Of a stretch of 64,000 bases of DNA, positions 1 to 64,000 are shown piece after piece. The notes under the pieces are model-generated. The model was not told where the DNA came from. It worked only from the letters and a program-made list of their open reading frames with translations, and did no database searches. The DNA is from Salinarchaeum sp. Harcht-Bsk1 (GTDB taxonomy: Archaea > Halobacteriota > Halobacteria > Halobacteriales > Salinarchaeaceae), in the NCBI RefSeq assembly GCF_000403645.1, contig NC_021313.1, positions 2,003,014 through 2,067,013 on the forward strand, given 5' to 3'. The position numbers were made by a program, and so were the translations under genes. Each line of letters starts with the position of its first letter. The stretch's first letter is position 1.

Positions 1-1139
1 GCTTCGAGGTCCACGCCGGGGAAGTCGCCCCCGCCGAGGTACGCCGCGATCCGGACGCCGATCAGGCTCACGACGACGCCCGAGACCACGTAGAGCGCGA
101 GGCGCTGGCCGGCCTCGAGGACGAACGGCTCGACGGTCAGGACGCCGAGTTCGAGCCGGGGGATCTCGAGTGGCCCCAGCGTCCCGGCCTCCTCGAGGAA
201 GTACGCCGAGAACCCGCGGACGACCAGGGCGACGGCGAGCGCGACGAAGGGCAGATTGAGGTAGGACGTCCGGATCCCGTCGTCCCGGAGGACCTCGTCG
301 AGCAGCCGGCCCGTGGAGGCGGTGAGCGCGGCCATCGCGAGCCACGGTACGGCGTCGTAGGCGAAGCGCATCACCGGCAAGAGAACGCCCTCGGTCTCGG
401 GCTGGGCGGAGATGCCGAGCGCACCGGCGAACACGCCCACGAGGGTGAGCCCAGCAGCGACGACGTAGGTGACGACGGAGACCTGTCCGGAGTAGAGCGC
501 GTTCTGGGCCTGCCGGGCCGCGCGCGCGAGGAGTTCGTCGACGCCGAGGCCCTTGTAGAGGAGGAAGAGGCCGATCACGGTCGCGATCGTCGCGGCCGCC
601 ACCGCGGGGCCGGCGAACACCGCCAGCGCCGGGAAGACGAGCAGCGCGGTCCCCAGCGGGACCAGCGTCGTCTGGCGTAGCTCTTCGTCGGCGAGGAACT
701 GCTTCATCAGGTAGTAGGTCGATTCGAGGTCCCTGGCCTGCCGAACGACCACGCGATCGACGGAGTCGACGGGGACGCGGCTCTCGACGATCGGGACGAG
801 GCGTTCGTCCTCGGCGCTGTCGGTGACGACGATCGCCGAGTCGGGATCGTACTCCGCGACGAGGTCGTCGAGCTGGCCAGCGACGGTCCGGTCCGCAGTC
901 ACCATCGAATCGGGCGTTCCCGAGACGACGGCGACCACGGCGTTCTCGCCGTCGTCCCGCAGTTCGCGGGTGATCCGCAGTGCCTCCAGGATCGAGTTCA
1001 CGCTCGCGTCCTCGGGGTCGGCGAGTCCGACGTCTGTCACCAGCGCCTGGACGGCCTCCCAGCCCGCGACGGGCGTCTGGATGCCGGTGGTGGCGCCGAC
1101 GTCGTCCGTGCGATCGAGACAGACCACGAGGGTGGTCAC
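1..1139 (-). CDS. DUF373 family membrane protein (partial, C-terminus cut by window edge)
   Basis: The frame is open from a GTG start at 1139 to the window edge, and the visible part is about 380 residues. It opens with VTTLVVCLDRTDDVG, the Asp-rich N-terminal signature of archaeal DUF373 proteins. A soluble domain of about 150 residues follows (VVAVVSGTPDS, IVVTDSAEDE), then several hydrophobic segments such as ALLVFPALAVFAGPAVAA, which I read as membrane helices. The function of the family is unknown. A second in-frame GTG lies 12 bases upstream (1151), so the start is uncertain by four codons. Identification rests on the N-terminal motif and the soluble-plus-membrane layout. Confidence 0.8.
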   Translation of the reverse strand, partial: MTTLVVCLDRTDDVGATTGIQTPVAGWEAVQALVTDVGLADPEDASVNSILEALRITRELRDDGENAVVAVVSGTPDSMVTADRTVAGQLDDLVAEYDPDSAIVVTDSAEDERLVPIVESRVPVDSVDRVVVRQARDLESTYYLMKQFLADEELRQTTLVPLGTALLVFPALAVFAGPAVAAATIATVIGLFLLYKGLGVDELLARAARQAQNALYSGQVSVVTYVVAAGLTLVGVFAGALGISAQPETEGVLLPVMRFAYDAVPWLAMAALTASTGRLLDEVLRDDGIRTSYLNLPFVALAVALVVRGFSAYFLEEAGTLGPLEIPRLELGVLTVEPFVLEAGQRLALYVVSGVVVSLIGVRIAAYLGGGDFPGVDLE

Positions 1140-1284
1140 GGTCGGATACACGTCGCACGTGCGGGATTAAAACTCTCGTGGTGCCAGGAACGACGGATCC
1201 GATTCCAAGGAGCCGGGAACCGTAGTACTGCGGTGGGGTGCCGACATTGCCCCCGGATCGTCGGCGGGTGTGACGCCGCCGGAG

Positions 1285-2040
1285 CTACGGTCGGGACGCC
1301 AGCGCGCGCTCGACGTTCGCCACTGCCTCTCGGAGGTCGGCCACCGCCTCCTCGGGATCGAGTTCGTACTCGACGATCAGCGGCACGTCCGGATCGGCGT
1401 GGGCGTCGAGCAGGTCGAGCACGGTCTCGAGTTCGAGTTCGCCGGCGCCCGGCACGTCCTCGATCGCGGCTTCGCTGGTGTCCTTCAGGTGCACGGTGAC
1501 GATCCGGTCCCCGAGCGACTCGATCACGTCCGCGGGATCCACGTCCTCGACGAGGAAGTGGCCGGTGTCCACGCAGGCGCCCAGTCGGTCGTGCGGGTTC
1601 CGCTCCAGCACGTCCTGGACCTCCGCGAGCGAGGAGAAGACCTGCGAGGTGTCGTCGTGGTGGACCGAGGAGTAGTTGTGAATCGCGACGTCGACGTCGT
1701 AGGCCTCCGCCTGCTCGAGGAGTTCGGCCGTCACGTCGTCGCGCATCGGCGGGTAGTTCACCGTGACGTAGTCGGCCTCGAGGCGATCGGCGAACGCGAC
1801 GTGGTCCTCGACGTCCTCGGGCTCCTCGACGTCGACGACGCCGTAGCCTCGAACGTCGACCATCGTCGCTTTCAGCGCCGCGACGCTCGCCGCCACGGTC
1901 GCGCCGTGGTCGTTCGGCGAGAGGTGGTCCCCCCAGAGCTCCAGTACGTCGACGTCGGCGTCGTCCAGTTCGTCGAGGACTGCCGAGAGCTTGCGGTCCC
2001 CGAACACGACGCTCTGGACCCCAATCGTACGCGAATCCAT
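1285..2040 (-). CDS. Sugar phosphate isomerase/epimerase (AP-endonuclease-2 type TIM barrel)
   Basis: This is a 251-residue TIM-barrel protein of the xylose isomerase-like family. It shows typical strand ends and metal-ligand regions: LELWGDHLS near the N-terminus, VTVNYPPMRDD, VAIHNYSS, GACVDTGHFL (metal-binding Asp/His) and a late IVEYELD. The family isomerises or epimerises small sugars or inositols; the substrate cannot be read from sequence. The ATG at 2040 is favoured because a TATA-like tract (TTTTTAAG on the minus strand, 2061-2068) lies about 21-28 bases upstream, as expected for a leaderless haloarchaeal transcript. It is a single gene, divergent from the SRAP gene. Confidence 0.85.
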   Translation of the reverse strand: MDSRTIGVQSVVFGDRKLSAVLDELDDADVDVLELWGDHLSPNDHGATVAASVAALKATMVDVRGYGVVDVEEPEDVEDHVAFADRLEADYVTVNYPPMRDDVTAELLEQAEAYDVDVAIHNYSSVHHDDTSQVFSSLAEVQDVLERNPHDRLGACVDTGHFLVEDVDPADVIESLGDRIVTVHLKDTSEAAIEDVPGAGELELETVLDLLDAHADPDVPLIVEYELDPEEAVADLREAVANVERALASRP

Positions 2041-2060
2041 GCGTTCGGATCGCCGAGAAA

Positions 2061-2068
2061 CTTAAAAA
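2061..2068 (-). promoter_or_regulatory. TATA box of the sugar isomerase gene
   Basis: The minus-strand sequence reads TTTTTAAG, 21-28 bases upstream of the ATG at 2040. This is the spacing of a leaderless archaeal promoter. Confidence 0.55.
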
Positions 2069-2143
2069 GGGTTCTGGCAGGGGCGAACGCGACGTGGTTT
2101 CGTTGGATGTGTTGATCGATCTGCTGTTCGATCGAGAACTGCA

Positions 2144-2270
2144 GCGAACCGCCGGGAAGCCCCCGGCCGCTGGACGACGTACGCTCGCTGCGCTCCTCGC
2201 CTCGCTTCGCTCGGCTGCGCTGCTTACTTCGCCTACTCGTCGAGCGGGAGGGGGCTTCCGGGCGGTTTGC
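2144..2270. repeat. Palindromic MITE-like intergenic element, copy A
   Basis: The ends are near-perfect inverted repeats: 2149-2164 (CCGCCGGGAAGCCCCC) against 2250-2265 (GGGGGCTTCCGGGCGG) pair at 15 of 16 positions, and pairing extends about five bases further outward. The interior is rich in CTCGCTTCGCTC-type tracts. It occupies most of the 311-base gap between the isomerase and SRAP genes, where I see no other gene. Similar ends recur at 34338-34507, 63089-63208 and 63409-63515. No transposase or clear target-site duplication is visible. Confidence 0.7.
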
Positions 2271-2351
2271 ATGCGTGCTTCCTCCGTTCTCGCCCAACAC
2301 TACGTTCCACCACGCAGCGCACTTTTCCACGCCCGAACCCAAGTACCGGTT

Positions 2352-3074
2352 ATGTGCGGTCGCTTCACGATCTTCGCGAACGCGGGCGAACTCGGCGAGC
2401 GCTTCTCGGTGGACGTCCCCGCGGAGTACGCGCCGCGGTACAACGTCGCGCCGAGCCAGTCCGTGCCCGTGATCGGCAACGACGCCCCCGAGCAGCTCCA
2501 GTTCCGCACCTGGGGCCTGCTGCCGAGCTGGGCCGACGACCCCAGCGAGCACGGGTACGTCAATGCTCGCGCCGAGACGGTCGAGGACAAACCCTCCTTC
2601 CGGACTGCGGTCCGACGTCGCCGCTGCCTCGTCCCCGCGGACGGCTTCTACGAGTGGACCGGCGACCGGGGCAGCCGCCAGCCCTACCGCATCGCGTTCG
2701 AGGACGACCGACTGTTCGCGATGGCCGGGATCTGGGAGCGCTGGGAGGGGCCGGTCCAGCAGACGGGGCTCGACGACTTCGCAGGTGGCGAAACCGCGGC
2801 CGACGCTGCCGACGAACCGCGGACGGAGGTCCGCGAGACGGTCGCGATCCTCACCACGGATTCCACCGGCCCGGTCGCCGACCTCCACGACCGGATGCCG
2901 GTAATCTTCCCACGAGACCGAGAACGGGAGTGGCTCGACGCTGACGACCCCGAGGAGCGGGCCGACCTCCTCCAGCCCTTCGCTGCACCCGACTTCCAGG
3001 CATACCGCGTCTCGAGGGCCGTCAACGATCCGAGCAACGACAGCCCGGACCTCCTCGAACCGGTGAGCGGGTGA
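2352..3074 (+). CDS. SRAP domain protein (HMCES/YedK family)
   Basis: The 240-residue protein starts with MCGRF, so removal of Met exposes the catalytic Cys2 that crosslinks abasic sites in single-stranded DNA in this family. Other signature blocks follow in order: YNVAPSQ, WGLLPSW, NARAETV, RCLVPADGFYEW and the late LHDRMPVIF with the conserved His. Length matches the family. The reading frame continues upstream into the palindromic repeat, but the ATG at 2352 is required to place Cys at position 2. Between the FYEW and LHDR motifs is a short acidic segment (residues about 140-165) typical of haloarchaeal versions. It would act in shielding abasic DNA damage. Confidence 0.92.
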   Translation: MCGRFTIFANAGELGERFSVDVPAEYAPRYNVAPSQSVPVIGNDAPEQLQFRTWGLLPSWADDPSEHGYVNARAETVEDKPSFRTAVRRRRCLVPADGFYEWTGDRGSRQPYRIAFEDDRLFAMAGIWERWEGPVQQTGLDDFAGGETAADAADEPRTEVRETVAILTTDSTGPVADLHDRMPVIFPRDREREWLDADDPEERADLLQPFAAPDFQAYRVSRAVNDPSNDSPDLLEPVSG

Positions 3075-3160
3075 ATCGAGGATCGATCGCGACGTCGCTT
3101 CCCGGTAAAATGGCTTCTCGCCAGAGTGCCGGCGGCGACGGTCGCCCGCTGGACCATGTG

Positions 3161-3170
3161 GTATTTAAAT
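3161..3170 (+). promoter_or_regulatory. AT-rich palindromic tract upstream of the thermosome gene
   Basis: GTATTTAAAT, containing the perfect palindrome ATTTAAAT, stands out in GC-rich surroundings about 180 bases upstream of the thermosome start. It could be a second promoter or a regulator site. Nothing else is recognisable in 3075-3312. Confidence 0.3.
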
Positions 3171-3312
3171 CTGTTCCGCTGGCGGCGGGATTCGCAGTCG
3201 TGTGAGTCGTCCACAGTCGGTGTCGATCCGCCGCAGTGGGCTCCTATCGGGCGATTGGGGCCGTTCGAGCGTCGACTCGGCCAGGCCCGCGTGGTCACGG
3301 TTGTTCGTCACA

Positions 3313-3320
3313 TTTTTATA
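3313..3320 (+). promoter_or_regulatory. TATA box of the thermosome gene
   Basis: TTTTTATA lies 28-35 bases upstream of the ATG at 3348. Together with the absence of a ribosome-binding site this supports a leaderless or very short leader and helps choose this start over the longer open frame that begins at 3126. Confidence 0.65.
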
Positions 3321-3347
3321 GAAGCACTACCTCACTCTCGACCGTCT

Positions 3348-5021
3348 ATGAGTCAGCGAATGCAACAGGGACAGCCGATGATCGTCATGTCGGAGGACTC
3401 CCAGCGCGTCAAGGACGAGGACGCGCAGGACTACAACATCGCCGCCGCGCAGGCCGTCGCGGAGGCCGTCCGCTCCACACTCGGCCCGAAGGGAATGGAC
3501 AAGATGCTCGTCTCCTCGATGGGCGACGTCACCGTCACGAACGACGGCGTCACCATCCTCCAGGAGATGGACATCGACAACCCGACGGCGGAGATGATCG
3601 TCGAGGTCGCAGAGACCCAGGAGGACGAGGCCGGCGACGGCACGACGACCGCCGTCGCGATCGCGGGTGAACTCCTCAAGAACGCCGAGGACCTCCTCGA
3701 GCAGGACATCCACCCGACCGCGATCATCAAGGGCTTCCACCTCGCCAGCGAGCAGGCCCGCGCCGAGATCGACGACGTGGCCCTGGAAGTCGACCCCGGC
3801 GACGAGGACCTGCTGCGCTCCGTCGCCGAGACGTCGATGACCGGCAAGGGCGCGGAGCTCAACAAGGAGCACCTCGCCGACCTCATCGTCCGCGCGGTCC
3901 AGGCCGTCACGATCGAGGCCGACGACGGCTCGAACGTCGTCGACCTCGAGTTCCTCAAGACGGAGACCCAGACTGGCTCTGCCGCCGACGAGTCCGCACT
4001 CCTCGAGGGTGCCATCGTGGACAAGGACCCCGTCCACGACAACATGCCGACCGAGGTCGAGGACGCCAACATTCTCCTGCTGGACTCCCCGATCGAGGTC
4101 GAGGAGACCGACGTCGACACCTCCGTCAACGTCTCCGACCCCGACAAACTCCAGCAGTTCCTCGACCGCGAGGAGGAGCAGCTCAAGGAGATGGTCGACC
4201 AGATCGCCGACACTGGCGCGGACGTCGTGCTCTGCCAGAAGGGCATCGACGACCTCGCCCAGCACTACCTCGCGAAGGAGGGCATCCTCGCGGTCCGCCG
4301 CGTGAAGAAGTCGGACGTCGAGTTCCTGCGTGAGGTGCTCGGCGCCTCGATCGTCTCCGATCTCGACGACGCCACGGCCGACGCGCTCGGCCACGGCGAC
4401 GTCGTCCGCGACAGCGAGGACGAGGCGTTCCACGTGACGGGCTCCGGCGAGTCCCACGGCGTCACCCTCCTCCTGCGTGGCTCCACCGATCACGTCGTCG
4501 ACGAACTCGAGCGCGGCGTCTCCGACGCTCTCGAGGTCGTTGCCCAGACCGTCTCCGACGGCCGCGTGCTCGCCGGCGGCGGCGCGACCGAGGTCGAGGT
4601 CGCCCGACGCCTGCGCGACTACGCCGACTCCGTCTCCGGCCGCGAGCAGCTCGCCGTCGAGGCGTTCGCCGACGCGCTCGAACTCGTCCCCCGCGTGCTC
4701 GCGGAGAACTCCGGGCTCGACCCCATCGACACCCTCGTCGACCTCCGCGCGGCTCACGACGACGGTGACGTCCGCGCCGGCCTGAACGTCTTCTCCGGCG
4801 ACGTCGTCGACACGTTCGACGCCGGCGTCGCGGAGCCGGCCCACGCCAAGCAGCAGGCCGTCTCCGCTGCCACCGAGTCCGCGAACCTCGTGCTGAAGAT
4901 CGACGACATCATCTCCGCCGGCGACCTCTCCACCGAAGGCGAAGAGGACGAGGGCGCTGGCGGTCCCGGCGGCGGCATGGGCGGCATGGGCGGTATGGGT
5001 GGCATGGGCGGCGCGATGTAA
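3348..5021 (+). CDS. Thermosome subunit (group II chaperonin)
   Basis: This is a 557-residue ATP-driven protein-folding chaperonin subunit, forming double-ring complexes in the cytoplasm. ATP-site motifs are visible: LGPKGMDKM (residues 45-53), NDG (65-67) and GDGTTT (96-101), with the late GGGATEVEV block in the equatorial domain. The C-terminus is a glycine-methionine repeat (GGM units ending GGAM), which lines the ring cavity in this family. The frame is open from 3126, but the ATG at 3348 gives the family N-terminus and follows a TATA box. The TAA stop runs directly into the modular hairpin element shared with the phoU-like gene. Confidence 0.97.
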   Translation: MSQRMQQGQPMIVMSEDSQRVKDEDAQDYNIAAAQAVAEAVRSTLGPKGMDKMLVSSMGDVTVTNDGVTILQEMDIDNPTAEMIVEVAETQEDEAGDGTTTAVAIAGELLKNAEDLLEQDIHPTAIIKGFHLASEQARAEIDDVALEVDPGDEDLLRSVAETSMTGKGAELNKEHLADLIVRAVQAVTIEADDGSNVVDLEFLKTETQTGSAADESALLEGAIVDKDPVHDNMPTEVEDANILLLDSPIEVEETDVDTSVNVSDPDKLQQFLDREEEQLKEMVDQIADTGADVVLCQKGIDDLAQHYLAKEGILAVRRVKKSDVEFLREVLGASIVSDLDDATADALGHGDVVRDSEDEAFHVTGSGESHGVTLLLRGSTDHVVDELERGVSDALEVVAQTVSDGRVLAGGGATEVEVARRLRDYADSVSGREQLAVEAFADALELVPRVLAENSGLDPIDTLVDLRAAHDDGDVRAGLNVFSGDVVDTFDAGVAEPAHAKQQAVSAATESANLVLKIDDIISAGDLSTEGEEDEGAGGPGGGMGGMGGMGGMGGAM

Positions 5022-5197
5022 GAGGACCTTTTTTCTCGTCGGGTTTCCTCGCTCGCTGACGCTCGCTGCGGGAACCACTCCTCGAAAAAATCTCCGCCAA
5101 AAAAGACCGGCGGCTCGCTCGCAGACCGCACTCGCTCGCCGCCGGCGAACCGCTCGCTCCCTATCGGTCGCTCGCGGACGTTTTTCTACCGCACGCC
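5022..5197 (+). repeat. Stop-codon-abutting modular hairpin element, copy 1 (likely 3' UTR/terminator)
   Basis: It starts immediately after the TAA of the thermosome gene. The first 30 bases after TAA (GAGGACCTTTTTTC, then CTCGTCGGGTTTCCTCG after one shared T-tract) are identical to those after the phoU-like gene at 10274. The layout is a T6 tract, GGTTTCC pairing with GGGAACC around a variable core, CTCGAAAAAA, then CCAAAAAAGACC, a GGCGGC/GCCGCC stem, and AACCGCTCG ending in CTCGCGGACG. The T-run makes it a likely transcription terminator. No gene is present in 5022-5264. Confidence 0.7.
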
Positions 5198-5264
5198 GTT
5201 TTCAGTTTCTCGCCGACCGATAGCCGTCCAAATCGTCTTTGCACTTGCCAGCGTACCACAAAGC

Positions 5265-5711
5265 ATGCACTTCGTCGTCTGCGTCGACGGGTCCGAGCAG
5301 AGTGATCGCGCACTCGAACACGCTGCGGACCTGGTGGACGCCACGGACGGATCGCTGACGGTCGTCCACGTCGTCGAGCCGAAGGTGTACGAGCAGGCGG
5401 GCGAGGGGCCGATCTCGACCCGCTCGGAGGGCGAGAAGTCCCTCGTCCTCGAGGGGATCGAGGACGCCGAGAACCGCGGCGAGGAGGTCCTCGAGGAGGC
5501 CCGGGAGGCCGTTCCGTTCGAGGTCGAGGACGTGTTGCTGTACGGCGACGCCGACGACGCGATCGCCCAGTACGTCGAGACCCGCGAGGGGATCGACGGC
5601 GTCATCGTCGGCCACAGGATGGTGAGCGAACGGCGTCGCGAGATGCTTGGCAGCGTCGCCCGGGGGCTCATCGAACTCTCGCCGGTTCCGGTGACGGTCG
5701 TCAGGGAGTGA
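5265..5711 (+). CDS. Universal stress protein (UspA family)
   Basis: This 148-residue single UspA domain begins MHFVVCVDGSEQSDRAL, the usual first strand and Asp. It ends with GHRMVSERRREMLGSVARG followed by PVPVTVV, the ATP/phosphate-binding loop (G-x2-x-x9-GS type). The middle acidic stretch (GIEDAENRGEEVLEEA) is helical. Proteins of this family bind ATP or act as stress-response regulators. The stop overlaps a GTG of the next open frame, but the next gene more likely starts at 5783. A second UspA gene lies at 11140-11574. Confidence 0.93.
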   Translation: MHFVVCVDGSEQSDRALEHAADLVDATDGSLTVVHVVEPKVYEQAGEGPISTRSEGEKSLVLEGIEDAENRGEEVLEEAREAVPFEVEDVLLYGDADDAIAQYVETREGIDGVIVGHRMVSERRREMLGSVARGLIELSPVPVTVVRE

Positions 5712-5782
5712 GGACCCACCGGGTCGGCGACGCCGCCCTGGTGTACCGAAGCGCTAAGACGCCGGACGATGTATTTTGTCGT

Positions 5783-6469
5783 ATGCTACCGGGTGGCGCA
5801 CCATCCGGCCGGGCAGCGTCGTCGCTCGGTGACGCAGAGTTTCTCGCCCGAACCGATCACCGTGTCGCGGTACTCGCGGCCCTCGCAGACGGGCCGAAGA
5901 GCAGGCGAGAGCTCGAGGCCCTCGCGGACGTTTCGCGCACGACGGTCGGACGGACGCTGACGGCGATGGCGCACCGTGAGTGGGTCGAGCGCGACGGCGA
6001 TCGCTTCGAAGCGACGCCACTGGGCGAGTTCGTGGCCGACTCGATCGTGTCCCTGCTCGACGACCTCGAGACGACACGACGGCTTCGGGACGTCTGGGAA
6101 CTGCTTCCGGTCGACGAGGAGGGATTCGACGTCGTGCTCTCCAACGGCGTCATCAACCTCTCCCCTGAGAAGGGGACCGTCTTCGCGGAAGCGAACCGCG
6201 TGCTCCGCTCCGGCGGCAGACTGGCGATCTCCGACATCATCAGCGAGACGACGATGCCGGACAGCATCAAGACGGACGCCGACCTCTGGGCGGCCTGCAT
6301 CGGCGGCGCCATGCAGATCAACACGTACCGCGAGGCGATCGAAGCCGTGGGCCTCGACGTCGTGGAGGTTCGCGAGAACCCCCTGTACGAGTTCACGTCG
6401 GATCGGGCTCGTGGCGCCTGCGAGAAGTACGGCGTGAAGAGCGTCTCGCTCGGGGCGTTGCATCACTGA
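5783..6469 (+). CDS. HTH regulator N-terminus fused in frame to a truncated ArsM-like methyltransferase
   Basis: The 229-residue product looks chimeric. Residues about 15-113 resemble haloarchaeal winged-HTH regulators (DHRVAVLAALADGPKSRREL, VSRTTVGRTL, then LRDVWELLPVDEEGFD). Residues about 114-229 resemble the C-terminal half of arsenite methyltransferase (FDVVLSNGVINLSPEK, AEANRVLRSGGRLAISDI, the Cys in WAACIGGAMQ, CEKYGVKSVSLG). The SAM-binding glycine loop of a class I methyltransferase is absent, so catalysis is unlikely. The junction is at Gly-Phe-Asp (6122-6130), a motif plausible in both parents. A GTG at 5708 is in frame, but ATG 5783 has a TATA-like CGCTAAGAC at about -30. It may be a working regulator, a sensor, or a relic. 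Confidence 0.7.
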   Translation: MLPGGAPSGRAASSLGDAEFLARTDHRVAVLAALADGPKSRRELEALADVSRTTVGRTLTAMAHREWVERDGDRFEATPLGEFVADSIVSLLDDLETTRRLRDVWELLPVDEEGFDVVLSNGVINLSPEKGTVFAEANRVLRSGGRLAISDIISETTMPDSIKTDADLWAACIGGAMQINTYREAIEAVGLDVVEVRENPLYEFTSDRARGACEKYGVKSVSLGALHH

Positions 6470-6574
6470 GCCGACCCACGGTACGACGTCGCCGGTCTCC
6501 AGGGACCGGACTGCGAGGACGCCGCCGACCGCTGGCGCGACGGCTCGGTGGCGTCGCCGCTCCTGCGCCCAGCA

Positions 6575-6583
6575 GGTATAACC
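6575..6583 (+). promoter_or_regulatory. TATA box of the SDR epimerase gene
   Basis: GGTATAACC lies 23-31 bases upstream of the ATG at 6606, consistent with a leaderless promoter. Confidence 0.6.
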
Positions 6584-6605
6584 GCCGGGTGAGCGACATC
6601 CGACT

Positions 6606-7487
6606 ATGGCAGTCCAGCGGGTCGCCGTCACCGGAGGGAACGGGAACATCGGCGAGGCGATCCTCCGGGAGTTGGCCGACCACGGCTACGAGACCGTGAA
6701 CCTCGCTCGCGGGAAGCGACGGGAGGCGGTCTCCGACGAGTACCAGTCGATCGATCTGCTCGACGCCGGCGCCGTCTACGGGTCGCTCGCTCGAACCGGC
6801 GTCGACGCAGCGATCCACATGGGGACGATCCCGAGTCCGTCGCGCAACCCCGGCCACGAGACCTACCGGTCGAACGTCCAGTCGGCCTACCACGTGCTGG
6901 AGGCCGCCGAGGCCCTGGGAATCGGCCGGGTCGTCGTTCCCTCCAGCGTGAACGTGATGGGCGCAGCCTTTCAGGACGCGAAGATCGAAGTCGAGTATCT
7001 CCCGGTCGACGAGGAACACCCGGTCACCCCGCGGGATCCCTACGCCGTCGCGAAGCACGCGATGGAGGTCACCGCCGACGGCGTCGCGCGCCGTCCCGAC
7101 GGCCCGACGATCGCGTCGCTGCGCTACCCCTGGGTGGCAGACGGCGACGACCTTCGGTCCGCGTTCGAGGAGTGGTCGACCGATCTTGCCGCGATGCGCG
7201 GCGAGCGATCGCGCACGACTCGGGACGTCCTCTTCTCGTACCTCCACCTCAAGGACGCCGCGTCGGTCGCCCGACGGGCACTAGAGGCCGACATCGACGG
7301 CCACGAGCGGTTCTGGGCCGTCGCCAGCGACACCTGCGTCCGCACCGACAGCGAGCGACTCGTCGAAGAATTCTTCGACCACGCCGAGCGTCGGGAACCG
7401 ATCACGGGCACCGACCCGCTCGTGACGACCGCGAAGGCCGAGCGGCTGCTCGACTGGGAGCCCGGCTGGTCCTGGCGAGCGGACTGA
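6606..7487 (+). CDS. NAD-dependent epimerase/dehydratase (extended SDR)
   Basis: The 293-residue Rossmann protein has the extended-SDR dinucleotide loop TGGNGNIG at residues 9-16, a Ser in VVVPSSVNVMG, and the catalytic YAVAK (Tyr-x3-Lys). The family converts nucleotide sugars or related alcohols using NAD(P). The substrate is not evident; the C-terminal region carries no fused domain. It stands alone, downstream of the chimeric regulator gene and with its own TATA box at 6575. Confidence 0.9.
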   Translation: MAVQRVAVTGGNGNIGEAILRELADHGYETVNLARGKRREAVSDEYQSIDLLDAGAVYGSLARTGVDAAIHMGTIPSPSRNPGHETYRSNVQSAYHVLEAAEALGIGRVVVPSSVNVMGAAFQDAKIEVEYLPVDEEHPVTPRDPYAVAKHAMEVTADGVARRPDGPTIASLRYPWVADGDDLRSAFEEWSTDLAAMRGERSRTTRDVLFSYLHLKDAASVARRALEADIDGHERFWAVASDTCVRTDSERLVEEFFDHAERREPITGTDPLVTTAKAERLLDWEPGWSWRAD

Positions 7488-7534
7488 GTCCTGGAACGCC
7501 TCGCGACGGGTCGGCCCGCTCGCTCTCTGGACGG

Positions 7535-7648
7535 CTACCGGTAGAAGGCGAGCAGCCAGAGCAGCGTGACGAGGATCGCGAGGCCGAGCACGACGAGCGC
7601 GGTTTCCGTCGTCGGCAGGCTGGACTCGAGCGGCAGCGACTGTGTCAT
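7535..7648 (-). CDS. Small single-pass membrane protein (37 aa)
   Basis: A 37-residue product with a short polar N-terminus (MTQSLPLESSLPTTE) and one hydrophobic helix (TALVVLGLAILVTLLWLLAFYR). The ATG at 7648 is preferred over longer in-frame alternatives because upstream codons look non-coding. It lies convergent to the epimerase and divergent from the NAD-kinase-like gene (about 70 bases between starts). I do not recognise a family; membrane-anchored micro-proteins of this kind are common in haloarchaea. Confidence 0.6.
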   Translation of the reverse strand: MTQSLPLESSLPTTETALVVLGLAILVTLLWLLAFYR

Positions 7649-7719
7649 GACTGGACGTTTCCGCGGCCGGTGCCTAAGGATTCCGGACGGGCTTTGTGAC
7701 GTGGGGTTCAAGCGGGCCC

Positions 7720-8943
7720 ATGCGCCTCGGCCTCGTCGTGAATCCGGTCGCCGGCATGGGCGGTCGGGTCGGCCTGAAGGGCACCGACGGGAAGGTCGAG
7801 GCCGCCAGGGAACGCGGTGCGGAACCCCGCGCACCGGAACGCGCCGCCGAAGCGATGGCTGCGTTCGCCGAACGTGCCCCCGACGCCAGCGTCTTCGCCG
7901 GTCCAGGCGAGATGGGTGCCGCCGCTACGAAGGCGGCGGGATTCACCCCCGTCGTCGTCGGAGACGTCGATCCCGTGGCGACGGAAGCCCCTGCTTCGAC
8001 GACCGCCGACGACACGCGGGCGGTGGTCACGGCACTCGTCGACCGCGGCGTCGACCTCGTGCTGTTCGTCGGCGGTGACGGGACGGCCGTCGACGTAGCA
8101 AAAGCGCTGGACGCCGCCGAGGCTGTCGCTGGCGATGCCGTCTCCGAACCCGACGAATCGACGCCGATGCTCGGCGTTCCGGCGGGCGTCAAGGTCTACT
8201 CCTCCGTCTTCGCGGTGACGCCACGGGAGGCAGGCCGGATCGCCGCGGAGTACGAGCACGTCGAGGACCGTGAGATCAACGACATCGACGAGGACGCGTA
8301 CCGGGAGGGCGCTGTCGAGACGGAACTCCGCGCCGTCCGACCGGTCCCGGTCGCGGAGGGCGTCCAGGCGAGCAAACAGCTCGGCGGCGGCAGCGTCGAG
8401 GGGCTCGTCGAGGGGTTCCTCGCCGACCTCACCCCCGGAACGACCTACGTCTTCGGCCCGGGGAGCACGGTCGGCGCGATCGAGGACGCGCTCGGGATCG
8501 ACGGCTCGCCGCTCGGCGTCGACGTCTGGCGAGCCCCCGAGCCGTTCGATCGGCCGCCGAGTGCCGACGCGCCGCCCGAGGGCGAACTGCTCGTTCGCGA
8601 TGGGAGCGCGGACGAGATTCGCGCCGCGACGATCGGGGAGGCTGCCGACTCGCCAGACGACGAGGCCGCGGCTGACGACGGCACCGATGCGGCCGCGGCT
8701 GACGTCGTCGTGGTCGTCTCGCCGATCGGCGGCCAGGGGTTCCTCTTCGGCCGCGGCAACCAGCAGATCGCGCCGGACGTGATCCGGGCCGCCGACCTCG
8801 CCGTCGTCGGCTCCCGTCGCAAACTCGACGGCGTCGGGGTGCTCCGCGTCGACACAGACGATCCCGACCTCGACGAGTCGCTCCGCGGCTGGCGAAAGGT
8901 TCGCGTCGGACGCGTCGAACACCGCCTCGTCGCCGTCGAGTGA
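7720..8943 (+). CDS. ATP-NAD/AcoX-type kinase family protein
   Basis: This is a 407-residue NAD-kinase-like protein. It begins MRLGLVVNPVAGMGG, has the diagnostic GGDGTAVDVAKAL loop (GGDGT) near residue 120, and a later PAGVKVYSSVFAVTP block followed by GPGSTVGAI. These are features of the long ATP-NAD kinase-like family (often annotated AcoX or ATP-NAD kinase) rather than canonical NadK, so the phosphorylated substrate may differ. An acidic linker (residues about 315-330) is lineage-typical. ATG 7720 is chosen over the in-frame start at 7696 because the family N-terminus begins at MRLG. Confidence 0.88.
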   Translation: MRLGLVVNPVAGMGGRVGLKGTDGKVEAARERGAEPRAPERAAEAMAAFAERAPDASVFAGPGEMGAAATKAAGFTPVVVGDVDPVATEAPASTTADDTRAVVTALVDRGVDLVLFVGGDGTAVDVAKALDAAEAVAGDAVSEPDESTPMLGVPAGVKVYSSVFAVTPREAGRIAAEYEHVEDREINDIDEDAYREGAVETELRAVRPVPVAEGVQASKQLGGGSVEGLVEGFLADLTPGTTYVFGPGSTVGAIEDALGIDGSPLGVDVWRAPEPFDRPPSADAPPEGELLVRDGSADEIRAATIGEAADSPDDEAAADDGTDAAAADVVVVVSPIGGQGFLFGRGNQQIAPDVIRAADLAVVGSRRKLDGVGVLRVDTDDPDLDESLRGWRKVRVGRVEHRLVAVE

Positions 8944-8981
8944 CCGATCGGGTCGTCGCAGTCGAGTAACTGAGCAACTCA

Positions 8982-9033
8982 TCGCGGAACGGAACCACCC
9001 GTCGCGGTCGCTGAACGGAACTACCCGTCGCCG
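8982..9033. repeat. 26-bp imperfect direct repeat (2 copies)
   Basis: TCGCGGAACGGAACCACCCG at 8982 recurs at 9008 with two changes, a 26-base period. It lies in the 298-base gap before the phoU-like gene; the rest of the gap shows only promoter-like AT-rich sequence (9165-9225) including the palindrome ATACGTAT at 9196. Confidence 0.5.
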
Positions 9034-9241
9034 TCGAGTGGTCGACCTGTTTGTCGCCGTCGACTCGGCGGCTGACGCGAGTTGCGTTTCGCGCCGATTG
9101 CTGTCCGATCCACCCCCGATGGTCCGCGCGAGCCGTGCGTCCGTTTGCCGAATCGGATCCTGCACTATCGTATTAACACTTCCGAGAGTAATAGCATACG
9201 TATAGTCAAGACTAAGGTCTCCTTGCACGTAATGGCCTCAC

Positions 9242-10273
9242 ATGGAAACGAGGAAAGTGCAGCGACTCGGGCCCTCCACCCTCGCGATGACGTTGCCGGC
9301 GGAGTGGGCCGGGGAGCACAACGTCGAGAAAGGGGACGAGGTCTCGCTCCGGACCAGCGGGAAGGGCACCCTCACCGTGTTGCCCGAGTCCGCGAGCGGC
9401 GAGGAATCCGAGGCGATCATCCACGCGGACGACCTCGGCGCGGACGCCGTCGAGCGCGCCATCGTCGCGCAGTACGTGCTCGGCCGCCGCGTGATTCGCG
9501 TCGAGCAGACCGAGGGCGCGCTGGATTCGGAGACGATCAACGCCGTGTACCGCGCGGAGACGCAACTGATGGGCCTGGGCGTGATCGAGGAGACGCCCGA
9601 ATCGATCGCGATCCGGTGCTCGGTCGATCCGGAGGACTTCACGCTCGACAATCTGCTCGAACGCCTCGAATCGACCGGCTCGACGATGCGCGGCGAGGCC
9701 GTCAAGGCGCTGGCTCGCGGGAACCCCGACCTCGCCGAGCGCGCGCTCAACCGGGAGCGCCAGGCGAACAAGATCTTCGTGCTCCTCCTGCGATTGATCT
9801 TCACCGCCTACCAGAACCCCAACCTCGCCCGCGCGGTCGACCTCGACTCGGGCTTCCCGCTGATCGGCTACCGCTCGATCGCGAAGAACCTCGAACTGAC
9901 GGCGGACAACGCCGAGGACATCGCCGAGATCGTCCTCGACGCCGAGGACAACCAGCTCGCCATCGACGACGCCGCGATGCGGCGCATCCGCGAGTTCACC
10001 GACCAGGTCGACGAGATCACCGAAATCGCCGTCCAGGCCGCCGTCGAGCGAGACTACAATCGCACGATAGAAGTTCGCGAGCGGTTCCAGGAACTCCGGG
10101 ATCGCGAGAGCGAGATCCTCGACGACCTCCCGGAGATGGACAACGAGGACCTCTTGCAGGTGCGAGAGGTGCTCGTCAGCCTCGGTCAGACTGCGGAGTA
10201 CGCCATGCGAAACGCCGAGATCGCTGCCAACCTCGCGCTCAACGAGGAGAGCGACCACACGACGATCCACTAA
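9242..10273 (+). CDS. AbrB-PhoU domain regulator (phosphate uptake regulator-like)
   Basis: The 343-residue protein has an N-terminal SpoVT-AbrB-type DNA-binding region (METRKVQRLGPSTLAMTLPAEWA, then EKGDEVSL) followed by long alpha-helical PhoU-like repeats (for example MRRIREFTDQVDEITEIA and later ETEAYAMRN-type helices). Haloarchaeal proteins of this build are annotated as phosphate uptake regulators and typically sit near pst genes, but none are visible here. It probably acts as a cytoplasmic transcriptional or signalling regulator. The TAA stop is followed directly by the same hairpin element as the thermosome gene. Confidence 0.88.
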   Translation: METRKVQRLGPSTLAMTLPAEWAGEHNVEKGDEVSLRTSGKGTLTVLPESASGEESEAIIHADDLGADAVERAIVAQYVLGRRVIRVEQTEGALDSETINAVYRAETQLMGLGVIEETPESIAIRCSVDPEDFTLDNLLERLESTGSTMRGEAVKALARGNPDLAERALNRERQANKIFVLLLRLIFTAYQNPNLARAVDLDSGFPLIGYRSIAKNLELTADNAEDIAEIVLDAEDNQLAIDDAAMRRIREFTDQVDEITEIAVQAAVERDYNRTIEVRERFQELRDRESEILDDLPEMDNEDLLQVREVLVSLGQTAEYAMRNAEIAANLALNEESDHTTIH

Positions 10274-10430
10274 GAGGACCTTTTTTCTCGTCGGGTTTCC
10301 TCGGTCGCGCTCTGCGCGACTTGCGGGAACCCTCCTCGAAAAAAATCTGGACCAAAAAGGCCGCGCCTCACGCTGCTCGGCGCGGTGAACCGCTCGCGCC
10401 TCCGGCGCTCACGGACATTGCTTACTGCAG
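10274..10430 (+). repeat. Stop-codon-abutting modular hairpin element, copy 2
   Basis: It begins at the base after the TAA of the phoU-like gene and matches copy 1 (5022). After the shared 5' block the core hairpin differs: here GTCGCGC-TCT-GCGCGAC is a perfect stem. GGGAACC, CTCGAAAAAA, CCAAAAAGGCC, a CGCGCC/GGCGCG stem and AACCGCTCG...CTCACGGAC follow in the same order. The stems differ in sequence but still pair. Likely a terminator/3' UTR. Confidence 0.7.
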
Positions 10431-10440
10431 CCTCAATCCT

Positions 10441-10571
10441 CCCCACCCTTCTGCGCTGCTCGGGCTCGCTTCGCTCACCGCTGCGCTGCTCGGCCCTCGC
10501 ACGCTAGCTGGCGACGGCCGCTCGCCCGCTTTGGGGCTCGCGGCCGAACGCCAGCGCGCGCCGACGTGGTC
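10441..10571. repeat. Dispersed 131-bp repeat with covarying hairpin, copy 1
   Basis: It aligns over its whole length with 63234-63364; the first 60 bases differ at only five positions. A central stem CGGCCGC/GCGGCCG here becomes TGGCTGC/GCAGCCA in the other copy, two compensatory changes. No open frame is conserved. With the hairpin element it fills the 387-base gap 10274-10660. Confidence 0.7.
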
Positions 10572-10660
10572 AACCCGGTTTTGCGACCTGTTACACCCTC
10601 ACAGGCACGACTGGGTGGAGGTTTCCGAGGAAGCGAAACAGGTGAACTATCCGTTCCGGT

Positions 10661-11050
10661 TCACGCGACCTGTTCGGACTCTCGCAGCCGATCGGCGAGC
10701 CAGATCGCGGCTGGAACGTCCTCGCTCTCGACGAAGCGCACCAGTTCCTCGCCGTCGCGCTCGACGACGATCGTCGGGATGTACTCGATCCCGTAGTCCT
10801 CGACGCCGGGGCCGACCTTGCTGCCGTCCTCGGCCTTCTCGACGGGGTACTGCTCGATGGACGCCTCGGGAACGCCCGCGGCGTCGAGCGCGGCGGCGAA
10901 GTCCGGCAGTGCGGCGCGGCAGTCCTTGCACCAGTCGCCGCCCCAGACCTTCACCGTGATCTCGTCGGCGATCGCTTCGAACGTCTCCACCGTCGCCTCG
11001 TGGCTGTCGGGGTCCCACGTCGGCGTGGGCTGCATCGTGTCGAGACTCAT
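10661..11050 (-). CDS. Thioredoxin-family protein
   Basis: The 129-residue thioredoxin-fold protein carries the redox motif WCKDC (CxxC) after strand ITVKVWGGD, and the cis-Pro region YIPTIVVERDGEELVRF. The N-terminus (about 25 residues) is a short extension common in haloarchaeal versions. It is cytoplasmic because no signal peptide or membrane segment is visible. The protein probably reduces disulfides; its reductase is not in the window. ATG 11050 gives the expected length. Confidence 0.88.
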   Translation of the reverse strand: MSLDTMQPTPTWDPDSHEATVETFEAIADEITVKVWGGDWCKDCRAALPDFAAALDAAGVPEASIEQYPVEKAEDGSKVGPGVEDYGIEYIPTIVVERDGEELVRFVESEDVPAAIWLADRLRESEQVA

Positions 11051-11139
11051 TGGCGTTCGTTGGCATCTGCGCCGCTTAACCCTGTCTCAAGTGGTCGAAC
11101 CTGCCGCTCGGCTGGTGGCCCGGCGGCGGTAACGAGGTC

Positions 11140-11574
11140 TTACTCCCCGGAGCCGCCATGACGCACGGTGAGCACCGGGACGTCGGAAGTCCGGACGACC
11201 TTCTCGGTCACGCTCCCGAGGAGGTAGCGCTGGAGGCCGGTCCGGCCGTGCGTGCCCATTACCGTCAGGTCGCAGTCGGCGTCGTCCGCGTACTCGACGA
11301 TGACGGCGTGGGGTTCGCCGTGGCGCTGTTCGCAGGCCGTCTCGACGTCGAGCGCCTCGGTGCGCTCGCGGATTCGCTCGAACGTCTCTTCGCCGTGTTC
11401 CTCGAGCGCTTCCACGGCGGTCGCGTGGCCCGGCCCGCCCTCGGCGTAGGCGGCGGAGACGACGTGGAGGACGTGGAGTTCGGCGTCGTACTGGCGGGCG
11501 ATGTCCAGGGCGTGATCGAGGGCGGCGTGAGCGCTCTCGCTGCCGTCCGTCGGGAGGAGGATCCGCTGGTACAT
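11140..11574 (-). CDS. Universal stress protein (UspA family)
   Basis: The 144-residue UspA domain begins MYQRILLPTDGSESAHAAL and ends with the classical ATP-binding loop GTHGRTGLQRYLLGSVTEKV followed by PVLTVR. This is a more canonical Usp than the one at 5265. The in-frame codons upstream of 11574 extend the frame but the family start is MYQRILLPTDGS. It is divergent from the cysteine synthase gene. Confidence 0.94.
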   Translation of the reverse strand: MYQRILLPTDGSESAHAALDHALDIARQYDAELHVLHVVSAAYAEGGPGHATAVEALEEHGEETFERIRERTEALDVETACEQRHGEPHAVIVEYADDADCDLTVMGTHGRTGLQRYLLGSVTEKVVRTSDVPVLTVRHGGSGE

Positions 11575-11721
11575 GCCCCCCAATATGCAGGCCTGGGTCA
11601 AGAAGGTGGGTCCGGAGGGACAGGTGCGGGGCTCGAGTGCTGCACGTCTGCCGAACCCCCGACGCCTGCCAGCGCTGCCACTGTCGATACCCGTAAAGGC
11701 CCGTCCCTGTTACGGCGGAGT

Positions 11722-12792
11722 ATGCACCGGAGCGTGCTGGAGACGCTGGGCTCGCCGCTCGTGCAGGTCGACGCTCCCGAGGGGGCGACCGTGGCCGCGA
11801 AGCTCGAGTCCGCGAACCCGGGCGGCTCCGCCAAGGACCGGCCCGCGCTCTGGATGATCCGCGCGGCCGAGCGCGCCGGCGAACTCGAGCCCGGCGACCG
11901 GATCGTCGAGCCGACCAGCGGCAACACCGGCATCGGCCTCTCGCTGGTCGCCGCCGCCCGCGGCTACGACATCTCGATCGTGATGCCGGCCTCCAAGTCC
12001 AAGGAACGCCGTCAGTTGATGCGGGCCTACGGCGCAGAGATCGAACTCGTCGACGGTGACATCTCGGCCGCTCGCGAGCGCGCCGAGGCGATCGCCGAGG
12101 AGGGCGCAGTCCTCCTCGAGCAGTTCCGCAATCCCGCGAACCCGCAGTCCCACTACGAGTCGACTGGCCCGGAGATCCTCGACCAGGTCGAGGGCCGCGA
12201 GATCGACGCCTTCGTCGCGGGCGTCGGCACCGGCGGCACGATCACCGGCGTCGGCCGGCGGCTCCGGGAGGCGTTCCCCGACGTCGAGATCGTCGCCGTC
12301 GAGCCCGCAGACAACGCCGTCCTCTCCGGCGACCCAGCCGGCGACGATGCCTTCCAGGGGATGGGTCCGGGCTTCGTCAGCGAGAACCTCGACGTGGACC
12401 TCCTCGACGACGTCGTCACCGTCGAACTGGAGGCTGCCGAGGCGGAGTGCCGCCGACTCGCCCGCGAGGAAGGCATTCTGGTGGGCCAGTCCTCGGGTGC
12501 GGCGAGCCTCGCGGCGCGACAGGTCGCCGAACGGATCGCGGAGCCGAGCCTCGAGTGCCCGCCAGCGGGAGCCCGATCGGCCGACCAGGCCGTAGGCGAC
12601 GGCACGCGCTCCGATGGCGGCGCGTCGAATTCGAACGGCGCGAATGGTGCCACCGACGCGACGAATGCTCGCGATGCCAAGCGCGATCCCGACGCGGCGC
12701 ACGAGACCGACGCGTACGACGACTGCCCGCTCGTCGTGACGATCTTCCCCGACAGCGGGGAGCGATACCTCTCGGCGGGCGTCTTCGAGTAG
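11722..12792 (+). CDS. cysK: PLP-dependent cysteine synthase
   Basis: The 356-residue fold-type II PLP enzyme converts O-acetylserine (or O-phosphoserine) and sulfide to cysteine. The PLP lysine lies in GGSAKDRPA, the substrate loop is PTSGNTGIG, and the phosphate cup is GTGGTITG. Near the C-terminus (residues about 280-335), between VAERIAEPSLE and CPLVVTIFPDSGERY, is a low-complexity insertion rich in Ala, Asp, Asn and Gly that normal CysK/CysM lack. The open frame extends far upstream, but ATG 11722 fits the family and follows CGTAAAGG at about -30. Confidence 0.93.
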   Translation: MHRSVLETLGSPLVQVDAPEGATVAAKLESANPGGSAKDRPALWMIRAAERAGELEPGDRIVEPTSGNTGIGLSLVAAARGYDISIVMPASKSKERRQLMRAYGAEIELVDGDISAARERAEAIAEEGAVLLEQFRNPANPQSHYESTGPEILDQVEGREIDAFVAGVGTGGTITGVGRRLREAFPDVEIVAVEPADNAVLSGDPAGDDAFQGMGPGFVSENLDVDLLDDVVTVELEAAEAECRRLAREEGILVGQSSGAASLAARQVAERIAEPSLECPPAGARSADQAVGDGTRSDGGASNSNGANGATDATNARDAKRDPDAAHETDAYDDCPLVVTIFPDSGERYLSAGVFE

Positions 12793-12817
12793 GTCGGACC
12801 ACTCCTCGCTCCCGGTC

Positions 12818-13075
12818 TCAACCGAAGTACCGTGGGTCCGCGCCACTGTCCTCCTCGGCGTCGTCCTCGAACGAGACTTCGTAGAGCGGCGAGAGGTAGG
12901 TGACCCGGACCATCTGGGTGGAGAGCACGTCGACCGAGACGTTCTCGGCGCGGTCGGGGATCGAGAGCCGCTCGCCCGGCCGTCGGAGCTCGGAGACGAG
13001 CCGGTACTGCCGACCCCAGTTGCTTCCCCGGGGGCCGACTGGCGTCGTGGCCCCCGACCTGTCTCCCGTGTGCAT
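12818..13075 (-). CDS. Small conserved-looking hypothetical protein (85 aa)
   Basis: An 85-residue acidic protein that I do not recognise. It has Arg-rich N-terminal residues, a central strand-rich part (RLSIPDRAENVSVDVLSTQM, then VTYLSPLYEVSFED) and an acidic tail ending ADPRYFG. There is no membrane segment or cysteine. ATG 13075 is preferred because a TATA-like TTCAAATAG (minus strand, near 13100) lies at about -28; codon use and amino-acid composition look coding. Its stop lies 25 bases past the convergent cysK stop. Confidence 0.65.
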   Translation of the reverse strand: MHTGDRSGATTPVGPRGSNWGRQYRLVSELRRPGERLSIPDRAENVSVDVLSTQMVRVTYLSPLYEVSFEDDAEEDSGADPRYFG

Positions 13076-13589
13076 ACCATCTCTCACGGCGGACGCTATT
13101 TGAATCTTTAGGTGACAGTTACCACACGCCGTCCTCGGTAATCGGCGGCAATACAGCCGAACGTCTCGCGGCAGATACCGCTCCCTGCACCGTGTTTCTC
13201 GGCTTACTACGGATCGGGAGTTTGGAGAGGCAGATAGTGATTGAAATATGGTATATACGTGGTACGTACCGGGCTCGTACGTGGGTCGAAGCATCCGAAC
13301 GACTGAACGAAGCGCTCGGAATGATGAACCGAAGCGCTCCGACCGACAGAACGAAAGTCCCGAACGGAGCGAACCGCTCGAACGGGGGAACGGAGCCGAA
13401 CGGGGGAACGGAGCCGAACGAAACGCTCGAACGGCGGATTGCAACGGGTGGAGGGCCGAAGCGTCGCGTGGGCGATCAGACCGCCTGATCGCGCACGATT
13501 GGGAGGCGCCGACCCGGCCGGCGTCGTTCCGCACCGTGCCGACCGACTGCGGCGTGGAGGGACCGTGTGTCAGCGGGAAGCGACCGCCG
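13076..13589. other. 514-base region without a gene: AT-rich palindromes and an 18-bp tandem repeat
   Basis: Around 13240-13290 sits unusually AT-rich sequence with GGTATATACG and the perfect palindrome GGTACGTACC (13261-13270) near a second CGTACG. Downstream, 13379-13414 is a 2-copy tandem of the 18-mer CGAACGGGGGAACGGAGC, embedded in GAACG-rich sequence. Open frames here look non-coding (Arg/Ser-rich). The AT-rich block resembles regulatory DNA but no plus-strand gene follows it. Confidence 0.5.
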
Positions 13590-14105
13590 CTACTGGAACG
13601 CGATCGTCCGGCGACGGCGCGACTCGGTTTTCGGGATCGTCACCGTGCAGACGCCGTCGTCGTGGGTCGCTTTCGCGCCCTCGACGTCGGCACCGGGCGG
13701 GATCTGCACGACCCGTTCGAGGTGGGTCGGCCGTTCCAGCAGGAGCGGCGAGCGTCCTTCCTCGGGCTCCTGCTCGCGGACGGCGGTGACGAGGAGGGTC
13801 TGCTCGTCGGCCCGTAGCTCGATCTCGTCCTCCTCGAAGCCGGGCGTATCTACGTGGATCAGGACCTCGTCGGCCGTCTCGTAGACGTCGATCGGCGGTA
13901 CGACGACGGACGGCTGCCCGGCCGCTGTCGGCTCGTCGATGCCACTGGGCTGGCCCATGGGCGGTTGCGGACCGGCGCTTGCCGCCGCGGCCTGCCCCGC
14001 GAACTGCGCCTGTGCTGGCATCGCGCTGCCGGCTGATTGCTGGCCGAGGCGGCTCGCTGTCCGGAGCTGCCCGGTCGGCCACCAGGCATCGCGGGGCTGG
14101 CTCAT
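13590..14105 (-). CDS. Hsp20/alpha-crystallin small heat-shock protein
   Basis: The 171-residue protein has a disordered Gln/Ala/Pro-rich N-terminal part (residues 1-65) and an alpha-crystallin domain: PPIDVYETADEVLIHVDTPG, IELRADEQTLLVTAV, RVVQIPPGADVEGAKATHDDG, VCTVTIPKTE. Such chaperones bind unfolding proteins without ATP. Its ATG overlaps the TGA of the upstream Gln-rich gene (ATGA at 14102-14105), so the two are probably translationally coupled. The N-terminus shares compositional bias with that neighbour (GQQSAGSAMPAQAQFAGQ), suggesting physical association. Confidence 0.9.
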   Translation of the reverse strand: MSQPRDAWWPTGQLRTASRLGQQSAGSAMPAQAQFAGQAAAASAGPQPPMGQPSGIDEPTAAGQPSVVVPPIDVYETADEVLIHVDTPGFEEDEIELRADEQTLLVTAVREQEPEEGRSPLLLERPTHLERVVQIPPGADVEGAKATHDDGVCTVTIPKTESRRRRTIAFQ

Positions 14106-15196
14106 GATTGCTGGGCCCACTGGCCGGTCTTGGGCTGTCCGAAACCGCCCGTACGCTCGGTGCCGGTCGTCGGTTGGAGCATCCCCGTGGCTTGCAGCCA
14201 CGACGCGATCGGTGCCAGTTGCGCCTGCTGGAAGGCCTGCCCGAGTTCCGCGAACCGCTGGGCGACGTCGTTGGCCTGCTCGAGGAACGGCTGCATCGAC
14301 TCCATGCCCGTGCCTCCGCCGGCCATCTGCTGGCCGCCGTACTGCTGCGCGGCGCCAGGCTGCTGGCTCTGCTGGGCGAAACCAGCCGTTCCCTGCTGTC
14401 CGATCTGGCTGGGCTGCGATCCCACCCCGGTCGGCTGTGCTCGCTGTCGCCCGTACCGCTGGGTCTGGAGCTGTCCCGACTGGCGTCCCATCTGCTGCTG
14501 GGACTCCTGGGGGTACTGGGACGGCTGCTGCCGTGGTTGCCCCTGCTGGAGCTGCTGATAGCCCTGCTGTGGCGACTGCGACGCGGGCTGCTGGCCGCTC
14601 TGCCCGATGCCCTGGTGCTGGCTACCCTGCTGGGGCGCCTGACCGCCCGTCACGTGCTGCGTTGAACTCTGCTGTCGTGGGTACTGCTGCTGGAACGGTT
14701 GCTGCTGGCCGAGCCCCTGCTGTGGCAGCTGTTGCTGTGGAGCCTGCTGGTGGAGGGCTCCCTGCGTGGAGGCTCCGTGCTGCTGAGGCACCTGCTGGGC
14801 CGACTGCTGCTGTGGAATCTGTTGCTGGGGGATCCCCTGTTGGGACGGCTGTTGTGGGAGCTGCCCCTGCGGCACGTGTTGGACCGGCTGCTGAGGTATT
14901 TGCTGTTGCGGAGATTGCTGCTGAGGAGTTTGCTGCTGGGGCATCTGCTGCTGTGACTGCTGCGGAGCCTGCTGCTGTGACGGCTGTTGCTGCGGGAACT
15001 GCTGGGCTTGCTGCTGGGGCTGCTGTGCGTACTGCTGTCGATACTGCTGGGACTGCTGCGTGGGTTGTTGCTGCATAGGGATGTACGAGGATACGCGATC
15101 CGTGGGGACGGTACCGCCTGTGCGACTGCCGGGCGTCGGCGGCGCTGCGCCGGTCGTCGCGGAGCGCTGTGGCTCCTGCCAGGGGTGCTGTTCCAT
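14102..15196 (-). CDS. Glutamine-rich low-complexity (prion-like) protein coupled to Hsp20
   Basis: I do not recognise a family. The 364-residue product contains about 129 Gln by my count (roughly 35 percent), mixed with Pro, Ser, Gly and a few Tyr/Phe, from residue about 40 to 300: runs such as QQQPTQQSQQYRQQYAQQ. Only the end looks foldable, with an amphipathic helix (FLEQANDVAQRFAELGQAFQ). There is no signal peptide or membrane segment. Start ATG 15196 is chosen over GTG 15247 because a TATA-like GGTTTAAT (15249-15256) would start transcription downstream of the GTG. The stop overlaps the Hsp20 start. Opposite-strand Leu-rich frames are shadows of the CAG/CTG composition. Confidence 0.85.
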   Translation of the reverse strand: MEQHPWQEPQRSATTGAAPPTPGSRTGGTVPTDRVSSYIPMQQQPTQQSQQYRQQYAQQPQQQAQQFPQQQPSQQQAPQQSQQQMPQQQTPQQQSPQQQIPQQPVQHVPQGQLPQQPSQQGIPQQQIPQQQSAQQVPQQHGASTQGALHQQAPQQQLPQQGLGQQQPFQQQYPRQQSSTQHVTGGQAPQQGSQHQGIGQSGQQPASQSPQQGYQQLQQGQPRQQPSQYPQESQQQMGRQSGQLQTQRYGRQRAQPTGVGSQPSQIGQQGTAGFAQQSQQPGAAQQYGGQQMAGGGTGMESMQPFLEQANDVAQRFAELGQAFQQAQLAPIASWLQATGMLQPTTGTERTGGFGQPKTGQWAQQS

Positions 15197-15474
15197 CGGA
15201 AGTTCGCCGAGGAGCCTCCCTCGACGGGAGGAGGGACTATCGGGCACGGATTAAACCCGGTACACCGTTCGCCCGAGTTCGAATGGGTACGCAGGTGTTA
15301 TGCCGACGACGGCGACGGAGTAGGACGCCACGATGTGGGGCAATGCGATCCTATGGGTCGAGGCCGCCGCGCAAGGTGATCGATACAGTGACAGTCTCTC
15401 ACAGCCTACTCGGGTCACCTGTTACCGCTCGATGGATACAGCCACCGTTCGTCGTATCTGAACGGGACGGAGGG
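15197..15474. other. 278-base gap holding the promoter of the Gln-rich/Hsp20 unit
   Basis: Reading on the minus strand, the TATA-like TTTAA (15251-15255) lies 53-60 bases upstream of the ATG at 15196, giving a leader of about 25-30 bases with a GGAGG-like tract. The rest up to the cupredoxin gene stop shows nothing recognisable. Confidence 0.45.
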
Positions 15475-17019
15475 TCACCCCGTGTCGTTCGTAGCGTTGT
15501 CCATCATGTCGTTATCCACGGTGTCGTTGCCCATCGTCTCGTTGCCGATGGTGTCGTTTCCGATCGTGTCGTTGCCATCGACCGTGGTCTCGTTGCCCGG
15601 TTCAGTCGCGTTCTCCCCGGGCGCACTCGCGTTTCCCTCCGGTTCACTCACGTTACCGTCGGGCGCGGTTTCGTTCCCGGCGCCGTCGTCGGGTGGCCCC
15701 TCCGGCGGCCCGTCACCGTCGTCCGGTGGTCCGTCCGCTCCCCCGTCGTCTTGATCGTCCCCTCCATTGTCGTCGGCATCTTCCTCGTCCACGGGGCCAT
15801 CGCCCTCGGGCGCTCCGCCGCCACGCCGTTCCGCCATCGGCGTCGTCCGGCGCAGTTGCCCTCTGATCTCGCCGCCGGGATGCTGCGTGGTGTGGACGTT
15901 GACGTAGTAGTTCGACGGCGTTTCGCCCACCGCCTGGGCGAGTTCGGGGTCGGCGACGAACCCGGACTCCACGATGGGCTCCTCCGGGAGTGCGTCCGCC
16001 AGTTCGCCGTCGCCGCTCCCGTCGAGTTCGTCGTTGAATACGACGAGCGGGGCGACGACGGGACCGGCGACGTCCGCCCCGCCTTCGTGAATGTGGGCCT
16101 GCGTGACGCCCTCCACGTCCTCGACCAGGAGTTCCCAGAAGAGGCCGACCGGCGTCGGGACGACGCGAGCGCAGCCGCTGGCCTCGGTGAAGACGCCCTG
16201 GTCCGCGGCGCTCAGTGCAGCGGTCGTCGCCCCCGGGTCCGACGGGTCGAAGTACTCGGGGGGCAGCGTCTTGCTCTCCGCGGGGAGGTCGCTCCACGCG
16301 ACGCTGCCCTGGTCGGCGATCGTCTCCGGATCGAGGGCGGACTCTCGGAGCACCGTCGCGGCGAGTCCCTGCGGTGGGATCGGCGATTCTGGGCTGGGGA
16401 TTGCTTCGCCCCACTCGGCTTCCGGTGGCGCCTCCGTCGCCGGGCCGCTCGCCTCGCCGACGACGATCCGGATCACCATGCCCGCGAACTCGTGTGGGAA
16501 ACAGAAGAGGTCGTAGACGCCGGGCTCCTCGAAGGTGTACAGGAAGTACGAGTCGGTCCAGAGCACCGGCGAGGAGATCGGGCCGACGCCGTCGGGGACC
16601 CGCTGGGTGTAGCCCAGTTCGGGGTGATACGAGCTGATCGTGTGGTGTGGCGAGGCCAGCGAGAACTGGACGGTGTCGCCCGGGTCTACGGCCAGGCCGA
16701 CAGGATCGAAGACGAACTCCGGGATCGGGACGCCCGGCTGTTCGCGTTCGATCGTGTCGAGTGCGACCTCGTGGTCGACCTCGACGGGCGGCTCGACGTC
16801 GGCGGAGGCTGCTGGGAACCCGAAGAGGGGATCGACCATCGTCGCGCCGTCCATCCCGTCGCCGTCCGTGCCGTTCCCGTTCGTCTCGTTGCCGTCGTCC
16901 TGTGCGGTCACGACCGTGCCGCCGAGCGCGCTGAGGCCGATCCCCGCCGCGAGCGCGCCGACGACGGAGCGCCGGTCGAGTTCTGGCATCGCCGGTCGAT
17001 CGTCTGGTGGGTCCGACAT
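15475..17019 (-). CDS. Secreted cupredoxin (halocyanin-like) plus CHRD domain protein with sequon-array tail
   Basis: The 514-residue protein has an N-terminal twin-arginine-like signal (ELDRRSVVGALAAGIGLSAL), then a cupredoxin domain with type-1 copper ligands visible as His in SPHHTISSYH and Cys/His/Met in LFCFPHEFAGM. A CHRD domain follows (QAHIHEGGADVAGPVVAPLV, then NYYVNVHTTQHPGGEIRGQL). The last about 120 residues are an acidic Gly/Pro/Asp linker and then roughly eleven N-x-S/T sequons in close series (NET, NVS, NAS, NAT, NDT and so on). It probably acts outside the cell membrane. ATG 17019 places the RR motif correctly. Confidence 0.87.
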   Translation of the reverse strand: MSDPPDDRPAMPELDRRSVVGALAAGIGLSALGGTVVTAQDDGNETNGNGTDGDGMDGATMVDPLFGFPAASADVEPPVEVDHEVALDTIEREQPGVPIPEFVFDPVGLAVDPGDTVQFSLASPHHTISSYHPELGYTQRVPDGVGPISSPVLWTDSYFLYTFEEPGVYDLFCFPHEFAGMVIRIVVGEASGPATEAPPEAEWGEAIPSPESPIPPQGLAATVLRESALDPETIADQGSVAWSDLPAESKTLPPEYFDPSDPGATTAALSAADQGVFTEASGCARVVPTPVGLFWELLVEDVEGVTQAHIHEGGADVAGPVVAPLVVFNDELDGSGDGELADALPEEPIVESGFVADPELAQAVGETPSNYYVNVHTTQHPGGEIRGQLRRTTPMAERRGGGAPEGDGPVDEEDADDNGGDDQDDGGADGPPDDGDGPPEGPPDDGAGNETAPDGNVSEPEGNASAPGENATEPGNETTVDGNDTIGNDTIGNETMGNDTVDNDMMDNATNDTG

Positions 17020-17406
17020 AGCACGAAACACATCGGCCACCCGACGGATTGCTATTCGCGAAGTATCGACGCGTAACGCGGTGTTAGGTCCGTCCAAGCC
17101 GGTTTACTTCCGGAACTGCTCCAGCTCGCCGATGGTCTCATCAGTTCCGCGTCACGATACGCTCGGCTTAGCTGGTCCCCACGTCCGATCGGCCGATCGA
17201 ACGCTTCCCCGACCGAACGCGCTGCAGGCCCGGGTACGATCGGGTTTGTCGGCGCCGGCGCTGTCGTTGTCGGCGCCGGCGCTGTCGTTGTCGGCGCCGG
17301 AGCAGTTGCTGTCGACGCCAGGGCTGCCGCTGTCGGCGTAGCGCGTGCCGCGAAAAATGACCGCCGGGGGAGTGATCGAACGGGGCGATTCAGTCGCAGC
17401 GGCGAT
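17020..17406. other. 387-base gap with a 21-bp tandem repeat
   Basis: The stretch holds the cupredoxin promoter region and a tandem repeat (listed separately). Short minus-strand frames here translate to Thr/Ala/Pro repeats but lack a start or domain, so I do not call a gene. Confidence 0.5.
17248..17340. repeat. 21-bp tandem repeat, about 4.4 copies
   Basis: Units start at 17248, 17269, 17290, 17311 and 17332. Units 1 and 2 are identical over their length (GTCGGCGCCGGCGCTGTCG plus TT), later ones diverge. The 21-base period equals seven codons, and the minus strand reads as TTTAPAP-like repeats, so it may be a remnant of a Thr/Pro linker. Confidence 0.75.
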
Positions 17407-19491
17407 TCAGTCCCGGCGGCGGGCCAGCAGTGCGGCGCCCAGCAGTGCGACCAGCGCGACGGCGATCCCGAACCCGGGGGAGCCGTCGGAGCTGCCGGAG
17501 TCATCGGCGTCGGACCCGTCGTCCATGTTGCCGTCGTCCATCCCGTCACCGGAACCGTCGTCGCCGTCACTGCTGCCGTCGTCCGCGCCGCCGTCAGAGC
17601 TGCCGTCACCGTCGTCGGACGGCACTTCGATCGCGGCGCTGCCCATCAGCGGCGCGCCGTTCGCGACGTAGGGGCCATCGGCGGCACCCTCGCTCTCGAG
17701 GAAGGTGTACGCCTCGTCGCCGTCGGTGTCGTAGTGGGCCATCGCGAACACGCTCCCGCTCTCCTCGAGGGGCGTGGTCAGCGTGATCTCGACGTCCGTG
17801 TGCGTGCCGGGGCCGAGGTACGAGCTGGTGCCGCGGACGCTGTCGAAGACTGCGCCGTCGGCGAGCGTCGCGTCGTGGATCGTCACGAAGCCGCCGTTCT
17901 GCAGCGTCACGGCGTCGACCGTGATCGTCTCGCCGTTCTCGGCCGTCTGGTCACCGATCGTGACATGGGCCGGAACGTCGACCATCGCGGCCGTCATGAC
18001 GATGCTGCCGCCGGCGGTGTACGGCCCGTCGTTCTCGCCCTCGCTCTCGAGGAACGTGTAGGTCTCGTCGCCGTCGGTGTCCTGGTGAGCCATCGCGTAG
18101 AACGTGTGGCTCTCGTCGACTGGCTCGTCGAGCGTGATCGTCACGTCCGTGTGGACGCCAGGCTCGAGGTACTCGCTCGTGCCGCGGACGCTGCCGAAGA
18201 CCGAGCCGTTGGTCAGCGTCTCGTCGTGGATCGTGACGAAGCCGCCCTCCGAGAGGTCGACGCGCTCGACCGTGACGGTCGTCCCGTCGCTACTATGGGC
18301 GGCGAAGTCGACCGAGGCCGCGACGGACACCGTGCCGTCGTCCATCACGATGTCGCCGTTCTCGTTCGTGTAGGGACCGTCCTCGCCGCCCTCGCCCTCG
18401 GGGAAGGTGTAGGTCTCGTCGCCGTCGGTGTCCTGGTGGGCCATCGCGAACAGCGTGTCGTTGGCCGACAGGGAGTCGTTCAGCAGCACGGTCACGTCGC
18501 GGTGCAGGCCGGGCGCGAGGAACTCGCTCGTGCCGCGGATGCTCGCGAAGACCTCGCCGTCACCGAGCGACGAGTCGTGCATGGTGACGAAGCCGCCCTC
18601 GGGGAGGAAGACGGAGTCGACGACCACGTGGTTACCGCCCGTCGTCTGGGCGTCGAAGGTGGAGGATGCCGTGGTCGAGACCGTGGCCTGTGCAGGCGCC
18701 ATCACGATCTCGCCGGCAGCGTCAGTGTAGGGACCGTCCGCTTCGCCCTCGCTCGCTGCGAAGGTGTAGTTCTCGTCACCGTCGGTGTCCTGGTGGGCCA
18801 TGTAGAACACCTGGTCGGACTCGTTCAGCGGGGAATCGAGCTGGACCCGGACGTCCTCGTGGACGCCGGCGGGGAGGTACGCGCTCGTGCCGCGGATGCT
18901 CGGGAAGACGTCGCCGTCTGCGAGCGAGCTGTCGTGGACCGTGACGAACCCGCCCTCGGCGAGTTCGACGCGGTCGACGATGAGCGAGTCGCCGGTCGTC
19001 GGCTGGTCGCTCGCCGTAACGGTCGCGGTCGCGGTCACTTCGGCGGCATCCATGACGATGTTTCCGTCCATCGTGTAGGGGCCGTCCGCCTCGCCGTTGC
19101 TCGCCACGAAGGAGTACGCGCGGTCACCGTTCGTGTCCTGGTGGGCCATGGCGTGGTAGGTGCCGGAGGCCTGACCGGACTCGAGGGTCACTGTCACGTT
19201 CTCGTGCGTGCCGGCAGCGAGGTAGCCGCTCGTGCCGACGACGCTGCCGAACGTGTCGCCGTCGGTCAGCGAGTCGTCGTGGATCGTGACGAACCCGCCC
19301 TCGGGTAGAGTCACTTCGTCGACAGTGACCGTCGTGCCGCCGCTCGTCTGGTTCGAGAAGGAGACGCTCGCAGCGTCCATCCCGTCCTGTGCGCTGGTCG
19401 TAGTCGTGCTCGCGCTGACGGTCGCGGCACCCGCGATGGCCGCCATCACGAGTACCACAACCATTGCCAGTGCCGGTAGGCTGCGTGGCAT
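17407..19491 (-). CDS. Surface protein with five DUF7282-type repeats and PGF-CTERM anchor
   Basis: The 694-residue protein begins with a Sec-type signal (MPRSLPALAMVVVLVMAAIAG). Five repeats of about 115-120 residues follow, each with EGGFVTIHD, a GTSxYL motif, AMAHQDTDGDExYTF, DGPYT and IVM. This matches the haloarchaeal DUF7282 repeat, whose role is unknown. After an Asp/Ser/Gly-rich linker comes SPGFGIAVALVALLGAALLA and RRRD, a PGF-CTERM signal for archaeosortase processing and lipid anchoring. ATG 19491 is supported by CCTTTAG at about -28. It is likely an extracellular glycoprotein; repeats 2-5 resemble each other more than repeat 1. Confidence 0.9.
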   Translation of the reverse strand: MPRSLPALAMVVVLVMAAIAGAATVSASTTTTSAQDGMDAASVSFSNQTSGGTTVTVDEVTLPEGGFVTIHDDSLTDGDTFGSVVGTSGYLAAGTHENVTVTLESGQASGTYHAMAHQDTNGDRAYSFVASNGEADGPYTMDGNIVMDAAEVTATATVTASDQPTTGDSLIVDRVELAEGGFVTVHDSSLADGDVFPSIRGTSAYLPAGVHEDVRVQLDSPLNESDQVFYMAHQDTDGDENYTFAASEGEADGPYTDAAGEIVMAPAQATVSTTASSTFDAQTTGGNHVVVDSVFLPEGGFVTMHDSSLGDGEVFASIRGTSEFLAPGLHRDVTVLLNDSLSANDTLFAMAHQDTDGDETYTFPEGEGGEDGPYTNENGDIVMDDGTVSVAASVDFAAHSSDGTTVTVERVDLSEGGFVTIHDETLTNGSVFGSVRGTSEYLEPGVHTDVTITLDEPVDESHTFYAMAHQDTDGDETYTFLESEGENDGPYTAGGSIVMTAAMVDVPAHVTIGDQTAENGETITVDAVTLQNGGFVTIHDATLADGAVFDSVRGTSSYLGPGTHTDVEITLTTPLEESGSVFAMAHYDTDGDEAYTFLESEGAADGPYVANGAPLMGSAAIEVPSDDGDGSSDGGADDGSSDGDDGSGDGMDDGNMDDGSDADDSGSSDGSPGFGIAVALVALLGAALLARRRD

Positions 19492-19774
19492 ACACAGTGC
19501 GACCACGAACTACCTAAAGGGGATTTGCCGAACTGGGCCCGGAGTCTCACCCAATTTCGTCCCCAAAGTTCGCTCCGTCAGTGGGTTTTGCCGCTTCCGT
19601 GCTCGCGAGCCACGACCCGGGTGCATACCAGTTACGCATATAAACAGACGGCGTCGGTCCCGGCTGGTACCCGCCCGATCCGAGCCGAGAGAGCGTGGGC
19701 TCCCGTGAACCCGAGGCGACGCGAGCGGAGAACGACCGGAGGAACAGGTGCGGCGACGACCAGGATCGGGCTGG

Positions 19775-20083
19775 TCAATCCCAGGTGATCCAGACCAGGA
19801 AGGCGATCCCGACCGTCTCGAGGACGTGCAGCGCCATCATCCACTTCCAGGCCAGCGGCGGGACGGCGCTGCTCGCGAACCAGTCCGCGAGCACCCCGTG
19901 GAACACGTACATGTAGAGCGAGGTCGCGTTCTCCGCCAGCAGGAACAGGCCGAAGACGGTGAAGCCGAGCGCGTGCTTGGAGCGCAGCTCGTAGTAGTTC
20001 CGGCCCCAGATCGCGAGGAGGACGGCGAGGAGGACGACGTTGACGCCCGCGGAGAGCCGCGCGACGTCGAACCACACACTCAT
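19775..20083 (-). CDS. Small membrane protein (102 aa, three helices)
   Basis: The product has three hydrophobic stretches (VNVVLLAVLLAIWG, LGFTVFGLFLLAENATSLYM, VLETVGIAFLVWITW) and no catalytic motif I can name. The start ATG 20083 (MSVWFDVARLS) is chosen over an in-frame start at 20137. It lies just downstream, same strand, of a small winged-HTH gene (20193-20474); paired membrane protein and HTH genes are frequent in haloarchaea and suggest the HTH controls or is modulated by this protein (inference). Confidence 0.7.
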   Translation of the reverse strand: MSVWFDVARLSAGVNVVLLAVLLAIWGRNYYELRSKHALGFTVFGLFLLAENATSLYMYVFHGVLADWFASSAVPPLAWKWMMALHVLETVGIAFLVWITWD

Positions 20084-20192
20084 CGTACCCCTCCTTTCCG
20101 CCGGGCAGGGATAACCACTTTCCCAAATTCGTTCCAAGAGCGGCCCACAACCGCAGTGAGCGGCCGGTACGGTACCTGTGTCGTATGTTCAG

Positions 20193-20474
20193 TCATGACT
20201 CGTCCACCTGTTCCATGATCTCCTCGATCGTGTCCCAGTGATGCCGGGCGCTGTCCGTCGGGAGGTAGACCGCGCCGTAGTCGTCGCCGCTGTTCTCCAC
20301 GACCCCGTTGTCCACCAGCACCTCGAGGTGGTGTCGAACCGTCTTGTAGTCGAGGTCGAGGTCGTCGGCGAGCTGGTTCGCGTTGCGTGGACGTTCGTCC
20401 ATGGCACGCAGGAGGCGCACCCGGTTGGTGCCCCCGCGCGTGCCCGTCAACACGTACCAGAGCGCCGCTTCCAT
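20193..20474 (-). CDS. Winged-helix transcriptional regulator (ArsR-like, 93 aa)
   Basis: The 93-residue protein contains a winged HTH: NRVRLLRAMDERPRNANQLA, LDLDYKTVRHHLEVLVDNGV and a wing VENSGDDYGAVYLPTD. The YKTVRHHLEVL recognition helix is typical of haloarchaeal ArsR/HTH_20 regulators. There is no extra ligand domain. It is followed on the same strand by a three-helix membrane protein, likely the same transcription unit. ATG 20474 (MEAALWYVL) is preferred over one 12 codons upstream. Confidence 0.88.
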   Translation of the reverse strand: MEAALWYVLTGTRGGTNRVRLLRAMDERPRNANQLADDLDLDYKTVRHHLEVLVDNGVVENSGDDYGAVYLPTDSARHHWDTIEEIMEQVDES

Positions 20475-20613
20475 CGCCCCCACCAACCGAGGGAAGCCAC
20501 CTAATTCCACCGATGGCCGTCAGGAACGCCGGTACTCGTGACGGCCGACGACGGGGCGCCACTCGTCGTGCCGACCCGGAATCGTTTTCCCCGGAGTCGC
20601 CCACGCTCTCGCC

Positions 20614-21612
20614 ATGTCCGACGCCTCGCCCGGATCCGACCGACGCCCCGGCGTGCTCCCCGACGGGGGCCACATCGTGTCGTTCCCAGACGGCGACGCA
20701 GTCGTCACCGGCGGCGCGGGCTTCCTCGGCTCGCACCTCGTCGAGCGACTCCTCGACGACGGCGCCGACGTCACCGTCGTCGACGACCTCCGCGGCGGGA
20801 ACAGGGAGTGGGTCCCAGACGCGGCGGCCCTCCAGGAATTCGACCTCGCTGCGCCCGGTGCAGTCGACGATCTGGTAGCCGTCCTCCCGACCGGAGCCGA
20901 CGTCTACCACCTCGCGGCCGACAAGTACGTCGACAACGACGAACCGATCGAGCAGTACGCACGGAACACCAGAATGACCCAGCACGTCGTCGCGGCCGCC
21001 GAAGCCGCCGACGCCGAGCGGTTCGTCTTCACCTCCTCCTCGACGGTGTACGGCGAGGCCCCACGCCCGACCCCGGAGGACTACGCGCCGCTCGAACCGA
21101 TCAGCGCCTACGGTGCGGGCAAACTCGCCGACGAGGGACTCCTCTCCGCGCGGGCCCACGCGGGAGCGTTCGACGCGTGGACGTTCCGCTTCGCCAACGT
21201 CGTCGGCCCCCGGTTGCGGGGCGCAGTCGTCCCGGACTTCATCGAGAAGCTCCAGGCCGACCCCTCGACGCTCGAAATTCTGGGCGACGGCCGCCAGGAG
21301 AAGTCCTACCTCACCGTCGGCGACTGCCTCGACGGGATGGCACACGCCGTCGCGCGGGCGAACGACCCGGTCAACACGTTCAACCTCGGCACCCGGACCA
21401 CGACCTCGGTCGATCGGATCGCCGCGATCGTCGCGGAGGAACTGGGCGTCGACCCCGCGTACAGCTACACCGGCGGCGAGCGGGGCTGGAAGGGCGACGT
21501 GCCGAAGATGTGCCTCTCGGTCGAGAAGCTGAGCGCGCTGGGCTGGGAGCCGACTCGATCGAGCGACGACGCGATCCGGCGGGCGACGCGGCAGTTGATC
21601 GAGGAGCTGTAA
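20614..21612 (+). CDS. NAD-dependent nucleotide-sugar epimerase (extended SDR)
   Basis: The 332-residue protein has the Rossmann loop TGGAGFLGSHLVERL (residues about 31-45), active-site Ser in FTSSSTVYGE and the YGAGK motif (Tyr-x3-Lys). The C-terminal substrate region contains GDGRQEKSYLTVGDCLDGM and VPKMCLSVEKLSALGW, as in UDP-glucose 4-epimerase-like and dTDP-sugar enzymes. It may supply activated sugars for glycosylation; the flippase and GT genes start about 570 bases downstream. The N-terminal 30 residues before the Rossmann strand are an extension and the start may be later. Confidence 0.9.
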   Translation: MSDASPGSDRRPGVLPDGGHIVSFPDGDAVVTGGAGFLGSHLVERLLDDGADVTVVDDLRGGNREWVPDAAALQEFDLAAPGAVDDLVAVLPTGADVYHLAADKYVDNDEPIEQYARNTRMTQHVVAAAEAADAERFVFTSSSTVYGEAPRPTPEDYAPLEPISAYGAGKLADEGLLSARAHAGAFDAWTFRFANVVGPRLRGAVVPDFIEKLQADPSTLEILGDGRQEKSYLTVGDCLDGMAHAVARANDPVNTFNLGTRTTTSVDRIAAIVAEELGVDPAYSYTGGERGWKGDVPKMCLSVEKLSALGWEPTRSSDDAIRRATRQLIEEL

Positions 21613-21770
21613 TCCGGAGGAGCGGCCTCGTTCGATTCCTTAAGTGGCGATCGTTTCTAGCAGTCGTCTTGCAAACGAGGCACGGAGTGGTCACTTCTGG
21701 GCGTCACAGCCGAAAACTGGTTGTGCTCGATTCCGACAATATTATGCAAGAATGTCCGCTATCGACCGAT

Positions 21771-21941
21771 ATGACTGCCCTCCAGGCAATCGCAGGCACC
21801 TCACTGGGAAGTATCATTGTGGCACTCGTTGTCCCGTTCCTCGTCGTCGCCTTCGGCACGTACGTGGGCGCCCTGATGGCGCTGCAGTCGTTCTTCGGCG
21901 AGTCGTCGTGGCAGGACGTCTCGACGGACCATGAGGAGTGA
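21771..21941 (+). CDS. Small membrane protein (56 aa)
   Basis: A 56-residue product with one long hydrophobic segment (SLGSIIVALVVPFLVVAFGT then YVGALMALQSFF) and an acidic tail (WQDVSTDHEE). The ATG at 21771 is chosen over an in-frame ATG at 21744 because an AT-rich ATATTATG box (21739-21746) lies about 25-32 bases upstream, fitting a leaderless transcript. No family recognised. Confidence 0.65.
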   Translation: MTALQAIAGTSLGSIIVALVVPFLVVAFGTYVGALMALQSFFGESSWQDVSTDHEE

Positions 21942-22139
21942 GGCGTGCGTCTGCCACACCGCTGTACGTACCAACGCTCGGTTCACCAGCGCGCATCGCC
22001 CTCGAACGCCGCGATCAAGTGCTCCTCCGCAACGCGTCCGGGTAGGATTGGACGCGAGGCACGTTTCCGAGCGGCACCGGAACTAGAGAGCGCTCCCGAG
22101 CGGTCTACCGTCGTTACCGTTCGCCCACCGCCCCACGAG

Positions 22140-22157
22140 TTTTAGGTGGGCTTAACT
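22140..22157 (+). promoter_or_regulatory. DtxR/SirR-type iron box on the flippase-like gene promoter
   Basis: TTTTAGGTGGGCTTAACT lies 24-41 bases upstream of the ATG at 22181 and contains the probable TATA element (CTTAAC). It matches 14 of 18 positions of the perfect box at 23244. The TTAGG-N4-CTTAA form resembles known DtxR/IdeR/SirR operators. A repressor here would block TBP/TFB binding. Confidence 0.65.
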
Positions 22158-22180
22158 TTCCGTAGCCGTGAGCCGACACC

Positions 22181-23266
22181 ATGCAAGCGCAGCCAGCGCC
22201 CGAACCGGAGCCGTCGGAGCCCGGTAGCTCCCGGCGCCGGCTGCCGATTCTCGGGACGATCGCCGTCCTGGTCCTCGGCGGACTCGTTGCGGCCCGAACC
22301 GTCGACCTCGGCGAAGCCGTCGACGCCATCCGCGCCGCCGACCCGCTGCTCCTCGCTGCAGCGATCCTCGTCTACGCCCTTTCTTGGCCCCTTCGCGGCC
22401 GGCGCTACGGCGACGTGCTCGCGCCGATGGACCGCCGGCTTCGCACCGGCTTCCTCACGAGTGCGGTCCTCCTGAGCCAGACCGCGAACCTCGCGATCCC
22501 CGCCCGTGGCGGCGACGCCGTCCGCGCGGTCGTCCTGAAGCGCCGCCGCGCCGTGGCCTACGCGACCGGCGTCGCGTCCCTCGCCGTCGAGCGGGCGTTC
22601 GACCTGCTCGCGATCGGCGCGCTCGGCGGCGTCGCGCTCGCGTGGCTCGTCCTCGCGGGCGACGCGGCGCCGGTGTTCGACGGGCTGCGATCGCTCGACC
22701 TCCCGGTGGCCCTGTTTTCGGGAGCGGCGGCCGGGATCGGACTGCTGCTCGCTGCCGGCGCCGTCCTCGCGTACCGCTCCAGCAGCGCGGCGCTCGACCT
22801 GCTTCCCGATCGGCTGCGCGACGGCGTCGCGACCGCCGCCTCGAACCTCGCGGTGCTCGTCCGTCGCCCCCGCGCCCTCGCCGCCGTCGGCCTCGGTAGC
22901 GTCGCGATCTGGGCGCTCGACGCGGTCACCGCGGTCCTCGTCCTTGCCGCCGTCGCGAACCCCGACCCGCTCGCACTCCTCGCGGTCGGCACCCTCGCCG
23001 TCTGTGCGGGCAACCTCGCGAAGGTCCTGCCGCTTACGCAGGGTGGCGTCGGGCTCTACGAGGGTGCCTTCGCCGCGACCGTCGTCGCGCTCTCGCCCAT
23101 CGCTGGCTCCCTGGCCCTCGCGGCCGCGTTGCTCGACCACGCGCTGAAGAACGGCGTCACCCTGGCGGGCGGCGCGCTCGCCGGACTCGTCCTCCACCGC
23201 TCTTCGGCGTCCGAGACGGGCGATTCGACGCGAACCGGCAACCTTTTAGGTTGGCCTAAAAGATAG
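22181..23266 (+). CDS. Flippase-like membrane protein (LPG synthase TM/UPF0104 family)
   Basis: The 361-residue protein has about eight hydrophobic helices and the family signature regions RRYGDVLAPM, LLSQTANLAIPARGGDAVRA and NLAKVLPLTQGGVGLYEG. Members include AglD/AglR-like haloarchaeal proteins linked to lipid-linked glycan handling, and bacterial lysyl-PG synthase membrane domains. No aminoacyl-transfer domain is present. It is preceded by an iron-box promoter and its own last codons (LLGWPKR and TAG) are encoded by the second iron box, which serves the next gene 8 bases downstream. Confidence 0.9.
   Translation: MQAQPAPEPEPSEPGSSRRRLPILGTIAVLVLGGLVAARTVDLGEAVDAIRAADPLLLAAAILVYALSWPLRGRRYGDVLAPMDRRLRTGFLTSAVLLSQTANLAIPARGGDAVRAVVLKRRRAVAYATGVASLAVERAFDLLAIGALGGVALAWLVLAGDAAPVFDGLRSLDLPVALFSGAAAGIGLLLAAGAVLAYRSSSAALDLLPDRLRDGVATAASNLAVLVRRPRALAAVGLGSVAIWALDAVTAVLVLAAVANPDPLALLAVGTLAVCAGNLAKVLPLTQGGVGLYEGAFAATVVALSPIAGSLALAAALLDHALKNGVTLAGGALAGLVLHRSSASETGDSTRTGNLLGWPKR
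23244..23261 (+). promoter_or_regulatory. Perfect DtxR/SirR-type palindrome upstream of the GT75-like gene
   Basis: TTTTAGGTTGGCCTAAAA is a 7-4-7 perfect palindrome centred at 23252.5, 13-30 bases upstream of the ATG at 23274. Its left half occupies the TATA position (-24 to -30). It overlaps the last codons of the flippase-like gene. The pattern TTAGG-N4-CCTAA corresponds to iron-dependent DtxR-family operators; which regulator binds is inference. Confidence 0.75.
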
Positions 23267-23273
23267 GCTGACA

Positions 23274-24488
23274 ATGCAACCGGACGTCTGCGTGATCGTC
23301 CCCACGATCCGCGAGTACGAGTGTCTGGAGGCGTACGTCGAGAACGCCCACCAGCACGGGTTCGACACCGACCGGCTCCACGTCGTCCTCGTCACCGAGG
23401 ACTTCTGTGACACCGACGCGATGCGGGCGATGCTCGACGACCTCGGGGTCTCGGGCGAGGTCTTCGACGGCACCGCCCGCGAGGCGTGGTTCGCAGAGCA
23501 GGGCATTTCCGAGTACGAGGATCTCATTCCCGAGGCCAGTCACGCCCAGACGAGCTTCGGCCTGCTGTACATGTGGGCGAACCCCCAGTTCGAGTACGGC
23601 GTGTTCGTCGACGACGACACGCTGCCCCACGAGGAGTGGGACTTCTTCGGCCAGCACCTCGCAAATCTCGCCTTCGAGGGTGAGGTAGAGGAAGTGTCCT
23701 CCGACGAGCAGTGGGTCAACGTCCTCTACCAGAACGCCGACGAGCACGGCCTCTACCCCCGTGGCTACCCCTACTCCGCGATGCACGAGACGGTAGAGAC
23801 CGACACCGCCCACGTCGACACCGTCGTCGCCTCCCAGGGCCTCTGGACGAACGTCCCGGACCTCGACGCCGTCCGGATCCTGATGGACGGCGACCTCGAG
23901 GGCCAGGCCCAGACACGGACCGAGTTCTCGGACTTCGGCGAGGACTTCGTCGCCGCCGACGGGAACTACCTCACCGTCTGCTCGATGAACCTCGGCTTCC
24001 GCCGCGAGGTCATCCCGGCCTTCTACCAGCTACCGATGGACGACAACGAGTGGGCCGTCGGTCGCTTCGACGACATCTGGAGCGGCGTCTTCCTCAAGCG
24101 CGCCTGCGACCTGCTGGGCGCCCGGATCTACAACGGCCAGCCGCTCTGTGAACACAACAAGGCGCCGCGCTCGACGTTCGACGACCTCCACAACGAGGTC
24201 GCTGGCCTGGAACTCAACGAGCACGTCTGGGAGCTGGTCGACGACGTGGAACCGGCAGCCATCTCGGAGGGGTCGATCGATCGTGACGCCGCCGCGGTCC
24301 CCTCGCCCGAGTCCTTCGCGGCCGTCTTCGAGGCGATGGGTCACGAACTCGCCACCGGCGACTACTCCCAGTGGCGCAACGGCGAGTTCCTGAACCTGGT
24401 CGGCGAGACGATGCTCGACTGGCTGGACTGCCTCGATCGAATCGAGCCCGTGGCAGCCGAGCCGGTGCCCGTCGCCGCCGACGACTAG
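23274..24488 (+). CDS. GT75-like protein (reversibly glycosylated polypeptide/UDP-arabinopyranose mutase family)
   Basis: The 404-residue protein resembles plant RGP/UDP-Ara mutases. It has VIVPTIREYECLEAYVENA at the N-terminus, the FVDDDTLP metal/nucleotide motif near residue 112, and a conserved late block: SMNLGFRREVIPAF, GRFDDIWSGVFLKRACDLLG, then HNKAPRSTFDDLHNEVAGLE. In the family these enzymes interconvert pyranose and furanose UDP-sugars or self-glycosylate. Archaeal relatives are often labelled alpha-1,4-glucan-protein synthase. No membrane segment. It sits between a flippase-like and an iron-binding protein gene under an iron box. Confidence 0.85.
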   Translation: MQPDVCVIVPTIREYECLEAYVENAHQHGFDTDRLHVVLVTEDFCDTDAMRAMLDDLGVSGEVFDGTAREAWFAEQGISEYEDLIPEASHAQTSFGLLYMWANPQFEYGVFVDDDTLPHEEWDFFGQHLANLAFEGEVEEVSSDEQWVNVLYQNADEHGLYPRGYPYSAMHETVETDTAHVDTVVASQGLWTNVPDLDAVRILMDGDLEGQAQTRTEFSDFGEDFVAADGNYLTVCSMNLGFRREVIPAFYQLPMDDNEWAVGRFDDIWSGVFLKRACDLLGARIYNGQPLCEHNKAPRSTFDDLHNEVAGLELNEHVWELVDDVEPAAISEGSIDRDAAAVPSPESFAAVFEAMGHELATGDYSQWRNGEFLNLVGETMLDWLDCLDRIEPVAAEPVPVAADD

Positions 24489-24542
24489 ACCGCAATCCTG
24501 CGAATCGACGACCACCTCCCACACCCACGACACCACCCAATC

Positions 24543-25700
24543 ATGACCGACACCCCACGCGATTCCCCGATCGGACGAGCCCCCGACGACCGCGACGGCC
24601 GATCGAGCCGTCGTGCGTTCCTCGCGAGCGCCGGCGCGCTCGGCGCCGTCGGCCTCGCCGGCTGTATCGACTTCCCCGGCGGCGGGAACGACGACAGCGA
24701 GCCGTTCAACTGGATCGGCTCCGGCCCCGGCGCCCGCCTTGGCCAGGACGGTACGCCGATGTCCGCGATGCCCGACCTCGAGGGCGAACTCACGGTGTAC
24801 TCCGGCCGCCACCAGTTCCTCGTCGGCGACCTGATCGACTCGATCAACTCGCTGTACGACGACTTCCACGCGGAGGTCCGCTACGGCGGGAGCTCCAGCG
24901 AGATGGTCAACCAGATCATCACCGAGGGCTCTGGCACCCCTGCAGACGTGTTCTACTCCGTCAACGCCGGCTCCCTGGGCTCGCTCGCAGAGTCCGGCCG
25001 GACACAGGCACTCTCCTCGGACCTCCTCGAGCTGGTCCGCCCCGAGTTCCACACCGACCAGTGGATCGGGACCTCCGGCCGCGCCCGCTCGGTCCCCTAC
25101 AACACGAACGCCTTCTCCGCGTCCGAACTGCCCGACGATATCATGGCCTACCCCGACCTCGACGCCGACTTCGGCTGGGCGCCGACCTACGGCTCCTGCC
25201 AGGCGTTCGTCACCGCGATGCGGATCCTCGAGGGCGACGAGGCCACCCGGCAGTGGATCGAGGGCATGCTCGATCAGGGCATCCAGACCTACCCCGACGA
25301 GTTCGTCGCCAACCAGGCGATCGCCGACGGCGAGATCGACGTCGGGTTCACGAACCACTACTACATCCAGCGCGTCCTCGACGGCAACCCCGACGCCCCG
25401 ATCGCCACGGCGTTCACCCAGGGCGACGCTGGCGCGACGTTCAACGTCGCCGGCGCGGCGGTCGTCGATCAGGCGAACGACCCGACGCTCGCCGAGAACT
25501 TCGTCCGGCACCTGCTCTCCGCGGAGGCGCAGGCCTACTTCGCCGTCGAGACGTTCGAGTACCCGCTCGCCCCCGGCGTCGATCCCGTCGGCGACCTGCC
25601 GCGAATCGACGAACTCGACGTGCCCGACGTCGACCTCGCACAGCTGGGCGACATGAGCGGCACCGTCGACCTGATGGAGTCCGCCGGCGTCGAACTCTGA
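24543..25700 (+). CDS. Iron(III) ABC-type substrate-binding Tat lipoprotein (FbpA-like)
   Basis: The 385-residue protein has a Tat lipoprotein signal (SSRRAFLASAGALGAVGLAGC), giving a lipid-anchored Cys near residue 40. The mature part resembles periplasmic-type Fe3+ binding proteins: LTVYSGRHQFLVGDL, GGSSSEMVNQI, PADVFYSVNAGSLGSL, VPYNTNAFS, then FTNHYYIQRVL, whose adjacent Tyr pair matches the iron-ligating tyrosines of FbpA. It should act outside the membrane. No permease or ATPase gene lies nearby, which is unusual for an ABC system; it may share another transporter. Confidence 0.88.
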   Translation: MTDTPRDSPIGRAPDDRDGRSSRRAFLASAGALGAVGLAGCIDFPGGGNDDSEPFNWIGSGPGARLGQDGTPMSAMPDLEGELTVYSGRHQFLVGDLIDSINSLYDDFHAEVRYGGSSSEMVNQIITEGSGTPADVFYSVNAGSLGSLAESGRTQALSSDLLELVRPEFHTDQWIGTSGRARSVPYNTNAFSASELPDDIMAYPDLDADFGWAPTYGSCQAFVTAMRILEGDEATRQWIEGMLDQGIQTYPDEFVANQAIADGEIDVGFTNHYYIQRVLDGNPDAPIATAFTQGDAGATFNVAGAAVVDQANDPTLAENFVRHLLSAEAQAYFAVETFEYPLAPGVDPVGDLPRIDELDVPDVDLAQLGDMSGTVDLMESAGVEL

Positions 25701-25718
25701 GGGACTCGCTCCGTCCGT

Positions 25719-25772
25719 CTCGGACCGCGGCGGTACTCCGACCACCTCGGACCGAGGCGGCACTCCGGCCAC
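25719..25772. repeat. 27-bp tandem duplication between the SBP and GT-C-like genes
   Basis: CTCGGACCGCGGCGGTACTC at 25719 recurs at 25746 with a 27-base period and four changes over the unit. It lies in the 139-base gap between two genes of the putative iron-glycan locus. Confidence 0.6.
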
Positions 25773-25839
25773 TTCCGGCCGATGCCCGACCCGCGGTCGC
25801 ATCGCCACGCTGATTCCCTGTCCGAACCCTTCATCACCC

Positions 25840-28104
25840 GTGTCGTCCGATCGCGCCCGCTCGCTGCTCGCACGGCTGCGCAGTGACGTCCACGCGCGAC
25901 TCCGCCTCCGCGAGCAGCCGCCCGAGCGCCTCGCCGCTGCCCTCCTCGCCCTCGCTGCTGGGGCCCTCACCTTCTGGATCGCCACCGACCTCTTCCCCTA
26001 CCACTCCGCGAACCACGACGAGGGCGTCTACCTCCAGCAGGCCGCGCTGTTCCTCGACGGGCGACTCTCCCTCCAGGCCGGCCCGGTCGCCGACGCCGTC
26101 CGCCCGTGGTTCTTCGTCCAGGACGGCGGCCGGCTCTACCCGAAGTACCAGCCCTACCCCGCACTGCTCTACGCGATTCCGATGGGCCTGTTCGGCGCGC
26201 CGCGACTCGCGCTCGCGTTCGTCGCCGCCGCGAACGTCGCGCTCGTCTACGCCCTCGGCGCCCAGGCGTTCGACCGCCGGATCGGGCTCCTCGCGGCCGC
26301 GGCGTTCGCGACCACACCGACGACGCTGCTCACGACGTCCGTGTTCCTGCCCTACGCGCCGACGACGATGCTGAATCTCGCCTTCGCCGTCTGCTACCTC
26401 CGGGCCTACCGAAGGCGGAGCGTCGCCTGGGGGATCGTCGCCGGCCTCGCGATCGGTCTCGCCTTCTTCGGGCGGCCCTACACCGCCCTGTTGTTCGCGG
26501 CGCCGTTCGTCACCCACGCTTGCTGGCAGATCGCGACCTCGCTTCGGGCGGCTGACCGAACGGCGCTCCTGCGGGGCACGACCGTTCGCGAGCGCTGGCA
26601 CACCCTCCCTGAAGCGCTCCGTCGAAACACCGGGACCGCGGCCGTCGGCCTCGCCTTCGTCGGCCTGACGCTCGCGTACAACGTCGTCCTCACCGGCTCG
26701 CCGTTCCGCTTTCCCTTCACTGCCTTCGCGCCGCAGGACGGCCCCGGCTTCGGCCACCGCGAGATCGTCGGCCACGGCATCGACTTCACCGTCGCGCTCG
26801 GCATCGAGTCGAGCGCCCACGTGCTCTGGGGGCTTGCGACCAGGTGGGGCCCGGCGGGGCCGGTCGGCACGCTGCTGGCGATCGGCGGGCTCGCGATGGC
26901 AGCCCGCCGGTGGGAGATGGAGCGATTCCGCCGGCTCGCCGACCGGCAGCCGTTCGAGCACACCGGCCAGCAGCTCCTCGCTGGCCTGTTCGTCACCGTT
27001 ATCGCCGGCAACGTCGCGTTCTGGGGCAACCACAACATCCTCGCGGACTTCGACGACCCCACCGACGGCCTGCTCGGGTTGTTCGGTCCCTTCTACCACT
27101 TCGACCTGGTCGCGCCGCTGTCGATCTTCGCAGCGGCGGGCCTCGTCGGCGCCTGGCGATGGGTACGTGCCTGGGACCCGGATCCGTCGGCGAGTGCCGG
27201 ATTCGGCGGTCGGACGGCGGCGACTGGGCTCGCGGCCCGACTGACCGCGATCGCGTCACCACGGGCGCTCCGCGCGGTCGCCCTCGCGAGCCTGCTGCTC
27301 CTCGCCGCGGTCGGCGGCGCGGCCAGCGCCGCGCTCGTCCAGGGGCCGGTCGATCGCCACGAGCAGCGGACGGACTCCCTCGAATCGGCATACGAGCCCT
27401 TCGAGGAGCGCAGCTTCGACGACGCCGTCGTCTTCGTCCCGACGCCGTGGGGCGACTGGCTGAACCATCCGTTCCAGCCGCTGCGTAACGACGGTCGGCT
27501 CGACGGCGAGGTCGTCTACGCGATGGACCGCCACACAGCGAGCGACTTCGCCGTGCTCGAGGCCTTCCCCGAACGGACGCCCTATCGATACACCTACCGC
27601 GGCGAGTGGACCCCCGGCGACGAACCGGTCGAGCCGCGGATCCAGCGCCTCGACGTTCGAACGGCCGAGTCGTTCACCGGCCAGATGGTCGTCGGGGTCC
27701 CCGCCCGGATCGATCACGCGGCAGTCCGCCTCGAGACGGACGGCGACGCGTTCGCGACCTACCGGGTCGACGAGCCGGACGATTCGATCGCCGTCGGCTG
27801 GTCGCTCGGCGCCGGCGGCGCACGACTCGAGCGGCCCGACGGCACGGCTGGCGAGCAGTTGCCGATCGAGGCGTACGACGAGGTCGCGCTCCAGGTCCGA
27901 CTGGTCGCGGCGGACGGCTCGACGCTGACCTACCGCCAGGAGGTCGACGTCCGGCGGTCGGGCACGTCTGTCTCCGTGATCTGGCCGCCAGAGCGCACGG
28001 TCTGCACGCTGGTCGACGATTGCGGACTGGAGGGCACCTACCTCCCGGAGGATCCGGACGCTCACGGCCCGGGCGTCTCCTTCGAGACCCGATTGCCGGA
28101 CTGA
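25840..28104 (+). CDS. Large membrane glycosyltransferase-like protein (GT-C/GT39 type)
   Basis: The 754-residue protein has roughly ten hydrophobic helices in residues 30-500 and a C-terminal soluble part (about 520-754). The first extracytoplasmic loop carries NHDEGVYLQQA, the Asp-Glu pair typical of GT-C dolichol-phosphate-sugar-dependent enzymes (ArnT/PMT-like), and FGRPYTALLF-type helices follow. The C-terminal domain is strand-rich with no recognised motif. The likely role is sugar transfer on the outer membrane face. The start is GTG at 25840; an alternative start is not obvious. It is downstream of the iron-binding protein. Confidence 0.78.
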   Translation: MSSDRARSLLARLRSDVHARLRLREQPPERLAAALLALAAGALTFWIATDLFPYHSANHDEGVYLQQAALFLDGRLSLQAGPVADAVRPWFFVQDGGRLYPKYQPYPALLYAIPMGLFGAPRLALAFVAAANVALVYALGAQAFDRRIGLLAAAAFATTPTTLLTTSVFLPYAPTTMLNLAFAVCYLRAYRRRSVAWGIVAGLAIGLAFFGRPYTALLFAAPFVTHACWQIATSLRAADRTALLRGTTVRERWHTLPEALRRNTGTAAVGLAFVGLTLAYNVVLTGSPFRFPFTAFAPQDGPGFGHREIVGHGIDFTVALGIESSAHVLWGLATRWGPAGPVGTLLAIGGLAMAARRWEMERFRRLADRQPFEHTGQQLLAGLFVTVIAGNVAFWGNHNILADFDDPTDGLLGLFGPFYHFDLVAPLSIFAAAGLVGAWRWVRAWDPDPSASAGFGGRTAATGLAARLTAIASPRALRAVALASLLLLAAVGGAASAALVQGPVDRHEQRTDSLESAYEPFEERSFDDAVVFVPTPWGDWLNHPFQPLRNDGRLDGEVVYAMDRHTASDFAVLEAFPERTPYRYTYRGEWTPGDEPVEPRIQRLDVRTAESFTGQMVVGVPARIDHAAVRLETDGDAFATYRVDEPDDSIAVGWSLGAGGARLERPDGTAGEQLPIEAYDEVALQVRLVAADGSTLTYRQEVDVRRSGTSVSVIWPPERTVCTLVDDCGLEGTYLPEDPDAHGPGVSFETRLPD

Positions 28105-28207
28105 TCGCGACGACCAGCGACGCCAGGAACCGCGGACGCCCAGTTACCGACGTCGAGCGCCGTCCGCGAAGCCGTCCAGCTAACCGTCTCGACCCCCAAG
28201 CGGACGC

Positions 28208-29419
28208 ATGGCAACGGCGCAGGGGACCTGGGCGTACCGCGATCGCCACGGCGGCGACTTCGGGCTGACCTTCTTCCGGCGCCACGGCGAGGGCGTCGTC
28301 TCGAGCATCGGCCTCGGCACCTACCTCGGCGACCCGACCGACGAGGTCGACGACGCCTACCGTGAGGCGATCGTCGCCGCGCTGCAGCGGGGCTGCAACG
28401 TGCTCGACACCGCGATCAACTACCGCTGCCAGCGCTCCGAGCGGGTGATCGGCGAGGCGCTCGCCGAGGCGGCGGACGCTGGCGCTCCGGAGCGCGACGC
28501 TGCCGGCGGCGAGGCGGACGTACCGGAAACCGCCGACGCGGCCGAATCGGCCCCCGACGCAGACGTGGCCGGCTCCGATTCGGGCGTCGAGCGCGAGTCC
28601 GTGCTGGTCGCGACGAAGGGCGGCTTCCTGCCGTTCGACGGCGAGCGGCCCGACGATCCGGGCCGGTACGTTCGCGAGACGTTCGTCGAACCGGGCATCG
28701 TCGATCCGGCGGACCTCGCCCACGGCGCACACGCGATCGCACCGGCGTTCCTCGACGACCAGCTCGATCGATCGCTCGCGAATCTCGGCCTCGACACGAT
28801 CGACCTGTACTACGTGCACAACCCCGAGACGCAACTCGACGTTCGGTCGCGGGAGGCGGTCTACGACCAGCTCGAAGCCGCTTTCGAGCGCCTTGAGGAG
28901 CGGCGCGCAGAGGGGGATATTCGCGCCTACGGCGTCGCAAGCTGGGACGCCTTCCGGGTGCCGCCCGAGCACGACTCGCACCTCTCTCTTCCCGAAGTCA
29001 TCCAGCGAGCCCGGCGGGCAGCCGAAACCGCCGGGGCGCAGACGACCGGCTTCCGTGCGATCCAGCTTCCGTTCAACGCCGAGATGGCGGACGCGTTCAC
29101 CGTCGCCGCCCACGAGGGCCCGGAGGGGATGCAGTCGGCATTGCACTTCGCGCAGGACGCCGGGCTCTCGGTGTTCACGAGCGCGAGCATCGGGCAGGGC
29201 GAACTGGCGGAGGGCGTCCCCGAGCACGTCGCGGTTCGAGTCGAGGGCGACACGCCGGCCCAGCGCGCGATCAACTTCGCGCGGAGCGCGCCGGGAGTGA
29301 CCTCGTCGCTGGTCGGGGCGAGCAGCCGCGAGCACGCGATCGAGAACGTGCGGGCCGGCGAGTTCGACCCGCTCGGTGCGGAGGCGTTCGACGCGGTGTT
29401 CGCCTCGGATTCGGCGTGA
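28208..29419 (+). CDS. Aldo/keto reductase
   Basis: The 403-residue protein has the AKR catalytic tetrad: Asp and Tyr in NVLDTAINYRCQRSE, Lys in LVATKGGFL and His in DLYYVHNPE. The C-terminal NADPH region includes FTSASIGQG and SLVGASSREHAIENV. Between the Tyr and Lys segments (residues about 85-133) is an Ala/Asp/Glu-rich insertion that makes it longer than usual. It probably reduces a carbonyl or oxidises a sugar; the substrate is unknown. It is 103 bases downstream of the GT-C-like gene on the same strand, so membership in that unit is possible. Confidence 0.9.
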   Translation: MATAQGTWAYRDRHGGDFGLTFFRRHGEGVVSSIGLGTYLGDPTDEVDDAYREAIVAALQRGCNVLDTAINYRCQRSERVIGEALAEAADAGAPERDAAGGEADVPETADAAESAPDADVAGSDSGVERESVLVATKGGFLPFDGERPDDPGRYVRETFVEPGIVDPADLAHGAHAIAPAFLDDQLDRSLANLGLDTIDLYYVHNPETQLDVRSREAVYDQLEAAFERLEERRAEGDIRAYGVASWDAFRVPPEHDSHLSLPEVIQRARRAAETAGAQTTGFRAIQLPFNAEMADAFTVAAHEGPEGMQSALHFAQDAGLSVFTSASIGQGELAEGVPEHVAVRVEGDTPAQRAINFARSAPGVTSSLVGASSREHAIENVRAGEFDPLGAEAFDAVFASDSA

Positions 29420-29480
29420 GCGCCGGAGCGCACCGGCGGCTCGCGACGCACTGACCGATCGAGCGGCAGGGAGGGACGCG

Positions 29481-29651
29481 CTACTTCAGCTCCTTCCACT
29501 TCGCGCCACAACTGGGGCAGACGCGGACCGTCCCGACCTCGTCCGGATCGTTCTCGGACTTCAGTTCCTCGTCGCAGGCCGTACAGGCGAGGCGACCGTA
29601 GTTGTCCTTCTCCAGGTCGCTGTCCCGCAGCCCCTTCCGGACGGATTTCAT
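29481..29651 (-). CDS. HVO_0758-type zinc finger micro-protein
   Basis: The 56-residue protein begins MKSVRKGLRDSDLEKDNYG and carries two CxxC zinc knuckles, CTACD and CPSC (in VCPSCGAKWKEL). Its length and spacing match the haloarchaeal HVO_0758 family. Function is unknown; double CPxCG micro-proteins are thought to bind nucleic acid or protein partners. It precedes the MFS gene on the same strand by reading order and is convergent to the aldo/keto reductase. Confidence 0.9.
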   Translation of the reverse strand: MKSVRKGLRDSDLEKDNYGRLACTACDEELKSENDPDEVGTVRVCPSCGAKWKELK

Positions 29652-29737
29652 GGCGACGCCTACGAAGGGGCCCCTCAAAAAACCGATGCTGGGAGCAACT
29701 GGCCGTCCGATCGTCCTGAACCGGGCCGGGGATCGCC

Positions 29738-30934
29738 TCAGGCCTCCAGTCGGTGGGCCTTCCCGCCGGTCGGGAGGTGGCCCGAGAGGTACAGCGTGCC
29801 CATCACTGCGACGAACCCGAGGACGATCACGCCCATCCCCAGGAACAGCGCGTCGAAGCCGACGCCGTAGTCCGTGAGGGTGCCGACGACGACGCTGCCG
29901 CTGGCCTGGATCAGCATCATCGTCGCGCTGTAGACGGCGTAGGCGCTCGCGCGGTGCTCGTCGGGGAGCGTGTCGAGCATGTAGGTGTCCATCGCCGGAA
30001 AGAGCGCGTGGATGATGAAGCCGATCAGCACGCTGGCCGCGACGATCGCGGCGAGTCCGGAGGCCGCGGTCAGCGCGAACAGGCCGACGGTAAACCCGGT
30101 CATCACGGCGAGGACGACCGGGACGTGTTCGAATCGATCCGCGAATTGCCCGCCGGCGTAGAAGGCCGGCACTCCCGCCGCGAACACCACGGTGAGCATC
30201 AGGTTCGCGGTGCCACGCGAGAGCCCCTTGACGTCCTCGAGGTAGGTCGCGTAGAAGTTGAACACGCCGTTCCAGACCAGCCCGACGACGCCGATGAGGA
30301 CGATCCCGGTCAGGATCAGCCGCCACTGCCGGCGCACTGCGGCGAGGATCTCCCGATCCTCTGATCCGGCGTCGGGAAGGTCCGCCCGACGTGCCGCGAC
30401 GAAGAAGGCCGCCGTCCCGAGCGCGCCGACGACCGCGATCACCACGAACACGCCACGCCAGGTCGCGATCGCGAGGACCGCAGTGACCGCCAGCGGCGCG
30501 AGCACCGCGGCGATCTGTGCCGACGCGCCGTGGATCCCCAGCACCCGCCCGACGCTGTTCGGGAACAGCTCCGAGACGAGGGGGTTCGCCGCGATGAAGT
30601 ACGCCCCGCTCGCGAGGCCCAGCAGGAACGCCCCGATCCCCACGGCGATCGGTGACGGCGCGGCTGCGGTGAGGACGGCGGCGACGGTCAGGCCGATCCC
30701 CGCCGCGAGGATGACGTAGTGCCGCGGAACCCGCGTCAGTGCGTAGCCCGCTGGCAGCCGCGGCACCGCGCTACCCAGCCACGCGAGCGTGACGATCAGC
30801 CCGATGGAGCCGCCGCTCAGTCCGAAGGCGTCCGACAGCGGCTGGACCAGCGGCGCGAAGATGACCCGGCCGAGATTGACCAGAAACACCATCGCACACA
30901 GCGAACCGAAGACCTGCACGCGCCTGGAGGGCAT
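29738..30934 (-). CDS. MFS transporter
   Basis: The 398-residue protein has about twelve hydrophobic helices. MFS hallmarks include the loop 2-3 region LPAGYALTRVPRHYVI, AFLLGLASGAYFIAANPLVSEL with the helix-5 motif, and VLGIHGASAQIAAVL. The second half shows FYAGGQFADRFEHVPVVL. It exports or imports a small solute that cannot be predicted. The ATG at 30934 gives a short cytoplasmic N-terminus. The gene is divergent from the GT81-like gene with 242 bases between them. Confidence 0.9.
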   Translation of the reverse strand: MPSRRVQVFGSLCAMVFLVNLGRVIFAPLVQPLSDAFGLSGGSIGLIVTLAWLGSAVPRLPAGYALTRVPRHYVILAAGIGLTVAAVLTAAAPSPIAVGIGAFLLGLASGAYFIAANPLVSELFPNSVGRVLGIHGASAQIAAVLAPLAVTAVLAIATWRGVFVVIAVVGALGTAAFFVAARRADLPDAGSEDREILAAVRRQWRLILTGIVLIGVVGLVWNGVFNFYATYLEDVKGLSRGTANLMLTVVFAAGVPAFYAGGQFADRFEHVPVVLAVMTGFTVGLFALTAASGLAAIVAASVLIGFIIHALFPAMDTYMLDTLPDEHRASAYAVYSATMMLIQASGSVVVGTLTDYGVGFDALFLGMGVIVLGFVAVMGTLYLSGHLPTGGKAHRLEA

Positions 30935-31142
30935 CTACTGATTGGTACCGACGGGGACACTGCAAGCCTTTCGAATCGAAGGAGGGTCTCTCGGCAAGCG
31001 TTTCTGGAAGCATCGCCGTTCGTGCCAATAGCCCACGTGACGAACTCGGGCGGTTTCGAGTGGCGATGGCTGGGTAGTGAGACGGCCGCTACCCTTCCCA
31101 CGGTACCCACCAGCCACTTCCGAGTTCGCTGCCGATTCCGCG

Positions 31143-31152
31143 GTGATTTAGG
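31143..31152 (+). promoter_or_regulatory. TATA-like box of the GT81-like gene
   Basis: GATTTAGGGC lies 25-34 bases upstream of the ATG at 31177, consistent with a leaderless promoter. Confidence 0.5.
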
Positions 31153-31176
31153 GCGTGCAACCCGGACGACTCCCCA

Positions 31177-32343
31177 ATGGAGTACGTCCAGGAGCGGGTC
31201 GCGACGCTCCACGACTTCGCCGGGCACGTCCCCGACGCGCCGCTGTCCTCGACGGCGGTCGTCGTGCCGGTGATGCCCCGCGAGGTCGGGCGGCCCGCGG
31301 CCGAGCACACCTTCGAGACGCTGGCGGGCCACGACCTCGAATGCGTCGTGGTGCCGGTCCGCGCGCCGGCCGAGCGGATCGACGAGATTCGCGACTGGCT
31401 CGCGGGCTTCGATCTGCAAATGGAGCTGCTGTGGTGCAACGGGCCCGCTGTCGAGGAGCTGCTCGCGGACGCCGGCCTCGCGTACACCGGCGATAGCGCC
31501 GGCCCGGACAGTGCCCCCGCCGTCGGCAAGGGCGCGGACGTCTGGCTCGGCCTCGGCGTCGCCGCCGACCGCGGGGAGTACGTCGTCGTCCACGACGCCG
31601 ACGCGACGAGCTACGACGCCGCCCACGTGCCGAAACTCGCCGCGCCGCTCGCGAACGCCGAGTGCTCGTTCACGAAGGGGTACTACGCCCGCGTCGAGGA
31701 GGACGGGCTCTACGGCCGGCTCTGCAGACTGTTCTACGAACCCCTGGTCGCCGCGCTCGAGGACCTCCACGACGAACCGACCGGCGACGCGAACGGTGGG
31801 ATCGTCGACTACCTCGCTGCATTCCGCTACGCGCTGGCCGGCGAGTTCGGGGCGACGGCAGACGTGGTCCAGTCGATGCGCGCGCAGCGCGCCTGGGGCC
31901 TCGAGATCGGCACGCTCGGGGAGGCGTTCCGGCTCGCCGGTCCGGAGGGCTCCGCGCAGGTCGACCTGGGGATCCACCGCCACGACCACCGGAGCGTCGA
32001 CGGCGAGGGCGGCCTCGCCTCGATGAGCGAGCAGGTCGGGGCGGCGCTGTTTCGCGCGTTGGCGGATCGGGGTATCGAGGTCGAGTACGATCAGCTGTGC
32101 GAGGCCTACCTCGCCCACGGCGATCGACTCGTCGCGCAGTACGCCGCCGACGCGGCGCACAACGGGCTGCCGTACGACCGGGAGGCGGAGCGCGACCAGG
32201 TCCGGGCGTACGTCGACGCGATCGCGCCGCCGGGACCGGATGCGCGGTTGCCGGCGTGGACGGACGCGTCGATCGAGCCAGCAGACGTGCTCGATGCCTC
32301 GACGCGGGCGCTGCGCAGTGCCGACGTGCTCCCGTCGCGGTAG
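31177..32343 (+). CDS. Glucosyl-3-phosphoglycerate synthase-like glycosyltransferase (GT81 type)
   Basis: The 388-residue protein has the GT-A pattern of GpgS: STAVVVPVMPREV (first strand), GKGADVWLGLGVA, the VVHDADATSY metal motif, TKGYYARVEEDGLYGRLCRL, FRYALAGEF, RAQRAWGLEIGTLGEAF and the late IHRHDHRSV metal His. The family transfers glucose or mannose from a nucleotide sugar to 3-phosphoglycerate, a step toward compatible solutes or polysaccharides. A partner phosphatase is not in the window. Acceptor identity is inferred from family only. Confidence 0.85.
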   Translation: MEYVQERVATLHDFAGHVPDAPLSSTAVVVPVMPREVGRPAAEHTFETLAGHDLECVVVPVRAPAERIDEIRDWLAGFDLQMELLWCNGPAVEELLADAGLAYTGDSAGPDSAPAVGKGADVWLGLGVAADRGEYVVVHDADATSYDAAHVPKLAAPLANAECSFTKGYYARVEEDGLYGRLCRLFYEPLVAALEDLHDEPTGDANGGIVDYLAAFRYALAGEFGATADVVQSMRAQRAWGLEIGTLGEAFRLAGPEGSAQVDLGIHRHDHRSVDGEGGLASMSEQVGAALFRALADRGIEVEYDQLCEAYLAHGDRLVAQYAADAAHNGLPYDREAERDQVRAYVDAIAPPGPDARLPAWTDASIEPADVLDASTRALRSADVLPSR

Positions 32344-32458
32344 CTGCCGGCTGCTCGATCGACGACGCGTTCGCGGCTGCCGGCACCCCGCGCCGACGCG
32401 GTCGTCCCACCTCATAGCAATCGCCGCGTCTGCCAGCAACGCCCGCGCCTTCGGGACG

Positions 32459-32468
32459 CTTTTTATCC
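32459..32468 (+). promoter_or_regulatory. TATA box of ilvD
   Basis: CTTTTTATCC lies 23-32 bases upstream of the ATG at 32491, consistent with a leaderless transcript. Confidence 0.65.
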
Positions 32469-32490
32469 CTCCACGACCCAGAGACGGACC

Positions 32491-34233
32491 ATGAGTCAAC
32501 AGCCCGAGCAGGGATCCCCCGAGACGCCCGAGAAGCGGGCGGACCTGCCGTCGACGGAAGTCACCGAAGGCTACGAGAAGGCGCCCCACCGCGCGATGTT
32601 CCGCGCGATGGGCTACGACGACGCGGACCTCTCCTCGCCGATGATCGGCGTCGCGAACCCCGCGGCGGACGTCACGCCGTGTAACGTCCACCTCGACGAC
32701 GTGACGGCGTCGGCCTACGACGCCGTCGACGCCGGCGAGGGGATGCCAATCGAGTTCGGGACGATCACCATCTCGGACGCCATCTCGATGGGGACGGAGG
32801 GGATGAAGGCCTCCCTGATCAGCCGAGAGGTCATCGCGGACTCCGTCGAACTCGTCGCGTTCGGCGAGCGCATGGACGGCCTGGTCACCGTCGGCGGCTG
32901 CGACAAGAACATGCCGGGGATGATGATGGCGATGATCCGCACCGACCTCCCCAGCGCCTTCCTCTACGGCGGGTCGATCATGCCCGGCGAGCACGAGGGC
33001 CGGGAGATCACGATCCAGAACATGTTCGAGGGCGTCGGCGCGGTCGCGACCGGCGACATGAGCGAGGACGAACTCGTCGAGATGGAGCACGAGGCCTGTC
33101 CCGGCGCGGGCTCCTGTGGCGGGATGTTCACCGCGAACACGATGGCGAGCCTCTCCGAAGCGCTCGGGTTCTCGCCGCTGGGCAGCGCCAGCCCGCCCGC
33201 CGAGGACCAGGGGCGCTACGACGTCGCGAGCGAGACCGGCGAACTCGTCGTCGACGCCGTCGAGCGCGGCTGGTCGCCCTCGGACTTCCTCACCCGCGAG
33301 AGCTTCGAGAACGCCATCGCGCTGCAGGTCGCGATCGGCGGCTCTACGAACGCCGTGCTCCACCTGCTCGCGCTCGCCGCCGAGGCGGGCATCGACCTCG
33401 ACATCGAGGACTTCGACGAGGTCTCCCGCCGGACCCCGAAGATCGCCGACCTCCAGCCCGGCGGCTCGAAGGTGATGAACGACCTCCACGAGGTCGGCGG
33501 CGTCCCGGTCGTCCTGAACGCGCTGTACGAGGGCGGCTACCTCCACGACGACGCGCTGACGGTCACCGGCAACTCGATCGCCGAGGAACTCGAGCGGATC
33601 GACCCGCCAGCGATCGAGGCCCTCGACGTCGACTTCCTCTACCCGGTCGACGACCCGATCCACGAGGAGGGCGCGATCAAGATCCTCACCGGCTCCCTCG
33701 CGCCGGATGGCGCCGTACTGAAGGTAACTGCCAAGGACGGCACGATGCACCACGAGGGGCCAGCCCGCGTGTTCGAAGACGAGGAGGGCGCGATGGAGTA
33801 CGTCCAGGAGGGGAACGTGGACACCGGTGACGTGATCGTCGTCCGTAACGAGGGGCCGCGCGGCGGTCCCGGGATGCGCGAGATGCTCGGCGTCACCTCC
33901 GCGGTCGCCGGGCAGGGCCACTCCGAGGACGTCGCGCTCATCACCGACGGCCGCTTCTCCGGCGCGACGCGGGGCCTCTCGATCGGCCACGTCGCCCCGG
34001 AGGCCCACGACGGCGGCCCGATCGGTCTGCTGGAGGACGGCGATCACGTGACGATCGACGTCCCCGACCGCGTGCTCGACGTCGACGTGCCCGAGGAGGA
34101 ACTCGACGCCCGCCGCGAGGACTGGACCCCACCCGAACCGAACTACGAGAGCGGCGTCCTCGCGAAGTACGGCGCGCTCTTTGGCTCCGCTGCCAACGGC
34201 GCGATCACGAACCCCGGCGCGCGCAGCGACTGA
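32491..34233 (+). CDS. ilvD: Dihydroxy-acid dehydratase
   Basis: The 580-residue enzyme removes water from 2,3-dihydroxy-3-methyl acids in valine, leucine and isoleucine synthesis. Iron-sulfur ligands are visible in [19 protein letters not shown] and [18 protein letters not shown]; substrate loops [11 protein letters not shown] and the C-terminal [20 protein letters not shown] are conserved. The N-terminal about 40 residues are acidic and lineage-typical. No other ilv/leu gene is adjacent. Confidence 0.97.
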
Positions 34234-34610
34234 GTCGACCACCGCTGAGAGCCGGCGGCGCAGCCGCCGACCGCACACTGATTTTGACGTTCTACCGGGG
34301 TTTCGCGAGAGTCGGATAACCATCATTGGGTGGGACTGGAAGGGGCCGCCCGCTCGCCGAAGCTGACGAAGGTGAGCCGAGCGGAGCGAGGCGAACGTCG
34401 AAAGACGAGCGAAGCGAAGTCTTTCGGAATAAGCACTGGAGCGAAGGAGCGGAGCGACTGAGCGAAGCGCGCAACGAGTCAGCGGGGGCGAGCGGGCGGG
34501 GGCTTCCAAGCGGTTCTGCGGGTCGAGCTAGCCAGCAACGTCTCCATCGATCCTTAGCGGGCCAATCTATTAGTCCGATCCAATCGAAGTTCATAGCGGT
34601 GATCCCCGCC
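34234..34610. other. 377-base gap holding repeat copy B
   Basis: Mostly occupied by the palindromic element at 34338-34507, preceded by GGGTGGGACTGGAAGGGG. The end contains an AT-richer tract (TCTATTAGT near 34567) that is the probable promoter of the small zinc protein. Confidence 0.5.
34338..34507. repeat. Palindromic MITE-like intergenic element, copy B
   Basis: The 21-base ends (34338-34358 and 34487-34507) are inverted repeats matching at 18 of 21 positions, GGAAGGGGCCGCCCGCTCG against CGAGCGGGCGGGGGCTTCC. The interior has GCGAAGCGAAG/GAGCGAAGC-type tracts. Family members: 2144-2270, 63089-63208, 63409-63515. Confidence 0.7.
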
Positions 34611-34769
34611 ATGAGTGCCCCTGCAGCAGAACCCGCGACGCTGGTCTGTCACGCGTGCCGATTCAGCGCACCCGCCGGCGACGAGTGGGACAAAATCGAG
34701 GTGACGGGCGTCGGAACGATGACGCGCTGTCCGAAGTGTGGCAGCACGCGGGTCGAGCACAAACGCTGA
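34611..34769 (+). CDS. CPxCG-type zinc micro-protein (52 aa)
   Basis: The 52-residue protein has two knuckles, CHACRF and CPKCGSTRVEHKR, forming a probable zinc ribbon with a strand-rich middle (WDKIEVTGVGTMTR). The open frame extends upstream into the repeat element but that part looks non-coding, so the ATG at 34611 is chosen. Function unknown. Convergent with the gamma-glutamyltransferase gene. Confidence 0.82.
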   Translation: MSAPAAEPATLVCHACRFSAPAGDEWDKIEVTGVGTMTRCPKCGSTRVEHKR

Positions 34770-34821
34770 CTGGAACCGACGACCTGAGCAGCAACCCGGA
34801 CGACGGTTCCGGACCGACCGC

Positions 34822-36498
34822 TCAGTACCCGGCCACCTGTCCGTCCTTCCGTGGCTCGGTCGCGCCCGAGAGCGTTCCATCCTGGTTCCGGACGATCTGT
34901 GCGCCGCCGAAGAGTGCCGGTGGCAGGATCCCCACGTCGTGGCCCTTCCGGACGAGTTTCGTCGCCACGCCGTCGTGTAGTCGCTCCTCGACCGCCAGCG
35001 ACCCGTCCTCGCGGTAGCGCCATCGCGGCGCGTCGAGGGCGGCCTGGAGCGGCATCTCGTAGTCGAGGATATTCGAGAGCACCTGGACGTGGCCCTGGGG
35101 CTGCATGTAGCCACCCATGACGCCGAAGGCGGCCCAGTCGTCTTCGTCGAGTTTCGCGACGGCGGGAATCAGCGTGTGGAAGGGCCGTTTGCCGGGCTCC
35201 AGGCGGTTCGGGTGCTCGGGATCGAGCGAGAACGAGGCGCCGCGGTTCTGGAGTGCGATGCCGGTGTCGCCGGCGACGAGCCCGGAGCCGAAGCCGTGGA
35301 AACGGGAGTTGATGAAGGAGACGACGTTGCCCTCGGCGTCGGCGGCACAGAGCAACGCGGTGTCGGCGTCCTCGGCGGGGTCGTGGCCGGTGGAGTTCCC
35401 TCCTCCGGCGCTGGCGTCCCTCGGAAACCCGATGTCGGCGTCCTCGATCGCCAAATCCCCGATCTCCGCTGCTCGCTCGGCGGCGTACCGCTTCGAGGCG
35501 AGGTCGGGCACGTCCTCGAATTCGGGGTCAGTGACGTAGTGGTGGCCGTCGACGAACGCGAGCTTCATCGCCTCCGCGAAGGCGTGGACCCGTTCGGCCG
35601 AGTCGTAGGGATGGTCGCCGGCGTCGACCTCGCTCGCCAGATTGAGCGCTTCGAGCGTGAGGAGCCCCTGGTTGTTTGGTGGGAGCTCGTAGACCTCCGC
35701 ACCATGGTACTCCGTGGAGACGGGGTCGGGCCACTCGACTGCGAAGTCGGCGAGGTCGTCGGTCGTGAGAAACCCGCCCTGTTCCTGGACCTCCGCAGCG
35801 ATCTCCTCGCCGATCGCGCCCTCGTAGACGGCGTCCGCGCCCTCCGCGGCGATCCGCTCCAGCGATCGGCCGAGCTTCGGGAGGGTGACCTCCTGCCCGA
35901 CGCCCGGGGCCTCGCCGTCGAAGAGGTACGCCTCGCGAGCGTGCTCGTCGGTGAACCGGTCCTCGCCGTGTTGCCACTGCGCGGAGACGACCTCGGTGAC
36001 GGGGTAGCCGTCGACGGCGTAGCGGATCGCGGGCTGGAGCGTCTCCGCGAAATCGAGCCGTCCAAGCTCCTCGACGGTCGCCTCCCAGCCCCGCGCCGTT
36101 CCGGGAACGGTGACGGCGTGCGGCCCGAACTCCGGCATCGTCGCGTTCGCGGGATCGGAGACCTCCGGCTGCTCCGGCGCGCCCCGGCCCTCCGCGACGG
36201 CCTCCCGGACGTTCTCGATGGTCGCGTCCGCTGGCGCACCCCCGCAGGCCCGCATCGCGCCGACGTCGCCGTCGGCGGTCCGGTAGAGCGCGAAGACGTC
36301 GCCGCCGAGGCCCGTCGAGGTCGGCTCGACGACGTTGAGCGCGGCGGCGGTGGCGACCGCGGCGTCGAAGGCGTTGCCGCCCTGGCGCATGGTTTCGACG
36401 CCAGCCTCCGCGGCGAGCGGCTGGCTCGTTGCGACGATGCCTTCCGGGGCGTAGACGGTGGAGCGGCGGGAGCCGAAGGCGTCGACGTCGGGTTCCAT
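34822..36498 (-). CDS. Gamma-glutamyltransferase family protein
   Basis: The 558-residue Ntn-hydrolase precursor has early motifs GIVATSQPLAAEAGVETMRQ, GGNAFDAAVATAAALNVVEP and TGLGGDVFALY. The predicted autocleavage site is the Thr in DADTALLCAADAEGNVVSF, and GSGLVAGDTGIALQNRGASF and VMGGYMQPQGHVQVL follow in the small subunit. The family hydrolyses or transfers gamma-glutamyl groups. No signal peptide is evident from ATG 36498. The codons around the Thr differ from the usual TTH motif, so a related acylase activity is possible. Confidence 0.9.
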   Translation of the reverse strand: MEPDVDAFGSRRSTVYAPEGIVATSQPLAAEAGVETMRQGGNAFDAAVATAAALNVVEPTSTGLGGDVFALYRTADGDVGAMRACGGAPADATIENVREAVAEGRGAPEQPEVSDPANATMPEFGPHAVTVPGTARGWEATVEELGRLDFAETLQPAIRYAVDGYPVTEVVSAQWQHGEDRFTDEHAREAYLFDGEAPGVGQEVTLPKLGRSLERIAAEGADAVYEGAIGEEIAAEVQEQGGFLTTDDLADFAVEWPDPVSTEYHGAEVYELPPNNQGLLTLEALNLASEVDAGDHPYDSAERVHAFAEAMKLAFVDGHHYVTDPEFEDVPDLASKRYAAERAAEIGDLAIEDADIGFPRDASAGGGNSTGHDPAEDADTALLCAADAEGNVVSFINSRFHGFGSGLVAGDTGIALQNRGASFSLDPEHPNRLEPGKRPFHTLIPAVAKLDEDDWAAFGVMGGYMQPQGHVQVLSNILDYEMPLQAALDAPRWRYREDGSLAVEERLHDGVATKLVRKGHDVGILPPALFGGAQIVRNQDGTLSGATEPRKDGQVAGY

Positions 36499-36891
36499 GA
36501 GCGAGTGATCGCACTGAAATCGGATAGTGCTGTGGGAAGGCGAGGGCTCCGGATGCCAGCGGTGAAGAGCGTCGTCGAGCCGGTGGCAGCGGCGACGTGC
36601 GTCGTCGCACGAGTGGGACGCTGTCGCGGTCGTCCGATTCCGGGGATCCCCGTTCGGACGCGCCGCCGTTCGACGGCGAGCGCCACCTGGCCGGTCCGAG
36701 CGGACGCCTGGGACGACTGCCGAATCTCGTTGGGTGGTGCACTGCCACGGACTCGTCTCGCTCACTTGCTGCAGGTGCGACTGGGAGTCAGCACCGATCG
36801 ACGGCACCTGCCTGCGACTTGCAATGGGTAGCGGAGTACAGCGAGCGTGCTCAGTCGGCGCGACGCGGTGGATCAACTCCTGGGTATCGTA
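36499..36891. other. 393-base gap, no gene seen
   Basis: Frames here are Arg/Ser-rich shadows. I see no tRNA, terminator or clear repeat, only ordinary promoter-type sequence upstream of the gamma-glutamyltransferase start. Confidence 0.5.
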
Positions 36892-37137
36892 CTAGCTGAC
36901 CGACGCATCGTGGGTGTACGCAACTCCGTCGACGAAAATCCGGGACTCGTGGGTGACCGTGATCTGGTGGTCGGCGAACTGGAACGTGAGGCTCCACTCC
37001 CCTCCCTCGTGCTCGCACAGTTTCTGCAGTACTTCCGGGTACATGTACTCGTACACCGGATCGACGTCGGTTACCTCCACCCCGTCGGCGGCGGCCACCG
37101 CGTCGACGACCCTGGCGACGATGTCAGTTTCTGCCAT
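36892..37137 (-). CDS. HalOD1 output domain protein (81 aa)
   Basis: The 81-residue protein consists of a single Halobacterial output domain 1: IVARVVDAVAAADGVEVTDV, DPVYEYMYPEVLQKL, and a strand pair WSLTFQFADHQITVTHES then RIFVDG. The domain is found in haloarchaeal signalling and regulator proteins; its exact role is unknown. The start overlaps the last 14 bases of the upstream HTH gene, so the two are co-translated or at least co-transcribed. Confidence 0.88.
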   Translation of the reverse strand: MAETDIVARVVDAVAAADGVEVTDVDPVYEYMYPEVLQKLCEHEGGEWSLTFQFADHQITVTHESRIFVDGVAYTHDASVS

Positions 37138-37519
37138 TTTCCACCCACTCCTGGAATATCTTGCAGTTGTCGATCAGGGGCCTGGGCAGGTCGTCGACCG
37201 ACTCGGTCACCATCCGAATGATGGTTGCGGGTTCCTCGAACCGCGGCCCACGCTGGACGACGAACGGGTCCTCCTCCCACTGCACGTACCCTGCCCTCGC
37301 GAGCAACGGGAGGTGGTGATGGCGCAACTTGATGCGCAGAGTCTCGGAATCCATCGGTTGGTTCGGCGATTCGGCGGCATCGGGCAACGGAAGCCGGCGC
37401 TCTTTCGGTTCCTCCAGCAGCGACGCAATGATCATCCGACGCGTTTCGGCCGCGAGAGCGCTGTAGAGTTGATCCCACCGCTCGGACCATTCCGGATTAC
37501 CAGATGGACTGAGCGACAT
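37124..37519 (-). CDS. HTH (DUF7344-like) regulator paired with HalOD1
   Basis: The 131-residue protein begins MSLSPSGNPEWSERWDQLYS and has helices LAAETRRMIIASLLEEPK, SETLRIKLRHHHLPLLARAG and a wing YVQWEEDPFVVQRGP. This is the haloarchaeal DUF7344-type winged-helix layout. It probably binds DNA or acts as an adaptor with the overlapping HalOD1 protein (36892-37137). A longer frame upstream to 37699 is open but lacks support; ATG 37519 fits family length. Confidence 0.82.
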   Translation of the reverse strand: MSLSPSGNPEWSERWDQLYSALAAETRRMIIASLLEEPKERRLPLPDAAESPNQPMDSETLRIKLRHHHLPLLARAGYVQWEEDPFVVQRGPRFEEPATIIRMVTESVDDLPRPLIDNCKIFQEWVENGRN

Positions 37520-37930
37520 AACTCCCCTTCCGACGCCGTCTACTTCATCGTTTGTAGGGTACGACCCCGTTCGGCGACCCCATCGCGAGACGCGCTCGTC
37601 AAATTCTCCGCGATCGCTACACTCCATCGGAGGGCGAGGAGTACACCGCGCCACCGAGTTCGCGCACCGATCGAACAACGTGCGGTCGTTTTTCCCCACG
37701 TTTTACGATGAGTAGTTCCCGCAGCAAACCGACTGCTCGCGAGGAAACCCGACGAAGGAAAATGTGGAAGTGGGACCAGCGGAAGACTCGCTCCGCTCGC
37801 ATTCCGAGGTCCAAATTCTCTGCAGTCGCTCACGTACGTTCGCTCCGCAGAGAATATCGGACCGCCGAGAACTCGCTTCGCTCGTTCTCGTGCTCCTATT
37901 TTCCCCACCCGTCGCTCGGGATGTGGAAAA
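37520..37930. other. 411-base gap with degenerate copies of the tRNA-Pro 3' end
   Basis: The sequence at 37761-37790 and 37858-37875 resembles the tRNA 3'-terminal region and flank at 37919-37948. A 9-base inverted repeat ATTCTCTGC/GCAGAGAAT (37815-37823, 37847-37855) and a hairpin CGAGAAC/GTTCTCG also occur. No complete gene is present. Confidence 0.55.
37761..37790. repeat. Degenerate tRNA-Pro 3'-end copy (possible att scar)
   Basis: It aligns with 37919-37948 (tRNA-Pro 3' end and flank): ATGTGGAA, TGGGACC, then GC-G and AGACTCG are shared, with short indels. Tandem partial tRNA ends are commonly left by integrating elements. Confidence 0.45.
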
Positions 37931-38001
37931 TGGGACCGCCGAGACTCGAACTCGGGTCCGACGCACCCCATGCGCCGAGGATACCACTACCCTACGGTCC
38001 C
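37931..38001 (-). tRNA. tRNA-Pro (anticodon GGG)
   Basis: The minus strand folds as a 71-base cloverleaf. The acceptor GGGACCG pairs with CGGTCCC (discriminator A), the anticodon stem GGCGC pairs with GCGTC around loop ATGGGGT (T33, anticodon GGG), and the T arm CCGAG-TTCGAGT-CTCGG is canonical. The D arm is GGGT-loop with AGTGGTA. No intron is visible and CCA is not encoded. A TATA-like CCCTTAATTGC lies 24-34 bases upstream (38025-38035). Confidence 0.95.
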
Positions 38002-38024
38002 GCGTATCGAGAAAATCGGGCTCG

Positions 38025-38035
38025 GCAATTAAGGG
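38025..38035 (-). promoter_or_regulatory. TATA box of the tRNA-Pro gene
   Basis: CCCTTAATTGC on the minus strand ends 24 bases upstream of the mature 5' end at 38001. Confidence 0.6.
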
Positions 38036-38089
38036 TGTCGAACCAGGGGCGTCGAACGCGAGACGGGCGCGGGTCCCAGGGGTATGTGA

Positions 38090-38290
38090 TCACGTCCTGC
38101 CCACGGTGAACCACAGGGAGACGATCATCGAGGAGCCGATTGCACCGCCGGCGGCGCCCACGATCGGATCGACGCCGGCGCTGGGGCCGAGCAGGTAGCC
38201 CAGCGCGAGACCGAGGGGATCGAGGACCGCAGAGAAGACGATCAGCTGCTGTGCGGCGGGGAGGGCCTGGAACCGATAGAGCAACGACAT
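38090..38290 (-). CDS. Small membrane protein (66 aa)
   Basis: The 66-residue product has two hydrophobic stretches (LIVFSAVLDPLGLALGYLLG and VGAAGGAIGSSMIVSLWF) joined by a short loop and a short basic N-terminus (MSLLYRFQALP). ATG 38290 is preferred over one six codons upstream. No family recognised; it lies between tRNA-Pro and the DUF35/thiolase pair. Confidence 0.65.
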   Translation of the reverse strand: MSLLYRFQALPAAQQLIVFSAVLDPLGLALGYLLGPSAGVDPIVGAAGGAIGSSMIVSLWFTVGRT

Positions 38291-38381
38291 GCGATCCGTC
38301 GTTCGCACCAGTTCGGTACAAACGCGCGGTCGGGTTGCAGGCTCTGCGACGCGCCGAAAGGCACGGCAACCGATCGGGCGG

Positions 38382-38777
38382 TCAGCCGAACACGGGTGCG
38401 GGGCCGAGGTCGCCCTCGTAGACGTCCGTCAGCGCCACGGAGTCGCCGATGGCGAACTCGTCGGTGAGTCGGGCGAGCACCTTCGCCTCCCCGAGGTCCA
38501 CCAGTGCAACGGTGTAGGGTCCGTCGAAATCCGCGGGTGCGATCTCGATCCGGGTGCGCGCCCAGACCTCGCCTTCGGTCGGAAGCTCGATCCGGTCGAG
38601 GTCCCGGGAGCCACACCGTGCGCAGGCGGCCTTCGGCGCAGCGGTGGCGTGGCCGCAGTCGCCACAACGCTGGCCGAGAATGGTTTCGTCCTCCCAGAGG
38701 GATCGGCGCCACTCCTCGTAGCTCGGATCGGTCGCGCCCGCCGGTCGGTCACCGCCGTCGGTCTGTGGCGCGGTCAT
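38382..38777 (-). CDS. DUF35 Zn-ribbon/OB-fold protein
   Basis: The 131-residue protein has a rubredoxin-like zinc ribbon (LGQRCGDCGHAT, then ACARCGSRDL) followed by an OB fold (EGEVWARTRIEIAP, YTVALVDLGEAKVLARL). In archaea DUF35 proteins bind thiolases as acyl-CoA channel partners. Here its ATG overlaps the thiolase stop (ATGA at 38774-38777), so the pair is translationally coupled. Confidence 0.92.
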   Translation of the reverse strand: MTAPQTDGGDRPAGATDPSYEEWRRSLWEDETILGQRCGDCGHATAAPKAACARCGSRDLDRIELPTEGEVWARTRIEIAPADFDGPYTVALVDLGEAKVLARLTDEFAIGDSVALTDVYEGDLGPAPVFG

Positions 38778-39955
38778 GCTCCCACCTCCAGGATCGAGAC
38801 GATCGTCGTGGCGGTGTCGCCACCCAGGTTGTGCGCGAGGCCGACCTCGGGATCCTCGACCTGGCGGTCGCCGGCGTCTCCTCGGAGCTGCGTGACGAGT
38901 TCGACGATCTGGGCGGCCCCAGTCGCGCCGATCGGGTGGCCCTTGGCCTTCAGGCCGCCGCTGGGGTTGACGGGGAGTTCGCCCCCGATACGGGTCCGGC
39001 CCTCGGCGGCCGCCGGGCCGCCCTCTCCTCGATCGAAGAAGCCCAGCGCCTCCGTCGCGAGGATCTCCGCGCCGGTGAAGCAGTCGTGGAGTTCGACGAC
39101 GTCGACGTCGCCGGGACCGACGCCCGCGGCGTCGTAGGCCTGTTCGGCGGCGTCGCGTGCGGCCTGGGTGACGCCCGGCTCGATCTTGTCTGCGATCGGG
39201 ACGATATCCGTCGCGTGACCGACGCCCTGCACTGCGATCGGTTCCCCTCCGCCGTCGGCGTGTGCGCGCTCGGCAGTCTCCTCGTTCGTGACGACGAGCG
39301 CCGCCGCGCCGTCGCTGAACGGACAGCAGTCGTAGAGGCGGAACGGCGAGGCGACCACGGGGCTGTCGAGCACGTCCTCGACGGTGATCTCGCGCCCGTG
39401 CTGGGCGTCGGGATTGAGCGAGCCGTGGAAGTGGTTCTTCACGGCCACCTCGGCGAGGTGCTCCTCGGTCGTCCCGAACTCGTGCATGTGGCGATCGGTC
39501 AGGAGGCCGAACACGCCCGGGAAGGACAGTCCGACGGGCTGTTCGTACAGCTCGTGCATCGCCGTCGCGAACTGGGTCGTCATCTCGGCGGTGTCGATGC
39601 CGGTCTCGGGGGTGCAGCGCTCGACGCCACCGACGAGGACCGCCTCGTGGCGCCCAGATTCGACGGCCTCGACGGCGTGCTTGAACGCGTTCGAGGAGGT
39701 CGCGCAGGCGTCCTCGAAGCGCTGGCAGGGGATCCCCGCGAGCCCGACGTGGCTGGCCAGCTGCGGCGCGAGGTGGCTCGCGTGCTCGATCTGCCCGCCC
39801 ATCGCGTTGCCGAGGTAGAAGGCGTCGATCGCGTCGCGCTCGATCTCCGAATCGTCCATCGCCGCGAACGCGGCTTCCCCGAAGAGTTCCGCCAGCGGTC
39901 GGTCGTGGGCGTCGAAGCGCGTCATGCCGACGCCCACGACGTGTGGCTGTGACAT
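38774..39955 (-). CDS. Thiolase-domain acetyl-CoA acetyltransferase
   Basis: The 393-residue archaeal-type thiolase has a catalytic Cys in QRFEDACATSSNAF, HDCFTGAEILATEALGF, the His loop GGLKAKGHPIGATGAAQ, and NLGGDTATTIVSIL instead of the bacterial CGGG motif, as in SCP-x-type archaeal thiolases. It condenses or cleaves acyl-CoA, in mevalonate or fatty-acid-like metabolism. The coupled DUF35 partner follows. HMG-CoA synthase is not in the window. Confidence 0.93.
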   Translation of the reverse strand: MSQPHVVGVGMTRFDAHDRPLAELFGEAAFAAMDDSEIERDAIDAFYLGNAMGGQIEHASHLAPQLASHVGLAGIPCQRFEDACATSSNAFKHAVEAVESGRHEAVLVGGVERCTPETGIDTAEMTTQFATAMHELYEQPVGLSFPGVFGLLTDRHMHEFGTTEEHLAEVAVKNHFHGSLNPDAQHGREITVEDVLDSPVVASPFRLYDCCPFSDGAAALVVTNEETAERAHADGGGEPIAVQGVGHATDIVPIADKIEPGVTQAARDAAEQAYDAAGVGPGDVDVVELHDCFTGAEILATEALGFFDRGEGGPAAAEGRTRIGGELPVNPSGGLKAKGHPIGATGAAQIVELVTQLRGDAGDRQVEDPEVGLAHNLGGDTATTIVSILEVGA

Positions 39956-40089
39956 GGTCGACCGTTAGGAATCCCGCGAGAAAACGGTGGCGTTCGACGA
40001 TCGGTGGGTGGTACGGTTGCCCCCGGCGCTGTCGCTCGGTCGCGACCGCGTCGACCGACGAACGGTGACGGATGAAACAGCGAGGCGGC

Positions 40090-40635
40090 TCAGTTGCGCG
40101 GGCTGTCGAAGTGCTCGTCGTAGAGCTCCATCGAGTGCTCGATGGCGTCCTTGGCGGCGTCGGCGTCCTCCCAGCCCAGCGTCTCGACTTCCTTGCCCTC
40201 CTCGAGGTTCTTGTAGGTCTCGAAGAACTCGGCGATCTCGGCCTTCTGCTGGTCGGTGAGGTCCTCGACGTCCTGGACGTGGTCGTAGCGTGGGTCCTCG
40301 GTGGGGACGGCGATGACCTTGTCGTCCTGCTCGCCGTCGTCGTCCATGCCCATCAGCGCGACGGGGCGGGCCTCGATGACGCACCCGGGGAACGTCTGGT
40401 CCTCGACGAGGACGAGCACGTCGAAGGGGTCCTCGTCGTCGTAGTACGACCGGGGGAGGAAGCCGTAGTCGCTCGGGTAGTGGACGTTGGAGTGCAGGAC
40501 GCGATCGAGCACCACGCCGGGCACGTCCTTGTCGTACTCGTACTTGTTTCGCTCGCCCTTGAGACACTCGACGACCGCGTAGATCTCCTCGGGCGGGTTC
40601 GGCCCCGTCTCGAGGTCTTCCCAGAGATTGACCAT
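40090..40635 (-). CDS. ppa: Inorganic pyrophosphatase
   Basis: The 181-residue family I enzyme hydrolyses pyrophosphate. Metal-binding residues are visible in NKYEYDKD, YPSDYGFLPRSYYDDEDPFDVL (Asp cluster) and VIAVPTEDPRYDHVQDV, with the late FFETYKNLEEGK. Length matches the class. It is divergent from the padR gene with 247 bases between starts. Confidence 0.96.
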   Translation of the reverse strand: MVNLWEDLETGPNPPEEIYAVVECLKGERNKYEYDKDVPGVVLDRVLHSNVHYPSDYGFLPRSYYDDEDPFDVLVLVEDQTFPGCVIEARPVALMGMDDDGEQDDKVIAVPTEDPRYDHVQDVEDLTDQQKAEIAEFFETYKNLEEGKEVETLGWEDADAAKDAIEHSMELYDEHFDSPRN

Positions 40636-40833
40636 GCGGTCCGAAATCGGCCCAGATTCCAGATAGTCCTTTTCATCGCGGGCGCGGTCGTCTCGACCGC
40701 GAATCTCGTTCGCTACGGCGCCACTTTCCCCATAATCGTCAGTGAGTATTCAGGACGGAGTCGGACCGAACGCGGAGGAAAATTCGCAAGCAGCGAGCCC
40801 ATTTGTGGTCCAGTCACAATGGTCGTCGCCACG

Positions 40834-40850
40834 TCGTGTTTCAAACACGA
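40834..40850. promoter_or_regulatory. Perfect 17-bp palindrome upstream of padR
   Basis: TCGTGTTTCAAACACGA is a perfect 8-1-8 palindrome lying immediately upstream of the TATA tract ATATTAAG (40851-40858), i.e. in the BRE position of the padR promoter. It is a strong candidate operator for autoregulation. Confidence 0.75.
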
Positions 40851-40858
40851 ATATTAAG
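40851..40858 (+). promoter_or_regulatory. TATA box of padR
   Basis: ATATTAAG lies 25-32 bases upstream of the ATG at 40883 and directly abuts the palindrome. Confidence 0.65.
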
Positions 40859-40882
40859 TAATGTGCTCACAACAGTGCATCC

Positions 40883-41242
40883 ATGGCAGAGGCCCAGGCG
40901 GTGGACGGTGCGACGGCACGCGATCTGACTGCGTTCCAGCGACACATCCTGACGATCCTGGCCGAGGAGCCGATGTACGGACTCGCGATCAAGCGCGAAC
41001 TCGAGGCGTACTACGACGACGAGGTCAATCACGGTCGCCTCTACCCCAACCTCGACGACCTCGTCGAGATCGGCTTCGTCTCCAAGAGCGAACTCGACAA
41101 GCGCACGAACCAGTACGAGCTGACCGACGCCGGCTACGCCGCCGTAATCGACCAGCTCACCTGGTCGCTCGACCGGATCGTCACCGACGAGCAACGGGCC
41201 GACGAGGTCCGCGCGATCGTCGACGACGCACTCGAACAGTAA
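40883..41242 (+). CDS. PadR-family transcriptional regulator
   Basis: The 119-residue winged-HTH protein has the PadR signature LTAFQRHILTILAEEPMYG, LAIKRELEAYYDDEVNHGRL, YPNLDDLVEIGFV and a basic wing (DKRTNQYELTDAGY). The C-terminal about 35 residues form the dimerisation helix. It probably represses itself through the palindrome at 40834 and perhaps the divergent pyrophosphatase gene. The ligand is unknown. Confidence 0.93.
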   Translation: MAEAQAVDGATARDLTAFQRHILTILAEEPMYGLAIKRELEAYYDDEVNHGRLYPNLDDLVEIGFVSKSELDKRTNQYELTDAGYAAVIDQLTWSLDRIVTDEQRADEVRAIVDDALEQ

Positions 41243-41383
41243 ACGACTCCGTCGGGCGCCGTCCGGCGTTCCGACGGAACGTCCCCGCCTTCCGGCACCG
41301 GCCTCCACTCCGACGATCACCACTGCCGAGCAGTACCTATAGTCCTCCGTACGGCAAGCTGCATCCAGCGAGTGGTCCGCTCC

Positions 41384-42199
41384 TCAGGATTCCTCCGACG
41401 ATCTGCCCGGCATGGGCACCTCCAGCTCCTCGTAGACGAGTTCCAGCGACCGGTCGAGCGACGCACGCTGCTCGTCGGTCGGCCAGACGTTCCGCGGGTA
41501 GTACTCCTCGCGGAACCACGCGAGTTCGTCGGCCGTCACCGCCGCGATCGGTTTGGCGTGGTGGTTCGAGACGTACGTCGCGAAGGCCTCGGCGTTGGCG
41601 CCGTGGTCCTCGCCGTGGGACTCGCGGATCGCCTCGACGACGGCATCGTTCTTGCCAGCCACGGCGTCCCAGGCTTCGGGATCGCCGGCGGCACCGAGGT
41701 GGACCTCCGCGGCGCGGTCGACCGTCTCGATCTCGGCGGGATCGATCGACCCCTCGCCGTCCAGCCACTCGACCGGGTGACAGACGAGCGTGGGACCGTC
41801 GGCGTCGCCGGCGGCACCACCAGCCCCGGTGTCAGTATCCTCGCGCACGTGGGCGGCGTAGTCGTGCTCGGCGAGGAGCGTCGCCCGTCGCTCGCGGTAC
41901 GCCTCGGTCTCCGCGTCGTCGGGCACGCGGCGAGCCAGTCGGGTGAGCCGTTCTGCCTCGTCGATCGCTTCCTGGGGCAGGTCGGGTTCGACGTCCTCGT
42001 CGCCGCGCTCGGGCGGCGTCACGGGGTCGACGTCGACGGTGGACTCGCCGGAGTACGGCGCGACGCGCTGGTCGAAGGGATCCGCCGGAGCGTCGGCAGC
42101 GGGCTGGTCGTCCGCCTCGAAGTCGTCCGGTTCGGCCGTCGCTTGGTCCGGTTCGTCGCCGTCGTTCGGTTCGTTGCTGGGTCCGCCGTCTTCAGGCAT
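41384..42199 (-). CDS. rnhA operon protein (DUF7108-like)
   Basis: The 271-residue acidic protein has a disordered Asp/Glu/Pro-rich N-terminal third (residues 1-75), a helical middle (QEAIDEAERLTRLARRVPDD, ETEAYRERRATLLAEHDY) and a C-terminal part with CHPVEWLDGEG, FATYVSNHHAKPIAAVT and FREEYYPRNVWPT. It matches the haloarchaeal protein routinely found next to rnhA and called rnhA operon protein; function is unknown. Its start overlaps the RNase H gene end by 8 bases, so the pair is co-expressed. Confidence 0.82.
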   Translation of the reverse strand: MPEDGGPSNEPNDGDEPDQATAEPDDFEADDQPAADAPADPFDQRVAPYSGESTVDVDPVTPPERGDEDVEPDLPQEAIDEAERLTRLARRVPDDAETEAYRERRATLLAEHDYAAHVREDTDTGAGGAAGDADGPTLVCHPVEWLDGEGSIDPAEIETVDRAAEVHLGAAGDPEAWDAVAGKNDAVVEAIRESHGEDHGANAEAFATYVSNHHAKPIAAVTADELAWFREEYYPRNVWPTDEQRASLDRSLELVYEELEVPMPGRSSEES

Positions 42200-42788
42200 C
42201 GTCGAGGGCCTCGTTGGCGAGCGCGTCGGCGCGGTCGTTGAGTTCGCGGGGGACGTGCTGGAGGACCCACTCGTCGAAGCTCTCGAGCAGCTCCATCGCG
42301 CGGACCCGGCGCTCCCTGAGCTCCGGGACGTTCACGTCGTACTCGCCCCGGAGCTGTTTGAGCACGAGTTCGGAGTCGCCGTACACGTCGACGTCGTCGA
42401 AGCCGTAGCTCTCGGTGACCTCCAGCGCGCGGATCAGCGCCTCGTACTCCGCGCGGTTGTTCGTGGTGCTGCCGATCGTCTCGCCGCCCTCCGCGACGAT
42501 CCCGCCGTCGTTGGCGATCACGTAGCCGATCGCCGCCGGACCGGGGTTGCCGCGGCTCGCACCGTCGAAATAGACTTCCGCGGCGCCGCCCTCGTCTTCG
42601 GCGAGGACGGCCTGCACGTCGCTCGGACGGGATCCCTGGATCACGACCTTGTCGTCGTAGGCGACCGCCGTCGCCTCACCGAGCGTCGCGCGCCAGCGCT
42701 CGTGCTCGGTGTTGCCGGACTCGACGGTCGCGCCGGCCTCGGCGAGCCTGGCTCGCGCGCGCTCCACGTCGCACTCCAGTACGGGCAT
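42192..42788 (-). CDS. rnhA: Ribonuclease HI
   Basis: The 198-residue protein degrades RNA in RNA-DNA hybrids. The RNase H active site is visible as YFDGASRGNPGPA (first Asp), TTNNRAEYEALIRAL (Glu), VYGDSELVLKQL (Asp) and the final helix NDRADALANEAL (Asp). An N-terminal extension of about 65 residues precedes it, as in archaeal homologues. ATG 42788 (MPVLECDVE) is preferred over upstream starts. Followed by the rnhA operon protein; divergent from the TFB gene. Confidence 0.95.
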   Translation of the reverse strand: MPVLECDVERARARLAEAGATVESGNTEHERWRATLGEATAVAYDDKVVIQGSRPSDVQAVLAEDEGGAAEVYFDGASRGNPGPAAIGYVIANDGGIVAEGGETIGSTTNNRAEYEALIRALEVTESYGFDDVDVYGDSELVLKQLRGEYDVNVPELRERRVRAMELLESFDEWVLQHVPRELNDRADALANEALDDA

Positions 42789-42950
42789 TGAGCGCAGGTG
42801 AGGGGTTCTGGCTGAAAACGTTTCCGTTCGGCCGTCAGAATGCCGTTGGCAATGTCGCAGCGGGCGGGGACTCGGGAAAATTCCGGCGCTTTCTGACCTC
42901 GGAGTAGCCAACGGATACCGGCGCAAGGTTCAAGTGTGGAGATCATACTA

Positions 42951-42959
42951 CTATAAAAG
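42951..42959 (+). promoter_or_regulatory. TATA-like tract close to the TFB start
   Basis: CTATAAAAG is a textbook TATA sequence but ends only five bases before the ATG at 42964. If it directs transcription, the start site would fall inside the reading frame. It may instead be in the leader, or act in autoregulation. Confidence 0.35.
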
Positions 42960-42963
42960 TGCG

Positions 42964-43920
42964 ATGACACGGTCTACCCGCCAACGGGAGCGCGAGACGG
43001 AGCAATCTTCTGAGGAAGAGACCGTACGGGAGTGTCCCGAGTGTGGTTCCGAGGATCTCGTCAAGAGTTCCGACCGGGGCGAACTCGTCTGTGACGACTG
43101 TGGGCTGGTCGTCGAAGAAGAGCAGATCGACCCCGGCCCCGAGTGGCGGGCGTTCAACCACCAGGAACGTCAGGAGAAATCGCGGGTGGGCGCGCCGACC
43201 ACCCAGACGATGCACGACAAGGGCCTGACGACGACCATCGACTGGAAGGACAAGGACGCCTACGGCCGCTCCATCTCTTCGAAGAAGCGCAGCCAGATGC
43301 ACCGCCTGCGGAAGTGGCAAGAGCGCATCCGAACCAAGGACGCCGGCGAACGCAACCTCCAGTTCGCCCTCTCCGAGATCGACCGGATGGCCTCCGCGCT
43401 GGGCGTGCCCCGTTCCGTACGGGAGGTCGCCTCCGTGATCTACCGCCGGGCGCTCAAGGAGGACCTTATCCGCGGCCGATCGATCGAGGGCGTCGCCACG
43501 GCCGCCCTCTATGCCGCCTGCCGCAAGGAGGGCATCCCGCGCAGCCTCGAGGAGATTTCGGAGGTCTCGCGGGTCGAGCGCAAGGAGATCGGCCGTACCT
43601 ATCGCTACATCTCCCAGGAACTCGGCCTGGAGATGAAGCCCGTCGACCCCAAGAAGTACGTCCCGCGGTTCTGCTCGGAACTCGAACTCAGCGAAGAGGT
43701 CCAGTCCAAGGCCAACGAGATCATCGAGAAGACCGCCGAGGAGGGCCTGCTGTCGGGCAAGTCGCCCACGGGCTACGCCGCCGCGGCGATCTACGCCGCC
43801 TCCCTGCTCTGTAACGAGAAGAAGACCCAGCGCGAGGTCGCCGACGTCGCGCAGGTCACCGAGGTCACGATCCGCAATCGGTACCAGGAGCAGATCGAGG
43901 CGATGGGGATCCACAGCTAG
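42964..43920 (+). CDS. tfb: Transcription initiation factor IIB (TFB)
   Basis: The 318-residue factor bridges TBP-promoter complexes and RNA polymerase. It has the N-terminal zinc ribbon [10 protein letters not shown]...CDDCG, the B-reader region [17 protein letters not shown], and two cyclin-like repeats: [19 protein letters not shown] with [16 protein letters not shown], and [20 protein letters not shown] with [14 protein letters not shown] 42964 (MTRSTRQ) is the usual TFB start, and no later start precedes the zinc ribbon. Haloarchaea encode many TFBs; this one stands alone and is divergent from rnhA. Confidence 0.97.
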
Positions 43921-44263
43921 GCGTTCGCGTTTGCTCGATCGCGCACGGCACCGCTCACAGACCAGCTCCGTTCACTCCCGTTCGTTCTCGCCCCGGTTTC
44001 TAGCGAGTAGCTTGGGGTGATTCTTTCTGGGCGATCATCTGTTCCGCAAACATAGCCTCGAAAGCCCCGGCCGGCTACGCCACCGTCGGAGCAAGCTCCG
44101 ACGAGTGTGACGTCGAGAGTCGCAGCCCGCGCAGAAGCGTAGCGACGAGCAGGAACGTCTCTCGGAAGTCGAGAGCGCGGGGGCTTTCGAGGCTGCATCG
44201 ACAGACAAGCCGCTGTTCGATCAAATCGCAGCAGTTTCCCGGCTCGCACGCCAGATAGCCGGT
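43921..44263. other. 343-base gap holding a palindromic element
   Basis: Apart from the element at 44054-44194 nothing is recognisable. A promoter for the Ste24-like gene should lie between 44195 and 44263, but no strong TATA is seen. Confidence 0.5.
44054..44194. repeat. MITE-like element with 15-bp perfect terminal inverted repeats
   Basis: AGCCTCGAAAGCCCC (44054-44068) is the exact reverse complement of GGGGCTTTCGAGGCT (44180-44194). Inside is a hairpin GTCGGAGC-AA-GCTCCGAC. A related end (CCTCGAAAGCCCTCGGCG) recurs near 45636, on the other side of the Ste24-like gene. No coding capacity. Confidence 0.75.
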
Positions 44264-45562
44264 ATGCTCGCCGCACACGTCGTCCTGGTCGGGCTCCTCG
44301 TGGGGACGACCGCGCTCTTCTCGGCGCTCTCGATCCTGAACGTCCGCTACGGTGCCCGGGCGATCCGGGAGAACGCCGACTGGCTCGCCGAAGAACTGGG
44401 CGTCGAGGATCCGGAGGAGATCCTCGGCTACCAGCGCGCCCGCACCGGCGCATCCCTGCTCCAGACGTGGGTCTCCCTCGCGCTCCTGCTCGGGGCGCTC
44501 TACGCGGGCGTGTTCACCGCCGCCGTCGACGCGCTCGCTGACACCGGTCTCGACCCGATCCTCCAGGGCGTCGTCTTCGTCGGCGGCCTGCTCGTCGCCC
44601 AGCGCGTCGTCGTCGTGCCCTTCTCGGCGTACTCGACGTTCGCGATCGAGGAGATCTTCGGCTTCAACGAGCAGTCGCCGCGGCTCTGGCTCAAGGACCA
44701 GCTCCTCGGCCTCGCCATCGGGCTCGTCATCGTGCTCCCGCTCGCGGGCGTCCTCTTCTGGCTCATCGAGACGTTCGCGACGCCGATCTGGGTCGGCGCG
44801 GGCTGGGCGCTCGTGATCGGCGTCGGGCTGCTGATGCAGATCCTCTACCCCCGCGTCATCGCGCCGCTGTTCAACGACTTCGAGCCGCTGGAGGACGAGG
44901 CGGCCCGCGAGGCGATCGAGGACCTCTTCGAGCAGGCCGGCTTCGCCGCTTCCGGCATCTACACGATGGACGCGAGCCGGCGCTCGACGCACCTCAACGC
45001 CTACTTCATCGGCTTCGGCTCGACGAAGCGCGTCGTCCTGTTCGACACCCTGCTCGAGGAGCTCTCGACGCCGGAACTCGAGGGCGTCCTCGCCCACGAG
45101 CTCGCCCACTGGAAGTTCAACCACATCTGGAAGCGCGTCGGCGCCAGCGCCCTCCAGATGGGCGTGGTGTTCGCCGTGTTCGGCTGGCTGCTCGGGACCG
45201 ACTGGGTGCCCGAACTGTTCTCCCTGCCCGCAGAAGCGACCTACGCGCACCTGATCGTCGCCCTGCTGTTCGTCTACCCGATCCTCGAACTCTCCGCGCC
45301 CCTGTTGAACCAGCTCTCCCTCGCCCACGAGCGCGAGGCCGACGGCTACGCCGTCGACCAGCTCGGCGCCGCGGAGCCGATGGTCGGCGCGCTCGCGACG
45401 CTCGCCAGCGAGAACCTCGCGAACCCGTTCCCCCATCCCTGGTACGCCGCGTTCACCCAGAGCCACCCGCCGATCCCCGAGCGGATGCGGCTCGTGCGGG
45501 AGCGGGTGAGCGAGGGTAGTGGGGACGTGTCGGTCGATGCGGAGCCTGCGGCAGACGACTGA
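44264..45562 (+). CDS. M48-family membrane metalloprotease (Ste24/CAAX protease-like)
   Basis: The 432-residue protein has about seven hydrophobic helices and the zinc site HELAH in EGVLAHELAHWKFNH, with the third ligand Glu in SLAHEREADGYAVDQ. The N-terminal membrane part includes STFAIEEIFGFNEQ and the loop LKDQLLGLAIG as in Ste24 proteases. Substrates in archaea are unknown; it may process or degrade membrane proteins. The C-terminal tail HPPIPERMRLVRERV is family-typical. Confidence 0.93.
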   Translation: MLAAHVVLVGLLVGTTALFSALSILNVRYGARAIRENADWLAEELGVEDPEEILGYQRARTGASLLQTWVSLALLLGALYAGVFTAAVDALADTGLDPILQGVVFVGGLLVAQRVVVVPFSAYSTFAIEEIFGFNEQSPRLWLKDQLLGLAIGLVIVLPLAGVLFWLIETFATPIWVGAGWALVIGVGLLMQILYPRVIAPLFNDFEPLEDEAAREAIEDLFEQAGFAASGIYTMDASRRSTHLNAYFIGFGSTKRVVLFDTLLEELSTPELEGVLAHELAHWKFNHIWKRVGASALQMGVVFAVFGWLLGTDWVPELFSLPAEATYAHLIVALLFVYPILELSAPLLNQLSLAHEREADGYAVDQLGAAEPMVGALATLASENLANPFPHPWYAAFTQSHPPIPERMRLVRERVSEGSGDVSVDAEPAADD

Positions 45563-45635
45563 TTTTTGCAGTGCTTGCCCTTGCTTAGACGCTCACAATC
45601 ACCAATCTCAGCCCTCAAACGTTTCGGGACGCACG

Positions 45636-45940
45636 CCTCGAAAGCCCTCGGCGCGCTCGCGCACGCTCCGCCGGATATCCTCACTCGCATACGCTCGTTC
45701 GGATAGGGCCGGCTGAGCCGCCGCGACCCCGCCTCGCCCTTTCAGTCCACCAGGAGGCCGGATGCGCAGTGGGCTTTCGCTCCTGAGATGCCTGGTGGAC
45801 TGAAAGGGCGACCCCGTCTCGCGCGTCGCTGAGTGGCCCCTATCTGAGCGAGCGACGCGAGCGAAGATATGTCACTCAGCGGCCGCGAGCGGGTGAGGGC
45901 TTTCACTTGCTGCTGATTGTCGCCTCGCGAAGCGCGATAG
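45636..45940. repeat. Composite intergenic hairpin element
   Basis: Several motifs lie in series: CCTCGAAAGCCCTCGGCG; GGATATCCTCACTCGC; GGATAGGGCCGGCTGAGC; a 21-base perfect inverted repeat (45734-45754 against 45791-45811, core GCCCTTTCAGTCCACCAGG) around a 36-base loop; and a second hairpin where GCTGAGTG...TATC pairs with GATA...CACTCAGC. The region 45563-45965 (403 bases) has no gene. The core CCTGGTGGACTGAAAGGGC resembles GGGTGGGACTGGAAGGGG next to elements at 34330 and 63400. Confidence 0.75.
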
Positions 45941-45965
45941 AAGCCTTCTGATGAACGCCCCAAAT

Positions 45966-46415
45966 TCAAGACTCGTTCTCAGAGCGACGAATCGACCGCT
46001 CCGGCCCGGACTGGAACCTGCCGACCAGGCTGCCGCCGAGGTAGCCAAAGAGGAGGAAGAAGGGTCCGAAGACGGCGACGTCGGCGATCGCCCCGACCAC
46101 GCCGAGGAAGGCGAACTCGTAGACGCTGTCGCCGGCCTTCGGGAACGCACTCAGCCAGAACGCCCGGAAGACGACGAGCGCGGGGAACAGGAGGACGAGC
46201 CCCGCCACCACCGAGACGAGGCCTTCGGTCGAGGACTGCGAGTAGTACCCGCCGCGCAGTCCCGCGGCGACGCCGGCGAACAGGCTCGCAGCGAGGAGGT
46301 AGCCCGGTCGCTGGAAGCCGAAGAGTCCGATCACGCCGCCGATCACGAAGACGACTGCACCCACCAGTATCGGACCGCGTTCGACGTCGAAGCTGGGAGC
46401 GAGGGAGTCGGCCAT
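45966..46415 (-). CDS. Membrane protein of unknown function (149 aa)
   Basis: The 149-residue protein has about four hydrophobic segments (PILVGAVVFVIGGVIGLFGF, YLLAASLFAGVAAGL, VSVVAGLVLLFPALVVFRAF, AIADVAVFGPFFLLFGYLGG) and a basic/acidic C-terminus. Spacing and a Gly-rich second helix recall haloarchaeal DUF5518-type proteins, but I am not certain. ATG 46415 (MADSLAPSFD) is chosen over an in-frame start seven codons upstream. Confidence 0.72.
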   Translation of the reverse strand: MADSLAPSFDVERGPILVGAVVFVIGGVIGLFGFQRPGYLLAASLFAGVAAGLRGGYYSQSSTEGLVSVVAGLVLLFPALVVFRAFWLSAFPKAGDSVYEFAFLGVVGAIADVAVFGPFFLLFGYLGGSLVGRFQSGPERSIRRSENES

Positions 46416-46481
46416 CGTGTGCCGACCCTCGTCCACGTGGATGATAAAAAGCGGGTACTGCCGAGCGTTCTGCGGCGGCAG

Positions 46482-51146
<4,665 letters not shown>

Positions 51147-51166
51147 ACACGCAGGTGGCCGCTCAT

Positions 51167-51177
51167 CCGATAAGAGG
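51167..51177 (-). promoter_or_regulatory. TATA-like box of gltB
   Basis: CCTCTTATCGG on the minus strand, 21-31 bases upstream of the ATG at 51146. A further AT-rich stretch (CATATAAGG near 51211) lies upstream and could be an activator site. Confidence 0.5.
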
Positions 51178-51269
51178 GTGACCCTAAACGGCTAAATGGA
51201 TCATAATGTCATATAAGGTTCCTTAAGCTGTTTCAATACCTGGCCGCTTCTGCACATATCCGTTCGCTC

Positions 51270-51540
51270 GTGACCGTTCGTCCACTCGACTGGCGCCGTA
51301 TCGCTGCCCGGCGTTCGCCGCTCCCTCGGCCGACCTCCGCCGCTCCACCGTCCAGCGCCCGCCGCTTCGCCGACTGGCGTCCGGCGCTCCACCGCCTAGC
51401 GTTCGCCGTTCCACCGTCCAGTGCCCGCCGCCCGCCGCTCCGCAGCCCAAAGGCCCCGTTCCGTCGACCGCCGCCCGCCGCTTCATCGTCAGGCGTTCAT
51501 CGCTCCACAGCCCGTGCCCGCCGTTCCGTTCCCTGGTGTC
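51270..51540. repeat. Degenerate tandem repeat between gltB and the MBL gene
   Basis: Motifs such as CGCTCCACCGTCCAGCGCC, GTTCCACCGTCCAGTGCC, CGCCGCTTCGCC and GACTGGCGTCCGGCGCTCC recur about every 25-35 bases with much drift. Both strands are open, but the translations are low-complexity Arg/Pro/Ser. The 472-base gap 51147-51618 contains no gene that I can support. Confidence 0.55.
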
Positions 51541-51618
51541 CGAAGCTCCCCATCCGTGCTCGGTTTCGTCGCGTCCGCCACCGTGAGCGGTTTGTCGTCG
51601 GGGCGCCTCGAGACGAGC

Positions 51619-52602
51619 GTGCACGCGATTCGCCTCGACAACGCCGTCTTCGAGGGCGACAACGTCGTCTACCTGCTCGACCCGCGGGAGGGCCCGACGA
51701 CGCTGATCGACGCGGGCGTCCCGACCGAACCCGTCCGCGAGGATCTCCGCGCCGGACTCGCCGACGCCGGCGTCGCCATCGCCGACCTCGATCGGATCCT
51801 GCTCACGCACTGGCACTGGGACCACTCTGGCCTCGCCGGCGAACTCCAGGCCGACAGCGGCGCCGACGTGTTCGTCCACGAGGACGACGCGCCGCTCGTC
51901 GACGGGAGCGGCCGCACGGACTACCAGGACCTCCAGCGCCGACTGTTCGAGCGCTGGGGGATCCCAGAGGCGCCACTCGCGGAACTCACCGGCTTCCTCG
52001 AGGGGCACGACAGTCTCGCCGGGGAGCCAGCGGACGTCACGACGTTCACCCACGGCGAGCGATTCCCGCTCGGCGCCGGCAGTGCGCCGACGGACGACGG
52101 CGATGCTGACGAGGACGTCCTCCGCGCCATCCACTTGCCCGGCCACGCCGCCGGACTCACTGCCTACGCATTCGAGCGCCGCGCCGAGGCGTTCGTCGGC
52201 GACGTGATCCTCCCGAAGTACACTCCGAACGTCGGCGGCGCGGACCCTCGCGTCGAGCGCCCCCTCGCCACCTACCGATCCAGCCTCCGGTGGCTCGCCG
52301 CGACCGACCTCGACCGCGCCTTCCCGGGCCACCGCGACCCGATCGACGATCCCGCGACGCGCGCCGAGGAGATCCTCACCCACCACGAGGAGCGCACGGA
52401 GCGGACCCGCGACGCCGTCGACGCCCTCGGCCCGGCGACGCCCTGGGAGATCGCCGCCGAACTGTTCGGCGGCCTCTCGAACATCCACATCATGCACGGC
52501 CCCGGCGAGGCGTGGGCGCACCTCGAAGCGCTCGTCGAAGACGGCGAGGTCGAGCGGAGCGACGACGACGCCGTGACGCGCTATCGCCTGGCTAGGCAGT
52601 AG
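51619..52602 (+). CDS. MBL-fold metallo-hydrolase
   Basis: The 327-residue protein has the zinc motif LLTHWHWDHSGLAGEL (HxHxDH), the third His in IHLPGHAAGLTAY, the Asp in AFVGDVILPKY and the late FPGHRDPI. The C-terminal about 80 residues form a winged-helix-like domain (HHEERTERTRDAVDALGPAT, then HLEALVEDGEVERSDDDAV) as in LACTB2-like or Rnase-related hydrolases. The start is GTG 51619 (HAIRLDNAVFEGDN follows); in-frame codons upstream lie in the degenerate repeat. Substrate is unknown, thioester or nucleic acid. Confidence 0.87.
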   Translation: MHAIRLDNAVFEGDNVVYLLDPREGPTTLIDAGVPTEPVREDLRAGLADAGVAIADLDRILLTHWHWDHSGLAGELQADSGADVFVHEDDAPLVDGSGRTDYQDLQRRLFERWGIPEAPLAELTGFLEGHDSLAGEPADVTTFTHGERFPLGAGSAPTDDGDADEDVLRAIHLPGHAAGLTAYAFERRAEAFVGDVILPKYTPNVGGADPRVERPLATYRSSLRWLAATDLDRAFPGHRDPIDDPATRAEEILTHHEERTERTRDAVDALGPATPWEIAAELFGGLSNIHIMHGPGEAWAHLEALVEDGEVERSDDDAVTRYRLARQ

Positions 52603-52710
52603 TATCGCCTCGCTGGGAGTAGCACCACCTCGCCGAACAGTAGGATCGTCCTACTTCGGCCGGGCTGCTGCCGCGTCTCGGCACGAATGTTCCACTCCTG
52701 CAGCACGTAC

Positions 52711-52720
52711 GCTTAAGTAG
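52711..52720 (+). promoter_or_regulatory. TATA box of the PGF-CTERM propeller-like gene
   Basis: GCTTAAGTAG lies 23-32 bases upstream of the ATG at 52743. Confidence 0.55.
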
Positions 52721-52742
52721 GGTAGGAGTGTGATACGATCCC

Positions 52743-54338
52743 ATGGCTCTGACGCGACGTGGTGCGCTCGCCACGATGGCGGCTGCGGGAGCGGCGAGCG
52801 TCACACCGGCGAGCGCGACGAGTGCGGGGGGTTCGTTCCGAGACAGCGCTGTGGCTGCGAGGCAGTCCGGCGGTCCGGCGTTCCGGGTCGAGTGGGACCA
52901 GGTCGTCGGCGGCGAGTACGGCTGGCACTGCCCCGCCATCGCACCGAGTGGGGACGGCGGCGTCGTCGCGCTCTGTAACCTCCTCGCCGACGCCGAATCG
53001 TCGATGGCGACGAAGCTCGTCGAAGTGACGCCGTCGGGCGAACTGGAGACGATCGGGACGCTCGGCAACCCCGGGTACGAACGTCGCCAGTACTGGTACT
53101 GGGACGTCGAACCGGGCGTCAACGGCGGCTACGTGATCGCGGGCTACGAGCGTCAGTACAGCCCGTACGGCTCGCTGACCGAGGTCGTGCCGCAAATCGT
53201 CCACATCGGCGACGGCGGCGAGGTCCAGTGGGCGTCTCCCGTCGAGGGGACGCCGACCACCTTCCAGACGGCTCGGCCGACGACCGTCGTCGCCGTCGGC
53301 AACCGCTACGTCCTCGCCTCGGCCGACTACGAGGGCGGCGTCGGGACGGCGCTCGCCGCTTACGAACCCGACGGCTCGCGGCGCTGGAACCGGGGCTACG
53401 ATACGAGCCTCGAATCGGGTGCGAAGCCGGTCCAACTCCGCCGGACAGCCGACGGCGTCGTCCTCCTCGCGGTCCGTGGCTTCGACGACGGTCAGCCGAC
53501 GGAGCCGGTGCTCGCACGCCTCGCCGATGACGGCACCGTCGCCGACCGCGTGATCCCGGTGGTCGAGAGCGATCGGATGCCCCACGGCTTCGCGGTGCGC
53601 GATGGCCGCTACCTCGTCGTCGGCGCCGCTCCCGGCGACGGCGGCGACAGCGGCTGGGCGATGGAACTGCCAGGGTTCGCAGCCACCGCGGACTGGCAGG
53701 GATCCAACGACGCGTTCGGCGCCGGGCTGACGGGCGCTGCCGGAACCGTCGCTGGCGGCGGCTGGGTCTTCGCTGGCCAGACCGGCGACGGGTACGGACA
53801 GGTCGTCGGGGCGAGCGACCTCTCCGCGCCGTCGCTCGCCCGGACGTTCGACACCGCCTCGACGTACGCCGACGTCGTCCCCGCCGGTGACGGCAGTGCC
53901 TACGTCGCCGGTAGCACGGGCAGCGGCGCCGAGAGCCAGCTGGTCGTCACGCGCGTCTCGACGGCGCTCGACCCCGACGCCGTCTCCACGAGCGTGGCAC
54001 CGACCACGGTCGCGCCCGGCGAGGCGGCGTCGCTCTCGATCGACGTCGAGGGCTACGACGCCGACCTCCTCTCCGCGAACTGGACGGTGGACGGCTCCCC
54101 GGTCGCCTCCGGGTTCAGCGGCCAGACGAGCTTCGAGGAGACTGGCGAGTACACGCTCGTCGCGACCATCACGACCGAGGACGATCGCTCCGTCTCGGTC
54201 GAACAGACCGTTACGGTCGGCGAGGACGACGGAAGCAGCGACGGCGACGGCGGCGGGGGCATGCCCGGTTTCGGCGTGGTCATTGGGCTCCTCGGCCTCG
54301 CTGGCGCTGCGGGCCTTCGGAGCCGCCGCGACGACTGA
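52743..54338 (+). CDS. Tat-secreted propeller-like protein with PGF-CTERM anchor
   Basis: The 531-residue protein begins with a twin-arginine signal (MALTRRGALATMAAAGAASV). Residues about 45-400 consist of recurring strand units with Gly/Asp turns (SGDGGVVALCNLL, GGYVIAGYERQYS, GNRYVLASADYEGG, DGRYLVVGAAPGD), consistent with a beta-propeller. A PKD-like Ig domain (about 410-490: AVSTSVAPTTVAPGEAASLS) precedes a Gly/Asp linker and MPGFGVVIGLLGLAGAAGL, the PGF-CTERM signal. It should be a lipid-anchored surface protein. Function unknown; no enzyme motif. Confidence 0.85.
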   Translation: MALTRRGALATMAAAGAASVTPASATSAGGSFRDSAVAARQSGGPAFRVEWDQVVGGEYGWHCPAIAPSGDGGVVALCNLLADAESSMATKLVEVTPSGELETIGTLGNPGYERRQYWYWDVEPGVNGGYVIAGYERQYSPYGSLTEVVPQIVHIGDGGEVQWASPVEGTPTTFQTARPTTVVAVGNRYVLASADYEGGVGTALAAYEPDGSRRWNRGYDTSLESGAKPVQLRRTADGVVLLAVRGFDDGQPTEPVLARLADDGTVADRVIPVVESDRMPHGFAVRDGRYLVVGAAPGDGGDSGWAMELPGFAATADWQGSNDAFGAGLTGAAGTVAGGGWVFAGQTGDGYGQVVGASDLSAPSLARTFDTASTYADVVPAGDGSAYVAGSTGSGAESQLVVTRVSTALDPDAVSTSVAPTTVAPGEAASLSIDVEGYDADLLSANWTVDGSPVASGFSGQTSFEETGEYTLVATITTEDDRSVSVEQTVTVGEDDGSSDGDGGGGMPGFGVVIGLLGLAGAAGLRSRRDD

Positions 54339-54362
54339 TTCCCGGCCGACTACTCGCTGCTC

Positions 54363-55187
54363 TTACCCCTCCTCGGCGGTGCCGCCGCGCTCCGCTTTGT
54401 CCAGCACTGCTGCCGCGTCGTCGCGCGGCCGATAGCCGATCGCTCGCATCGTCGGGGCGAGCGTCTGGAACCGGTCGGCGTTCGCGGAGATCGCCGGGAG
54501 CGGCCGTCCGGGGGTCATCGCGGGCCCGAGATCCGCCCGCACCGCTGCCTCACAGACCGCCCGACAGTCCCGGGGACTCAGCCAGGTCGCCCTGGCGAAG
54601 CGGCCGCGAGCCCGGTCCGACTCACTCGAAGCCGCCGTTGCGACCGCCCGGAGTTCCTCGCGATCGCAAACCCAGCCGATCCGGAGGGGCACGACTTCCA
54701 GGTCGTATCGATCCGCGTAGTATCGGCCCATCGCCTCGCAGGCGACCTTCGCGACGCCGTAGTAGGAGTCGGGCCGCGGTGGATCGTCGGGGCCGATCAC
54801 GGTGGCGGGTTCCGCGACGAGCGACTCCATCTCGTCGGCGCGCTCGCGGTTGTACATCCCGACCGCGTGGATCGAACTGGCGAGTACGACCCGATCGAGG
54901 TCGTGCTCGACGGCGGCCTCCAGCACGTCGATCGTTCCCTCCAGGTTACTGGCGTGGCCGTCCTCCCAGTCGTCGCGCCCGGCTGGCCCCCAGGCGAGGT
55001 GGAGGAGCACGTCCGCACCGGCGTCGGCCAGGGCGGCGCCGACTGCCTCGCGATCGGTGACCTCGAGGACAGTGGCGTCGAGCCCCTCGTGTTCGCTGTG
55101 GGTGAACAGCGTCCGTTCGGCTGGCTCGAAGGCCTCGCGGGCGATCTCACCGATCTGCCCGGCAGCGCCGGTGATGGCGACGTGCAT
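54363..55187 (-). CDS. NAD(P)-dependent SDR related to uronate dehydrogenase/Azf
   Basis: The 274-residue Rossmann protein has ITGAAGQIGEIA at the N-terminus, VVLASSIHAVGMYNRER (catalytic Ser and the SSxHAVGxY motif of the uronate-dehydrogenase/Azf group) and YYGVAKVACEAMGRYY (Tyr-x3-Lys). Relatives oxidise glucose-6-phosphate or hexuronates; which applies here is not decidable from sequence. It is convergent with the PGF-CTERM gene and divergent from the next membrane protein gene. Confidence 0.88.
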   Translation of the reverse strand: MHVAITGAAGQIGEIAREAFEPAERTLFTHSEHEGLDATVLEVTDREAVGAALADAGADVLLHLAWGPAGRDDWEDGHASNLEGTIDVLEAAVEHDLDRVVLASSIHAVGMYNRERADEMESLVAEPATVIGPDDPPRPDSYYGVAKVACEAMGRYYADRYDLEVVPLRIGWVCDREELRAVATAASSESDRARGRFARATWLSPRDCRAVCEAAVRADLGPAMTPGRPLPAISANADRFQTLAPTMRAIGYRPRDDAAAVLDKAERGGTAEEG

Positions 55188-55297
55188 CGCCGGGGCTCGG
55201 GCTCGCGAGACCTTCGTAAGGCGCCGCGTTCCGGCGCTCGTCCCCCTGGCTCCGTGGAAGCGCCAGATTCAGGCCCGTCGCTGCGCGTTCGGTGCGT

Positions 55298-56074
55298 ATG
55301 GCACGCGAGGCCGGTCCATCGGCAGCCGACCGTCTCGGGATCCTCGGCGTCGATCCCGCCGACGGCCGCGCGCTCGCCGAGGTGCCTCGCTGGGTGCCAG
55401 CGGACGCGACGGCACTCTACAGCGTCCCCGACGTGAGCGACCGTTTCGTCGCCGGGCGGGCATCCGCCTCTACCCCGCCCGTCGCGCTGCTCGCGCTCGC
55501 CCGGCGACTCGCCGGCCGGGGCAGTTTTCGTACCCTTCCCGACGAGGCGCTCCCCGGAGACGACGCTGGACTGGCCGCAGCCGTCGATGCTGCCGCAGCC
55601 GAGTGCGACGTCACCCGTCGGGATCTCACCGTCGACGCTGGCACCCAGTCGGCGTCGTCGCGTCGCCGGTGGGTCGTCGGCGCCTGGACCGTCACGCTCC
55701 TCGCGATCGGCGCGTCGCTCGGATCGATCGCGCGCTGGCTGCTGATCGGGGACTTGCTTTCCGGGCTCCTGGCAATTCTCGCGACCGTCGGGTCCCTCGC
55801 GCTCCTGGTCGGGTTCGCGTTCGCGGCGGAGGCAGCGGCGATCCGCCGGTTCGATCACACACTCGCCGATGCCGTCACCGACGCGCTCGCGGCGGACGAG
55901 GACAATTCCGCCGACTCCCAGGGAACCGGCGGCACCGATCGCACCGCCGAACGCCCAGTGCTCGTGGTCCCCGCACGGCACGCTGCTGGCGTCGCGGCGA
56001 TCCTGCGGGAACGCGGCGTCCGGGCGAGGGCCCTGCGGGTCGAGGCCGACGCATCGCCCGCCACCGTGTCGTAA
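55298..56074 (+). CDS. Membrane protein of unknown function (258 aa)
   Basis: I do not recognise this protein. The soluble N-terminal half (about 115 residues) has LGILGVDPADGRALAEVP. Two adjacent hydrophobic helices follow (WVVGAWTVTLLAIGASLGSI and LLSGLLAILATVGSLALLVG), then a polar C-terminal region of about 80 residues ending with a basic tail (RHAAGVAAILRERGVRARAL). A GTG two codons upstream (55292) is possible. It precedes the aminotransferase gene by 33 bases, so they may be co-transcribed. Confidence 0.65.
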   Translation: MAREAGPSAADRLGILGVDPADGRALAEVPRWVPADATALYSVPDVSDRFVAGRASASTPPVALLALARRLAGRGSFRTLPDEALPGDDAGLAAAVDAAAAECDVTRRDLTVDAGTQSASSRRRWVVGAWTVTLLAIGASLGSIARWLLIGDLLSGLLAILATVGSLALLVGFAFAAEAAAIRRFDHTLADAVTDALAADEDNSADSQGTGGTDRTAERPVLVVPARHAAGVAAILRERGVRARALRVEADASPATVS

Positions 56075-56107
56075 GAGCCACGTGGACCCCGTTCGTCCGC
56101 TTCGGCA

Positions 56108-57244
56108 ATGGACTACGACCGGCCGCTGTTCTACCACGTCATGGCCTACGCCGCCGAGGCCGACCGGGACGTGATCGAGATGGTGAGCGGTTCGCCGGAC
56201 TGGGAGCCGCCCGCCGCGCTCCGGAGCGGCCTCGCGGAGTACGCGGAGGCGGAGCCCGACGCCTTCCAGTATCCGCCGAGTGAGGGCCTGCGCGGGCTCC
56301 GCGAGGAGATCGCCGCCCGCCGGAACGTCGACGTCGAGCGCGTGATTATCACGAACGGCGCCGGCGAGGCGAACTACCTCGCGATGGCCGGCGCGATGGA
56401 TCTGTTCGAGGAACGAGCCGACGGCAGCCCGAGCGAAGATCCCGAGTTCCTGCTCACCGATCCCGTCTACCCCTACTACCCCGGGAAGGCTGACCTCCTC
56501 GACGCGACGAAGCGCTACGTCGCCGCCGAACCGGATGGCTCGCTCGATCCGGACGCCGTCCGCGAGCAGGCCGCGGCCAGCGGCGACGACCTCGTGGCGA
56601 TCGTCGTCAACACGCCGAACAACCCGACGGGCGCCGTGTACGATCGCGAGACGGTCGCGGCACTCGCCGAGATCGCCGCCGAGCACGACGCCCTGTTGAT
56701 CGCCGACGAGGTCTACGACAAGTACGACTACACGGGTCGCTTCGAGAGCGCGCTCGCGCTCGATCGCTCGAACGTCGTCGTCACCAACGCCTTCTCCAAG
56801 TCGATGGCGATCACGGGCTTCCGCGTCGGCTACGCGATCCTCCCCGAGTCGATGGTCGGCGGCGCGCGGACCCGGCATATGCTGGTGAACGTCGCGACGA
56901 GCCGCCCCGCCCAGCAGGCGGTGCTCGACGCGCTCCGGGAGACGGGCCCCGAGTACTACCAGCGCAACCGCCAGCTAATGGCCGACAGGATGGCGACCTT
57001 CACGGACGCGCTCGACGCCGCTGGCGCGGACTACACCGAACCAGATGGCGGGTTCTACGTCATGGCACGCTTCGAGGACTTCCCCGGGACCCTCGAGAAC
57101 GTCAAGCGGCTCGTCGACGAGGCCGGCGTCGCGGGGATGCCCGGCGAGGCCTTCGGCGACGCCCGCTTGGAGTGGGTTCGCTTCGCGCTCGTGACGCCGC
57201 GCGTCGAGGAAGCGGCCGACCGGTTGGCAGCCTTCTTCGCCTAG
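56108..57244 (+). CDS. PLP-dependent aminotransferase (class I/II)
   Basis: The 378-residue fold-type I aminotransferase has the substrate/PLP motifs MVSGSPDWEPPA, NTPNNPTGAVYDRETV, IADEVYDKYDYTG (Asp and Tyr contacts) and the Schiff-base Lys in NAFSKSMAITGFRVGYAI, ending with the conserved Arg-containing VRFALVTPRVEEAA. It transfers amino groups between amino acids and 2-oxo acids; specificity is unclear. A 10-bp tandem repeat lies just downstream. Confidence 0.94.
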   Translation: MDYDRPLFYHVMAYAAEADRDVIEMVSGSPDWEPPAALRSGLAEYAEAEPDAFQYPPSEGLRGLREEIAARRNVDVERVIITNGAGEANYLAMAGAMDLFEERADGSPSEDPEFLLTDPVYPYYPGKADLLDATKRYVAAEPDGSLDPDAVREQAAASGDDLVAIVVNTPNNPTGAVYDRETVAALAEIAAEHDALLIADEVYDKYDYTGRFESALALDRSNVVVTNAFSKSMAITGFRVGYAILPESMVGGARTRHMLVNVATSRPAQQAVLDALRETGPEYYQRNRQLMADRMATFTDALDAAGADYTEPDGGFYVMARFEDFPGTLENVKRLVDEAGVAGMPGEAFGDARLEWVRFALVTPRVEEAADRLAAFFA

Positions 57245-57275
57245 GGCCCGCGTCGCGTTCGATTCGTGGCTCCGG

Positions 57276-57315
57276 CTTCGAATCGCTTCGAACCGCTTCG
57301 AATCGCTTCGAACGC
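57276..57315. repeat. 10-bp tandem repeat, four units
   Basis: CTTCGAATCG, CTTCGAACCG, CTTCGAATCG and CTTCGAACGC follow head to tail. The period of about one helical turn puts TTCGAA palindromes on the same DNA face. It lies between the convergent aminotransferase and DUF47 genes. Confidence 0.8.
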
Positions 57316-57367
57316 ATGGCATTCAGCTACTCGCTGCTCGGACGCCGACCGCTCACACGCCTGTTGC

Positions 57368-58000
57368 TCAGACGCCTCCCGCCCGGAGCTGGCCCAGGCG
57401 GTCGGCGGCGTCTTCGACGGCGTTGGGGATGGCGTCGAGGGTCACCGCGAACTGTCTGACCACGAGGACTTCCCCGGGCGATCCGTTGGCGTCCGCCAGC
57501 ATCTCGTACTTCAGCCGGTCGCAGGCGGACTCCGCGGCCCGGATCGCGTCGACGTCCTCCCCACACGGTTCGTCGTCGAGGGCGGCGTCGACGCCACGTC
57601 GGAGGCGGTCGCCGGCCGCCGTGCTCCGTCGCGCGTGCTCGATCATCGACTGCTCGGCAGCCGCCGGGAGCCTCGGCTGGATCGCCGCCAGCTCCGTCGC
57701 GAACTGCTCGCTCGCACCGGCGATCCGGTCGATCTCGTAGGCCAGTCCGAGCAGGTCGGGCGCAAAGAGGTAGGCGTCCGAGAACTCCGGGCCGACGGTC
57801 GCGATCTCTCGACGGAGCGACTGGACCTGCTCGTCACAGCGGGACTCCAGCGTCCCGACGCGCTCGACGACGTCCGACCGTGCGGGATCCTCCTCGGCGT
57901 AGCAGTGCACGACGGTCGGGAGCGTGGCGACGCACTCCGTCGCCGTCTCGGTCAGCGTACGTAGCGACCGCTCGATCACCGGTTCGGCCTGCTGGGCCAT
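57368..58000 (-). CDS. DUF47/PhoU-like helical protein
   Basis: The 210-residue, almost wholly helical protein resembles DUF47/PhoU-related proteins: CVATLPTVVHCYAEEDP, VGTLESRCDEQVQSLRREI, FAPDLLGLAYEIDRIAG, then ADRLRRGVDAALDDEP and AADRLGQLRAGG. Members accompany phosphate transporters, but no pit/pst gene is nearby here. It has no DNA-binding domain, unlike the AbrB-PhoU gene at 9242. Start ATG 58000. Confidence 0.75.
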   Translation of the reverse strand: MAQQAEPVIERSLRTLTETATECVATLPTVVHCYAEEDPARSDVVERVGTLESRCDEQVQSLRREIATVGPEFSDAYLFAPDLLGLAYEIDRIAGASEQFATELAAIQPRLPAAAEQSMIEHARRSTAAGDRLRRGVDAALDDEPCGEDVDAIRAAESACDRLKYEMLADANGSPGEVLVVRQFAVTLDAIPNAVEDAADRLGQLRAGGV

Positions 58001-58142
58001 ACAGGTCGACTCGTCGTCCGCCGAAAAGCGGTTGCTATGAGCGATCTAGTGGGCTCCGTAGCGGTCCGTAGTTCCCCCGCCGGCCGCCCGGATCCGCTCG
58101 GACACCGGCAGCCTCAACCGTTCGGCGCGGCGACCGACGGGC

Positions 58143-59450
58143 ATGAAGGACATCGACGTGGAGCCCGTCGACGACGTCGACGCGGACGACGACGGCCCAG
58201 GCGACCCGCACGCGACGGACGGCCCGGACGACGCGACCGACGAGGAGGGCGGACCGGCGTCGCCTGGCGACGGCTCGACCGACGCCGACGCGCCGGCCGA
58301 CCACTCTGCGCTCGACGCCGATCGCCTCCCGCCAGTCGCGAGCGACACGCCGGAGTTCGTGCTCTACGGCGGCAAAGGCGGCGTCGGCAAGACGACGATG
58401 GCGGCCGCGACCGGGCTCGCGTCCGCCGCTGCCGGGACCCGGACGCTCGTCGTCTCGACGGACCCGGCACACTCGCTGTCGGACACCTACGAGACCGCGA
58501 TCGGCGCCGAACCGACCAGACTCCGCGGGGACTTGCCGCTGTACGCCGCCGAGATCGACCCCGACGCCGCGATGGAGGAGGGGATGTCGATGTTCGGCGA
58601 CCAGGCGGGCACCGGCGGTGCTGGTGGTCCGACCGCTGGCGGTGCGGAGGGCGCAGGCGGTCCTGGGGGAGCCGACGCGAGCGGTGGCGGCCCCTTCGAT
58701 CCGGACGCCAGCGGCGGTCAGGGTCCAGCAGGCGGGATGGGCGGCCTCGGCGCGATGATGGGTGGCGACAGCCCGCTCCAGTCGATGCTCGGCGGGACGA
58801 TGCCAGGCTCGGACGAGGCCGTCGCGATGCAACAGCTCGTGGAGTTCATGGACGACGACCGCTTCGACCGCGTGGTCGTCGACACCGCGCCGACGGGCCA
58901 CACGCTCCGGCTGCTCGAACTCCCCGAACTGATGGACACGATGGTCGGCCGCATCCTCTCGATGCGCGAGAAGCTCTCGGGGCTCTTCGACGGGCTCTCC
59001 GGAATGTTCGGCGGTGAGGACGCCGACGCCGAGGCCGGCACCCAGAGCCTCCGGGAGCTCTCCGACCGGATCGAGCGCCTCCGCGAGACGCTCACCGATC
59101 CGGCGCTGACCGACTTCCGGATCGTGATGGTGCCCGAGGAGCTCTCCGTCATCGAGTCCGAGCGCCTGCTCCGCCAGCTCGACGACTTCTCGATCCCCGT
59201 CGAGACCGTCGTCGTCAACAAGGTGATGGAGGACCTCGCGGACGTCACCGGCGAGGTGCCCGCCGACGACGTCGTCACGCCGAACCTCGAGGACTGCGAG
59301 TTCTGCCAGCGCCGCTGGGACGTCCAGCAGCGGGCGCTGACGAGGGCCCAGGAGGTCTTCCGGGGCCGGTCGATCGAGCGCGTGCCGTTGCTGGCCGAGG
59401 AGGTTCGCGGGGAGCAGTCGCTTCGCGTGGTCGCGGCGTGTTTGGAGTAG
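58143..59450 (+). CDS. ArsA/Get3-family ATPase with acidic extension and Gly-rich insert
   Basis: The 435-residue ATPase has the deviant Walker A GGKGGVGKTT (residues about 76-85), switch I TDPAHSLSDTYE, switch II VVDTAPTGHTLRLLELP, and the zinc CxxC DCEFCQRRWD near the C-terminus as in Get3. It probably inserts tail-anchored membrane proteins. Two oddities: an Asp/Pro-rich N-terminal extension of about 65 residues, and a Gly/Met-rich insertion (about 155-215, GGAGGPTAGG and GGMGGLGAMMGG) between the switch I and switch II regions. Confidence 0.92.
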   Translation: MKDIDVEPVDDVDADDDGPGDPHATDGPDDATDEEGGPASPGDGSTDADAPADHSALDADRLPPVASDTPEFVLYGGKGGVGKTTMAAATGLASAAAGTRTLVVSTDPAHSLSDTYETAIGAEPTRLRGDLPLYAAEIDPDAAMEEGMSMFGDQAGTGGAGGPTAGGAEGAGGPGGADASGGGPFDPDASGGQGPAGGMGGLGAMMGGDSPLQSMLGGTMPGSDEAVAMQQLVEFMDDDRFDRVVVDTAPTGHTLRLLELPELMDTMVGRILSMREKLSGLFDGLSGMFGGEDADAEAGTQSLRELSDRIERLRETLTDPALTDFRIVMVPEELSVIESERLLRQLDDFSIPVETVVVNKVMEDLADVTGEVPADDVVTPNLEDCEFCQRRWDVQQRALTRAQEVFRGRSIERVPLLAEEVRGEQSLRVVAACLE

Positions 59451-59490
59451 CGAGTTGCCGTCGGGTTCCCGAGAATCCTCGCGCAGACGG

Positions 59491-59658
59491 CTATTCGGCG
59501 TCCCTGGTCTCGACGACCTCGGCCTCCCAGGGCGGTCCCCAGTCCATCTCCTGGGTCTTGGCACGGAGTTCGTCGGGATCCCTGTCGAGAATCCGAGCGA
59601 GTTCCTCGGTGAACTCCTCGGGAGAGAGCTCGATTGGTTCAGTGGGCGCTTCTTCCAT
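59491..59658 (-). CDS. Small acidic protein (55 aa)
   Basis: A 55-residue helical acidic product (ELSPEEFTEELARILDRDPD, then ELRAKTQEMDWGPPW). No family named. The ATG at 59658 is favoured because CTTATTGG on the minus strand lies about 27-33 bases upstream. Composition resembles haloarchaeal proteins. It is convergent with the Get3-like gene. Confidence 0.7.
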   Translation of the reverse strand: MEEAPTEPIELSPEEFTEELARILDRDPDELRAKTQEMDWGPPWEAEVVETRDAE

Positions 59659-59726
59659 GGATAGTCGTTGGGAGTCGACGTCCAATAAGTGTGTGGCGGC
59701 CGTCAGAACAGATCGCAGACGGCCGT

Positions 59727-60137
59727 TCAGGGCCACGGAGGCGGATCGTTCGGTTCGATCTCTCCGTAGTGGACCCGGAGGAAGTACCCCGTGTGCCGTC
59801 GGAAGTATCGTTTCGCCTGGTCTATCGTGGCGCCGAGGTCAGTTTGTACGCCTGGGTTCGTAGGTGGATACACTGTCTGCTCATCGCCATCGCGCAGGAC
59901 GACGTCGACGTGGACGCCTTCCGTTCTGAGATCGTGCCCGTCGCGTCCGGCTGGATTGTGGTCGATCCGAGCGATCTGAACGACGGTTCTGCGTTCGGCG
60001 GCCGAACGTCGCTGGAGTTGGACGAGAAACCGCTGGACGTCGCCACGGAACACGTCGATCCCGATCCAGACTCGACACCGCTCGTCTGGCGGCGAGACGA
60101 CGTACTGCAGGTCGAACCCAACCGGCGAATTCGGCAC
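59727..60137 (-). CDS. Conserved haloarchaeal hypothetical (DUF7718-like, 136 aa)
   Basis: The 136-residue protein has strand-rich segments VGFDLQYVVSPPDERCRVWI, GIDVFRGDVQRFLVQLQ, VVQIARIDHNPAGRDGHDLR and VHVDVVLRDGDEQTVY, with a conserved-looking HNP and GHD pair. It resembles haloarchaeal DUF7718-type proteins of unknown function. The start is GTG at 60137; the opposite-strand frame is a shadow. Confidence 0.72.
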   Translation of the reverse strand: MPNSPVGFDLQYVVSPPDERCRVWIGIDVFRGDVQRFLVQLQRRSAAERRTVVQIARIDHNPAGRDGHDLRTEGVHVDVVLRDGDEQTVYPPTNPGVQTDLGATIDQAKRYFRRHTGYFLRVHYGEIEPNDPPPWP

Positions 60138-60215
60138 GGCCCCGGCTCCTGCGGTATTCGCAATGAACGTGTGGTGCCGGGCACGGCGATCCGTTCGCGA
60201 ATGTCAGCGCTATTT

Positions 60216-61097
60216 TCAGGAAACGACCCGCCGCACCAGCGAGAAGACCCTGTCCCGCCACCGAGCGGGGAGAAACCGGCCGAGCATCGCGACGGAGCCG
60301 GGAACGCCCACGGGGTAGCGCGGCTCGGGATCGTCACAGCTCGCCGCGTGGTGGATCGCCTCCGCGACCTCCGCCGGCGACACCGCGGCTGGCCCGCTCC
60401 CGCCGATCGCGCTCAGGTCCTCGAACGCGGACTCGAACCACTCGTACTCGCCCGTCGGCTGGAGTTCGTCGAGTTCGTCCTCGGCGCGATCCGTGAACTG
60501 GGTGTCGACGGGGCCGGGCTCGACCACGGAGACCTCGATTCCGAACGCGTCGACCTCCTGGCGCAGTGACTCCGACATCGCTTCGAGGGCGTGCTTCGAC
60601 GCCGCGTAGGCGCCGCCACCGCCGTAGCTCACCCGGCCCCAGAAGCTGGAGACGTTGACGATCGCGCCGCGTTGCTGCCGGCGCATGTAGGGGAGGACCT
60701 CCCGGATCAGCCGGTGGGGTCCGAAGACGTTCACGTCGAACTGGTGGCCCATCGCCTCGGTGGGTATCTCCTCGATTGGCCCGAAGAGGCCGTAGCCAGC
60801 GTTGTTGACCAGCGCGTCGATCCGGCCGTCCTCCTCCATGATCCGGCCGACGACGCGCTGGACGTCGGCCTGTTTCGTCACGTCGAGTTCGTCGATCGCA
60901 CAGCCAGCCTCGGCGAGTTCGGCGATGTCGTCGGTGTCCCGCGCCGTCGCGTAGACCGTCCAGTCGTCCTCGAGGAAGGCCAGCGCCGTCGCGCGGCCGA
61001 TGCCCGAGGAACAGCCCGTGATCAGCACGGTTCCGGGGTCGCGGCCCTCGTCGCCATCGCGCTCGGCTGCGTCCTCGCGACGCGAATCGTCCGGCAT
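60216..61097 (-). CDS. Short-chain dehydrogenase/reductase (classical SDR)
   Basis: The 293-residue protein has a TGCSSGIGRATA cofactor loop (about residues 28-39), NNAGYG, catalytic Ser in IVNVSSFWGRVSYGG, YAASKHALEAMSES (Tyr-x3-Lys) and VVEPGPVDTQF. The C-terminal SVAMLGRFLPARWRDRVFSL segment resembles the lid of DltE/retinol-dehydrogenase-like SDRs. Start ATG 61097 (MPDDSRRED) is chosen over 61112. Confidence 0.92.
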   Translation of the reverse strand: MPDDSRREDAAERDGDEGRDPGTVLITGCSSGIGRATALAFLEDDWTVYATARDTDDIAELAEAGCAIDELDVTKQADVQRVVGRIMEEDGRIDALVNNAGYGLFGPIEEIPTEAMGHQFDVNVFGPHRLIREVLPYMRRQQRGAIVNVSSFWGRVSYGGGGAYAASKHALEAMSESLRQEVDAFGIEVSVVEPGPVDTQFTDRAEDELDELQPTGEYEWFESAFEDLSAIGGSGPAAVSPAEVAEAIHHAASCDDPEPRYPVGVPGSVAMLGRFLPARWRDRVFSLVRRVVS

Positions 61098-61170
61098 GGG
61101 CGGAACGTCCACGCGCCGGATGTTAACTTCCGTGGGTCCAGCGGTGGTGCTCCCGTAGGACGGCCCGACC

Positions 61171-62028
61171 TCACTCCGCGGCGGTCAGTTCCCCGACCCA
61201 CTGGTCCGCCAGCCGGATCGGCTCGGGCAGTTTGTACTCGCCGGCGGTCGCCAGTGCGATCTGGGCGGCGGTCTCCCAGCCGACGCGGTGGCCGGGACTG
61301 ACGTAAAGCGGGTTGATCGAGCGATTCCCCGAGGCGAACTGCCGGGTCTGGACGGCAGCACCGACGATCGTGCCCGGTGGGGTTTCCATCGAATCGTCGG
61401 CCGCGATCGGGACGATCGTACCGGCGTCGAGCGGCTCGCCCCCGGCGACGCCCGCGTCGGCCCACCGCGGCGTGCCACAGAGTAGCGACTTCGCGACGCC
61501 GACGGCCGGAACGTCGACGGTGACGCCGATGTGTGTCGCGATGCCGGCCTCCCGGAAGTGGATCCGGCCGCTGCCGTCGAGCAGGAGGACGTCCGGTTCG
61601 ACCGATAGCTCGGCGAGCGCGGCGAGGATGGATCGCCCCTCGCGGAAGGAGAGCAATCCTGGAACGTAGGGAATTTCGAGCGGGCTGGCAGCGAAGACGC
61701 GCTCGATCACCTCGCCGTCCTGCATGGCGACGACTGCGCTGACGGCCTCGTCGAACTCGCCGGGGCCGGCCTGGCTGCCGTCGCTCGCCTGGAACGCCTG
61801 GTCGATGCCGGCGACGATCGGGAGTTCGTCGGTCACTGGTGACGACGATTTGCCGTCCAACTCGGTCTGACGAGCGTCCGCGGTCGCGGTAGCTCCGATC
61901 GCCGTCGGATCGAAGTCGAACGCGTCCCCGAACACGGCGTCGGCGGCCAGCTCGCGCTGGAGCGCCTCCATGTCCTCGCGGTCGAGGCTCGGATCGGGGA
62001 CGTACTCCGGGTGCTGGATCGAGACCAT
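61171..62028 (-). CDS. nfi: Endonuclease V
   Basis: The 285-residue protein cleaves DNA or RNA near deoxyinosine. Active-site regions are IVAGIDQAFQ (first Asp), IPYVPGLLSFREGRSIL, and LLLDGSGRIHFREAGIATHIGV (Asp and His), with the substrate wedge PYVPG. The N-terminal about 65 residues (IQHPEYVPDPSLDREDMEAL) form an extension typical of archaeal versions. Near other repair genes: endonuclease III lies downstream on the opposite strand. Confidence 0.94.
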   Translation of the reverse strand: MVSIQHPEYVPDPSLDREDMEALQRELAADAVFGDAFDFDPTAIGATATADARQTELDGKSSSPVTDELPIVAGIDQAFQASDGSQAGPGEFDEAVSAVVAMQDGEVIERVFAASPLEIPYVPGLLSFREGRSILAALAELSVEPDVLLLDGSGRIHFREAGIATHIGVTVDVPAVGVAKSLLCGTPRWADAGVAGGEPLDAGTIVPIAADDSMETPPGTIVGAAVQTRQFASGNRSINPLYVSPGHRVGWETAAQIALATAGEYKLPEPIRLADQWVGELTAAE

Positions 62029-62055
62029 ACGAGAGATCGCTCGGTCCGCGGCGGT

Positions 62056-63003
62056 TCAGAACCGCCGACGGCCGCCGCCCATTCCGCCGCCTCCGCCGCC
62101 GAACTGGAGCTGGCGGGGCGCGGTCATTCCCTGCTCCTTGAGGTACTGCCCGTAGGCGAGGCCGATCAGGAGCCCGGAAAGGTGGGCGATGTGGCCGATC
62201 CCGCCCGCGCCGACGCCGCCGGCGGCGAGCGCGAAGACTGAGAACAGTCCGTAGCCGATGGTGAGGATCCACAGCGGCATCGGGATTGCGAAGAAGAGCA
62301 GGACCCGGAGATCCGGGTTCAGTACCGTCAGCACGCCGAGGACGGCGAGGATCGCCCCGCTGGCGCCGAGGCCGGCGCTCGTCTCGCCGATAGCGAGCGG
62401 GACGCCGACGGAGAGCACGCTGGCGAGCAGCCCGCTGCCGAGGAAGAGCAGGGTGAAGCGCTTGCTCCCGAGCTTCTTCTCGACGATGGGACCGAAGAAG
62501 TACAGCGCGATCGAGTTGAACGCGATGTGGGCGATCCCGCCGTGGGCGAAGATCGAGGTGAAATAGGTCCAGACGGCCTCGGGTGCCCAGGTTTTGGCGA
62601 TGAATATGTCGCCCTCGAGTCCGAAGACGCCGCCGTTCCCCGAGAGCCGGAGGAACAGCTGGGCGGCGTAGGTCAGCCACATTCCCAGCAGGAAGACGAA
62701 CGTCATGTTGTTCCGGAAGTAGCCCCGCCAGCCCCCGGTCCCAGTCGGCATATCGAAGAGGCCGTCGTCGCTCGTGCCGATCGAACCGATTCCGCCGCTC
62801 GCGGAGGGACCCTGACCGGCGTTGGGGCCGCCGGCGCTCGGTCCGCCACCGAGCGCGCCACCGCCCTCGCTCCCGTTCCAGGCGTTCAGCCCCGGACAGT
62901 CGTGGGCCTCGGGAAGGCGGTGCTCCGTACAGAAGGTGCCCCCGCACCGCTTGCACTCGTATGGCATGTTCTCGGACTTGCCACACGCGTCGCACTCGGC
63001 CAT
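62056..63003 (-). CDS. Rhomboid intramembrane protease with N-terminal AN1-type zinc finger
   Basis: The 315-residue protein starts with a Cys/His-rich AN1-like finger (CDACGKSENMPYECKRCGG, then CTEHRLPEAHDCPG). A Gly/Ser-rich linker (about 45-85) follows, then six helices with the rhomboid catalytic Ser in GASGAILAVLG and His in IGHIAHLSGLLIGL. The protease cleaves membrane substrates; the finger may bring in a ubiquitin-like or adaptor protein. It ends with a Gly-rich basic tail. Start ATG 63003. Confidence 0.93.
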   Translation of the reverse strand: MAECDACGKSENMPYECKRCGGTFCTEHRLPEAHDCPGLNAWNGSEGGGALGGGPSAGGPNAGQGPSASGGIGSIGTSDDGLFDMPTGTGGWRGYFRNNMTFVFLLGMWLTYAAQLFLRLSGNGGVFGLEGDIFIAKTWAPEAVWTYFTSIFAHGGIAHIAFNSIALYFFGPIVEKKLGSKRFTLLFLGSGLLASVLSVGVPLAIGETSAGLGASGAILAVLGVLTVLNPDLRVLLFFAIPMPLWILTIGYGLFSVFALAAGGVGAGGIGHIAHLSGLLIGLAYGQYLKEQGMTAPRQLQFGGGGGGMGGGRRRF

Positions 63004-63088
63004 TGGGCGGGATTGGCCCCCACTCGCAATGTGGTTTGTGGTCTAGGGAATGGTGGTGGAATATGAGCAGGTGCCGATACGGAGACCG

Positions 63089-63208
63089 CCGAAAGCCCCC
63101 GATCGCTCGAGGGCTGCGGCTCGCTGTGCTCCTCGCCCCAGTCGCTGCCACTCCTTTGGCTGTGGTGCTTACTTCGCCTCGCTCCGTCGAGCGATCGGCC
63201 CCTTTCGG
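63089..63208. repeat. Palindromic MITE-like intergenic element, copy C
   Basis: The 22-base ends (63089-63110, 63187-63208) are inverted repeats matching at 19 of 22 positions: CCGAAAGCCCCCGATCGCTC against GAGCGATCGGCCCCTTTCGG. Same family as copies A, B and D. Confidence 0.7.
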
Positions 63209-63233
63209 AGACCACCCAGACACCCTCACTCCT

Positions 63234-63364
63234 CCCCAGCCTTCTGCGCTACTCGGGTTCGCTTCGCTCACCACTGCGTTGCTCGGCCCTCGCACGGTGT
63301 CGCGCAGATGGCTGCTCGCCCGCTTCGGGGCTCGCAGCCACACGCAGCGCGCGCCGACGTGGTC
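63234..63364. repeat. Dispersed 131-bp repeat with covarying hairpin, copy 2
   Basis: Counterpart of 10441-10571, same total length. Central stem TGGCTGC/GCAGCCA replaces CGGCCGC/GCGGCCG with pairing preserved; the loop CTCGCCCGCTTCGGGGCTC differs by one base from copy 1. Confidence 0.7.
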
Positions 63365-63408
63365 CACCGGGTCTCTGCGATCGGTGGATACTCTCACCGG
63401 GTGGGACT

Positions 63409-63515
63409 GGAAGGGGCCGACCGCTCGACGAAGGCCGGCGAAGCAAGGACCGCAGGCGAACGTAGTGAGCCGAGGACCGCAGCGAGCCGCCCGAGTCGAG
63501 CGGGAGGGGGCTTCC
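63409..63515. repeat. Palindromic MITE-like intergenic element, copy D
   Basis: The ends 63409-63429 and 63495-63515 are inverted repeats at 16 of 21 positions (CCGCTCGAC against GTCGAGCGG is perfect). It is preceded by GGGTGGGACTGG, as is copy B. Confidence 0.65.
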
Positions 63516-63598
63516 AAGGCCGTTGCGGCTTCGAAGGCAGCGCTCCCGATACGATTCTCCGACAGACCTTCGTAGGATCCAGCCCGAACCACACGCCA

Positions 63599-64000
63599 AT
63601 GCCCGAGGAGCCGGACGTGAACATCAGCGGTGGCGCGTCGGGCGGCGGCCGGGAGACCCGGTTCGAGGCCGACGACCCGAGCACGCGCGCCGAAGCCGTC
63701 GTCGACCGCCTCGGCGACCTGTTCTGGCAGAAAACATACGGCGACCGCGATCCCTTCGACTGCCTCGTCCGGACGATCCTCTCCCAGAACACCTCCGACG
63801 TCGCGAGCCAGCCGGCCTACGACGCGCTGGTCGAGCGGTTCGATCCGGCGCGGGGCGACGGGATCGACCCTGATCTGGCGTTCGCGGCCGGCGACGACGG
63901 CCCAGCAGACCTCGCCGAGGCACTCGCCACCGCCGACCGCGTCGCGATCGCCGAGACGATTGCACCGGCCGGCCTCCACAACCAGAAATCGAAGGTCCTC
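63599..64000 (+). CDS. nth: Endonuclease III (partial, C-terminus beyond window)
   Basis: The visible 134 residues start MPEEPDVNISGG after a short disordered N-terminus and show the HhH-GPD glycosylase beginning: AEAVVDRLGDLFWQKTYGDR, DPFDCLVRTILSQNTSDVAS (the LSQxT motif), AYDALVERFDP and IAPAGLHNQKSKVL. The helix-hairpin-helix, catalytic Lys/Asp and iron-sulfur loop lie outside the window. The enzyme removes oxidised pyrimidines and nicks abasic sites. Confidence 0.9.
   Translation, partial: MPEEPDVNISGGASGGGRETRFEADDPSTRAEAVVDRLGDLFWQKTYGDRDPFDCLVRTILSQNTSDVASQPAYDALVERFDPARGDGIDPDLAFAAGDDGPADLAEALATADRVAIAETIAPAGLHNQKSKVL

Follow-up and report, generated by a model that had tools for sequence, protein, structure and literature searches.

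A subfamily of haloarchaeal Hsp20 joined to glutamine-rich proteins, an apparent chaperone-plus-scaffold module

Some haloarchaea possess a subfamily of Hsp20 that is joined to a glutamine-rich (Q-rich) low-complexity protein and usually also to a new small protein; judged from the genes, the set looks like an undescribed chaperone-plus-scaffold module. The Q-rich protein is tied to this one Hsp20 subfamily by gene coupling across five haloarchaeal families, and is sometimes fused to it. Small heat-shock proteins that control low-complexity proteins are known chiefly from eukaryotes. A preliminary description of the locus in Salinarchaeum sp. HArcht-Bsk1 held the coupled pair to be undescribed, and no paper describing it was found among CC-licensed PMC papers. 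The observation made there is confirmed, and its interpretation as a self-assembling scaffold made with its own chaperone is partly supported. We add to it an invariant cysteine in the Hsp20, a third gene, a module promoter, natural fusions and a patchy, all-or-none distribution.

Results

A Q-rich gene overlaps an Hsp20 gene

The window (the whole 64-kb stretch of Salinarchaeum DNA that was analysed) contains three module genes:

12818 to 13075, (-) strand: third module gene, encoding a small protein of 85 aa as annotated from the ATG at 13075; start codon uncertain
13590 to 14105, (-) strand: GVC-type Hsp20 gene, 171 aa, matching PF00011 with 51.8 bits
14102 to 15196, (-) strand: gene for the Q-rich low-complexity protein, 364 aa, ATG at 15196, TGA at 14104-14102

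The ATG of the Hsp20 gene (14105-14103) overlaps the TGA of the Q-rich gene (14104-14102) in an ATGA at 14105-14102, as originally noted. The estimate of about 129 Gln in the 364-aa protein proved exact, a codon count giving 110 CAG and 19 CAA (35.4% of residues). The remaining composition is marked by 0.3% Asn, 11% Pro, 11% Gly, 2.5% D+E and no Cys. A D+E content of 2.5% is very unusual among haloarchaeal proteins, and in a cytosol of molar KCl an uncharged chain of this kind should behave very unlike the acidic proteome. Michelitsch and Weissman reportedly defined Q/N-rich prion-like proteins by at least 30 Q+N per 80 residues. The window protein reaches 45 and no other ORF of the 64 kb reaches 20, while the other full-length Q-rich partners described below have 26-61, the majority exceeding 30. 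The earlier designation of the protein as prion-like stands as far as Gln content is concerned, but not for the rest of the composition: with almost no Asn and many Pro and Gly residues, amyloid is not especially likely.

The 364-aa protein is the sole ORF of the window with at least 18% Q, and no second Q-rich ORF was found either in the 64-kb window or in 306 kb of neighbourhoods, which together define the scope of this statement. Likewise, no Q-rich ORF was seen in 150 kb around bacterial Hsp20s. A strict DNA pattern for Q spacing gave no match in the organism's own genome, a single contig of 3,255,260 bases (PMC3715672); as the window's own gene was also missed, this result is uninformative. 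The Q-rich protein had no match in Pfam, NCBIfam, PADLOC or PHROGs. The neighbouring gene at window 15475-17097 (-) encodes a CHRD domain and a plastocyanin-like copper-binding domain, followed towards the C-terminus by N/T/G/E-rich repeats.

The pair is conserved in five haloarchaeal families

Searched with the window Hsp20, 394 haloarchaeal genomes yielded a distinct group of matches above 70 bits, set apart from the remainder. In the window and 20 other genomes a Q-rich frame lies directly upstream of the Hsp20 gene on the same strand, so that the recurrence of Q-rich frames ahead of haloarchaeal Hsp20 genes, originally put forward as a check, was indeed observed. The 21 two-gene loci are spread over the families f1, f4, f5, f8 and f12. 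The stop-to-start spacing is -4 (ATGA) in 10 of them, -1 in two and between +5 and +17 nt in the remaining ones, of which one has a GTG start. Two further genomes, G290 and G265, hold the Q-rich region and the Hsp20 domain in a single ORF, bringing the total to 23 modules in 394 genomes (21 two-gene and 2 single-chain). Hsp20s with Q-rich N-termini were also found in G305 and G245, lacking the GVC motif considered below.

The closest pair of Q-rich proteins (G172/G102) is 90% identical, with 45 of the 77 nucleotide changes at third positions and a dS of 0.27, a dN of 0.056 and a dN/dS of 0.21. More distant pairs give dN/dS values of 0.33-0.97, in a range where the repeat alignment is unsafe. 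These data indicate that the Q-rich frame is under purifying selection where this is measurable, and argue that it is translated rather than spurious, as the preliminary description assumed. We consider the two genes to be a real, conserved and coupled pair, translated to judge by the selection. Across the partners 22-52% Q and 2-9% D+E are retained despite drift in sequence and length, and such retained composition with changing sequence is as expected if a bulk property matters.

In the f12 genomes with the module, the common neighbours are a divergent FAD-dependent oxidoreductase gene and a DUF6149 gene. In f12 congeners without the module these two genes are adjacent, all three module genes being absent from the interval (an empty site). 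A different neighbour pair is common to f5/g58, and neighbours vary in the other families; the sister species G002 is without the module. Genomes have either the complete module or none of it, the opposite of the orthologous loci with a missing or frameshifted Q-rich frame that would have spoken against the original proposal.

A cysteine marks the dedicated Hsp20

The PF00011 score of the window Hsp20 (51.8 bits, cut-off 20.8) identifies an alpha-crystallin domain, and its profile matches solved small heat-shock proteins, e.g. 3w1z and Hsp16.5; it falls short of the NCBIfam cut-offs for both archaeal equivalogs, Hsp14 and Hsp20. The N-terminal region, correctly recognised at the outset as Gln/Ala-rich, consists to 74% of Q/A/P/G/S/T. 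All 23 module Hsp20s, single-chain forms included, have Cys in place of the Leu of the GVL motif towards the end of the alpha-crystallin domain; the resulting GVC stands in the context DDGVCTVTIPK in the window, and reads GMC in one protein (L051). This Cys aligns with Leu of 3w1z, and the I-x-F tail with its I-x-I. The C-terminal I-x-I/V position is I-x-F (IAFQ, IGFQ) in most two-gene Hsp20s and I-x-V or similar in the others. Among other haloarchaeal and bacterial Hsp20s with a readable motif, Cys was absent from the GVL position. On this alignment we take GVC in place of GVL as a subfamily mark, compatible with membership of the Hsp20 family.

A scan of the 394 genomes with the DNA pattern GVC-x-[IV]-x-[hydrophobic]-PK gave 26 matches, comprising 20 module Hsp20s and six frames (L140, L141, L142, L158, L160 and L162) that are unrecognisable as Hsp20s and were ruled out as such. 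The three remaining module Hsp20s escape the pattern through differences at its other positions. All 23 of the 23 GVC Hsp20s are accompanied by Q-rich sequence, either as a partner protein or within their own chain. Of the 16 other haloarchaeal Hsp20 loci that were read, none has a separate Q-rich gene; no p-value is attached to this association because related sequences are not independent. The suggestion that the Hsp20 is dedicated to its partner is thereby borne out: in this sample the GVC subfamily occurs only with a Q-rich partner or with a Q-rich region in the chain. In a phylogenetic tree the two-gene Hsp20s separate from other Hsp20s with a support of 95/92, one long-branch bacterial row excepted. 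Both single-chain forms lie across this branch, close to proteins whose N-termini are Q-rich or long.

The Q-rich chain ends in unrelated C-termini

Six modules (type I) have a Q-rich protein with a C-terminal domain predicted to form a four-helix bundle (pLDDT 92.4). The nearest solved folds are Csp3-type copper storage proteins (TM 0.84-0.87, Foldseek E ~0.01), and the domain profile matches haloarchaeal DUF326 proteins with a probability of 97% (E 9e-12), although the copper-binding Cys residues are mostly lost. A 45-residue motif is common to the C-termini of another six modules (type II). The window Q-rich C-terminus matches neither type. The preliminary description had expected its C-terminal helix FLEQANDVAQRF to be shared by the family; this was not upheld, as the helix found no convincing homologue when used as a probe of the 394 genomes. 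It is dissimilar to the C-terminal domains of related Q-rich proteins and was ruled out as a family mark. Three unrelated kinds of C-terminus, together with the kept composition, point to the Q-rich chain rather than a fold as the constant feature.

The four-helix domain with Q-rich tails is also present in many other haloarchaea, with no Hsp20 seen downstream. Within this wider family (L110-L133, from f4, f8 and f17) some members keep a few Cys (WCADKC...CARLC) and others none. The profile of the domain (A1) matches 166 of the 394 genomes, the weaker matches including ordinary DUF326 proteins. In L127 and L130-L133 (f17) the Q-rich/four-helix gene adjoins an NAD/ATP-kinase-like gene, a relative of which is located at window 7696-8943 (+), ~5 kb from the module, possibly by coincidence.

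A small beta-strand protein accompanies most modules

The third gene was first noticed by comparison, downstream of the Hsp20 gene in both G027 and the window, and was detected by tblastn with 16 of the 23 modules. It follows the Hsp20 gene on the same strand, at 127-333 nt in those measured and at 514 nt in the window, is convergent in the single-chain G265, and is absent from type I modules and G290. The homologues, of 60-85 aa, share a conserved core of ~60 aa, 'YRLVSELRRPGE...VRVTYLSP'. In 339 genomes, strong matches to a profile of the small protein are confined to the 16 genomes with module copies; as the profile was built from these 16 sequences, the absence elsewhere is the informative part. 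A weak match in G158 was judged unconvincing. AlphaFold models the protein as a three-stranded beta sheet (mean pLDDT 86), for which a fold search gave no structural match (best E 0.36), nor did family collections and the PDB provide any match to the sequence. No plasmid relatives of the small protein and no viral-contig relatives of the Hsp20 were found, and a mobile-element origin was rejected on these grounds.

An additional stand-alone copy of the small-protein gene is present in G165 (L200, G165:C9); neither an Hsp20 gene nor a Q-rich gene was seen up to 1.5 kb away. In f12 (L084, L086, L094, L099 and others) the small gene has an apparent conserved promoter of its own, GCGAAACNGTCTTAGTAG, ~80 nt before the ATG, and its leader in several genomes contains a candidate GC-rich hairpin. 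Short tandem repeats (CGAACGGGGGAACGGAGC and similar) occupy window 13287-13420, within the 0.5-kb gap between the Hsp20 and small genes.

A predicted promoter is specific to the module operon

Two further elements were located upstream of the Q-rich gene:

15251 to 15281, (-) strand: predicted promoter, with direct repeat CGAACTCGGGCGAACGGTG (15281-15263) followed by TATA-like TTTAAT (15255-15250)
15215 to 15237, (-) strand: possible 5'-leader hairpin GTCCCTCCTCCCGTCGAGGGAGG, from minimum-energy folds only

The motif TGAAYTC-nn-GTGAACTRTC-n-TTTAT, which places a direct repeat of 10-base period ahead of a TATA box, is common to the region upstream of the Q-rich gene in most f12 genomes, G286 (f8) and G103 (f5). 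With up to 3 mismatches allowed, a scan of 24 genomes gave a single match to the pattern in each of nine, at the module operon, and no control matches. A matrix derived from nine sites of other genomes, the window being excluded, was then applied to the 64 kb. The best site, at 15281-15251 (-), scored 15.9 bits compared with 6.4 for the runner-up; it has diverged, given the 39-50 bits of the training sites. By these scans the predicted promoter is specific to the module operon. Its position speaks for a start of the Q-rich gene at 15196 (ATG) and against the in-frame GTG (15247), which sits at the TATA box.

The promoter repeat resembles the GvpE site, and GvpH is an Hsp20-like gas-vesicle protein. 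There was no sign of a gas-vesicle regulon, as the promoter pattern is confined to the module operon in the 24 genomes scanned, and the recurrent neighbours included no recognisable gas-vesicle gene. An inverted element resembling GTCCC-n-GGGAC lies between the TATA box and the Q-rich ATG in the window and in f12 leaders, and could act as an RNA hairpin or an operator.

Discussion

A proposed split sequestrase-like device

By analogy with yeast Hsp42, we propose that the module is a split sequestrase-like device or scaffold, in which the Q-rich chain is under the control of a dedicated Hsp20; we give this reading a probability of about one half. The near-uncharged Q-rich chain would self-associate in the salt-rich (molar KCl) haloarchaeal cytosol, with the Hsp20 made at the same place and moment through ATGA-coupled translation. 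The Q/A/P/G/S/T-rich N-terminus of the Hsp20 probably allows it to join the Q-rich assembly, where the alpha-crystallin domain could hold clients or stop the assembly from hardening. It is possible the invariant Cys confers a response to redox state or metal, the weakest step of the model, and the small beta-strand protein would serve as an accessory. Condensate or prion behaviour we only infer.

The split-sequestrase model draws on the conserved pair, the one-to-one association, the natural single-chain forms, the module-specific promoter, purifying selection and all-or-none presence. No heat-shock element links the module to stress. Furthermore, the presence of the module in only 23 of 394 genomes means it is dispensable for general proteostasis, and the occurrence of the wider family of type I partners without an adjacent Hsp20 suggests that such Q-rich proteins can work without one.

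A bolder version, which we offer tentatively and rather doubt, is a membraneless compartment of haloarchaea that has a genetic module to itself: the Q-rich protein would be the condensing scaffold, the single-Cys Hsp20 would tune its material state (possibly by redox), the beta protein could be a clamp or regulator, and the set would be expressed from the module-specific promoter. If true, this would be an archaeal scaffold-chaperone pair inherited as a single unit. In either form, whether a small heat-shock protein controls a dedicated low-complexity scaffold can be put to the test with only two or three small genes, in archaea amenable to genetics.

Alternative explanations

The dedication of both chaperone and promoter would also fit a Q-rich protein that is a structural component of a cell body (granule coat, inclusion or storage body), with the Hsp20 as its assembly chaperone and neither misfolded clients nor stress involved. 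The third protein could then be a further component of the body. However, no body-specific enzyme adjoins the module, and a class III PHA synthase was detected in no more than 6 of the 23 module genomes (and in 4 of 11 module-free relatives), which makes a role as PHA granule protein (phasin) unlikely; the phasin assignment was rejected on this co-occurrence. We consider a structural body in general unlikely. A chemical role in metal or redox stress, based on copper or thiol chemistry, is suggested by the Hsp20 Cys, invariant in 23 of 23, and by the relation of the type I domain to DUF326/Csp proteins in both profile (E 9e-12) and predicted fold (TM 0.84-0.87). This domain is, however, largely without the copper-binding Cys and restricted to six modules, the window not among them, and the window Q-rich protein lacks Cys altogether, leaving such a role improbable.

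The patchy distribution, clean empty sites in congeners and family-specific neighbours, combined with strict pairing and translational coupling, are features that an accessory toxin-chaperone or defence-like cassette might also display, with an aggregating Q-rich protein held in check by the Hsp20 and the whole gained and lost as a unit. Yet no module protein matches PADLOC (E 0.1), viral or plasmid relatives were not found, both genes are under apparent purifying selection, and the stable synteny in f12 and f5/g58 suggests long residence; we give this explanation little credence. It is scarcely conceivable that the Q-rich frame, instead of being a protein gene, arises as an artefact of low-complexity CAG-like repeats. 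The DNA is certainly repeat-rich, and long open frames exist on the opposite strand too, as is usual at high G+C, but 20 other genomes retain the frame ahead of their Hsp20, in many cases with stop and start codons that overlap; it shows the third-position excess and dN/dS of 0.21, and is preceded by a conserved promoter at the right distance.

Comparison with known systems

The four-helix domain of the type I partners recurs, flanked by Q-rich tails, in the wider family L110-L133. This family differs from the module in that no Hsp20 is found among the acidic frames just downstream, the recognised neighbours being dph5-like or NAD-kinase-like, and its genomes gave no match in the GVC pattern scan. 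The Csp copper storage proteins (DUF326, PF03860) resemble the module in the four-helix bundle of the type I domains, but the copper-ligand Cys residues are mostly lost in type I and the domain is restricted to 6 of 23 modules. The window Q-rich protein does not qualify as a Csp, having neither a four-helix match nor Cys. With ordinary archaeal Hsp20/Hsp14 the module Hsp20 shares the alpha-crystallin domain (PF00011, 51.8 bits). In contrast to these proteins, it has GVC and not GVL, mostly I-x-F and not I-x-I, a Q/A-rich N-terminus and, always, an associated Q-rich protein.

We know of no counterpart to the GVC motif or the third gene in the Hsp42 system. The haloarchaeal chain further differs from Hsp42 in being Q/P/G-rich with almost no Asn, and its two parts are encoded by distinct, coupled genes in 21 genomes, the window's included, rather than joined in one chain. 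We therefore do not class the module as an Hsp42-type sequestrase, the likeness being one of working. According to Grousl et al. 2018, as cited in PMC13287201, yeast Hsp42 sequesters misfolded proteins by means of a prion-like N-terminal domain and an alpha-crystallin domain. The likeness to the module lies in a low-complexity Q-rich or prion-like region that works with an alpha-crystallin domain, sequestration by the module itself being an analogy. The resemblance to Hsp42 is extended by the single chains of G290 and G265, in which the Q-rich region likewise precedes the alpha-crystallin domain.
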